Assembly (NCBI GenBank): GCA_944359015.1
Contig: CALVSK010000007.1
Location: 1-35,586 of the forward strand
DNA length: 35,586 nt
From: an uncultured Bacilli bacterium
GTDB lineage: Bacteria; Bacillota_I; Bacilli_A; RF39; UBA660
Direction: 5' to 3'
Part shown: positions 1 to 35,586 of the stretch, piece by piece
Position numbering within the stretch: the stretch's first letter is position 1
Layout: each line of letters starts with the position of its first letter
Notes under the pieces: generated by a model
Told to the model about the DNA's origin: nothing
Database searches by the model: none
What the model saw: only the letters and a program-made list of their open reading frames with translations
Made by a program: the position numbers and the translations under genes

Positions 1-127
1 TTTCTTTTAACTCTTCATTTGTTAATTTTTGAATTTCTGGCTCCATTGCTTCTATTTGTTTTGCTAATTCTTCAAATCTACTCAATTCTTTATATTCACT
101 ATCTAATAATTTCTTTAAAAATTTCAT
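1..127 (-). CDS. secA: SecA preprotein translocase ATPase, N-terminal fragment
   Basis: Only the first 42 codons are inside the window; the rest runs off the left edge. The translation starts MKFLKKLLDSEYKELSRFEE and continues with IEAMEPEIQ and LTNEELKE. This matches the N-terminal helix of SecA, where the family has a 'DxNxRxLKRxExxxxxIxxLEPxxxxLSDEEL' pattern. SecA is the motor that pushes secreted proteins through SecYEG. The start ATG (125-127) has a good Shine-Dalgarno, AGGTG, 6 to 7 bases upstream. The position also fits: hpf lies just upstream, and hpf-secA is the usual Bacilli order, here interrupted by one unidentified gene. The call rests on 42 residues plus synteny. Confidence 0.85.
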   Translation of the reverse strand, partial: MKFLKKLLDSEYKELSRFEELAKQIEAMEPEIQKLTNEELKE

Positions 128-144
128 TTTACACCTCATTTTGT

Positions 145-153
145 ATTATATCA
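145..153 (-). promoter_or_regulatory. secA promoter, extended -10
   Basis: On the minus strand the sequence reads TGATATAAT, an extended -10 hexamer (TGnTATAAT), 17 bases before the secA ATG. No good -35 hexamer is visible. The transcript would have a very short leader containing only the Shine-Dalgarno. Confidence 0.6.
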
Positions 154-196
154 CGCTATTGTTAAAATAAAAAGTTTAAATTTTTATATTATTTTT

Positions 197-1543
197 TTAA
201 TTTAATCTAGTCATGCTTGTATAATAATATTGTCCGTTTTCTTTGGTGAATGTATGAGCGTAATATGTTACAAATGAATTCAATTCTTCAGTAAATTTAA
301 AATTAAATGGATTAATTTCTGTTGCTATTTTAACCTCTTTTTTAGGGCTATTATATAATCCTTTATTTTGTTCAATTTCTGTTATGCTTTCTGCGCCAAA
401 TGTTCCATCATTAGTATCGTATAAATAATAATATAGCGTTTTTTCTATTATTACAATTTTATCATCTTTTTCATATGCGTATGCAATATCTGATACTAAC
501 ATATTATCAATTTCATCGCCGTTATCATATAAAATTACTATATTTTTGTTTGAATTATCATAGTAAAAATATGCAGACATGTCAGTATCAAATCCTTCAT
601 ATGTTGATAAATCATATTTTGTATTTCCAAATATTTCTTCATATGTACTATTGAAAAGATTAATGTCAATGTAACACTTAGAGCTTTCTGAATCACAGTA
701 GGAATTAGAGTTTGAAATATCTTTGTATAAGAGGTTATACAATGCTAAAGATATTTTTGTATTATTATTTAACTCATTTTTCTTATACGAATCAAACACT
801 TCTGTACCTATTATCTCATTATTTTCATTACTAAGTGTAGATTTTGCAAATTTCTCATACAAATTTAAAACTATATCTAAGTCGTTATCCAATTTTTTAT
901 AATTTGTATCTTTTATATAATTCTCTATTTTGTTATCTTTTTCAACATATTGATAAAATGATGCATTTCTTTCAATTATACTTTCTATTAATGCTGTTAA
1001 AAAGTAATTTTCCGTTTGATTAACTAATACTTTACCATCTTCATAATTCTTCACTACTAAAAAGTCTCCAGTTACCTCGAATAGATTACCTGGATTTAGA
1101 GTGTAATTTAAAGATTTTAAATAATTAATTATAAATTGTTTTTGACTATTATTGAAAACATCAATTAATGTGTGATTTTCGTTAACTAGTATATTATATG
1201 GTTTTCTGTAATCATATTCTGTAGAAACAATGCTTATATTAAACTCTTTATCTATTGAAATGTCATAAAGTATGTCACCTCTTCGATATTGAATTTGATA
1301 CATTAAATTTTTTGAATATATATTTCCTTCTTCGTTTTCATTTTCATTATTAGTATTTTCGCTTTTATCCGTTTCTTTATCTAATTCAACATTATTTTGA
1401 GGTTCTTTATTAAAATTTGTATCATTATTATTTTTTGCATCATACAAATTTATTAATATAATTGCAATTAATGCAGTAATAATTATAACCAAAATTGTTA
1501 TCACACTTCTTTTACTATTTAAAATTGTATTTTTTTCTTTCAT
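197..1543 (-). CDS. Membrane-anchored extracytoplasmic protein of unknown function
   Basis: I do not recognise this 448-residue protein. An N-terminal basic stretch (MKEKNTILNSKRS) is followed by one hydrophobic segment at about residues 14-33, then a low-complexity Asn/Glu/Asp-rich linker to about residue 75, then about 370 residues of acidic soluble protein rich in Tyr and Asn. The topology is an N-terminal anchor with an external C-terminal domain; no Cys follows the hydrophobic segment, so it is not a lipoprotein. The start at 1543 is chosen because GGAGGAACC precedes that ATG; an upstream in-frame ATG at 1570 has no ribosome binding site. The only two Cys lie close together, in NSYCDSESSKCYID, and could form a disulfide. 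It sits between hpf and secA, which are normally adjacent, so it is an insertion into a conserved pair. Confidence 0.7.
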   Translation of the reverse strand: MKEKNTILNSKRSVITILVIIITALIAIILINLYDAKNNNDTNFNKEPQNNVELDKETDKSENTNNENENEEGNIYSKNLMYQIQYRRGDILYDISIDKEFNISIVSTEYDYRKPYNILVNENHTLIDVFNNSQKQFIINYLKSLNYTLNPGNLFEVTGDFLVVKNYEDGKVLVNQTENYFLTALIESIIERNASFYQYVEKDNKIENYIKDTNYKKLDNDLDIVLNLYEKFAKSTLSNENNEIIGTEVFDSYKKNELNNNTKISLALYNLLYKDISNSNSYCDSESSKCYIDINLFNSTYEEIFGNTKYDLSTYEGFDTDMSAYFYYDNSNKNIVILYDNGDEIDNMLVSDIAYAYEKDDKIVIIEKTLYYYLYDTNDGTFGAESITEIEQNKGLYNSPKKEVKIATEINPFNFKFTEELNSFVTYYAHTFTKENGQYYYTSMTRLN

Positions 1544-1603
1544 GGTTCCTCCAATATGCTTAAAAAACAAATTTATTTTTATAATTTTTTATATTATTTT
1601 AAA

Positions 1604-1629
1604 AATATAGACTTTTTTAAGTCTATATT
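1604..1629 (-). terminator. Intrinsic terminator after hpf
   Basis: A perfect 11-bp stem, AATATAGACTT / AAGTCTATATT, with a 4-base loop starts 3 bases past the hpf stop codon. On the minus strand it runs into TTTTTAAAATAAT, a short U tract. It separates hpf from the downstream unknown gene. Confidence 0.75.
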
Positions 1630-1632
1630 AAA

Positions 1633-2169
1633 TTACTTAACATTAATAATACCATAACTTCCATCTTTTCTCTTATATAAAACTGATATGCAGTCTTCAT
1701 CTATATTTTTAAATACAAAGAAATCATGATTTAACAATTCAATTTGAATCATAGCTTCTTCTTCATCCATTGGTTTTGTATCTATATCTTTTCTTTTTAC
1801 TATTTTAGAAGTTGTTAGTTCATCTTCTAGTGCTTCAAAATCAAAATTCATTTCAAATTTTGGAATATCTCGATATTTTTTATCTAATCGTGCTTTATTT
1901 TTTCTAATTTGTCCTTCTAATTTATCTATTACTAAATCGGTTGCTGCATAAAGGTCTTGATGTCTTTCTTCTGCTCTTAAAGTAAATTTGCTTGTTGGTA
2001 CAGTAACTTCAATACTTTGTTCTTGGTTTTTTACTTTAATTAATACTCTACACTCCACTTCTTTTGGACTTTCAAAATATTTGTCAAGTCGGCTTAATTT
2101 TTCGTTAATGTATTCTTTAATAGATTTTGTAACTGTTACTTTGTCTCCACGAATACTTATTTTCAACAT
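1633..2169 (-). CDS. hpf: Long-form ribosome hibernation promoting factor
   Basis: A 178-residue long-form HPF. The N-terminal half (MLKISIRGDKVTV to about residue 105) is the beta-alpha-beta-beta-beta-alpha ribosome-binding domain, with the family pattern 'IxGxxxxxTxxIxxYIxxKLxxLxKY'. The C-terminal segment from about residue 125 (MDEEEAMIQIELLNHDFFVF) is the small dimerisation domain that joins two 70S ribosomes into inactive 100S dimers in stationary phase. The start at 2169 follows AAGGTGATT; the upstream in-frame Met at 2208 lacks a ribosome binding site and would add residues unlike the family. It has its own terminator and an upstream extended -10 promoter, so it is probably monocistronic. 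Confidence 0.95.
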   Translation of the reverse strand: MLKISIRGDKVTVTKSIKEYINEKLSRLDKYFESPKEVECRVLIKVKNQEQSIEVTVPTSKFTLRAEERHQDLYAATDLVIDKLEGQIRKNKARLDKKYRDIPKFEMNFDFEALEDELTTSKIVKRKDIDTKPMDEEEAMIQIELLNHDFFVFKNIDEDCISVLYKRKDGSYGIINVK

Positions 2170-2187
2170 AATCACCTTCCTATTAAT

Positions 2188-2196
2188 AATATACCA
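2188..2196 (-). promoter_or_regulatory. Possible hpf promoter, extended -10
   Basis: The minus strand reads TGGTATATT, an imperfect extended -10, 19 bases before the hpf start. No clear -35 is visible. Local AT richness makes this a weak call. Confidence 0.35.
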
Positions 2197-2271
2197 TATA
2201 TTTTTCAAAAAAACTATATAATAGGTATTTCATTTTTTAATTTAGGTATTATTTATTTTTTTGCATTTAAA

Positions 2272-2292
2272 ATCTCGTTTTTAAAACGAGAT
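2272..2292 (-). terminator. Intrinsic terminator after the cold-shock gene
   Basis: An inverted repeat ATCTCGTTTT / AAAACGAGAT lies just past the cold-shock gene stop codon. On the minus strand it is followed by TTTTAAATGC and then a run of T-rich sequence. The GC-containing stem (CTCG/CGAG) stands out in this AT-rich DNA. Confidence 0.7.
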
Positions 2293-2297
2293 AATTT

Positions 2298-2516
2298 TTA
2301 AGCTACAGTCACATTTTGTTCTTCAACAACATCTATTGCTTGTAATCCTTTAGCAGTTTCAATTAATTTGAAATTTACTAAAGCACCTTCGTTTAATGTT
2401 TTGTAACCATCTTTAACAATCGCCGAATAGTGAACAAAGATATCTGATAATTGGTTGTATTCGATGAATCCGTAACCCTTATCGTTGTTAAACCACTTGA
2501 CTCTGCCTTGCATCAT
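2298..2516 (-). CDS. Cold-shock domain protein (CspA family)
   Basis: A 72-residue single-domain cold-shock protein. RNP1 is present as KGYGFIEY and RNP2 as DIFVHYSAI, the two nucleic-acid-binding motifs of the five-stranded OB fold; GRVKWFNNDKGYGFI is a textbook start. These proteins are RNA chaperones that melt secondary structure at low temperature or in stationary phase. Two adjacent ATG codons (2516, 2513) compete; 2516 is chosen because GGAAGGAG lies 10 bases upstream, and further in-frame GTG codons lie inside the TG repeat. It has its own promoter and terminator. Confidence 0.95.
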   Translation of the reverse strand: MMQGRVKWFNNDKGYGFIEYNQLSDIFVHYSAIVKDGYKTLNEGALVNFKLIETAKGLQAIDVVEEQNVTVA

Positions 2517-2546
2517 CACACACACACTCCTTCCTTCTTTAATTTA

Positions 2547-2575
2547 ACTGTATCACTAGTGTTTGTTAAATGCAA
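2547..2575 (-). promoter_or_regulatory. Cold-shock gene promoter
   Basis: The minus strand has TTGCAT (-35, 2570-2575), exactly 17 bases, then TACAGT (-10, 2547-2552) preceded by TGA, giving an extended -10. The 5' leader would be about 25 bases, too short for the long cold-shock leader thermosensor seen in E. coli cspA. Confidence 0.65.
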
Positions 2576-2613
2576 TTAAAACAGTACAACAAAATTCGAC
2601 AAATATTGAGATT

Positions 2614-3210
2614 TTACCCATTTATATCCAATAAATACGTTTCATTATTATTAAATAAATATGTTTTATTTTTATATTTTTTTTCAAATATTTGAAAAAA
2701 TTCTTCTAATTTTTTACCTTCTCCCAATAAATAAATATCTTTGTTTTCTATTTTCTTTTTTATAAATTCAAATTCGTCATTTTCTTCAAAATAACCATTT
2801 GGTATTAAATAGGTTTTTATTTTTTTATATTCATCTAACATGCTAAGTATTTTGTAAGAATTATTTATATTTAAAAAACTATTACAATTATTAATTTTAT
2901 AATATTTAGTTTCATTTTCGATAATAATTTTTCGATAATTAAATTTTTCAAATATACTTTTTAATAACATTGTATCTGCACTATTATATGTAGGATTAAC
3001 TATTATTTTTATTGTTTCACCAAAAATATTATTATTTAATTTATACTTTTTTATTAAGTTTTCATACATTTTTATAAATTTTTCTATATTGTTTATTTTA
3101 CCATTTTTTATAATATTATTATTTATTTTTTCTATTATTATCTTTTTTGTTTTTTCATTTTTTAAATAAATTTTTTCGTCATTAAAATATATTGTGCTTC
3201 TTGTTTTCAT
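2614..3210 (-). CDS. Degenerate Mbl/MreB-like actin-fold protein in the mbl slot
   Basis: A 198-residue protein directly after spoIIID (2 bases apart), where Bacilli normally carry mbl. By eye, residues 34-101 (KNGKINNIEKFIKMYENLIK, then IKIIVNPTYNSADTMLLKSI, then RKIIIENE) follow the Mbl order KDGVIADFEVTEAMLKHFI, a 'CPTNITSVEQKAIKEA' helix start and HVYLEEEP. Residues 158-198 (DIYLLGEGKKLEEF, ending TYLLDING) resemble the end of subdomain II-I (VIITGGGALLNGLDQL, ending CVAIGTG). The phosphate-1 loop (DLGTAN) and phosphate-2 loop (DIGGGTTD) are absent, and the protein is about 135 residues shorter than Mbl. I infer a remnant that cannot bind ATP in the usual way; it could still be a structural partner. 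It is strongly Lys/Asn/Ile rich. The start has AAGGA 5 to 6 bases upstream, implying coupling with spoIIID. Confidence 0.6.
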   Translation of the reverse strand: MKTRSTIYFNDEKIYLKNEKTKKIIIEKINNNIIKNGKINNIEKFIKMYENLIKKYKLNNNIFGETIKIIVNPTYNSADTMLLKSIFEKFNYRKIIIENETKYYKINNCNSFLNINNSYKILSMLDEYKKIKTYLIPNGYFEENDEFEFIKKKIENKDIYLLGEGKKLEEFFQIFEKKYKNKTYLFNNNETYLLDING

Positions 3211-3212
3211 TT

Positions 3213-3461
3213 TTATCCTTTTTTATATTTTTCTTTTGTACTTTGTCCTCCCCTTATATGTTTATCTTTATCATGATTTTTAAATATTTCATTTATAGAT
3301 TCTGCTATGTTTTTGTCTATTCTTTCTAGTCTTTTACTCAAATCATTATGAACTGTACTTTTGCTTACATTAAACTTTTCTGCTGTTTTTCTTATTGTAT
3401 CTTTCGTATCTATTACGTGTTTTGCTTCCTCTATAACTCTTTTATTAATATCTTCTTTCAT
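3213..3461 (-). CDS. spoIIID: SpoIIID, mother-cell sporulation transcription factor
   Basis: An 82-residue DNA-binding protein with a helix-turn-helix at about residues 24-45 (TIRKTAEKFNVSKSTVHNDL) and the SpoIIID signature IRGGQSTKEKYKK at the C-terminus, matching B. subtilis SpoIIID (LRGGEATKLKYKK). SpoIIID acts in the mother cell after sigma-E, activating some genes and repressing others before sigma-K. The start at 3461 aligns with the family N-terminus; an in-frame upstream Met at 3482 lies inside a hairpin. Its Shine-Dalgarno AAGGGG is within that hairpin (3470-3501). It is followed at 2 bases by the actin-like remnant, preserving spoIIQ-spoIIID-mbl order. Confidence 0.95.
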   Translation of the reverse strand: MKEDINKRVIEEAKHVIDTKDTIRKTAEKFNVSKSTVHNDLSKRLERIDKNIAESINEIFKNHDKDKHIRGGQSTKEKYKKG

Positions 3462-3469
3462 AACCAAAC

Positions 3470-3501
3470 AACCCCTTAACAAATTATATTATTAAGGGGT
3501 T
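3470..3501 (-). promoter_or_regulatory. Hairpin masking the spoIIID ribosome binding site
   Basis: A perfect 10-bp stem AACCCCTTAA / TTAAGGGGTT with a 12-base loop. In the minus-strand RNA the 3' arm contains AAGGGG, the only Shine-Dalgarno of spoIIID, so RNA reading through from spoIIQ should fold with the site hidden. The minus-strand sequence after the stem (GTTTGGTT) is not U-rich, so a simple terminator is less likely. The loop carries TATAAT (3483-3488, minus strand), which could be a promoter giving RNA without the 5' arm. Confidence 0.55.
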
Positions 3502-3510
3502 ATTTTTATA

Positions 3511-4152
3511 CTATTGTAATTCATCAATATTCATATTGTAAAAATCTTCAGGATCTATAGTTTTGCCATTATAATATACTTCTAATAATAAACAATTTTC
3601 ACTTTCATCATCTAATAAATTGTCCCCGCTTTTTCCAATTGTTTGTCCACTTTTTACTAAGTCATCTTTTTTTACGGTTATCTCACTTAAACTATAATAT
3701 AAAGATTTTAAATTTGTGTTGTGAGTTATTTCTACAACATTTCCAAGTATTTCATCTTCAAATATATTTGTTACAGTTCCATCAAGTACACTTAATACAT
3801 CAAATACTTCTTTTGATGAATACAATACTCCACTGTTTTGTAAATAAGTTTGTTCATAATATACTAATGATTCTTCTTGTTTTTGTTCATCATCTTGCAT
3901 ATCATAATATGACTTACTTATTCCTACTGCTGTACTAGTAAACGGTTTTACTATTTTTACTTGCTCTTGTGACTCTTCATCTTTGATTACTGGAGTAACT
4001 GTGTCATCTAATGCATTTACAGATAAATCACTGTCATATTTAAATTGATTTTGTAACGCATTGCCTATAAAAGAAATACTTACAAACAATAAACTTATTA
4101 CCAATATATACACTGTCGGTAACACAAATCCCTTTAATTTTCTCTTCTTCAT
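3511..4152 (-). CDS. spoIIQ: SpoIIQ-like forespore protein with a degenerate LytM/M23 domain
   Basis: A 213-residue protein with a short cytoplasmic N-terminus, one membrane segment (about 11-30), a linker and a LytM-like domain (about 105-205). Domain landmarks: LSVLDGTVTNIF, GNVVEITHN, VKKDDLVKSGQTIGKSG, and EVYYNGKTIDPEDF. The metal ligands of active LytM peptidases are missing: the HxGxD motif is NSGVL, the YAHLS His is Ser154, and the HxH pair is C187-L188-L189. SpoIIQ in B. subtilis is a forespore membrane protein that binds SpoIIIAH across the intermembrane space during engulfment, and it too is non-catalytic. Position between spoIID and spoIIID supports the name. A forespore-type promoter is visible upstream. 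Confidence 0.85.
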   Translation of the reverse strand: MKKRKLKGFVLPTVYILVISLLFVSISFIGNALQNQFKYDSDLSVNALDDTVTPVIKDEESQEQVKIVKPFTSTAVGISKSYYDMQDDEQKQEESLVYYEQTYLQNSGVLYSSKEVFDVLSVLDGTVTNIFEDEILGNVVEITHNTNLKSLYYSLSEITVKKDDLVKSGQTIGKSGDNLLDDESENCLLLEVYYNGKTIDPEDFYNMNIDELQ

Positions 4153-4170
4153 ATTTCACCATCCTAATAA

Positions 4171-4200
4171 AAGTATGGAGATTTTTTTACTTTTTTATAC
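4171..4200 (-). promoter_or_regulatory. Putative forespore (sigma-F/sigma-G) promoter of spoIIQ
   Basis: The minus strand has GTATA (4196-4200), an 18-base spacer, then CATACTT (4171-4177). This fits the sigma-G pattern GnATA-N18-CATnMTA with one mismatch; sigma-F shares the -35 type. It overlaps the last codons of spoIID and lies about 19 bases before the spoIIQ start. B. subtilis spoIIQ is forespore-transcribed, which supports the call. Confidence 0.4.
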
Positions 4201-5103
4201 ATTTATTTTTGTTAGATTTATATCTTTATAATAATATTTTAATATTTCTTCATAAGTTGCACCATTTTTGGCCATTTCATTTGCTCCATATTGACTCATC
4301 CCTACTCCATGACCATATCCTCTTGTTGTTATATTTATTGATTCTTTTATTTCAATATCAAAATCAGTACTCCTTAAATTTAATAATGCTCTTATTTTTG
4401 TTCCTTTATATTCTTTTCCATTTATTTTTATTGTATCGACTCTATTACTATCTGTTCTTTTTATCTCCTCTATTTTTATTTCTTCACAACTTATATCTAA
4501 TTTTTCACAAAATTCTTCTTTTTCTATTTCATTAGTCACCAGAAAATTTTTTACGTTTTCATCCCATGATGAATCAACACTTACTAAATAGTCAATATTT
4601 TCGCCAAAGACTAAGGATACATCTTCAGTTTTCCCATTGCTCATCGCAAAATAATATGCACTTATTACTTCTCCATCATACATCATAACCAAATTTTTAG
4701 TATCTTCTACTGCTTTTTTGATTTTATCATAATACTTTTCATATTCTTCTTGCCATTTTTCTTGCATCTCTTCTTTAGTTATATAGACTTGATTAGTTAT
4801 ATCTGTTAATAAGTCATATTCTTTATTTGTACTCTTTATTTTATTTAATGCATAACTTCTAGCTGCTATTGCTTGGGCTTTTAGTGCTTCATCTTCAAAA
4901 GAAGCAGGCATCTCTCCTGCTACTACTCCGATTATGTATTCTTCTAAATCTAATGTTTCTATTGTTCCTTCTTCTTGATTTTTTATTGTTACTTCTATTT
5001 CTTTATTTTCTTCATTAAAATAAGTAGTTTCTTTTTTAAAACTACTTATAAATCCAATTATACTTAATATTATTACCGCTATCAATAAATATATATTTTT
5101 CAT
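4195..5103 (-). CDS. spoIID: SpoIID lytic transglycosylase of engulfment
   Basis: A 302-residue membrane-anchored enzyme: one N-terminal membrane segment (about 3-20), then the SpoIID domain. The catalytic region is GVVAGEMPASFEDEALKAQA, with Glu64 the expected catalytic acid, followed by AARSYAL. The C-terminal signature RGYGHGVGMSQYGANEMA and the final YEEILKYYY are family hallmarks. SpoIID cleaves glycan strands from which SpoIIP has removed stem peptides, driving engulfment of the forespore. It starts with ATG after GAGGCTAAA. A sigma-E-type promoter sits immediately upstream, inside the end of the DUF1146 gene. The next gene is spoIIQ. Confidence 0.97.
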   Translation of the reverse strand: MKNIYLLIAVIILSIIGFISSFKKETTYFNEENKEIEVTIKNQEEGTIETLDLEEYIIGVVAGEMPASFEDEALKAQAIAARSYALNKIKSTNKEYDLLTDITNQVYITKEEMQEKWQEEYEKYYDKIKKAVEDTKNLVMMYDGEVISAYYFAMSNGKTEDVSLVFGENIDYLVSVDSSWDENVKNFLVTNEIEKEEFCEKLDISCEEIKIEEIKRTDSNRVDTIKINGKEYKGTKIRALLNLRSTDFDIEIKESINITTRGYGHGVGMSQYGANEMAKNGATYEEILKYYYKDINLTKINV

Positions 5104-5116
5104 TTTAGCCTCAATA

Positions 5117-5145
5117 ATTATATGTATTTATTTTTTACAATATTC
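5117..5145 (-). promoter_or_regulatory. Putative sigma-E promoter of spoIID
   Basis: The minus strand reads GAATATT (5139-5145), 14 bases, then CATATAAT (5117-5124). The sigma-E consensus is KMATATT-N14/15-CATACAHT, so the -35 is perfect and the -10 matches 7 of 8. It lies 13 bases before the spoIID ATG. spoIID is a sigma-E gene in B. subtilis. Confidence 0.6.
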
Positions 5146-5332
5146 TTGTTAAATTTAAAAAATCTATCGTAAAATTTGTTAATAAATATCCTAATGATAA
5201 TGAAATAATTACTACTAATACCCGTGCTTCAATTACTTTTTCTTTTTTTATTATATTATTAAAATTTATTCCAGATATTCCATACGCTGATATAAATGTA
5301 AAAACTATATATAATATTACTTTATAATCCAT
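5135..5332 (-). CDS. ywzB: DUF1146 small membrane protein (YwzB-like)
   Basis: A 65-residue protein with two hydrophobic segments (about 4-21 and 39-55) separated by a basic loop containing IIKKEKVIEARVLVVIISL. The second helix with 'ARxLxxxxSxxxGY' followed by FTIDFLNLTRIL matches the DUF1146 family as I remember it. B. subtilis ywzB lies close to murA and spoIID, and here the same neighbours occur. Function unknown. The start follows GGAAAG and sits 2 bases after the rpiB stop codon, so it is probably coupled to rpiB. Confidence 0.7.
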   Translation of the reverse strand: MDYKVILYIVFTFISAYGISGINFNNIIKKEKVIEARVLVVIISLSLGYLLTNFTIDFLNLTRIL

Positions 5333-5334
5333 TT

Positions 5335-5784
5335 TTACTTTCCTTCTTCTAATTTATTTATTTTTTCTATTCGTCTTAAGTGTCTTGCTTCACTAGGGCT
5401 TTTTGTCCCTATAAATGTATCAATAATTTTATATACTTCTTCCAATTCTACATTTATACCAAAGGCTATTACATTTGCCCCATTATGGTTTTTAGCACTA
5501 AATGCATCATTTTCATCTACTACTCTTGCACATCTTATCCCTTTTATTTTGTTGGCAGCTATACTCATTCCAATACCTGAACCACATATTAAAATTCCAA
5601 GGGCATTTTCTTCTAATACTTTTTTACATACATCAATAGCAAAATCCGGATAATCATCTTCTTCATTATTGCTAATATTACTATATTCAACTGCAATTTC
5701 GTTGTTTTTTAAATATTTTATTACATCGTCTTTATATCTTATTCCTTGATGGTCACAGCCTAAAATTATTTTTATTTTTATCAT
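5335..5784 (-). CDS. rpiB: Ribose-5-phosphate isomerase B
   Basis: A LacAB/RpiB-family sugar-phosphate isomerase of about 149 residues, interconverting ribose-5-phosphate and ribulose-5-phosphate. Motifs: GCDHQG near the N-terminus (substrate Asp-His), ILICGSGIGMSIAANK with the catalytic Cys, ARVVDENDAFSAKNHNGANV with the His for ring opening, and RHLRRIEKI at the C-terminus. The start is odd: the ATG at 5782-5784 directly abuts AAGGAG with no spacer. The family Met aligns instead with codon 4 (ATA), which lies 9 bases from the Shine-Dalgarno. Either initiation is at a poorly spaced ATG or at a rare ATA codon. The sequence is otherwise intact. Confidence 0.93.
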   Translation of the reverse strand: MIKIKIILGCDHQGIRYKDDVIKYLKNNEIAVEYSNISNNEEDDYPDFAIDVCKKVLEENALGILICGSGIGMSIAANKIKGIRCARVVDENDAFSAKNHNGANVIAFGINVELEEVYKIIDTFIGTKSPSEARHLRRIEKINKLEEGK

Positions 5785-5812
5785 CTCCTTATATTAATTA
5801 TACATTAATTTA

Positions 5813-5842
5813 GAAAAAAAACAAAAATATTACTACTTTTGT
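5813..5842 (-). terminator. Weak terminator after rpmE
   Basis: ACAAAA (5821-5826) and TTTTGT (5837-5842) form a 6-bp stem overlapping the rpmE stop codon. On the minus strand it is followed by eight T residues. The stem is all A-T except one pair, so efficiency is doubtful. Confidence 0.45.
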
Positions 5843-6045
5843 TCTTTATCTAAACCAAATTTCTTATTGAATTTTTCAATATTTCCAGTCTTTTTTGCTT
5901 TTCCTTGTGAACCAGTATAGAACGGATGACATTCACTACAAATTTCAACATCAATTTTTTCTTTTGTTGATTTTGTAGTAAATGATGCTCCACATGCACA
6001 AGTTACTGTAGCATCTTTTGCTTCTGGATGGATATTAGCTTTCAT
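5833..6045 (-). CDS. rpmE: Ribosomal protein L31, zinc-binding form
   Basis: A 70-residue large-subunit protein starting [20 protein letters not shown]. Cys16, Cys18, Cys36 and Cys39 (CACG, CSECH) form the zinc site of the type A (C+) form; HPFYTGSQ and the basic tail are typical. Paralogues without these cysteines replace it under zinc starvation in some Bacilli; none is in this window. The start at 6045 follows GGAAGGAG; upstream in-frame ATG codons fall in the leader hairpin. A strong promoter and a leader hairpin lie upstream. Confidence 0.97.
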
Positions 6046-6058
6046 TTTACTCTCCTTC

Positions 6059-6079
6059 CGCCATACCATATTCATGGCA
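6059..6079 (-). promoter_or_regulatory. Leader hairpin abutting the rpmE ribosome binding site
   Basis: On the minus strand TGCCAT-GAATATGGT-ATGGCG folds into a short GC-containing stem (GCCAT/ATGGC plus a G-U closing pair) immediately before GAAGGAG. It lies wholly inside the leader predicted from the promoter at 6102-6129. Ribosomal proteins often bind such leaders to control themselves; L31 autoregulation here is inference. Confidence 0.4.
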
Positions 6080-6101
6080 TAGTATTTCTTTCAACTACAA
6101 T

Positions 6102-6129
6102 ATTATAACATATTTTATTTGATTGACAA
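6102..6129 (-). promoter_or_regulatory. rpmE promoter
   Basis: The minus strand has TTGTCA (6124-6129), a 16-base spacer, and TATAAT (6102-6107) with TG at the extended -10 position (TGTTATAAT). The implied leader is about 50 bases. Confidence 0.7.
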
Positions 6130-6143
6130 GTAAATTTATTGCT

Positions 6144-6710
6144 TTAATAATTTTCATTTATTGTAAATGAATTTACTAAATATTCGTCGTTTATTTTCTT
6201 TAATTCTATTTTTCCATACTTTTTACGGTCAAATTTTGTTTCTTCAAAAGACGCTACCACTGTCGTTTCATTATTTGTTTCTATACTTATTGTTGGATTA
6301 CTTATTTCTAAGTAATCAGCATATCCATCTATAAGATATGCTTCATTATTTATAAATATTAATCCATATTCTGTGCTTTTTTCTAATTCTTCTTTAGCTT
6401 GGTCTGTAAAATATTGGTTAATAATTTCTTGATAATTCGTAATTTTTACACATCCTACCCCTCTATTACAACTACTAGAAGCTCCATTTGCTTCTATATA
6501 TTCACTTGGATTATAAGAAAATGCTGTACCCGCATATATTGAATCGGCTTTTTCTATTAATTCTTTTACTACTTCTGCAACCTTTGTATCTTCAACTTGT
6601 TGGTTTTGATTTTCATTATGATTTTTATCTTTAAAATTATTATATATTAAATATGAGCCAACTCCTAATAATAATATTATTATCCCTATTAATAAACCTT
6701 TTTTCATCAT
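6144..6710 (-). CDS. Membrane-anchored extracytoplasmic protein of unknown function
   Basis: I do not recognise this 188-residue protein. It has one N-terminal membrane segment (about 5-23), an Asn/Gln/Asp-rich linker (about 27-42), then an external domain of about 140 residues. Two Cys (in SSSCNRGVGCVKI) are six residues apart and could be bridged. The pattern of a helical pair followed by YGLIFINNEAYLIDGYADYL and beta-strand-like ISIETNNETTVVASF resembles small secreted sensor or binding domains, but no function can be assigned. The start at 6710 follows AAGGA by 10 bases; a second ATG at 6707 is possible. It lies upstream of the ribosomal protein gene rpmE but does not appear co-transcribed with it, since rpmE has its own promoter. 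Confidence 0.65.
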   Translation of the reverse strand: MMKKGLLIGIIILLLGVGSYLIYNNFKDKNHNENQNQQVEDTKVAEVVKELIEKADSIYAGTAFSYNPSEYIEANGASSSCNRGVGCVKITNYQEIINQYFTDQAKEELEKSTEYGLIFINNEAYLIDGYADYLEISNPTISIETNNETTVVASFEETKFDRKKYGKIELKKINDEYLVNSFTINENY

Positions 6711-6750
6711 TAATTCACTATCCTTAATATATCAAAAGCAAATTTTCTTG

Positions 6751-7452
6751 TCAATAAAATATTAATTCTTTATATTTTATTATATCATTTTCAACTACTA
6801 TTTCTAATATTGCTTTGTAAGTATGATTATTGTAATTTGCTTCAATTACTGCTTTGTAACTTTCTTTATCTTTAAAAATTCTATTTAACTTATACATAGT
6901 CTTATTTTCATTACTTAATTTTATTTCATATGCTAAATAATAATTATTATTTACATAATTTTGTAATTCATTTATTTCTTTTTCTGAATATGTACTTAAT
7001 TCATCAATTGTTAAATAATTTTTTAAAGATATAAAGTTTTTGGTTATTTCATATTTTTCTTTTATTTTGTTTATTTCTTCTTCAGTTATTATTTTGTATT
7101 CTTTAGTATTACTTCGTACCATTATATAGTTTTTATTATTAATACAATCTTCAATTATTGGAGCATAGTAATCAAAAAAGTTTTGATTTTCTTTGGGACT
7201 AAATCCAATATCTTTTCCTAATACTTGACAAGCTAATATATTAGTTTCTTTTGTGTGGTTTAAATAACTTAAAATTGTTACTAATTCTTCTGATATTAGT
7301 TTTATATTTGTATCAATTTGGGAATTGATTTCATTTTTATTAACATTTACTGGAGTATTTTTAGTAATTATTAAAAAAACTACATACGTAAATAGACCTA
7401 TAAATACTATTATACTAATTATTTTTATAAAATTACTAAAATTATTTTTCAT
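6751..7452 (-). CDS. Membrane-anchored extracytoplasmic protein of unknown function
   Basis: I do not recognise this 233-residue protein. A membrane segment (about 10-31, FIKIISIIVFIGLFTYVVFL) is followed by an external domain rich in Asn, Tyr, Lys and Glu. The C-terminal third (LNRIFKDKESYKAVIEANYN, ILEIVVENDIIKYKELIFY) looks like alternating beta strands of a small binding domain. Start choice: ATG at 7452 has GTGAT upstream; the GTG at 7461 is part of that Shine-Dalgarno. It has the same anchor-plus-domain layout as the gene downstream (6144-6710), and the two are 40 bases apart, so they may work together. Function unknown. Confidence 0.65.
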   Translation of the reverse strand: MKNNFSNFIKIISIIVFIGLFTYVVFLIITKNTPVNVNKNEINSQIDTNIKLISEELVTILSYLNHTKETNILACQVLGKDIGFSPKENQNFFDYYAPIIEDCINNKNYIMVRSNTKEYKIITEEEINKIKEKYEITKNFISLKNYLTIDELSTYSEKEINELQNYVNNNYYLAYEIKLSNENKTMYKLNRIFKDKESYKAVIEANYNNHTYKAILEIVVENDIIKYKELIFY

Positions 7453-7514
7453 TTTAATCACATTTTAAATTTATCACATTATTTTTAGTTTGTAAATAAA
7501 TCTGTCTATTTAAT

Positions 7515-8201
7515 TTACAAGAGCATTTTTAATAAATCTGATGCTATTTTTTGATGTGCTAAATAGTTTATATAATAACTTGTATTTGTTAGAAAATAAC
7601 TATTATTTAAATAAAAAGGATATATATCATAAAATAAACAGTTATACTTTCCCGCTTCTTTTTTTAGTTTATTATTTACCTCTATAACATCTTTTTTCTC
7701 AAAGTTATATGCAGGATATAAGCCTATTATAATGATTTTTTTATCATAAAATTCCCTAATACTTTTTAATAAAACTTCCATTTCATTTATATAATTTTCT
7801 ATTTGTTCATTATTTATTGTATTTTGTAATGATTTTTGGGCAAATTCATCTATTCCGATGCTTATTGTTATTACATCGGCTTTTGCTAATGTTTGTTTAA
7901 TTGGTACTCTTGTAAATTTTCCAACTAAATTGTCTTCTATATACTCATTTAATTCGTGGATAGTTAGATAACTTTGAGAAAACTCATTATTATATCCTTG
8001 TAATTTGTTCTTAGATTCTAATTCTTCTTTTAAATAATCATTAAAACTAGTTCCAGCTACTTTATATGGCGTCATCCCTAAACTTAATCCGTCACCTATA
8101 CTTACTAACATTATTTTATTATCTACTGTTATTGTATTTATTAATAATGTTAATGTTGCTCCTACCATTATAATTAATATTAGTTTATATCTTCTTTTCA
8201 T
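7515..8201 (-). CDS. SGNH/GDSL-hydrolase-fold protein, probably catalytically dead
   Basis: A 228-residue protein with an N-terminal membrane anchor (about 5-23) and an SGNH-like alpha/beta domain. Block I is SIGDGLSLG, where active enzymes have GDS: the nucleophile Ser is Gly38. Block III is TISIGIDEF in place of the GxND region. The terminal block that normally reads DxxH...GHxxIA is TSYYINYLAHQKIA, so the Asp and His also appear lost (T207, Y210). KIIIIGLYPAYN and NCLFYDIYPFY mark the intervening strands. All three catalytic positions seem replaced, so I infer a binding or scaffold role at the cell surface. The start at 8201 is preceded by GGGGGTTAAA. It follows murA but is separated from it by a terminator. 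Confidence 0.75.
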   Translation of the reverse strand: MKRRYKLILIIMVGATLTLLINTITVDNKIMLVSIGDGLSLGMTPYKVAGTSFNDYLKEELESKNKLQGYNNEFSQSYLTIHELNEYIEDNLVGKFTRVPIKQTLAKADVITISIGIDEFAQKSLQNTINNEQIENYINEMEVLLKSIREFYDKKIIIIGLYPAYNFEKKDVIEVNNKLKKEAGKYNCLFYDIYPFYLNNSYFLTNTSYYINYLAHQKIASDLLKMLL

Positions 8202-8214
8202 TTTAACCCCCATT

Positions 8215-8238
8215 AAAAAAGTAAAGATTTCTCTTTAC
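8215..8238 (-). terminator. Intrinsic terminator after murA
   Basis: GTAAAGA (8221-8227) and TCTTTAC (8232-8238) form a 7-bp stem with a 4-base loop, followed on the minus strand by six T residues. It starts 2 bases past the murA stop codon and ends just before the ribosome binding site of the SGNH gene. Confidence 0.8.
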
Positions 8239-8239
8239 A

Positions 8240-9499
8240 TTATATTTCAGTTATTCTTATGTTAGCACCTACCGATGAAAGTTTATTGATTATTCTCTCA
8301 TAACCTCTTAAAATATGCTCTGCATCATTTATGATTGTTGTTCCCTCTGCTATTAAACCAGCTGTTACTAAGGCTGCACCTGCTCGCAAATCTGTTGCTG
8401 TTATTTGTTCCCCATGTAATTTTGTAGGTCCTGTTATTTTTGCATGTTGGCGTTCTGCTTCAATTTTTGCTCCCATTTTATTTAAATATTTAACATGTCC
8501 CATTCTATTTTCCCATATCGTTTCTTCAAATAGTGATATTCCATGAGCTTGTGTAAGTAATACTGCCATAGGTTGTCCTAAGTCTGTTGGAAAACCGGGA
8601 TATACTACAGTTCTTACATTGGTTGGATTCAAATTTTTAGACTTGTTCAAAATAATTTTATGATTTTGTAACTTAAAATCTACTCCCATTTCTTGTAGTT
8701 TATTTAATAATACTATGTTATGTTCTGGAATCATTCCTTCAATTACTAAATTTTTTCCTAATAATGCTCCCATTATAATGTATGTTCCTGCTTCTATTCT
8801 ATCTGGTATTACTTTTATTTCTCCACCATGTAAGCGTTTTACTCCTATTATTGTTATTTCTTCTGTACCTGCTCCACTTATTTTTGCACCCATATTATTT
8901 AATAAATCAGCAATATTGCTTATTTCCGCTTCTCTTGCGGCATTCATTATTTTTGTTTTTCCTTTTGCCATTGTTGCTGCTATCATTAAATTAATTGTTG
9001 CTCCTACTGATGCAAAATCCAAAAATATATTTGCTCCTTTTAATTCATTTGCTTCGATTATGTATTTGCTATCTTCTTCTTCCTTTTTTACTGTTGCTCC
9101 AAGTGCTTCAAATCCTTTTAAATGTAAGTCAATTGGTCTTGACCCAATATTACATCCTCCAGGGAAATACATTTCTACTTTTTTAAATTTTGTTAATAAT
9201 GCTCCCATAAAATAATATGAAGCCCTTAATTTATTACTTAAATTTTCTGGAATTACATTATTTTTTATTTCACTAGAATCAATTTCTATTATTCCTGTTT
9301 GCTTTTTTACTTTAACATTTAATAATTTTAATATCTCTATTAATGCATCTTTATCAGAAATGTTGGGAACATTTGTTATTTTTACATTGCCACTTGCTAA
9401 TATTGCTGCGGGTATTAATGCAACTACACTGTTTTTGGCTCCCCCAATTTTAATTTTTCCACTTAAACTCTTATTTCCTTCTATTATTATTTGTTTCAT
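8240..9499 (-). CDS. murA: UDP-N-acetylglucosamine 1-carboxyvinyltransferase
   Basis: A 419-residue MurA, which transfers enolpyruvate from PEP to UDP-GlcNAc in the first committed step of peptidoglycan synthesis. Motifs: GNKSLSGKIKIGGAKNSVVA at the N-terminus, the loop YFPGGCNIGSRPIDLHLKGF with Cys116, the residue alkylated by fosfomycin, FPTDLGQPMAVLL and the C-terminal TDLRAGAALV / HILRGYE. Cys rather than Asp at position 116 predicts fosfomycin sensitivity at the target. The start at 9499 follows TGGAGGTACC; an in-frame Met at 9511 is ignored. It has its own promoter inside the end of mntP and its own terminator. Proximity to spoIID and DUF1146 echoes the murA-spoIID neighbourhood of Bacilli. 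Confidence 0.98.
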   Translation of the reverse strand: MKQIIIEGNKSLSGKIKIGGAKNSVVALIPAAILASGNVKITNVPNISDKDALIEILKLLNVKVKKQTGIIEIDSSEIKNNVIPENLSNKLRASYYFMGALLTKFKKVEMYFPGGCNIGSRPIDLHLKGFEALGATVKKEEEDSKYIIEANELKGANIFLDFASVGATINLMIAATMAKGKTKIMNAAREAEISNIADLLNNMGAKISGAGTEEITIIGVKRLHGGEIKVIPDRIEAGTYIIMGALLGKNLVIEGMIPEHNIVLLNKLQEMGVDFKLQNHKIILNKSKNLNPTNVRTVVYPGFPTDLGQPMAVLLTQAHGISLFEETIWENRMGHVKYLNKMGAKIEAERQHAKITGPTKLHGEQITATDLRAGAALVTAGLIAEGTTIINDAEHILRGYERIINKLSSVGANIRITEI

Positions 9500-9557
9500 T
9501 GGTACCTCCAATATATTTTATTTATTAAATTATATAAATATAATTTTAACTTTATTT

Positions 9558-9586
9558 ATTATAACATTTTATCCCAAAAGATGAAA
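9558..9586 (-). promoter_or_regulatory. murA promoter, extended -10
   Basis: The minus strand has TGTTATAAT (9558-9566), a full extended -10. A weak TTTCAT (9581-9586) lies 17 bases upstream within the mntP coding end. The leader to the murA start would be about 50 bases. Confidence 0.6.
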
Positions 9587-10105
9587 GAATCCTAAAAATA
9601 ATAATAGTATAATTCCTAAAAATATAGCGTATTTTCCTATAATTTTATTTCCATACTTTCCTATAATTAATCCTAAATATGTAAATAAACTGCTAGTTAA
9701 AGCAAATATTATGCTCGCTAATAAAAAATTATTAGTTATATTATTTATTCCTAATCCCACTGAAAAACTATCTATACTTACACTAAATGCTAATATTATT
9801 AAACCAATTATGTTAATATTTATCTCAACACTCTCATCTTTAAAATAATGAATAGCTAGGTTTATTCCTAAAATTATTAATACGATTCCAAGTATTACAT
9901 TACTTGCTATATTTAAAGTTTTAATTATTTGTATGCCAATTATATTCCCTATAAAAGGCATAAAAAAATGAAATAATCCTACTAATAATGGGAATATTTT
10001 TAGTATGTTTTTTTTGTTATTTAAAGAACCTACTGTTAAAGACAAAGAAAAAGTATCCATTGATAAAGATACTCCGATTAATAAGATGGATACTATTTCT
10101 CGCAT
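9569..10105 (-). CDS. mntP: MntP-family manganese efflux pump
   Basis: A 178-residue integral membrane protein with about six hydrophobic segments in two repeats of three. Each repeat carries the acidic family motif: SLSMDTFSLSLTVG near the N-terminus and AFSVSIDSFSVGLGIN in the middle; the two Asp residues are expected to handle Mn2+. The start at 10105 follows AGGTGATAAAA. Synteny supports the call: in B. subtilis mntP lies close to spoIIR and prmC, as here. YtaF, a sporulation relative, is an alternative but is usually longer and elsewhere. It is the last gene of the ywiB-argS operon. No riboswitch (yybP-ykoY type) is visible before it. Confidence 0.85.
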   Translation of the reverse strand: MREIVSILLIGVSLSMDTFSLSLTVGSLNNKKNILKIFPLLVGLFHFFMPFIGNIIGIQIIKTLNIASNVILGIVLIILGINLAIHYFKDESVEININIIGLIILAFSVSIDSFSVGLGINNITNNFLLASIIFALTSSLFTYLGLIIGKYGNKIIGKYAIFLGIILLLFLGFFHLLG

Positions 10106-10136
10106 TTTTATCACCTAATAATATATATGCATTAGT

Positions 10137-10646
10137 CTATCTAAATTTTTCTATAATTTCTTTGGCAAATAGTTTATATTCAACTTTATCAATATTTTCT
10201 TCTTCTGCTTCTAATAAGCATAATGGTGGAAATAATACACACCACCAATTTTCTCCTAACCCGTCTCCAAGTGTTATTACTAACGATTCATATTCTCCAG
10301 CAGGATAAGTTACATCATAATATACTTTTTCAGGAAAATAGTTTTTCCCAAAATTTATACTATAATTCTCTTCTTTTTGGGATATTATTTTTTCTATATC
10401 TTGCATGTTTTCATTTACTAATGTTCTTGTTTCTTCAATAGATGTCGATTTTGATAATATACTTTCTAATATTGGCTCTAAATCTTTTTTTATTTCTATT
10501 TTTTCTTCTTGATCTTCAAAATTGCTACTGTTTGCTATTATTCTAAATCTTATTGCATCTAAAGGAATTGTTATTTTTTCTTGTTTATTACTTATTAATA
10601 ATCCTATTATAGTTACTATAAATAAAAAAATAATTACTTTCTTCAC
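10137..10646 (-). CDS. spoIIR: SpoIIR, forespore signal for sigma-E activation
   Basis: A 169-residue protein with an N-terminal signal or anchor (about 3-19). Family landmarks: IRFRIIANSSNFEDQEEKI and the C-terminal LGDGLGENWWCVLFPPLCLL. SpoIIR is made in the forespore, crosses the inner membrane and activates SpoIIGA, which then processes pro-sigma-E in the mother cell. The start is GTG (10644-10646) after AGGTGATAAA. It lies 39 bases after prmC and 31 before mntP, in the same order as in B. subtilis. I found no convincing sigma-F site directly upstream, so transcription may also come from the operon. Confidence 0.96.
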   Translation of the reverse strand: MKKVIIFLFIVTIIGLLISNKQEKITIPLDAIRFRIIANSSNFEDQEEKIEIKKDLEPILESILSKSTSIEETRTLVNENMQDIEKIISQKEENYSINFGKNYFPEKVYYDVTYPAGEYESLVITLGDGLGENWWCVLFPPLCLLEAEEENIDKVEYKLFAKEIIEKFR

Positions 10647-10685
10647 TTTATCACCTAAATGAATATTGTGTAATTACTTTTTATT

Positions 10686-11417
10686 TTATTCATTGTATAT
10701 AAATAAATATCTTGTTCTTTTTGTTAAATCTTTTATAAATTCATATCTTATGCTTTTATACTGACTCAAAAATTTTGTTAATATTTCTTCTTGATTGTCC
10801 CCAATTTCAAAAGCCATTATCCCTGGTTTATTTAATTTTTTAAAATTATTGTTTATAATTTTTTTATAATAATAAATACCCTCTTCTTTAGCAAATAATG
10901 CTAAATGGGGTTCATATTTTAACACTCTTTTGTCTACATTTTTTTTGCTTTTAATATATGGGGGATTAGAAACTATAATGTCATAGTTATCATTTAGTGG
11001 CTCTTTTATGTTTTGGCAAAAAAAATTTATTTGAACTTTGTTCTCTTTGGCATTCTCTTTAGCTAGTTTTATAGCATTCTTTGATATATCAAATGCATCA
11101 ACTTCACATTTTATTTCTTTTTTTAATGCTATTGCTATACATCCACTTCCTGTACCTAAGTCTGCAATCTTAATTTCCTCATTATATGTTTCTTTAGCTT
11201 TTTCAATTATTTTGTAAACTAAATATTCAGTTTCAAACCTAGGAATTAATACCCTTTTGTCAACATTTATGGTAGTATTTAAAAATTCAACATTGCCAAT
11301 TAAATATTGTATTGGATAACCTTTTTTTATTTTATTTATTACTTTTTCTAAATTATTTGGATACTTTTCTTTTAATAAATCCCAATCTTTTGTACTTATA
11401 TTATCCGGTTTATTCAA
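10686..11417 (-). CDS. prmC: Release factor glutamine methyltransferase PrmC
   Basis: A 243-residue SAM-dependent methyltransferase that methylates the Gln of the GGQ motif in release factors. SAM motif I is ADLGTGSGCIAIAL; the catalytic NPPY is in YDIIVSNPPYIKS; YLIGNVEFLN and VLIPRFETEYLV are family markers. It starts with TTG (11415-11417), preceded by AGGAGAAAGTT, and overlaps the end of prfA by 8 bases, so it is translationally coupled to its substrate. The N-terminal helical domain is about 30 residues shorter than in E. coli PrmC (277 residues), which may weaken release-factor contacts, but the catalytic domain is complete. Confidence 0.96.
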   Translation of the reverse strand: MNKPDNISTKDWDLLKEKYPNNLEKVINKIKKGYPIQYLIGNVEFLNTTINVDKRVLIPRFETEYLVYKIIEKAKETYNEEIKIADLGTGSGCIAIALKKEIKCEVDAFDISKNAIKLAKENAKENKVQINFFCQNIKEPLNDNYDIIVSNPPYIKSKKNVDKRVLKYEPHLALFAKEEGIYYYKKIINNNFKKLNKPGIMAFEIGDNQEEILTKFLSQYKSIRYEFIKDLTKRTRYLFIYNE

Positions 11418-12474
11418 AACTTTCTCCTGCTAATTTAAGTTTTAAATCTTCCGTTTGCAATGCTTCAATTATTGGGTCTAATTCGCCATCCATTACTCTG
11501 TCTAAACTCATAATCGAGAAATTAATGCGATGGTCTGTTACCCTATTTTGCGGATAATTATATGTTCGGATTTTTTCAGAACGGTCCCCTGTTCCTATCT
11601 TAGATTTTCTTGCTTGACCCAATTTTTCTTCTTCTTTTTGTCGCATTTGGTCATTTATCTTTATTTTCAATAAATTCATTGCCCTATCTCTATTTTTTAA
11701 TTGACTTCTTTCCGTTTGACAAGTTACTACTACTCCAGTAGGAATATGAGTAAGTCTTACTGCTGAATTACTCGTATTAACTGATTGTCCACCAGCCCCA
11801 CTTGAATGATATACATCCATCTTTATATCACTTTCTTTTACTTCTATGTCTGCTGTTTCAACTTCAGGCATTACTAATACCGTAGATGTAGATGTGTGAA
11901 CTCTACCTTGGGTTTCTGTTACCGGAACTCTTTGTACCCTATGAGAACCTGATTCATATTTTAATTTTGAATAAACGCCTTCACCTTTTATCATAAATTC
12001 TATTTGTGAATAACCACCACTTGTTCCTTCAATAGAGTGAATTATTTCTATTTTCCAATTATTTTTTTCAGCATAATAACTATACATTCTAAATAGGTCT
12101 CCAGCAAAAATGTTTGCTTCGTCTCCACCTGCTGCTCCCCTAATTTCCATAATTACATTTTTGCCATCGTCTTTGTCCTTTGGTACTAATAATATTTCTA
12201 ATTGTTTATATAACTCTGTTTCTTCTTGAGTTAAACTTTCAATTTCTGCTGCTGCTATTTCTTTTAATTCAGGGTCATTTTCCATTTCCTTAGCTTGTAA
12301 TAAATTATCTTTTACTTTTTTATATTTTTCATAAACTTCTACTGTTTCTTTTAATTCACTTTCTTCTTTAGATAATTCCCTTAATTTGTTAAAATCATTT
12401 AAAACTTCTGGCTTAGTTAATTCTTCTTTTAATTCATTATATTTTTTTTCTATTGCCTCTAATCTATTAATCAT
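11410..12474 (-). CDS. prfA: Peptide chain release factor 1
   Basis: A 354-residue RF1 that ends translation at UAA and UAG. The GGQ peptidyl-hydrolysis motif is at residues 228-230 (SSGAGGQSVNTSNSAVRLTH) and the tripeptide anticodon is P184-V-T186 in RVQRVPVTETQGRVHTSTST, a variant of the usual PAT/PxT of RF1 (RF2 has SPF). Domain 1 is a coiled coil rich in Glu and Lys (residues 1-95). The start follows AAGGAGGAGAATA. Its modifying enzyme PrmC overlaps it downstream and rpoE lies 40 bases upstream. Confidence 0.98.
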   Translation of the reverse strand: MINRLEAIEKKYNELKEELTKPEVLNDFNKLRELSKEESELKETVEVYEKYKKVKDNLLQAKEMENDPELKEIAAAEIESLTQEETELYKQLEILLVPKDKDDGKNVIMEIRGAAGGDEANIFAGDLFRMYSYYAEKNNWKIEIIHSIEGTSGGYSQIEFMIKGEGVYSKLKYESGSHRVQRVPVTETQGRVHTSTSTVLVMPEVETADIEVKESDIKMDVYHSSGAGGQSVNTSNSAVRLTHIPTGVVVTCQTERSQLKNRDRAMNLLKIKINDQMRQKEEEKLGQARKSKIGTGDRSEKIRTYNYPQNRVTDHRINFSIMSLDRVMDGELDPIIEALQTEDLKLKLAGESFE

Positions 12475-12514
12475 TATTCTCCTCCTTATATTTTCCGCTT
12501 TTTAAACAGTTAAT

Positions 12515-12943
12515 CTATAAATTGGAATCATCATCTGTATCTATTACCACTAAATCTGCTAAATCATCTTCTGTTACATCATCAGTTTCTTCATCGCCAT
12601 CATAGAAAATGTCTTCTTCGTTTTCTTCTATTTCTTCTTCATCTTCCATTAATTCTTCTTCGTCTTCTTCCTCTTCTTCAATAATAACATCCATTTTATG
12701 ACGGCTTTGTAAATCCCAAAATCCATTTTGTAACATTATAAATTTTTTGTTAGTTGACATTAATTCAAAAAAATCAACTAAATGTTCTTCAACCATACTC
12801 TCTGGTAATTCTAATACTTTACATACTTTTTTAAATATATCTTGAATTTTCATTTTTTTGCCAGATTCTTGTAATATTAACAAGGCTATTTCATCATAAC
12901 CCATTAATTCTAGTTCTTCTTTTGGTATTTGACTTAATTTCAT
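12515..12943 (-). CDS. rpoE: RNA polymerase delta subunit
   Basis: A 142-residue delta subunit. The N-terminal HARE-HTH domain (about 1-80) is followed by an acidic tail from about residue 87 to the end (long runs of Glu and Asp). Delta is specific to Firmicutes; it speeds polymerase recycling and changes sensitivity to initiating NTP levels, with the acidic tail mimicking nucleic acid. The start has TGTAAGGAGGAAATAAA upstream, whose first bases overlap the end of argS. It is in the ywiB-argS-rpoE-prfA operon, close to the argS/rpoE neighbourhood of B. subtilis. Confidence 0.95.
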   Translation of the reverse strand: MKLSQIPKEELELMGYDEIALLILQESGKKMKIQDIFKKVCKVLELPESMVEEHLVDFFELMSTNKKFIMLQNGFWDLQSRHKMDVIIEEEEEDEEELMEDEEEIEENEEDIFYDGDEETDDVTEDDLADLVVIDTDDDSNL

Positions 12944-12955
12944 TTTATTTCCTCC

Positions 12956-14566
12956 TTACATCTTTTCTGGTGGTATTACCCCAATTAAATTAAGTGCATT
13001 TTTTATTGTTTGCCTTACTGCTTTTATTAATAATATATTTTCTTTCGTATTTTTTTCATCATTTGATAATATTCTATTTTTTGAATAATATGTATGAAAT
13101 ATGTTAGCAAGTTCATATACATAATTTGTTATTAAATGTGGTAACTCTTTTATTGCAGCATTTTTTACTATTTCTGGAAATACATATACTTTTTCTAAAA
13201 CATTATATGTATCTTCATTATTTAATGTTTCAAATTTATTCGGAATTTCTTCATAATCTTTTTCTCTTAATATTGATGATATCCTAGCATAAGCATAACT
13301 TACATAATATACAGGATTTTCATTTGATTTGCTTTTTGCTAAATTTAAATCAAAATCCATTTGGGTATCTAAACTGTATTTTGAAAAATAGTATCTTGCG
13401 GCATTCACTCCTACTTCATCAATTAAATCTTTTAATGTTACTGATTTTCCACTTCTTTTACTCATTTTTACTATTTCATTATTTTCTACTAATCTTACTA
13501 ATTGAAGTAATTTAACCTCTAGTTTTTCTGGTTCATTACCAAGTGCTTTTATACTACTTTTTAATCTTGCTACATATCCATGATGGTCTGTTCCAAATAT
13601 ATCAATTAATTTGTCATATCCTCGGTTATATTTATCATAATGATAAGCTATATCTGGTACCAAATATGTTAGTGTTTTATCTTCTTTTATTAAAACATGA
13701 TCTTTTTCATCATATAATTCACTACATTTAAACCATAATGCCCCATCTTTTTCATATGTATAACCATTTTCTGTTAATTTTTCTATTATACTATTTAAGT
13801 TGTACTTTTTTCCTATTTCTTTTTCACTTGTAAATACATCAAAATTTATTCGATATTCTTTTAAATCATTTATAATTTTATTTAATAATTTTCTTACTCC
13901 CAATTCTTTATAGTATTCTATTTCTTTATCTAAATATTCATCTTTGTGTTCTTTATATATTTCATCTGCTAGTTCTATTATTTCATTTCCAAAATATCCT
14001 CCTTCTGGAATAGGATATTCTTTTTTACACTTTTCATAATATCTAGCTTTTATGGATTCACCTAAATTATTAATTTGATTTCCAGCATCATTAACATAAT
14101 ATTCTTCTGTTACTTCATAGCCACAAAAACGCATTATTCTTGCTAGTGAATCACCATATGCCCCACCTCGAGCATTTCCTATATGTAATATTCCTGTTGG
14201 ATTTGCACTTACAAATTCTATATTAACCTTTATATTTTTTCCAATATTAGAGCTTCCGTAATTATCTTTTTCAATCAAAACTTTTTTTAAATTATCAAAT
14301 AAATAATCTTTATTAACAAAAAAATTAATAAATCCTGGATTTTTTATTTCTATATTACTTACTTGTTCACATTTAAAGTTATTTAATATTTCATTAGCTA
14401 TTTCCATAGGATTTTTATTTAATGTTTTAGTTAATTTTAAAGCTAAATTGCTTGAGTAATCACCATTTTCTTTTTGTTTAGGTATATTTATTTCAATTTC
14501 TTCTGAATAATTTATTTTTAATTTTTTTAAACACTCATTTAAAGCATTTATTATAATATCCTTCAT
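12956..14566 (-). CDS. argS: Arginyl-tRNA synthetase
   Basis: A 536-residue class I synthetase that charges tRNA-Arg. The HIGH motif is in VSANPTGILHIGNARGGAYG, the KMSKS equivalent is VKMSKRSGKSVTLKDL, and the C-terminal DALR anticodon-binding domain includes YAYARISSILREK. It ends with LNLIGVIPPEKM, typical of ArgS. The start follows GAGGAATAAAA, 2 bases after the stop codon of the YwiB-like gene, so the two are coupled. No T-box leader is visible upstream of the operon, so uncharged-tRNA control is not supported. Confidence 0.98.
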   Translation of the reverse strand: MKDIIINALNECLKKLKINYSEEIEINIPKQKENGDYSSNLALKLTKTLNKNPMEIANEILNNFKCEQVSNIEIKNPGFINFFVNKDYLFDNLKKVLIEKDNYGSSNIGKNIKVNIEFVSANPTGILHIGNARGGAYGDSLARIMRFCGYEVTEEYYVNDAGNQINNLGESIKARYYEKCKKEYPIPEGGYFGNEIIELADEIYKEHKDEYLDKEIEYYKELGVRKLLNKIINDLKEYRINFDVFTSEKEIGKKYNLNSIIEKLTENGYTYEKDGALWFKCSELYDEKDHVLIKEDKTLTYLVPDIAYHYDKYNRGYDKLIDIFGTDHHGYVARLKSSIKALGNEPEKLEVKLLQLVRLVENNEIVKMSKRSGKSVTLKDLIDEVGVNAARYYFSKYSLDTQMDFDLNLAKSKSNENPVYYVSYAYARISSILREKDYEEIPNKFETLNNEDTYNVLEKVYVFPEIVKNAAIKELPHLITNYVYELANIFHTYYSKNRILSNDEKNTKENILLIKAVRQTIKNALNLIGVIPPEKM

Positions 14567-14568
14567 TT

Positions 14569-14904
14569 TTATTCCTCTTTCATAGTTATTTTTATTTTAA
14601 ATATTTCTTGGTCAAACTTATAAGTTATTTCAATTTTTTCTTTATTGTAGACCATTTCACATTCTAAATCACATATAAAATTTTCTTTGTTTTCAAATTC
14701 AAAATTACATGTTTTATCTTTAAAATCTATTTTCATAGTATATTCTTCAGTTATTCTTGTATACACTTTATTATCTAAATTTATAATGTTTTTATTATTT
14801 TCTTCTATCAATGTTAATTTATTGTTTATAAACTCACATTTATAATCTTTTAAACATATTATTTCCTCACCATTATTGAGTAATATCCAATCAATTTTTT
14901 TCAT
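14569..14904 (-). CDS. ywiB: DUF1934 (YwiB-like) small beta-barrel protein
   Basis: A 111-residue protein composed of alternating short beta strands with charged turns (IICLKDYKCEFINNKLTLI, YTRITEEYTMKIDFKDKT, EMVYNKEKIEITYKFD). DUF1934/YwiB proteins are lipocalin-like barrels encoded just upstream of argS in Bacilli; the sequence and position fit, but the match is weak by eye. Function unknown. The start at 14904 is supported by GGGGTGATT 8 to 10 bases upstream; the GTG at 14914-14916 is inside that site. It is the first gene of the seven-gene operon. Confidence 0.6.
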   Translation of the reverse strand: MKKIDWILLNNGEEIICLKDYKCEFINNKLTLIEENNKNIINLDNKVYTRITEEYTMKIDFKDKTCNFEFENKENFICDLECEMVYNKEKIEITYKFDQEIFKIKITMKEE

Positions 14905-14935
14905 AAATGGAATCACCCCGCTTTTTTTCTAACAC

Positions 14936-14944
14936 ATTATAGCA
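14936..14944 (-). promoter_or_regulatory. Promoter of the ywiB-argS-rpoE-prfA-prmC-spoIIR-mntP operon
   Basis: The minus strand reads TGCTATAAT, a perfect extended -10. Seventeen bases upstream is GTGCAA, a weak -35; the same bases on the plus strand read TTGCAC, which could serve the divergent PBP gene. The 107-base gap between the two divergent genes holds no hairpin or T-box that I can see. Confidence 0.6.
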
Positions 14945-15011
14945 TAATATATTAATTTTTGCACTTATATTTTATATTTTTTTTTACATAATAACTTTTA
15001 GGTGATATAAA

Positions 15012-16970
15012 TTGAAAAAAGTTAGGTTTTTATTTAAGTTAATGCTTTTTGGATTTATATCTTTTATTGTGTCTATAATTGGCCTTTATACTTACGCATA
15101 TTTAAGTCCAAAATTGGATTTAAAAACTAGTGGTAGTTTGTATCTTTATGATAATGAAAATAATTTGGTTTATCAAGGTTCTGCTACAAATGAGTGGGCA
15201 AACATTGAAGATATTAGTCAATATTTAATTGATGCTACTATTGCTGTTGAAGATAAAAATTTTTATAAACATAATGGGTTTGATTATTTGCGAATTGCTA
15301 AAGCTATGTATATAAATATCAAAAATGGTGCTATTGTCCAAGGAGCTTCTACTATTTCCCAACAATATATAAAAAATTTGTATTTGGATTTTGGACAAAC
15401 TTGGAAAAGAAAAATTGAAGAAGCTTTTTTAACTTTAGAGTTAGAGGTTCATTACGAAAAAGATGAAATTTTAGAGGGCTATCTAAATACTATAAATTAT
15501 GGGCAAGGAAATTTAGGAATTGTTAATGCTTCTTCATATTATTTTAATAAAAAACCTAGTGAATTAACTTTAGAAGAAGCTATTATTTTAGCTGGTATAT
15601 CTAAAAACCCTTCTAAATATAATCCAGTTTCCAGTTATGATGATTGCATTTCTCGAGCTAAAATCGTAGCCAAAGCTATGCTTGATAATGATTATATTGA
15701 TGAAGCAACTTATAATTCTTTATTTACAAAAAAAATTGATATTTATGGGCAAAATAAAACTAATAATTTACAAATGCTTATGTATTATCAAGATGCAGTT
15801 TTAAATGAACTAGCAAATATAAAAGAAATACCAAAATCTTTAGTTGATTCTGGTGGATTAAAAATATATACTACTTTAGATATGGATTTACAAGCCAATT
15901 TAGAAAAAAATTTACTAGAAAATAAAGTAGATGATGAAATTCAGGTTGCCAGTATTATTGTTAACCCTAATACTGGAGCTATTCAAGCTTTAACTGGTGG
16001 CATGAATTACGCTACTAGTCAATACAATAGAGCTATTTCTTCAGTTAGACAAGTTGGTTCAACAATGAAACCTTTTCTTTATTATGCAGCATTAGAAAAT
16101 AATATGACTATGTCATCAACATTCTCGAGTGAACCTACTACTTTTAATTTATCAAATGGGCAAACTTATAGCCCTTCTAATGCTAACGATATTTATTCAA
16201 ATAAAGATATAACTATGGCTGCTGCTTTAGCATTATCAGATAATATTTATGCCGTTAAAACTAATTTATTTTTGGGTGTTAATCAAATGATTAATGTTGC
16301 TAGAAAAACCGGTATTACTGGTAATTTAAATAAAGTTGCTTCATTACCTTTAGGAACAAGCGAATTAAATTTAATTGATTTTGCTACTGGCTATACTACT
16401 TTTGCTGCAGGTGGATATAAAAAAGATTTATACTTTATTAAAAAAATCGAAGATTTAGAAGGAAATGTAATTTATGAACATGAACATAAAAATACTTTGG
16501 TTCTTAATCCAAATTATACCTATATTTTAAATGAAATGATGACTTCAACTTCTAATGATGCTTTTATTGATTATACTACTCCTACTGCATTAACTATTGC
16601 CTCTAAGTTTACTAATAAATATGCTATTAAAACAGGTTCTACTAATACAGATTTTTGGATTGTTGGATATAATAAAGATGCTTTAGTTATGACTTGGATG
16701 GGTTATGATGATAATAAATATATTAATAATTCTGTAAGAAGTAAATCTAAAAATGCTTGGGTTAATACTATAGAATATGCTTTAAAAGATGTAGATACTT
16801 CTTGGTATGAAACTCCTAAAAATGTGGTTGCAATTCCACTTGACGCTGTTACTGGAAAAGTTACTACTGATTCTGATAAAGCCGTATTATATTATTATGT
16901 TAAAGGTTCTGAACCATCTATATCTAATGAAGTTTATGTGTCAAAAGAAGAAAAAAAAGATAGTGATTGA
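15012..16970 (+). CDS. Bifunctional class A penicillin-binding protein (PBP1A type)
   Basis: A 652-residue cell-wall synthase. A membrane anchor (about 9-31) precedes the GT51 glycosyltransferase domain (about 55-225): catalytic Glu80 in AVEDKNFYKHNGFD, and GASTISQQYIKNLYL. The transpeptidase domain carries S350-TMK (SxxK), S409-D-N411 (SxN) and K540-T-G542, all intact, so it should polymerise and cross-link glycan and bind beta-lactams. It lacks the long C-terminal FN3 or PASTA extensions of some PBP1s. Translation starts at TTG (15012-15014) after AGGTGATATAAA. It is divergent from the argS operon and convergent with noc, with a shared terminator at its stop codon. One of few genes here pointing toward oriC. 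Confidence 0.95.
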   Translation: MKKVRFLFKLMLFGFISFIVSIIGLYTYAYLSPKLDLKTSGSLYLYDNENNLVYQGSATNEWANIEDISQYLIDATIAVEDKNFYKHNGFDYLRIAKAMYINIKNGAIVQGASTISQQYIKNLYLDFGQTWKRKIEEAFLTLELEVHYEKDEILEGYLNTINYGQGNLGIVNASSYYFNKKPSELTLEEAIILAGISKNPSKYNPVSSYDDCISRAKIVAKAMLDNDYIDEATYNSLFTKKIDIYGQNKTNNLQMLMYYQDAVLNELANIKEIPKSLVDSGGLKIYTTLDMDLQANLEKNLLENKVDDEIQVASIIVNPNTGAIQALTGGMNYATSQYNRAISSVRQVGSTMKPFLYYAALENNMTMSSTFSSEPTTFNLSNGQTYSPSNANDIYSNKDITMAAALALSDNIYAVKTNLFLGVNQMINVARKTGITGNLNKVASLPLGTSELNLIDFATGYTTFAAGGYKKDLYFIKKIEDLEGNVIYEHEHKNTLVLNPNYTYILNEMMTSTSNDAFIDYTTPTALTIASKFTNKYAIKTGSTNTDFWIVGYNKDALVMTWMGYDDNKYINNSVRSKSKNAWVNTIEYALKDVDTSWYETPKNVVAIPLDAVTGKVTTDSDKAVLYYYVKGSEPSISNEVYVSKEEKKDSD

Positions 16971-16984
16971 TGAACTATCTTTTT
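16954..16984. terminator. Bidirectional terminator between PBP1A and noc
   Basis: AAAAAGATAG and CTATCTTTTT form a 9 to 10-bp stem with an 11-base loop containing the PBP stop codon; the noc stop codon begins in the other arm. Flanking A and T runs give U tracts in both directions, so it can end both convergent genes. Confidence 0.8.
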
Positions 16985-18245
16985 ATATCTTATCTTTTTT
17001 TATTTTGATATTTATATGATATTCTGTTGGTAAATTAATTTCCTCAACTACTACTTTGTCTTTGTCTAAATTTAAATTTCTAATTGTTTTTATTACTTCA
17101 TCCAAATAGTCATTATTCATTATTTTTTCATTATTAGTATTTGTTGGTATTATAAAATCATCTAACATTTCTATATTGTCTATTTTACTTAATAAATCTG
17201 TTGGTTTTTGAATATTTTCTTTTTCTTCTTTTTTAGGCTCCAATGGTTTTATCACTTCATCAAAATTCATATTTGCTGCTTCACTTTCTAAAAAGTTGAA
17301 AAATTTATTTGTCATTTTTTCAGGTGTTATATTTGTATTCATATTTTCATTTAAATTCAATATTTCTTCTTTAGGCTCTTTTAATCCCTTTTGTTCATTT
17401 ATTGGATTTATATCTACAGAATTGTTTATTATGTTGCTTATATTTGGGATACTTTCTATAATTGGTAAATCACTAAAATCTTCTTGTGGTTCTTTTAATC
17501 CTTTTTCCTCATTTGCCAAATCTTCTAATTCTTGTTGATTTATCTGTGTATTTAATTTATTAGTTACATTTGCTATGAATTCATTTATATTACTAGCTCC
17601 ATTACCGGTTGTAGTATCTTCTTCACTCGCTGGCATTATTTTTTTTATTTCATCTTCTAATTGTTTTACTGTTAATCTCTCATTTATTATTTTAGTTAAT
17701 AATACTTTTTGCATTTCTTTATCTTTTACTTTTAACAATGACCTAGCGTGTCTTTCTGATATTTTTTCTTGAATTACTGCTTGTTGTACTGATTCATCTA
17801 ATGTTAGTAATCTTAATTTATTAGAAATATTTGATTGTGATAATCCCATTTTTTTCGCTAAATCTTCTTGCGTCATATATCCTTTATCTAATAATGCTTG
17901 ATATGATTTTGCCTCTTCAATTGCACTTAAGTTTTTTCTTTGTACATTCTCTACAATTGCCACTTGAGCACTATCTTTATCACTTAAATTTGAAATTATT
18001 GCAGGAACTGATACTAATCCTGCCATTTTCGCTGCTTTATATCTTCTTTCACCAGCTATAATTTCATATTTATCATTTTTTCTTCTTAATACTAAAGGTT
18101 GAATTATACCATGTTGCTTTATTGATAATGCTAAATCATTTAATGATGCATCATCAAAAGCCAATCGTGGTTGAAAACGATTGGGTATTATATCTTCTAT
18201 GGGAACTTGTAATATTTTTTCCTCTAATTGTGTATTATTGTTCAC
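16983..18245 (-). CDS. noc: Noc-type ParB-family nucleoid occlusion protein with a large insertion
   Basis: A 420-residue ParB-family CTPase. Residues 11-100 are the N-terminal domain with the CTP-binding GERRYKAA (65-72) and ENVQRKNLS (99-107); residues 110-200 hold the HTH with GLSQSNISNKLRLLTL and KISERHARSLL. IPNRFQPR, NKLRLL and ISERHAR follow B. subtilis Noc rather than Spo0J, as does the position next to rsmG. Residues 205-375 are an Asn/Glu-rich insertion with a repeated element (NEEKGLKEPQE at 245, NEQKGLKEPKE at 283). The last 45 residues (LDEVIKTIRNLNL... EYHINIKIKK) match the Noc C-terminal dimerisation end. The N-terminal membrane-targeting helix of Noc is absent. Start GTG (18243-18245) with AAAGGG upstream. 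Noc blocks septation over the nucleoid. Confidence 0.85.
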   Translation of the reverse strand: MNNNTQLEEKILQVPIEDIIPNRFQPRLAFDDASLNDLALSIKQHGIIQPLVLRRKNDKYEIIAGERRYKAAKMAGLVSVPAIISNLSDKDSAQVAIVENVQRKNLSAIEEAKSYQALLDKGYMTQEDLAKKMGLSQSNISNKLRLLTLDESVQQAVIQEKISERHARSLLKVKDKEMQKVLLTKIINERLTVKQLEDEIKKIMPASEEDTTTGNGASNINEFIANVTNKLNTQINQQELEDLANEEKGLKEPQEDFSDLPIIESIPNISNIINNSVDINPINEQKGLKEPKEEILNLNENMNTNITPEKMTNKFFNFLESEAANMNFDEVIKPLEPKKEEKENIQKPTDLLSKIDNIEMLDDFIIPTNTNNEKIMNNDYLDEVIKTIRNLNLDKDKVVVEEINLPTEYHINIKIKKDKI

Positions 18246-18288
18246 TTAAATCAACCCTTTATCTATTTCTAATTTTATAATATTTGTG

Positions 18289-18999
18289 TTATTTTTGCAA
18301 TGGCTTTTTTATAATTTTTTCATATGACCTTAATTTATTTAATTCACTTTTTTGTAATTTTTCTATCTTTATTAAACTTCTATTACTTTCTATTATTGGT
18401 AACTTAAATTCTATCACTTTATCTAAATGACAATCTAATTGTTCAATTGCATATTTGCTCTTATTTAACTCTTCTAAAACATTTCCTTTCATGGCAATAA
18501 AATATTTATTAGGTTTTACTAATGGTATTGCAAGTTCGATTAATACCGGTAAATTAGTTACTGCCCTTGCTGTTACAACATCAAATTTATTAATGTATTC
18601 TTTAGTTATTTTTTCAACTCTATCATTAATTATAGTCAATTTTTCTAATCCTAATTTGTTTTTTAATTCAGTTAAAAATTTTGTTTTTTTATTATTGCTA
18701 TCTACTAAGGTTATTTCTAAATTTGGATAAAATATTTTTAATACCATTCCTGGAAATCCAGCGCCAGAACCTATATCTAATAAATTATTTTCTTTTGTTA
18801 AATCTATTATTTTTGCTAGTGTTAAACTATCATAATAATGTTTTAAATATATATTCTTTTCATCTGTTATTGCTGTAATATTTGTATGAGTGTTGTATTC
18901 AATTAAAAATTCTGTATATTTTCTTAATTGTTCCATTTGGCCTTCATTAGGTTCAATACCTAATTTTTTTATTTCTTTTTTAAAATCTTCTATATTCAT
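18289..18999 (-). CDS. rsmG: 16S rRNA m7G527 methyltransferase
   Basis: A 236-residue RsmG (GidB) that methylates N7 of G527 in 16S rRNA; loss gives low-level streptomycin resistance in other bacteria. SAM motif: NLLDIGSGAGFPGMVLKIFY; also ITLVDSNNKKTKFL, VVTARAVTNLP and FIAMKG. The N-terminal helices (NEGQMEQLRKYTEFLIEYN) are typical. It overlaps mnmG by 4 bases (ATGA), a classic coupled pair, and is followed by noc, reproducing the mnmE-mnmG-rsmG-noc order of Bacilli. Confidence 0.97.
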   Translation of the reverse strand: MNIEDFKKEIKKLGIEPNEGQMEQLRKYTEFLIEYNTHTNITAITDEKNIYLKHYYDSLTLAKIIDLTKENNLLDIGSGAGFPGMVLKIFYPNLEITLVDSNNKKTKFLTELKNKLGLEKLTIINDRVEKITKEYINKFDVVTARAVTNLPVLIELAIPLVKPNKYFIAMKGNVLEELNKSKYAIEQLDCHLDKVIEFKLPIIESNRSLIKIEKLQKSELNKLRSYEKIIKKPLQK

Positions 19000-20852
19000 T
19001 TGTTATATTCCTTTTTTAAATAAACTGATAATACTGATATATCTACAGGATTTACTCCACTGATTCTTGATGCTTGAGCTATTGTTTTTGGTCTTATTTT
19101 TTCTAATTTTTGTTTAGCTTCACTGGCTAAATTTATGATTTTTTTATAGTCAATATCTTCTGGTATTTCTTTTTCTTCTAATTTTTGTAATTTTTCTGCT
19201 TCTTTATAAGCCTTTTTTATATATCCTTCATATTTTATCATTATTTCAACTTGTTCTTTTATTTCATATTCGTAATCTATTTTTATAAAATTTTCTAAAA
19301 AATTTATATTAATCTCTGGTCTTTTTAATAATTCATAATATGAAATGTTACTTATAGGAAGTTCGATTTTATTTTCATTAAATATTTCTTTATTTTTCTC
19401 ATTAATTTTTAGATGATTCTCTTTTAAATAATTTATTAATTCTTCTATTTTTTTCTTTTTTTCTAATAATTTTTCATATTCCTTTTTTGATATTGTACCA
19501 ACTTTATAGCCATATTCTCTAAGTCTTAAGTCTGCATTATCGTGTCTTAGTATTAATCTAAATTCCGCTCTACTAGTTAGCATTCTATATGGCTCAATTG
19601 TTCCTTTAGTTACTAAATCATCTATTAATACTCCAATATAAGCATCGCTTCTTTTTAAAATTAATGGCTCTTTTTTATCTAATTTTAATGATGCATTTAT
19701 TCCTGCAATTATTCCTTGTCCCGCTGCTTCTTCATAACCTGATGTACCATTAATTTGTCCCGCTGTAAATAAATTTTTTATTATTTTATTTTCTAAACTA
19801 GGATAAATTTGTAAGGGATCTATAGCATCATATTCAATGGCATATGCATATTTGGTTATTATTGCATTTTCTAACCCTTTTAAACTATGCACCATTTTTT
19901 CTTGAATATCTCTTGGCATGCTTGTTGAAAAACCTTGTAAATACCAGTCATCATAATATAAACTTTCTGGTTCTAAAAATAATTGATGACGTTCTTTATC
20001 TGCAAATCTTACTATTTTATCCTCTATTGATGGACAATATCTTGGACCAACTCCAGTTGCATATCCACCATACATTGCAGATTTTTTTAAGTTATCCCTA
20101 ATAATTTTATGTGTTATTTCATTTGTATAAACTAAGTAACATGATTCTTGCTTTTCTGGGTCATACATTGGTTTATTATCAAAACTAAATGTCCATGAAG
20201 TTAAATCACCTTTTTCTTCTTTCATAACACTAAAATCTATAGAATCTTTCTTTATTCTTTGAGGTGTTCCAGTTTTTAGCCTTATTATTTTTAAGCCATA
20301 TTCCTTTAGTTTATCAGATAAATAATTACTTCTTGCTTCTCCATGAGGACCTCCAGGTGTATTTTCACTGCCAATTAGGATATTTCCTTTTAAATATGTT
20401 CCTGTGGTTAAAATTACTGTTTTCCCATATATTTTTTCTCCAGTTGCAGTAATTATTCCTTTAACTGTTTGTTCTTCAATGATTAAATCTTCTACCATTG
20501 CTTCTTTTATTTCTAAATTTTTAGTGTTTTTTAATGCTTCTTGCATATTTTTGGGATATGTTATTTTATCCGCTTGCGCACGTAGTGACCGTACTGCTGG
20601 TCCTTTTGAATTGTTTAACATTTTTATTTGAATATGTGATATATCAGCGATTTTACCCATTAATCCACCTAAAGCATCTACTTCTCTTACTATAATTCCC
20701 TTAGCTGTTCCACCTATTGAAGGATTACATGGCATATCTCCAATATTTTTAATATTTCCAGTTATTAAAAGGGTCTTCTTACCCATCTTAGCAGCGATAT
20801 GACAAGCTTCTATTCCGGCATGTCCTCCCCCTACTACTATAATTTCGTACAT
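18996..20852 (-). CDS. mnmG: tRNA uridine-34 modification enzyme MnmG
   Basis: A 618-residue FAD protein that works with MnmE to install the 5-carboxymethylaminomethyl group at U34 of tRNAs reading split codon boxes. FAD motif: VVGGGHAGIEACHIAAKMG; family motifs GDMPCNPSIGGTAKG, GTYLKGNILIG, PGGPHGEARSNYLS, CPSIEDKIVRFADKERH and NGTSGYEEAAGQG. The C-terminal helical domain ends with the conserved RISGVNPVDISVLSVYLK. The start at 20852 follows AGGTAATTAT; the in-frame upstream Met at 20876 overlaps mnmE and is not used. It ends in TGA, overlapping rsmG. Confidence 0.98.
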   Translation of the reverse strand: MYEIIVVGGGHAGIEACHIAAKMGKKTLLITGNIKNIGDMPCNPSIGGTAKGIIVREVDALGGLMGKIADISHIQIKMLNNSKGPAVRSLRAQADKITYPKNMQEALKNTKNLEIKEAMVEDLIIEEQTVKGIITATGEKIYGKTVILTTGTYLKGNILIGSENTPGGPHGEARSNYLSDKLKEYGLKIIRLKTGTPQRIKKDSIDFSVMKEEKGDLTSWTFSFDNKPMYDPEKQESCYLVYTNEITHKIIRDNLKKSAMYGGYATGVGPRYCPSIEDKIVRFADKERHQLFLEPESLYYDDWYLQGFSTSMPRDIQEKMVHSLKGLENAIITKYAYAIEYDAIDPLQIYPSLENKIIKNLFTAGQINGTSGYEEAAGQGIIAGINASLKLDKKEPLILKRSDAYIGVLIDDLVTKGTIEPYRMLTSRAEFRLILRHDNADLRLREYGYKVGTISKKEYEKLLEKKKKIEELINYLKENHLKINEKNKEIFNENKIELPISNISYYELLKRPEININFLENFIKIDYEYEIKEQVEIMIKYEGYIKKAYKEAEKLQKLEEKEIPEDIDYKKIINLASEAKQKLEKIRPKTIAQASRISGVNPVDISVLSVYLKKEYNK

Positions 20853-20860
20853 ATAATTAC

Positions 20861-22213
20861 CTACTTTCCTAAACAAAAGTTACTAAATATGTTATCAACT
20901 AGTTCTTCTTGGTATGTATCTCCTATAATTTGTCCTAAATATTCCCATGCACTTTTTAAATCTATTTCTATTATATCTACTGGCATTTGTCCTTCTAAAC
21001 TTTTTAAAGAATTTGTTAGACTTTTTTTCGCTTTTTTTACTAAATCTATTTGTCTTAAATTTGTTAAATAGCTCATATCTTTGCTAATTATATTATCTAA
21101 TTTTAATTTATTTTTTATTGCTTCTTTTAATTCATCTAATCCATTTGGAGCAATTGTATTGCCAATTATTATTTCCTGGGAAATATTTTTTGGTATAACT
21201 ATTTTTTGTTCTAAATCTGACTTATTTATAAATATAATTAATTTTTCTGAATTGTATTTTCCCAATAATTCCAGGTCTTCTTCAGTTAATTTTTCATTAT
21301 TGTTTGCAACAAAAATTACAATATCTGCTAATTTTGCTATATCTTTACTTTTATTTACTCCTATTTTTTCAACTTCATCTTCCGTTTCTCTAATTCCCGC
21401 TGTATCTATAATATTTATTGCTACACTATTTATTGAAATTGTTCCTTCAACTATATCCCTAGTTGTTCCTGGAATATTAGTTACAATTGCCTTTTCTTCA
21501 TCTAATAAATGATTTAATATACTACTTTTTCCTACATTAGGTCGCCCTATTATTGCAACATTTATTCCATTTTTTATTATTCTTCCATTTTTGGCTCCAT
21601 CAAGAAGTTTATCTAATTCAATATTGATTTCTTTTAAATATTTATCCATTAATTCTTTGGTTACTTGCAATTCATCTTGATATTCTGGATAATCAATATT
21701 TACTTCTATATTTGCCAGTATTTTTACTATTTTTTCTCTTATACTTCTGATTTTTTTAGTTAAAATTCCATCTACATTATTTATTGCTAGTGTCCTTGCA
21801 GCATCTGTTTTTGCTATAATTAAATCATTTACAGATTCTGCTTCAAGTAAATTTATTCGTCCATTTAAAAATGCTCTTTTTGTAAATTCTCCTGGCTCTG
21901 CAAGTCTACATCCATTTTCTAGTAGTATTTCTAATACTTTATTTGTTGTAGATATTCCCCCATGACAATTTATCTCTACTATATCTTCTGTTGTGTATGT
22001 TTTTGGTCCTTTCATTAGCATTATCAAAACTTCATCAATTGTTTCTTCTTGTTTTTTTATGTGTCCATAATGGATGGTATGTGTTTCTTTTTCAGTTAAA
22101 GTACCATCAAATATGCTATCTACTATTTTTATTGCATCAGGTCCAGTAACACGAACTATTGATATTGCTCCAATACCTAATGATGTTGATATTGCACATA
22201 TTGTATCTTCCAT
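20861..22213 (-). CDS. mnmE: tRNA modification GTPase MnmE
   Basis: A 450-residue potassium-activated GTPase, partner of MnmG. The N-terminal tetrahydrofolate-binding domain (about 1-118) includes DTICAISTSLGIGAISIVR and the conserved NCHGG and EPGEFTKRAFLNGR. The G domain lies within the helical domain: G1 GRPNVGKSS (223-231), G2/G3 TTRDIVEG and DTAGIRE, G4 NKSD. The C-terminal FCLGK with Cys447 is the family end motif. The start at 22213 has GGAAG 10 bases upstream; an earlier in-frame ATG at 22234 falls upstream of that site and is rejected. It lies 8 bases before mnmG. Confidence 0.98.
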   Translation of the reverse strand: MEDTICAISTSLGIGAISIVRVTGPDAIKIVDSIFDGTLTEKETHTIHYGHIKKQEETIDEVLIMLMKGPKTYTTEDIVEINCHGGISTTNKVLEILLENGCRLAEPGEFTKRAFLNGRINLLEAESVNDLIIAKTDAARTLAINNVDGILTKKIRSIREKIVKILANIEVNIDYPEYQDELQVTKELMDKYLKEINIELDKLLDGAKNGRIIKNGINVAIIGRPNVGKSSILNHLLDEEKAIVTNIPGTTRDIVEGTISINSVAINIIDTAGIRETEDEVEKIGVNKSKDIAKLADIVIFVANNNEKLTEEDLELLGKYNSEKLIIFINKSDLEQKIVIPKNISQEIIIGNTIAPNGLDELKEAIKNKLKLDNIISKDMSYLTNLRQIDLVKKAKKSLTNSLKSLEGQMPVDIIEIDLKSAWEYLGQIIGDTYQEELVDNIFSNFCLGK

Positions 22214-22219
22214 AATAAA

Positions 22220-22244
22220 AATACTTCCTTTCAACGGAAGTATT
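22220..22244 (-). promoter_or_regulatory. Hairpin over the mnmE ribosome binding site
   Basis: AATACTTCC and GGAAGTATT form a perfect 9-bp stem with a 7-base loop; on the minus strand the 3' arm holds GGAAG, the mnmE Shine-Dalgarno, and is followed by TTTTTATT. It could act as a terminator for RNA coming from the FN3 gene or hide the mnmE start site in such RNA. RNA starting at mnmE's own promoter would lack most of the 5' arm. Confidence 0.6.
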
Positions 22245-22250
22245 ATAACA
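22242..22250 (-). promoter_or_regulatory. mnmE promoter, extended -10
   Basis: The minus strand reads TGTTATAAT, a perfect extended -10, with only a weak -35 (TTTAAG) 17 bases upstream. Transcription should begin near 22235, within or just past the 5' arm of the adjacent hairpin. Confidence 0.65.
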
Positions 22251-22335
22251 TAGAATATTAAAATCTTAAAGTTTTATACTAAACCACTTGCATATAATTT
22301 TACTGTAATTAACTAAATTGTATTTTTAATTTTTT

Positions 22336-23463
22336 TCAAAATCTATCTGGTACAGAAGAAGAGTTATAAGTATATGTTCCTTCATACAACAATTCATCAC
22401 AACTAGTGTATGCATTTATAGGATGACCAAACATATCCGAATGTATATAATAAAAGTTTCCGCTTACACAACCAATTTTCTCCTTATTTGTATTATAATC
22501 ACTTTCTGTCCATTGAGCTATAGACATTCCATTTTCAAAATAATAATTATATGCAGTTCCTGTGTATGTATCTTTAATTGAAAATATTAGTATTCCTTTA
22601 TCAGTTGTAGCACTTATGTTTTTGGTACCAGATGAGTATCCAGCACTATCTTTTACATATACTTTAAAATTATAAGTTGTCTCAGCACTTAAACCACTAA
22701 ATGTATAACTACTACTTGTACTACTTACATAACTACTACCATTATCTTTGGAATAATAATATGTTGCTACATTATTTGTTCCACCACTTGCTGTTACATT
22801 TAAGGTTATACTATCTGCTGTTATATTACTTGTTGTTACATTTGTTACACTTGGATTCACATAAGCGTTTGTAGTTACCGCTGTTTCATATATATTTGAT
22901 GTATATCCTAAACTATCTTCAACATATACTTTTATTTTATATTCTAAATTTGGTGTTAATCCACTAAATGTATATGTGTTACTTGTACTATTTACATAAC
23001 TGCTGCCATCATTATTTGAATAATAATATTTTACTATGTCATTATTTCCTTTTGTTGCATCTACTGTTAAACTAATACTATTATATGTTTTACTTACACT
23101 TATTTCACTTATTGTTGGTACAGCATATTTATCAAAATAAACATAACATTTGTCGGAAGTATTTGTTTGCATTATTACTCTTTTTGTTTCTTCATTCCAA
23201 GAAAGTGTTCCACCATTTTCACATTTAGATAATCTTTCATTAAATATATATCCGGAACTTGGCCAAGTTGTATCTGTTGAAGTTTGGTATTCCCCGCTTC
23301 CTACTTCTGTTTCATAGAGCATACTTATCGCATTTGATGATAAAAATCTTTCTTTTTTTTCATTTTTTATTATTTTGTTAGTTTTATCATTTGCTTGTAT
23401 AAACATTGAAAATATACCACATAATAATAAAGCAATAATTAGTATTTTTTTTCTTCTTTTCAT
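22336..23463 (-). CDS. Secreted two-domain fibronectin type III protein
   Basis: A 375-residue exported protein. A basic start (MKRRKK) and hydrophobic segment (about 7-25) act as signal or anchor. Residues about 40-115 form a Cys-containing domain (KCENGGTLSW, TSDKCYVYF). Two FN3 repeats follow (about 118-197 and 205-287); they are recent duplicates, sharing IVKYYYSNNDGSSYV and VATYYYSKDNGSSYV, and NTYTFSGL and SSYTFSGL. A C-terminal Cys pair domain (IGCVSGNFYYI, YTSCDELLYEG) ends the protein. No sortase signal is visible. It is probably a surface adhesin or binding protein; function unproven. The start at 23463 follows GGAGAAGTATT. It sits between mnmE and khpB, which are normally neighbours, and is divergent from an XRE regulator with operators over its promoter. 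Confidence 0.8.
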   Translation of the reverse strand: MKRRKKILIIALLLCGIFSMFIQANDKTNKIIKNEKKERFLSSNAISMLYETEVGSGEYQTSTDTTWPSSGYIFNERLSKCENGGTLSWNEETKRVIMQTNTSDKCYVYFDKYAVPTISEISVSKTYNSISLTVDATKGNNDIVKYYYSNNDGSSYVNSTSNTYTFSGLTPNLEYKIKVYVEDSLGYTSNIYETAVTTNAYVNPSVTNVTTSNITADSITLNVTASGGTNNVATYYYSKDNGSSYVSSTSSSYTFSGLSAETTYNFKVYVKDSAGYSSGTKNISATTDKGILIFSIKDTYTGTAYNYYFENGMSIAQWTESDYNTNKEKIGCVSGNFYYIHSDMFGHPINAYTSCDELLYEGTYTYNSSSVPDRF

Positions 23464-23485
23464 AATACTTCTCCACATCTATTTT

Positions 23486-23551
23486 AAAACATATTGTATT
23501 AAGATTATTTTAAAACACATTGTTTTAAAAGTCAATATAACATATTGTTTT
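23486..23551. promoter_or_regulatory. Three operator-like palindromes between the FN3 gene and the XRE regulator
   Basis: Three 15-base palindromes of form AAAACAnnnTGTTTT: AAAACATATTGTATT (23486-23500), AAAACACATTGTTTT (23512-23526, perfect arms) and ATAACATATTGTTTT (23537-23551). Centres are 26 and 25 bases apart, near 2.5 helical turns. The middle copy lies between -35 and -10 of the FN3 promoter and the first covers its start point. The adjacent XRE protein is the obvious candidate repressor. Confidence 0.75.
23507..23535 (-). promoter_or_regulatory. Promoter of the FN3 gene
   Basis: The minus strand has TTGACT (23530-23535), exactly 17 bases, then TAAAAT (23507-23512). Both hexamers are close to consensus. 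The leader to the ATG at 23463 is about 37 bases. An operator occupies the spacer. Confidence 0.7.
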
Positions 23552-23579
23552 ATTCTACAATTTGTTTGGAGTGTAATAT

Positions 23580-23816
23580 ATGAGAATAAGAGAAATTAGA
23601 GAAGATAAAGATTTAAATCAAACCGAAGTTGCTAAAATATTAAACGTATCTCAAGTTGCATATAGTTTTTATGAAATCGGTAAAAGACAACTACCTATTG
23701 ATTTACTCATTAAATTAGCAAAATTTTATAATACTTCAACTGATTATTTACTAGAACTTACCGATGAAAGAAATCCTTATCCTAAATCTTTGGTTGACGA
23801 AGAAAATAGCAAATAA
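23580..23816 (+). CDS. XRE-family helix-turn-helix regulator
   Basis: A 78-residue single-domain Cro/C1-type protein. The HTH spans about residues 5-60: IREIREDKDLNQTEVAKILN, VSQVAYSFYEIGKRQLPIDL, then LIKLAKFYNTSTDYLLELTD. No effector or membrane domain is attached. ATG start with GGAGTG and a 6-base spacer. It is divergent from the FN3 protein gene, and three matching palindromes occupy the shared intergenic region, so it likely represses that gene and perhaps itself. It has its own terminator. The plus-strand promoter is not clear; TATTCT (23551-23556) next to the third palindrome is a possible -10. Confidence 0.88.
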   Translation: MRIREIREDKDLNQTEVAKILNVSQVAYSFYEIGKRQLPIDLLIKLAKFYNTSTDYLLELTDERNPYPKSLVDEENSK

Positions 23817-23868
23817 AAACTATCAATTTAATTCTATTCGATAGATTATTAAAATGATAGTTTTTTAT
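23815..23868 (+). terminator. Intrinsic terminator after the XRE regulator
   Basis: AAAAACTATCA (23815-23825) pairs with TGATAGTTTTT (23855-23865), with a nested TCTAT-TCG-ATAGA hairpin in the loop, and the plus strand continues in a T run. The outer stem begins at the stop codon. Confidence 0.7.
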
Positions 23869-23933
23869 ATTTTAAAATTTTATTCAATCATATTTTTTTC
23901 TTACTTATAATATAAACTTTTTAAAACCTTTTT

Positions 23934-24539
23934 TTATTCAGGCTTAATTACTATATGACGATTAGGTTCTTCTCCTTCACTTTCAGTTTTTACCCCTTTA
24001 AAATCCGTTAATTTATTATGAATTATTCTTCTTTCATAACTAGTCATATTATCAAGTGCCACTGGAACTTTTGTTTTTACCACTTCTTTGGCAGTTGCTA
24101 TTGCTAGTCTTTCTAAATTTCTTTTTATCTTATCTTTATAATTTGATACATCTAAATTTATTTTATAATATACACCTATTTCATTTAACATTTTTTGCTT
24201 AACAAGTGTTTCTAGTGCTTTTAATGTTCTTCCTTCTTTTCCTATTAATATTGGGTTGTTATTAGAATACATTTTAATAGTTGTTCTTTCATCTTTTGTT
24301 GCTATTTCAAATGATATTTCTAAGCCCATATTTTCAATTATTTTTCTTAAAAATTCTTTTATTTCTTCATTAATATCTTTTTTTTGATAAACTGTTATTT
24401 CTTTTAATGTTCCTTGAAAAAGTTTTCCTTTTTTTTCTTTTGTTGTATAAACTATTTCTTCTTTATTTAAATTGTTTTCTGCTAATATTTCTTCTAATAC
24501 AACCTCTATTTCTTTACCTTCTTTAATTATCTTTTCCAT
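23934..24539 (-). CDS. khpB: KhpB/Jag RNA-binding protein
   Basis: A 201-residue RNA-binding protein with the three Jag parts: an N-terminal Jag-N domain (about 1-50, LEEILAENNLNKEEIVYTT), a KH domain (about 75-135, with PILIGKEGRTLKALE as the GxxG loop) and an R3H domain (about 140-201, TSYERRIIHNKLTD with the R-x3-H core). KhpB with KhpA affects cell elongation and division in streptococci. It overlaps the end of yidC by 17 bases, so the pair is coupled. The rpmH-rnpA-yidC-jag order is standard, but the following mnmE is displaced by the FN3/XRE module. Confidence 0.95.
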   Translation of the reverse strand: MEKIIKEGKEIEVVLEEILAENNLNKEEIVYTTKEKKGKLFQGTLKEITVYQKKDINEEIKEFLRKIIENMGLEISFEIATKDERTTIKMYSNNNPILIGKEGRTLKALETLVKQKMLNEIGVYYKINLDVSNYKDKIKRNLERLAIATAKEVVKTKVPVALDNMTSYERRIIHNKLTDFKGVKTESEGEEPNRHIVIKPE

Positions 24540-25578
24540 ACTTCATTCCTTCTTTCTTAACTAATTTATCTTTTATTTTTTCTTTTTTCATTTTTCTTTC
24601 TTTTTTATTTTTTCTAGGTTTATTAGTTAAGCTTCGATTATTAATCATATTGATTATTATATTTTGGATTGATATAAACGCATAGGTTACTATCCAATAA
24701 AATGCTAAGGCTGTTGGTAAAGTTAAAGATGCATAAACTATTATTACTAGCATAACATATAACATTATTTTCATTTGTTTTCCTGCTTCTGGTGTTGTTT
24801 GTGGCGTTTGACTCATTGTTTGTTTAAATGAAAAATATGTTGATACAGCAATTAATATTAATAGTAATATATATAAATAATTTCCATTTTGGATTCCCAC
24901 TAATGGTGTCATCCCTAAATCGAAACTAAATAATGTTTCTTCATATATTGCTGGTGTTCTATATATTGCTTGTAAAAATGCAAAGAACAATGGTAGTTGA
25001 ATGAAGGCCATTAAACACCCTATTACTGGGTTTACTTTATATTTTTTATAAATCAACATTGTTTCTTGACTTTTTGCCATTAATGATTCGTTATCAGTTC
25101 TATTTCGATATTTTCTTTCAATTTTTTCAATTTCTGGTTGAGCTTTTCGCATATTTGCTGTTTGTTTCGTACTTTTTATGGTAAATGGTAATAATATTAT
25201 TCTTATTGCTAAACCAATTAAAATTAGTGATATACCTAAATTTTCTACTATTACACCTAATTTAATAATTAAATATGCAAGCGGTTTTACAAATGCCCAT
25301 TCCCATAATCCACTGCTTTCTGTCGATGTTAATTTATAATCTTCACAACTTGGCAATTTATTAAAATCATATTTTAATTGCTCTTGATATTGTTCGTATA
25401 ATTTATATAATTCTCCATCTTCTTTTGGTAAGCATATTATATCTTTTTGTAACATTTGTCCTGTTTGTTCATATTCAACTATTTTATTATCTTTATCTTT
25501 TATATAATTTGATGTTCCACATCCACTTGTTAATAAAAGGATAAATACTAATAATAATGCCATTATTTGTTTTTTCAT
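24523..25578 (-). CDS. yidC: YidC/OxaA membrane protein insertase
   Basis: A 351-residue insertase of the Gram-positive lipoprotein type. Signal peptide II with lipobox LTSGC (Cys20), then five hydrophobic segments. The conserved core includes GLAIRIILLPFTIKSTKQT (with the hydrophilic-groove Arg of the first core helix), VNPVIGCLMAFIQLPLFFAF and TLPTALAFYWIVTYAFISIQ. The C-terminal tail is very Lys-rich, as expected for ribosome contact. Starts with ATG after AAAGGA; its start overlaps the rnpA stop region. The insert between membrane segments (about 20-75) includes an extracytoplasmic stretch with two more Cys. It could be the sporulation homologue SpoIIIJ, which also sits next to rnpA. Confidence 0.97.
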   Translation of the reverse strand: MKKQIMALLLVFILLLTSGCGTSNYIKDKDNKIVEYEQTGQMLQKDIICLPKEDGELYKLYEQYQEQLKYDFNKLPSCEDYKLTSTESSGLWEWAFVKPLAYLIIKLGVIVENLGISLILIGLAIRIILLPFTIKSTKQTANMRKAQPEIEKIERKYRNRTDNESLMAKSQETMLIYKKYKVNPVIGCLMAFIQLPLFFAFLQAIYRTPAIYEETLFSFDLGMTPLVGIQNGNYLYILLLILIAVSTYFSFKQTMSQTPQTTPEAGKQMKIMLYVMLVIIVYASLTLPTALAFYWIVTYAFISIQNIIINMINNRSLTNKPRKNKKERKMKKEKIKDKLVKKEGMKYGKDN

Positions 25579-25904
25579 TATATTTTCCTTTCTAAAAGTT
25601 CTTTTAAATCTTCTTTTAGTTCTGTGAAAGATGCCTTATTTGCTTCTTTCTTTATCATTATAATATAATTATTGTTATTTTTAAATAAAAATCGATAATT
25701 ATCTATTATATTTCGATATTGTCTTTTGAATTTATTTCGTGTAACGGCGTTACCTATTTTTTTTCCAACTGCAATACCAAAATTTGGTTTTTCATAATTC
25801 TTTTCTATTCTAAATACTATTGCGTATTTACCATTTATTTTTTTACCTTTTTGAATTATGTTATTAAAATCTTCATGTTTTTTAATCATTTCATATCTTT
25901 TCAT
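25578..25904 (-). CDS. rnpA: Ribonuclease P protein component
   Basis: A 108-residue basic protein that helps the RNase P RNA bind pre-tRNA. The RNR signature is AVTRNKFKRQYRNIIDNYRF with the usual basic residues on one helix; NFGIAVGKKIGNAVTRN precedes it. Starts with ATG after AAGGAG. A strong terminator-like hairpin separates it from rpmH, so its supply is probably lower than L34. Confidence 0.96.
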   Translation of the reverse strand: MKRYEMIKKHEDFNNIIQKGKKINGKYAIVFRIEKNYEKPNFGIAVGKKIGNAVTRNKFKRQYRNIIDNYRFLFKNNNNYIIMIKKEANKASFTELKEDLKELLERKI

Positions 25905-25921
25905 GGTTTTTTCTCCTTAGG

Positions 25922-25948
25922 AAAAAAACCACATTGAGTGGTTTTTTT
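25922..25948 (-). terminator. Terminator between rpmH and rnpA
   Basis: AAAAAAACCAC (25922-25932) and GTGGTTTTTTT (25938-25948) form an 11-bp stem with a 5-base loop and end in seven T residues on either strand. It overlaps the rpmH stop codon and is followed at once by the rnpA ribosome binding site CCTAAGGAG. It should stop much of the transcription from the rpmH promoter, giving more L34 than RNase P protein. Confidence 0.8.
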
Positions 25949-26069
25949 ATTTACATAAAACTTTACGTCCCTTTTGGCGACGACTATTTAAAACTTTTGT
26001 TTCTTTTCTAGCAAAAAATCCATGTTTCTTAGCTTTTTTTCTATTATTTGGTTGATAAGTTCTCTTCAT
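25947..26069 (-). CDS. rpmH: Ribosomal protein L34
   Basis: A 40-residue protein not listed among long reading frames: [20 protein letters not shown] then [20 protein letters not shown]. This is the L34 pattern (MKRTxQPxxRKRxxxHGFRAR...RRxKGRKxL). It binds 23S rRNA. ATG at 26067-26069 after AAGGAGAAAGAATAATT, stop TAA at 25947-25949. The terminal CK instead of SA is a small variation. As in most bacteria it lies immediately beside oriC and dnaA. Confidence 0.97.
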
Positions 26070-26101
26070 AATTATTCTTTCTCCTTTTCTTTGGCTTATT
26101 T

Positions 26102-26131
26102 ATTATAATATTAAACTTATTGTTTAGTCAA
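26102..26131 (-). promoter_or_regulatory. rpmH promoter
   Basis: The minus strand has TTGACT (26126-26131), 18 bases, then a perfect TATAAT (26102-26107). This is the strongest-looking sigma-A promoter in the window, fitting a ribosomal protein gene. Confidence 0.75.
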
Positions 26132-26199
26132 GAAAAATGATAATTTTTTATTTTACATATTTATATAATTTAATTTTTTATGGTAATTTTAAACCTTAC

Positions 26200-26399
26200 T
26201 TATCAACATATTTTGTGGATTGTGGATAATTTGTTGATAACTTGTCTTTTTTATCCACAAAATTAACAACAACTTATTAACATACGTGTGGATAATTTGT
26301 TAATAAGTTATTATGTTTTTTTTATTTTTGTTAATTGTGTTGATAATGTTTTTTTTGTCGAATTTTGGCGCTTTTTTGTGTGTATAACTTTGTGGATAT
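26200..26399. other. Replication origin oriC, DnaA-box cluster upstream of dnaA
   Basis: Three perfect DnaA boxes: TGTGGATAA at 26221-26229 and 26287-26295, and TTATCCACA at 26251-26259 in the other direction. Near-matches: TTATCAACA 26200-26208, TGTGGATTG 26214-26222, TGTTGATAA 26232-26240 and 26338-26346, TGTGTATAA 26379-26387, TGTGGATAT 26391-26399. The region is a 413-base gap between rpmH and dnaA, extremely AT-rich with T runs suited to unwinding. Box density plus the rpmH-dnaA position identify the origin. A separate cluster follows dnaA. Confidence 0.92.
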
Positions 26400-26482
26400 T
26401 TTTTTTTATTCATTTTCTCTTTTATTTTTTTTTAAAATGGTTTAAAATGTTCTTAAGGAAATGTAGTTAGTGGGGTGAGGTT

Positions 26483-27835
26483 TTGAAAACAGATGAAATT
26501 TTTTCCAGATTTTTAAACGATATTCAATCACAAGTTAGTCAAAATGCTTATACCATATGGTTTTCAAAACTTGAGCTTTTATCAATTGTTAATAATGTTG
26601 TAACAATAAAAGTTCCTATGGAAATCCACAAACAAATGCTTAGTGAAACTTATAATGATATAATTGATGCCTCTTTCTTTTCTTTAACTGGCATTAATTA
26701 TACTTTTAAATATATTACTGAAGATGAGGTTGAGACATTTACTCAACCAGAAATTGAAGAAAAGCAAGTTGTTAAAGAAATTCCTTGGAATACTAACTTA
26801 AATCCCAAATTTACCTTTGATAGTTTTATTGTTGGAAGTACTAATCGACTTGCTTTTGTAGCTGCTAGAGCTGTTGCAGAAGCTCCTGGAACTATTCATA
26901 ATCCTTTATTTATTTATGGTAGAAGTGGTTTAGGAAAAACCCATTTAATGCAAGCAATAGGTAATTACATTACTGAACATAGTAATAAAAAGGTACTTTA
27001 TACTACAAGTAATGAGTTTATGACTGAATTTACTGGAATTGCAACAATAGACAAGGGTAGTAGTAATATTAATTATGCCAATGAATTTAAAAATAAATAT
27101 AGAAATGTAGATGTTTTAATTATTGATGATATACAGTTTTTAGTGGGTGCTGAAAGAACTCAACAAGAATTTTTTCATACATTTAATGCCCTTCATCAAG
27201 CAAATAAACAAATTATTATTAGTAGTGATAAAAGTCCAGATGACTTAAAAAAGATTGAGGAACGTCTTAGAAGTAGATTTATGTGGGGTTTGCCTGTTGA
27301 TATTTATCCACCAGATTTTAGTTTAAGATGTGAAATTATAAAAGCAAAAATTAAAAATACTAGTATTGAAAATAAATTAACAGATGATGCACTAGATTAT
27401 ATTGCTAATTCTTGTGCTAACGATGTTAGACATATAGAAGGTACAATCAATCGACTCCTTGCTTATTCTGCTATGATGGTTCCTGATAAAATAACATTAG
27501 ATTTTGCTAATGAAGCCTTAAAAGATTATGTTACTACTAATGTATTTATCAACAATTCTATTGCATCAATACAAAATGCAGTTGCTGAATACTTTAAAAT
27601 ATCGGTTGATGATTTAAAAAGTAAAAGAAGAACTAATAGTGTTGTTAGGCCTCGACATATCGCTATGTACTTATGTCGAGAGGAAACTGATGAAAATTTA
27701 ATGAAAATTGGTTTAGAATTTGGAGGAAGAGATCATTCTACTGTATCTACTGCTATTGATAAAATTAAAGAGGAATTAGAAACAAATGATAACTTGAATA
27801 ATATGTTGAAAGAAATAAAAAATAAGTTACAATAA
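26483..27835 (+). CDS. dnaA: Chromosomal replication initiator DnaA
   Basis: A 450-residue AAA+ initiator. Domain I (1-80) recruits helicase; a short linker (81-105); AAA+ domain III with Walker A GRSGLGKT (146-153), Walker B VLIIDDIQFL (211-220) and arginine finger region RLRSRFMWGL; domain IV from about residue 340 with the DNA-binding signature FGGRDHSTVSTAIDKI. It binds the boxes on both sides of its own gene. Translation starts at TTG (26483-26485) preceded by GGGGTGAGG. DnaA boxes in the upstream gap imply autoregulation. Sequence TTTAAAATGGTTTAAAATG just upstream may carry the promoter but no clear hexamer pair is visible. Confidence 0.98.
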   Translation: MKTDEIFSRFLNDIQSQVSQNAYTIWFSKLELLSIVNNVVTIKVPMEIHKQMLSETYNDIIDASFFSLTGINYTFKYITEDEVETFTQPEIEEKQVVKEIPWNTNLNPKFTFDSFIVGSTNRLAFVAARAVAEAPGTIHNPLFIYGRSGLGKTHLMQAIGNYITEHSNKKVLYTTSNEFMTEFTGIATIDKGSSNINYANEFKNKYRNVDVLIIDDIQFLVGAERTQQEFFHTFNALHQANKQIIISSDKSPDDLKKIEERLRSRFMWGLPVDIYPPDFSLRCEIIKAKIKNTSIENKLTDDALDYIANSCANDVRHIEGTINRLLAYSAMMVPDKITLDFANEALKDYVTTNVFINNSIASIQNAVAEYFKISVDDLKSKRRTNSVVRPRHIAMYLCREETDENLMKIGLEFGGRDHSTVSTAIDKIKEELETNDNLNNMLKEIKNKLQ

Positions 27836-27913
27836 TGTGGATAAATTTTTATTTTATTTGTCGAATATAAGCCAATAAAATATGTTATAATATAGTTATC
27901 AACATTATCAACA
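27836..27913. other. Second DnaA-box cluster between dnaA and dnaN
   Basis: A perfect TGTGGATAA (27836-27844) starts at the base after the dnaA stop codon, and two tandem near-boxes TTATCAACA occupy 27896-27904 and 27905-27913 with no gap. Between and after them the DNA is almost pure A/T. Together with the cluster upstream of dnaA this looks like a bipartite origin of the B. subtilis type, where the unwinding site lies on the dnaN side. Confidence 0.7.
27883..27891 (+). promoter_or_regulatory. dnaN promoter, extended -10
   Basis: TGTTATAAT is a perfect extended -10; no -35 hexamer is visible 17 bases upstream. The leader to dnaN would be about 70 bases and would contain the tandem DnaA near-boxes. 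Confidence 0.6.
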
Positions 27914-27970
27914 CTATTAATAAAATTATTAAAAGAAAATAAAAGAAAGAAATATATAAGAGGTGAAAAT

Positions 27971-29086
27971 ATGAAATGGACAATAGAAAAAAATGTAATA
28001 TTAGATGCTTTAAACAATGTTACTAGAGCTTTATCACAAAGAACAACAATTCCTGTTTTAAATGGTATTGTATTTGATGTAAGTGAAAAGGGAATTGAGC
28101 TTCTTGCAAGTGATTCAGAGTTAACAATTAAAGTTTTTATTGAAGAAAAAGACATAAAACATATTGAAGGAAAAGGTAAAATTATTATACAAAGTAAATA
28201 TTTTGTGGATATGATTAAAAAAATGCCTGCGGATACAATTGACTTTGAAGTTGAAGATAGTTTAAAAATAAAAATATCAACTCCAACTAATCAATATAAA
28301 TTGAATTGCTATAATCCTAACGATTATCCAAATATAAATATAGATAAAAGTAGTGATGGTATTATTATTTCTGCTGAAAAATTAAGAGAAATTATATCAC
28401 AAACTTCTTATGCATTATCAACACAAGAAGTAAGACCAATATTAACTGGTATTAATTTTAAAATAAATGGCGATATTTTGGAATGTATTGCAACTGATTC
28501 ATATAGGTTGTCTAAGAAAAATATTAAATTATCAACTCCAGTTAATAAAATTATTAATATTGTTATTCCTGGAAGAAGTATAACTGAATTAGAAAAAATT
28601 ATATGTGATGATGAAGATGTGGAAATCTATGTATTTAGTAACAAAATATTATTTGTTTATAAAAATATTTATATTCAAAGTAATTTGTTAAATGGTAGTT
28701 ATCCAGAAACTTCTCACTTTATTCCAACTGATTTTGCTTATATGATAAATTTAAATTTAAGAGATTTTTATGATGCTGTTGATAGAGCTGCTTTACTTGC
28801 TCAAAATAAAGATAAAAATATTAAAATGCGTATTGAAGATAAAGAAATGGTTATTACTTCAACTTCTAATGAATTAGGAAACGCTGAAGAAAAATTAAAA
28901 ATTGATTGTAATAATAAAGAAAAATTAGAAATTTCTTTTAGTTCAAAATATATGATGGATGCTTTAAAAGTTGTTAAAGAAGATAATATATTTTTGTTAC
29001 TTAATACTGATGATAAGCCAATTTTGATTAAACCAGTCACTGATGAATCTTTAATTGAGTTAATTTTACCTATAAAAACTTATTAA
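27971..29086 (+). CDS. dnaN: DNA polymerase III beta sliding clamp
   Basis: A 371-residue clamp with three similar domains, forming a ring dimer around DNA that tethers polymerase. Landmarks: NNVTRALSQRTTIPVLNGIV, the KMPADTIDFEV stretch, ATDSYRLSKK in the second domain, and FSSKYMMDALKVV with LPIKTY at the C-terminus, near the hydrophobic partner-binding pocket. ATG start after AAGAGGTGAAAAT. It follows dnaA with its own promoter and ends with a strong terminator, so the usual dnaN-yaaA-recF run is broken here. Confidence 0.98.
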   Translation: MKWTIEKNVILDALNNVTRALSQRTTIPVLNGIVFDVSEKGIELLASDSELTIKVFIEEKDIKHIEGKGKIIIQSKYFVDMIKKMPADTIDFEVEDSLKIKISTPTNQYKLNCYNPNDYPNINIDKSSDGIIISAEKLREIISQTSYALSTQEVRPILTGINFKINGDILECIATDSYRLSKKNIKLSTPVNKIINIVIPGRSITELEKIICDDEDVEIYVFSNKILFVYKNIYIQSNLLNGSYPETSHFIPTDFAYMINLNLRDFYDAVDRAALLAQNKDKNIKMRIEDKEMVITSTSNELGNAEEKLKIDCNNKEKLEISFSSKYMMDALKVVKEDNIFLLLNTDDKPILIKPVTDESLIELILPIKTY

Positions 29087-29091
29087 AAAAT

Positions 29092-29123
29092 GAATAATAA
29101 AATTTAATATTATTCTTTTTTTT
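29092..29123 (+). terminator. Intrinsic terminator after dnaN
   Basis: GAATAATA (29092-29099) and TATTATTC (29108-29115) form an 8-bp stem with an 8-base loop, followed by eight T residues. It isolates dnaN from the ComK-like gene. Confidence 0.75.
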
Positions 29124-29151
29124 GACATTTTTTTTAATTTATATCTATTAA
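29122..29151 (+). promoter_or_regulatory. Promoter of the ComK-like gene
   Basis: A perfect TTGACA (29122-29127) overlaps the end of the dnaN terminator T run; TATTAA (29146-29151) lies 18 bases downstream. The leader would be about 18 bases, ending in AAGAGGTGGG. Confidence 0.55.
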
Positions 29152-29175
29152 AATACTAACTTTAAGAGGTGGGTT

Positions 29176-29607
29176 ATGGATTATTTGATTAATGTTAATA
29201 CTATTTATGTTAAATATGATGGTATAAATACTTTTGTTTTTGAAAAAGATAGAAGTTATTGTTTTTTGGGAAATTTACTAAATAAAATATTAAATAAAAG
29301 TTGTGAGTATTATGGTAGTTCTTTTAAAGGAAGACTTAAAGGAGCAAAATCTTTAATTAAAAGTAGATATAAATTACCTATAATAGTAAGTGAAAAAAGT
29401 AATATAGTATTTTTTTCCTTTAAAGATATCGAAAATAATTATTATTGGTTTAGTTTTAATAATATTATAGGTTATGAGAAAATTGATAAAAATTTGAAAA
29501 TATGGTTTTGTAATGAAAAATCTATTATATTAAAATCATCATATACTGTTTTTAATAATCAAATATTAAAGTGTAGTGGATTATTGGTTAATTATCAACG
29601 TAGATAA
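29176..29607 (+). CDS. comK: ComK-family competence transcription factor homologue, short form
   Basis: A 143-residue protein. The central part follows B. subtilis ComK closely by eye: SCEYYGSSFKGRLKGAKSLI against SCRFFGSSYAGRKAG, LPIIVSEKSNIVFFSF against PPIMVDPSNQIFLFP, YWFSFNNI against GWISHVHV, and SYTVFNNQILKCSGL against SYNSFENQVYRTAWL. ComK binds paired AT-rich boxes in the minor groove and switches on DNA uptake genes. This copy stops about 40 residues earlier, losing the region that holds FMLYPK, the signal by which MecA delivers ComK to ClpCP. It has a TTGACA promoter, AAGAGGTGGG as ribosome binding site and is boxed in by the dnaN terminator. It occupies the place of yaaA between dnaN and recF. 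Confidence 0.8.
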   Translation: MDYLINVNTIYVKYDGINTFVFEKDRSYCFLGNLLNKILNKSCEYYGSSFKGRLKGAKSLIKSRYKLPIIVSEKSNIVFFSFKDIENNYYWFSFNNIIGYEKIDKNLKIWFCNEKSIILKSSYTVFNNQILKCSGLLVNYQRR

Positions 29608-29843
29608 TTAAAAATCGTTATTTTCTAGTCATTTAGATATTTTTTATATATAATTTTGTGTATAGTTAATAAGTTAAAAATAAAAAAAGTATTAATTATT
29701 GATAATTATCAAAAAATACTAAAAGATGGATAAAATTTTTATTTTTTGCTTTTATACACCTTTTTTTTGTGCTATAATTAATATGTGTATAGGTATACCC
29801 AAATACCATAAATATTTGTTGTAAGACGTTAGAGGGGGTTTAT
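29608..29843 (+). promoter_or_regulatory. recF upstream region: extended -10 promoter and inverted repeat
   Basis: This 236-base gap holds no gene. TGCTATAAT at 29770-29778 is a perfect extended -10 for the recF-gyrB-gyrA operon, with TTGCTT further upstream at a poor 21-base spacing. A 14-base perfect palindrome TTGATAATTATCAA (29699-29712) is flanked by AGTATT (29688) and AATACT (to 29720), making a nested inverted repeat with no T run. The rest is featureless AT-rich DNA. Confidence 0.5.
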
Positions 29844-30944
29844 GTGAAAATTGAGTCAGTTAATTTAGTAAATTTCAGAAACTATGATAAATTAAAAATT
29901 TCATTTAATAAGTTTTTAAATATTTTTTATGGAAAAAATGGTTCTGGAAAAACTAATTTAGTTGAAGCAATATATTTACTTTCTTTAACGAAGTCATTTA
30001 GAATAAACAATGATAAATTATTAATTAAAAAAGGTTGCTTAAAGGCAACAGTAAGGGGTGAGGTATTATTTAATAATGATTTATCAAGTTATTCAATTGT
30101 TATAGGTAATGATATAAAGAATGTATTAATTAATGATTTAAAAGTTGATAAAATTAGTAATTATATATCTAGAGTTAATGTAATATTATTTAATCCTGTT
30201 GATACTAGATTAATTGATAATGCACCTAGTGAAAGAAGAAAATTATTAAATATTGAAATTAGTCAATTATTTAAAGAATATCTAGTTATTTTAGCAAATT
30301 ATAATAAAATCTTAAAACAAAGAAATTTTTATATTAGGTCTTTATACATTAATGGAAATAAAGATAAAGAATATTTAAATATATTAACAAAAAAATTAAT
30401 TGAGTATGGAAAAAAAATTTGTAAATATAGATTATCTTTTTGTGAAAATATTAATAAATACATTACAGAAATTTATAAATCTATTTCTAATGTTGGCGAA
30501 TTAAAAATTAAATATATTTCTAGTTATAAAAATAAAAGTGAAACAGAGTTACTTGAATATTATCAAAAACATGAGCAAAAAGAAATGGAAATAGGTAAGA
30601 CCATAATTGGAGTACATCATGATGATATAGCATTTGTATTAGATAATAATAATTTAAAAGAATGGGGAAGTGAAGGTCAAAGAAAAAATGCTATTATAGC
30701 TTTTAAATTATCTGAAATAAATGTTATTAAAAATATTAAAGGATATTATCCAATATTGATATTAGATGATTTATTTAGTGAACTTGATAAAGGAAAAATC
30801 AAAAATATTTTAAATTTATTAAATGAAGAAGTTCAAACGTTTATTACCACAACAGAAATAAATAATATTGATAAAAAAATAAGAAAAAAGGCAAAAATAT
30901 TTGAGGTTTTGGAAGGAACTATAAAGGAGGATTCAAATGAATAA
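29844..30944 (+). CDS. recF: DNA repair protein RecF
   Basis: A 366-residue SMC-like ATPase that with RecO and RecR loads RecA at gaps. Walker A is [19 protein letters not shown]; the signature is in [19 protein letters not shown]; Walker B is [17 protein letters not shown]. The central part is a coiled-coil-like arm. Starts at GTG (29844-29846) after GAGGGGG; an out-of-frame ATG at 29842-29844 is followed directly by a TGA stop. It overlaps gyrB by 8 bases, so the two are coupled. Confidence 0.97.
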
Positions 30945-32856
30945 AGAAACACATTATACAGATTCTGATATTCAAGTTTTGGAAGGTTTGGAAGCTGTTA
31001 GAAAAAGACCAGGAATGTATATAGGGAGTACTGGAGAAAAGGGATTACATCATTTAGTATGGGAAATTGTAGATAATGCTGTTGATGAAGCTTTGGCAGG
31101 ATTTTGTGATGATATTGAAGTCATTATTGATAAGGGAGATATTATTGAAGTTAGAGATGATGGTCGTGGTATTCCTACAGGTATAAATGAAAAAACTGGT
31201 TTATCTACTGTTGAAACTATTTTTACTGTTCTTCATGCTGGAGGTAAATTTGGTGGTGAAGGATATAAAGTAAGTGGTGGTCTTCATGGTGTTGGTGCTT
31301 CTGTTGTTAATGCTTTATCTAAATGGCTAGAAGTAAAAATTTATCGTGATGGCAATGTATATTATCAAAGGTTTGAAAATGGTGGAAAACCATGTGAACC
31401 ATTAAAAATAATTGAATCTTGTGATGTTGAAAGAACTGGTAGTACTATTCGTTTTAAACCAGATGAAGAAATATTTAAAGAAACTACAGTGTATGACTAC
31501 GATATTTTATATAAAAGATTGCAAGAAATTGCTTTTTTAAATAAGGGCTTGAGAATTAACTTATATGATTATAGATTGGAAGAAAAACACGATTCCTTTT
31601 TATATAATGGGGGAATTATTGAATATGTTCAAATGCTTAATAAAAATAAAACTGTTTTACATGATGACGTTATTTATTTAAGTGGAACTGAGGACAATAT
31701 ATTTTTTGAAGTTGCTTTACAGTATAATGATGGTTATAATTCAAATGTATATTCATTTACTAATAATATAAATACTTATGAAGGTGGTATGCATGAAGAT
31801 GGTGTCAAACTAGCTTTAACTAGGGTTATTAATAATTATGGAAAAAATGCTAAAATATTTAAAGAAAAAGATGAATCTTTATCTGGTGAAGATGTTAGAG
31901 AAGGTTTGACTATGATTATTTCTTGTAAACATCCTGACCCTCAATTTGAAGGACAAACAAAGACAAAATTAGGAAATTCCGAAGTAAAAAAAATTGCTAG
32001 TGATGTGTTTGGTAATGGTTTTGAAAGATATTTAATGGAAAATCCAAATGTTGCAAGAATAATTATAGAAAAAGCTATGTCTGCTTCTAGAGCAAGAATT
32101 GCTGCAAAAAAGGCAAGAGAATTAATAAGACGTAAAGGTGATTTAGAAATTACGGCTTTTTATGGTAAATTAACTGACTGTAAAAGTAAAAATCCTGAAG
32201 ATTCAGAAATATTTTTGGTCGAAGGTGATTCAGCTGGTGGTTCTGCTAAAAAAGGTCGTGATTATATGACTCAAGCAATTTTACCTTTGAGAGGAAAAAT
32301 TCTTAATGTAGAAAAAGCAAGATTGGATAGGGCTTTAAGTAATGAAGAAATAAAAACGATTATAACTGCTTTTGGGACTGGTATTGGTGATGAATTTGAT
32401 TTAAATAAATTAAGATATCATAAGATAATCATAATGACCGATGCTGATGTTGATGGTTCACATATTAGAGTTTTATTGTTAACTTTGTTTTATAGATTTT
32501 TTAGACCAATTGTTGAAGCTGGTCATGTTTATGCTGCTCAACCTCCTTTATATAAAATTACTCATGGAAAAACTATAAAATATGTTTTAGATGATAAAGA
32601 AAAAGAAGAATATTTGGCAACATTAAATCCTAATGTAAAACCTGAAATTGCAAGAAATAAAGGGTTAGGAGAAATGAATCCTGAAGAACTTAGGGATACT
32701 ACTATGGCTAAAGATACTAGAATTTTAAAACAAATTACAGTTGATGATTTAAAGTCTGCTGATGAAATTTTTGAAAAATTGATGGGTGAAGAAGTAGAGC
32801 CTAGAAGAGAATTTATTGAAAAAAATGCTGGTTATGTTATTAACCTTGATATATAG
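30937..32856 (+). CDS. gyrB: DNA gyrase subunit B
   Basis: A 639-residue ATPase subunit. GHKL motifs: [23 protein letters not shown] and [21 protein letters not shown] metal-binding motifs: [20 protein letters not shown] with [13 protein letters not shown]. The C-terminal [18 protein letters not shown] is the gyrase signature. ATG start after AAAGGAGGATTCAA. It has no 165-residue insert typical of Gram-negative enzymes. GyrB, not ParE, is supported by position beside gyrA and recF. Confidence 0.98.
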
Positions 32857-32865
32857 GAGGGTTTC

Positions 32866-35313
32866 ATGGATAAAATAGTTCAAAATAATATAGTTGATGA
32901 AGTAAGTGATTCTTTTTTACAATATTCTATGAGTGTTATTGTTTCAAGAGCAATACCTGATTTAAGAGATGGTTTAAAACCTGTTCATAGAAGAATCCTT
33001 TATTCAATGTATGAATCAGGTTATACTCCTGATAAACAATATAAAAAATGTGCGAGAGTTGTTGGGGATGTTATGGGAAAATATCATCCTCACGGAGATT
33101 CTTCTATATATGAAGCTTTGGTTAGAATGGCTCAAGACTTTAGCTATCGTTATATGTTGATTGATGGTCATGGTAATTTCGGTAATATGGATGGTGATGG
33201 TCCAGCAGCTTATCGTTATACTGAATCCAGATTATCAAAAATATCACTTGAATTATTAAGAGATATTAATAAAAATACTGTTGATTTTGATGTAAACTTT
33301 GACGAATCTTTAGAAGAACCAAAGGTTTTACCAAGTAGATTTCCAAATATTTTAGTTAATGGAACTATGGGAATTGCTGTTGGTATGGCTACTAATATTC
33401 CACCACATAACTTAGGTGAAGTTATTGATGGTTGTATTGCTTATATTGACAATCCTGAAATTGACGTTGATGGTTTAATGAAGTATATTAAAGGACCTGA
33501 TTTTCCAACTGGTGCTATAATTTTGGGCAATTCTGGAATTAAAAAAGCTTATGAAACTGGTAAAGGTACAATTACTATCAGATGCAAGGCAGAAATTGAA
33601 GAAGATGGTAGTAAACATAGAATAGTAATTTCCGAAATACCTTATGGTGTAAATACTTTAGATTTGAAAAAAAGAATTGGTGAGTTAGTTCGTGATAAAA
33701 TTTTAGATGGTATTGCTGATTATCATGAAGAAACTAACTTGGAAAATGGTATTAAAATAGTCATTACATTAAAAAAAGATGCTAATGGCAGTGTTGTTCT
33801 AAATAATTTATATAAACATACTCAATTACAAACAAGTTTTGGTATAAATTTATTAATGCTTGATAATGGTACTCCTAAAACTTTAGGATTAAAAAGCATT
33901 ATTTCAAAGTATATAGATTTTCAAAGAGAAGTTATTATTAGAAGAACTCAATTTGAGTTAGAAAAAGCTGAAAAAAGAGTACATATTTTAGAAGGTTATA
34001 AAATTGCTTTAGATAATATAGATGAAGTAATTAAAATTATTAAAGAATCTAAGGCTGATAGTGATGCTAAAAATAAATTAATGTCTAGATTTGGTTTAAC
34101 GGAAATCCAAACGGATAATATACTAGAGTTAAAATTACGTCGTTTAACAGGCTTAGAAAGAGAAAAGATTGAAGATGAGTTAAACGCCTTGCATATAGAA
34201 ATAGACCGCTTACGGGGCATTTTAGCAGATAATAATAAGGTGTTAGCAATCATTAAAGAAGAAATGTTAGAAATTAAATCAAAATTTGGTGATGATAGAA
34301 GAACTACTATTGATATGACTGCAGTTGACTTTATTGAAGATGAGTCTTTAATTCCAGAGGAAAATATATTTGTGGTATTAACTCACAATGGCTATATAAA
34401 AAGGACTACTGTAGATACCTTTAAAGCTCAAAATCGGGGTGGTGTTGGAGTAAAAGGTATGGCTACAAATGATGAAGATTTTGTTGAACATATGCTTAAT
34501 TTATCAACACACGATTTCATATTATTCTTTACTAATAAAGGAAAAGTTTACAGGTTAAAAGGTTATGAAATTCCTGAATTTAGCAGACAATCTAAAGGAA
34601 TTCCGATTATAAATCTTTTACAAATTGAAAAAAATGAAAAAATTAATTCCGTAGTTAAGATTAACAAAAATGAAGAGTTTAAATATTTGTTGTTTGCTAC
34701 AAAGCAAGGAATTGTAAAAAGAACATTGATATCTGAATTTGAAAATATCAGGAATAGTGGAAAAATTTCTATAACTTTAAAAGATGAAGATGAACTTATA
34801 GATGTTAAAAAGACTAAAGGTAATAATTTGGTATTATTAGGTAGTAGCATTGGAAGAATGGTTAAATTTAACGAAGAAGAAATCAGAGTAATGGGTAGAA
34901 CTGCTAGCGGAGTTAGAGGCATTTCTTTGAATGAAGCAACTTGTATATGTTGTGAAATTGTTAATGAAGAAGATACAATATTACTTGTAACAGAAAAAGG
35001 ATACGGCAAGCAAACAAATGTTCGTGAATATAGACAAACTAAACGTGGTAGTAAAGGAGTAAAAGCTTTAAATATTACTGATAAAAATGGGAACTTAGTT
35101 TGTGTTAAAATAGTTGAAAATGATAAAGAACTTGTGATTATGACTGATTCGGGTATGACTATGAGGATGCCTTTAGAACAAATATCCGTTTTAGGTAGAG
35201 TTACTCAAGGATTAAGATTAATTAATTTAAAGGATAATCAAAGAGTTTCAACTATTAGTCTTGTAGATAAATGTTCCAATACTGAAGTAAACGTTGAAGA
35301 AGAAGCAAATTAA
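32866..35313 (+). CDS. gyrA: DNA gyrase subunit A
   Basis: An 815-residue gyrase A. The catalytic tyrosine is Tyr118 in [13 protein letters not shown]. The quinolone region reads [12 protein letters not shown] with Ser79 and Glu83 at the positions of E. coli Ser83 and Asp87, so no classical resistance change is present. The C-terminal half holds six beta-pinwheel blades that wrap DNA; the gyrA box, which separates gyrase from topoisomerase IV, is [10 protein letters not shown] (about residues 523-532). ATG start 9 bases after the gyrB stop with AGGAGGGTTTC. A terminator overlaps its stop codon and parS sites follow. Confidence 0.98.
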
Positions 35314-35329
35314 TGTTTCTTCTTTTTTT
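35299..35329 (+). terminator. Intrinsic terminator after gyrA
   Basis: GAAGAAGC (35299-35306) pairs with GTTTCTTC (35315-35322), one pair being G-U, with an 8-base loop containing the gyrA stop codon, then seven T residues. Confidence 0.7.
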
Positions 35330-35337
35330 GGAGTAAA

Positions 35338-35353
35338 TGTTTCACGTGAAACA
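35338..35353. promoter_or_regulatory. parS centromere site 1
   Basis: TGTTTCACGTGAAACA, a perfect 16-base palindrome identical to the B. subtilis parS consensus (TGTTnCACGTGAAACA), the nucleation site for ParB. The symmetry extends to 22 bases (AAATG...CATTT). Confidence 0.95.
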
Positions 35354-35429
35354 TTTATTTTTTGAATATAATTATTTAATTTGCATAAAAATTTTTAAAA
35401 CATTTTAATAATAAAATTAATAACTTTAA

Positions 35430-35445
35430 TGTTTCACGTGAAACA
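35430..35445. promoter_or_regulatory. parS centromere site 2
   Basis: A second perfect TGTTTCACGTGAAACA, 92 bases from the first. A DnaA-like TGTTGATAA follows at 35447-35455. Confidence 0.95.
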
Positions 35446-35566
35446 TTGTTGATAACCTGTTTATACTTTTATATTTAAAATTATATTTTTAATTAAATAA
35501 TTTATTTACATTTTTATAGTATTGTTTTCGTTTTTTGTTGATATTATAAATTATAAAAATTCTTGA

Positions 35567-35582
35567 TGTTTCACGTGAAACA
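35567..35582. promoter_or_regulatory. parS centromere site 3
   Basis: A third perfect TGTTTCACGTGAAACA, 137 bases from the second and 4 bases from the right edge. The DNA from 35330 to the edge contains no gene that I can see apart from these sites; more copies may lie beyond the window. Confidence 0.95.
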
Positions 35583-35586
35583 TTGT

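Follow-up and report, generated by a model that had tools for sequence, protein, structure and literature searches.

A parS array between gyrA and tadA as the very probable origin-proximal centromere of an uncultured Bacilli bacterium, with DnaA-box and Noc-type sites in the same gap

Clustered parS arrays are already known from Myxococcus, and DnaA at a centromere is already known from Caulobacter; papers on these and other related systems are cited below by their PMC identifiers. In Myxococcus xanthus, 22 parS sites are packed into about 3 kb at a distance of 4 kb from parAB, and the passages cited make no mention of a DnaA-box or Noc-site layer (PMC3899335). The locus described in this study resembles that array in having many near-identical 16-bp parS sites in one origin-side block, but it lies by gyrA, its parAB genes are on another contig, and layers of DnaA boxes and Noc sites are added. 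In Caulobacter, DnaA binds the parS/centromere region (Mera et al. 2014, via PMC6399470 and PMC6667618). Initiator sites at the parS region and a proposed link between replication and segregation are thus common to both cases, although here, in a distant phylum, the box, a candidate DnaA-binding site, recurs at many parS sites in a fixed orientation and 1-5 bp away. The parS2-rctA locus of Vibrio cholerae chromosome II (RctB/ParB2) likewise combines initiator and ParB sites (PMC6399470), but with another initiator and on a secondary chromosome.

Among the Bacilli, the origin region of B. subtilis has clusters of DnaA boxes that are close to oriC but not part of it (PMC5295017, PMC13220808), and Soj/ParA acts on DnaA in this species (PMC5295017); in contrast to these clusters, the boxes described below are set next to parS. 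The Noc-NBS system of B. subtilis and S. aureus (PMC4331003, PMC5540599, PMC8429893) is matched here by a ParB paralogue beside rsmG with the same Q/K/R residues and by the same palindrome; however, instead of dozens of sites there are 0 to 5 per genome near the origin, the room for the membrane helix is missing, and the linker is long. Our literature search, which left subscription papers mostly outside, found for Bacilli neither a parS-DnaA-box composite nor an NBS beside a parS array.

The window, that is the whole stretch of DNA analyzed (35,586 nucleotides), is the entire contig C7 of an assembly of 976,320 bases in 56 contigs that is 90% complete. The array is located at its right end:

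32866..35313, plus strand: gyrA, left border of the array
35338..35353, no strand assigned: parS site 1, a perfect 16-bp palindrome
35430..35445, no strand assigned: parS site 2, a perfect match
35567..35582, no strand assigned: parS site 3, perfect, within the 77 bases common to the end of contig C8
35510..35586, no strand assigned: last 77 bases of the window, identical to the end of contig C8 in reverse complement

An earlier note on this DNA claimed three identical perfect parS sites at 35338, 35430 and 35567, far from chance expectation, in gene-free DNA after gyrA and about 9 kb from oriC, and all of this holds. The sequence TGTTTCACGTGAAACA occurs exactly at these three positions, and allowing up to 3 mismatches adds no further match in the window; when the window was shuffled 100 times with its dinucleotides preserved, there were on average 0.19 matches at that threshold, and no shuffle contained three or more. 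No open reading frame of at least 60 aa lies past the gyrA end (35313) in the window, an Rfam search of the window gave no match, and a DnaA-box cluster at 26200-26391 stands ahead of the dnaA start at 26483.

The array continues beyond the window, since C7 and C8 end in the same 77 bases, read in opposite orientation. The two contigs very probably join at this overlap, whose length suggests the k-mer overlap of the assembler. The joined gap from the gyrA stop to tadA comprises 1,071 bases (1.07 kb) with 16% GC. Its parS sites lie at offsets 25, 117, 254 and 379 from the gyrA stop, the fourth being on C8, 125 bases beyond the third; the five parS entries of the assembly therefore represent four distinct sites, as site 3 belongs to the bases shared by C7 and C8. 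Further on, and likewise on C8, the gap contains Noc-type sites at offset 609 (perfect) and offset 897 (one mismatch) and a small SRP RNA gene. It is followed by what we take to be tadA, dnaX and recR, named from their translations and from the B. subtilis gene order. C8 also carries a T-box leader on the minus strand (L008 9042-9223). The extension of the sequence suggested earlier thus brings the array to four sites, and the suggested genome-wide search (up to 2 mismatches, in the 90%-complete assembly) found no parS outside the gyrA-tadA gap: the sites are not scattered, and all four belong to one array.

Two other origins of the array were considered and rejected. Site 3 lies in the contig overlap and might reflect an assembly artefact, but the sequence that holds sites 1 and 2 is unique, and whole arrays of relatives are contained within contigs. 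Recent tandem duplication in this genome is also not the source, because the stretches between the parS sites are unlike each other (best z 1.9 in six comparisons). No clear period was detected when helical phasing of parS spacing was examined with 102 spacings and five periods (p 0.15 at 10.5 bp and 0.018 at 11.0 bp).

The arrangement was compared in 35 relatives of the same family, with assemblies 67-100% complete; relatives found through GyrA are mostly metagenome bins. At up to 2 mismatches, parS-like sites were found behind gyrA in all 33 genomes with an uncut gyrA end, including the present one, although in G017, G031 and G033 the sites in the gap appear only at 2 mismatches; the gap counts leave out G015 and G018, whose assemblies lack gyrA, and G022, in which gyrA is cut. 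Of the 26 genomes of the genus that have parS at up to one mismatch and whose gyrA end can be read, 25 have every such parS inside the gap (G000 being taken after merging of its contig overlap), the exception being G020 with three of four. The array is present in the gyrA-tadA gap in all seven genera of the family sampled, the complete gap being readable in part of them. In other families of the class, judged from eight loci with 3 kb of context, parS sites are located elsewhere, or near gyrA or holB-ricT. The array is interrupted by contig ends in G010, G030, G031, G032, G033 and G035, and in G030 the second half of the array is found beside tadA on another contig; short-read assemblies therefore undercount parS. 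Tandem duplication with homogenised repeats did occur in G017 and perhaps in G007, G030, G033 and G034. The G017 gap (L148) holds 16 altered parS, 15 of which have the asymmetric sequence TGTTCCACGTGTAACA; together they form an array of about 2.4 kb that is homogenised and resembles a satellite.

The proteins expected to act on such an array are encoded in the genome. Absence of ParB had been named as a refutation of the centromere; parA and parB, in this order, are present on contig C44, separate from the array, and the SMC encoded on C20 exceeds its cut-off by 922 bits. The parS-reading residue of ParB, at position 173, is Arg (in an SR pair of the recognition helix), position numbers for ParB/Noc specificity being those of PMC7383237; this reading of ParB covered 28 relatives, with Noc obtained instead from the loci of G017 and G018. 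Two genes downstream of parAB on C44, a transposase-like open reading frame that looks IS110-like was noticed by eye (L010 4830-5933). The parAB and noc genes are on separate contigs here and on one contig in G033.

With three copies of the TGTTTCACGTGAAACA palindrome, oriC about 9 kb off, and parA together with a parB encoding Arg173, the identity of the sites as parS is near certain. We have hardly any doubt that the array is the origin-proximal parS centromere of this chromosome, and the dedicated intergenic centromere by oriC proposed in the earlier note remains the best reading, its layout being kept across the family. That ParB-CTP forms clamps at parS, that ParA drives movement and that SMC is loaded there is established. 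The parS sites of the gyrA-tadA gap very probably constitute a single origin-proximal centromere, with the three sites of the window as its first part. ParB would load at parS as a CTP-driven clamp and slide into the AT-rich neighbourhood, ParA would move ParB, and ParB would load SMC, these actions being inferred from the ParABS literature. DnaA bound beside parS would either couple the start of replication to the action of ParB/ParA or be titrated there, and Noc would be a second, origin-restricted clamp, not a genome-wide occlusion factor. Taken as a whole, an origin-proximal centromere that is probably also engaged by DnaA and Noc is a likely explanation of the data.

The Noc part of this explanation depends on a protein and a site near the origin:

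16983..18245, minus strand: Noc-like protein of 420 aa, a paralogue of ParB encoded beside rsmG
21170..21185, no strand assigned: NBS with one mismatch, inside mnmE, conserved in relatives

The NBS 16-mer TATTTCCCGGGAAATA is the target of Noc, and its core agrees with PMC7383237 and PMC8429893. At up to 2 mismatches the assembly contains three NBS, two in the gyrA-tadA gap and one in mnmE, none of them more than about 15 kb from the array; the distribution over most of the chromosome except ter that characterizes Noc sites was not observed, the three sites all being near the origin. Between mnmE and jag there is a fibronectin type III protein (22336-23478), unusual in the origin gene order. 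The 36 family genomes have 0 to 5 NBS each (up to one mismatch), as do the 13 family genomes of a second sample, G000 and G016 being common to both. Where the context could be read, NBS lie in the gyrA-tadA gap, around the dnaX 3' end and within trmN6 (in one subgroup), in mnmE, or in rsmG, and one section of the genus has its NBS outside the gap; left unplaced were two of the four NBS of G009, a single one of G025 and several of G031 and G033. In a class-wide draw of 118 genomes, NBS were found in 12 of 13 family genomes versus 9 of 105 others; this sample seemingly includes no Noc-bearing Bacillaceae with dozens of NBS, and the comparison figures are from papers. Although mnmE and rsmG are unrelated, their NBS (21170-21185 of the window; L189, L192, L195, L196) encode one and the same peptide, ISREI, through the rare codons TCC CGG, and in mnmE of G017 the NBS is in another reading frame, which argues for selection on the NBS DNA itself. 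At the end of contig C24 of G033 (L161), a 66-bp unit is repeated three times, each copy with one perfect NBS and one parS-like site, and a contig end of G095 has four NBS about 58 bp apart.

The Noc-like protein can be aligned to Noc chains of known structure (7nfu_A, E 4.6e-61), although it is below the NCBI Noc cut-off (276.4 vs 315 bits). Its NBS-reading residues are Q, K, T and R, with T replacing K at 184; all 35 Noc-like proteins keep Q173, K and R201, as read by script in 34 of them and by eye in G035 (the Noc of G023 is not among them). The Noc-like proteins thus have the combination of Q173, K at 179 or 184, and R201, and Lys at 179 alone suffices according to PMC7383237. Noc has two N-terminal helices (PMC8429893). 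Counted from the first possible start, only 17-24 residues precede NRFQPR in 33 of 35 proteins, versus 38 in 7nfu_A (G032 and G035 have 39 and 36); these two helices, and with them the room for the N-terminal amphipathic membrane helix, are therefore missing from the 33. Noc-like proteins of the family range from 342 to 716 aa, with a long and variable linker and a conserved C-terminal segment. A linker motif, P/T-N-K/R-FFN-x-LE...AAN, is kept genus-wide; it is amphipathic by its moment, but two other linker segments score equal or higher, and that the membrane helix has moved into the linker is a guess from sequence. A second kept motif, IEMLDDF.IP, occurs beside FFNFLE..AAN.

That Noc acts mainly at the origin region would be, judged from these site counts, an evenly balanced proposition. 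The competing view is that Noc serves in nucleoid occlusion in the standard way, its remaining sites having diverged beyond the reach of a 16-mer search. The incompleteness of the assemblies and a search at 1-2 mismatches, which misses weak sites, both leave space for it, and B. subtilis has about 70 and S. aureus 41 Noc loci (PMC4331003, PMC5540599). On the other hand, both family samples are limited to a handful of sites per genome, those that could be placed are near gyrA or mnmE/rsmG, and 33 of the 35 proteins have no room for the membrane helix, so that a standard role is possible but somewhat unlikely.

The DnaA boxes of the window are found both at oriC and beside parS:

26483..27835, plus strand: dnaA
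26200..26399, no strand assigned: part of oriC upstream of dnaA, with TTATCCACA and TTATCAACA DnaA boxes
27836..27913, no strand assigned: DnaA boxes between dnaA and dnaN, one TTATCCACA and two TTATCAACA
35447..35455, minus strand: DnaA-box-like TTATCAACA, 1 bp from parS site 2, with its 3' end towards parS
from 35584: one-mismatch box after parS site 3, cut by the window end

The oriC of this genome has TTATCAACA three times before and twice after dnaA, and TTATCCACA three times before and once after it. Across the genus, 20 oriC regions were compared (the stretch from G016, the 21st, had no dnaA and was left out), and TTATCAACA is the commonest box, 78 versus 43 copies of TTATCCACA. This 9-mer is close to TTATCCACA and used at oriC in the lineage, G009 and one other genome having none or one; the oriC of G009 lacks TTATCAACA although boxes adjoin the parS sites of its array.

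Exact TTATCAACA occurs 46 times in 31 gyrA-tadA gaps (32.0 kb, some of them cut by contig ends), whereas shuffled sequences gave a mean of 1.7 and a maximum of 6. All 46 are in a subset of genomes labelled clade A. At most 8 bp separate 29 of the 46 boxes from a parS, versus 8.5 by random placement restricted to the parS-bearing span (maximum 17 in 2,000 trials), while 17, about a third, do not adjoin parS. At up to one mismatch, a box lies 1-5 bp from 49 of 108 parS in clade A, compared with 0 of 43 in other genomes of the genus and 0 of 17 in other genera (0 of 60), a split that is only descriptive because clade A, which includes G009 and also G022 without data, was chosen after the box locations had been seen. 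The gap between parS and box is 1 bp in 16 cases, 2 bp in 3, 3 bp in 13, 4 bp in 10 and 5 bp in 7. The CAACA end is directed towards parS in all 49, although these cases are not independent, most being from related genomes. The box is on the gyrA-far side of parS in 46 of them; the other three, all in G009, are on the gyrA side and represent the same composite on the other strand, since parS is palindromic. The present genome has a box at two of its four parS (exact at site 2, one mismatch at site 3), so that the box near site 2, earlier suggested as a link to DnaA, proves to belong to a recurrent arrangement.

Two of the 17 clade-A genomes with data, G003 and G028, have no parS-adjoining box; because of this absence and that at the 60 other parS, the box is not essential for centromere action in the family. 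A quick GyrA tree, with SH-aLRT support only, shows at least three changes of the box trait, and G009 groups with genomes lacking it, apart from the main group; this suggests two or more origins of the arrangement, or else several losses. On balance we favor, with some reserve, a functional role of the boxes, and DnaA probably acts at the array, as judged from the arrangement of the sites.

The boxes could form a DnaA-titration cluster that merely shares the gap and sets initiation timing, ParB being unrelated or only displacing DnaA by sliding. Their location about 9 kb from oriC fits this, as does the third of the exact boxes away from parS, which titration allows; moreover, six box clusters outside oriC delay initiation in B. 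subtilis (PMC5295017, PMC13220808). However, titration alone does not call for a spacing of 1-5 bp from parS in one orientation, and we regard it as unlikely. Still less probable is that the flanking motif is an extension of the site read by ParB or an unknown protein, not a DnaA box: parS flanks are indeed biased (of 135 sites, 97% have A at -1 and 98% have T at +1) and the oriC of G009 is without this box type, but a rigid extension of a ParB site would not show a gap that differs between 1 and 5 bp, and oriC regions in the lineage have this 9-mer as their main DnaA box. Finally, an ordinary parS cluster with boxes and NBS as chance or leftover sequence in AT-rich DNA, although such clusters are common near oriC in bacteria (PMC7333895, PMC3899335) and many relatives have no boxes, is very improbable in view of the excess of boxes over shuffles, the placement test, their single orientation, and two NBS of a very rare 16-mer sharing the gap and kept there in relatives.

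Returning to the centromere engaged by DnaA and Noc, its most specific version is a composite in which DnaA, bound in one orientation 1-5 bp from parS, would gate loading or release of the ParB clamp, while Noc would serve as an origin-only clamp. We consider this version in its entirety doubtful. Under it, gating of ParB by DnaA would time segregation by initiation, and Noc would operate without the N-terminal membrane helix or chromosome-wide sites, possibly with PNKFFNFLE in its linker as a membrane or partner motif.

How bacteria couple the start of replication to segregation is an old question, for which Caulobacter provides the main known case of DnaA at parS. The natural variation in this family, with boxes in a single orientation by some parS sites only, offers a set of templates for the effect of DnaA on ParB loading. 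The Noc side raises the question of what role a nucleoid-occlusion protein has with a handful of sites beside the centromere. Overall, one short stretch of DNA may tie together the copying, separation and positioning of the chromosome.
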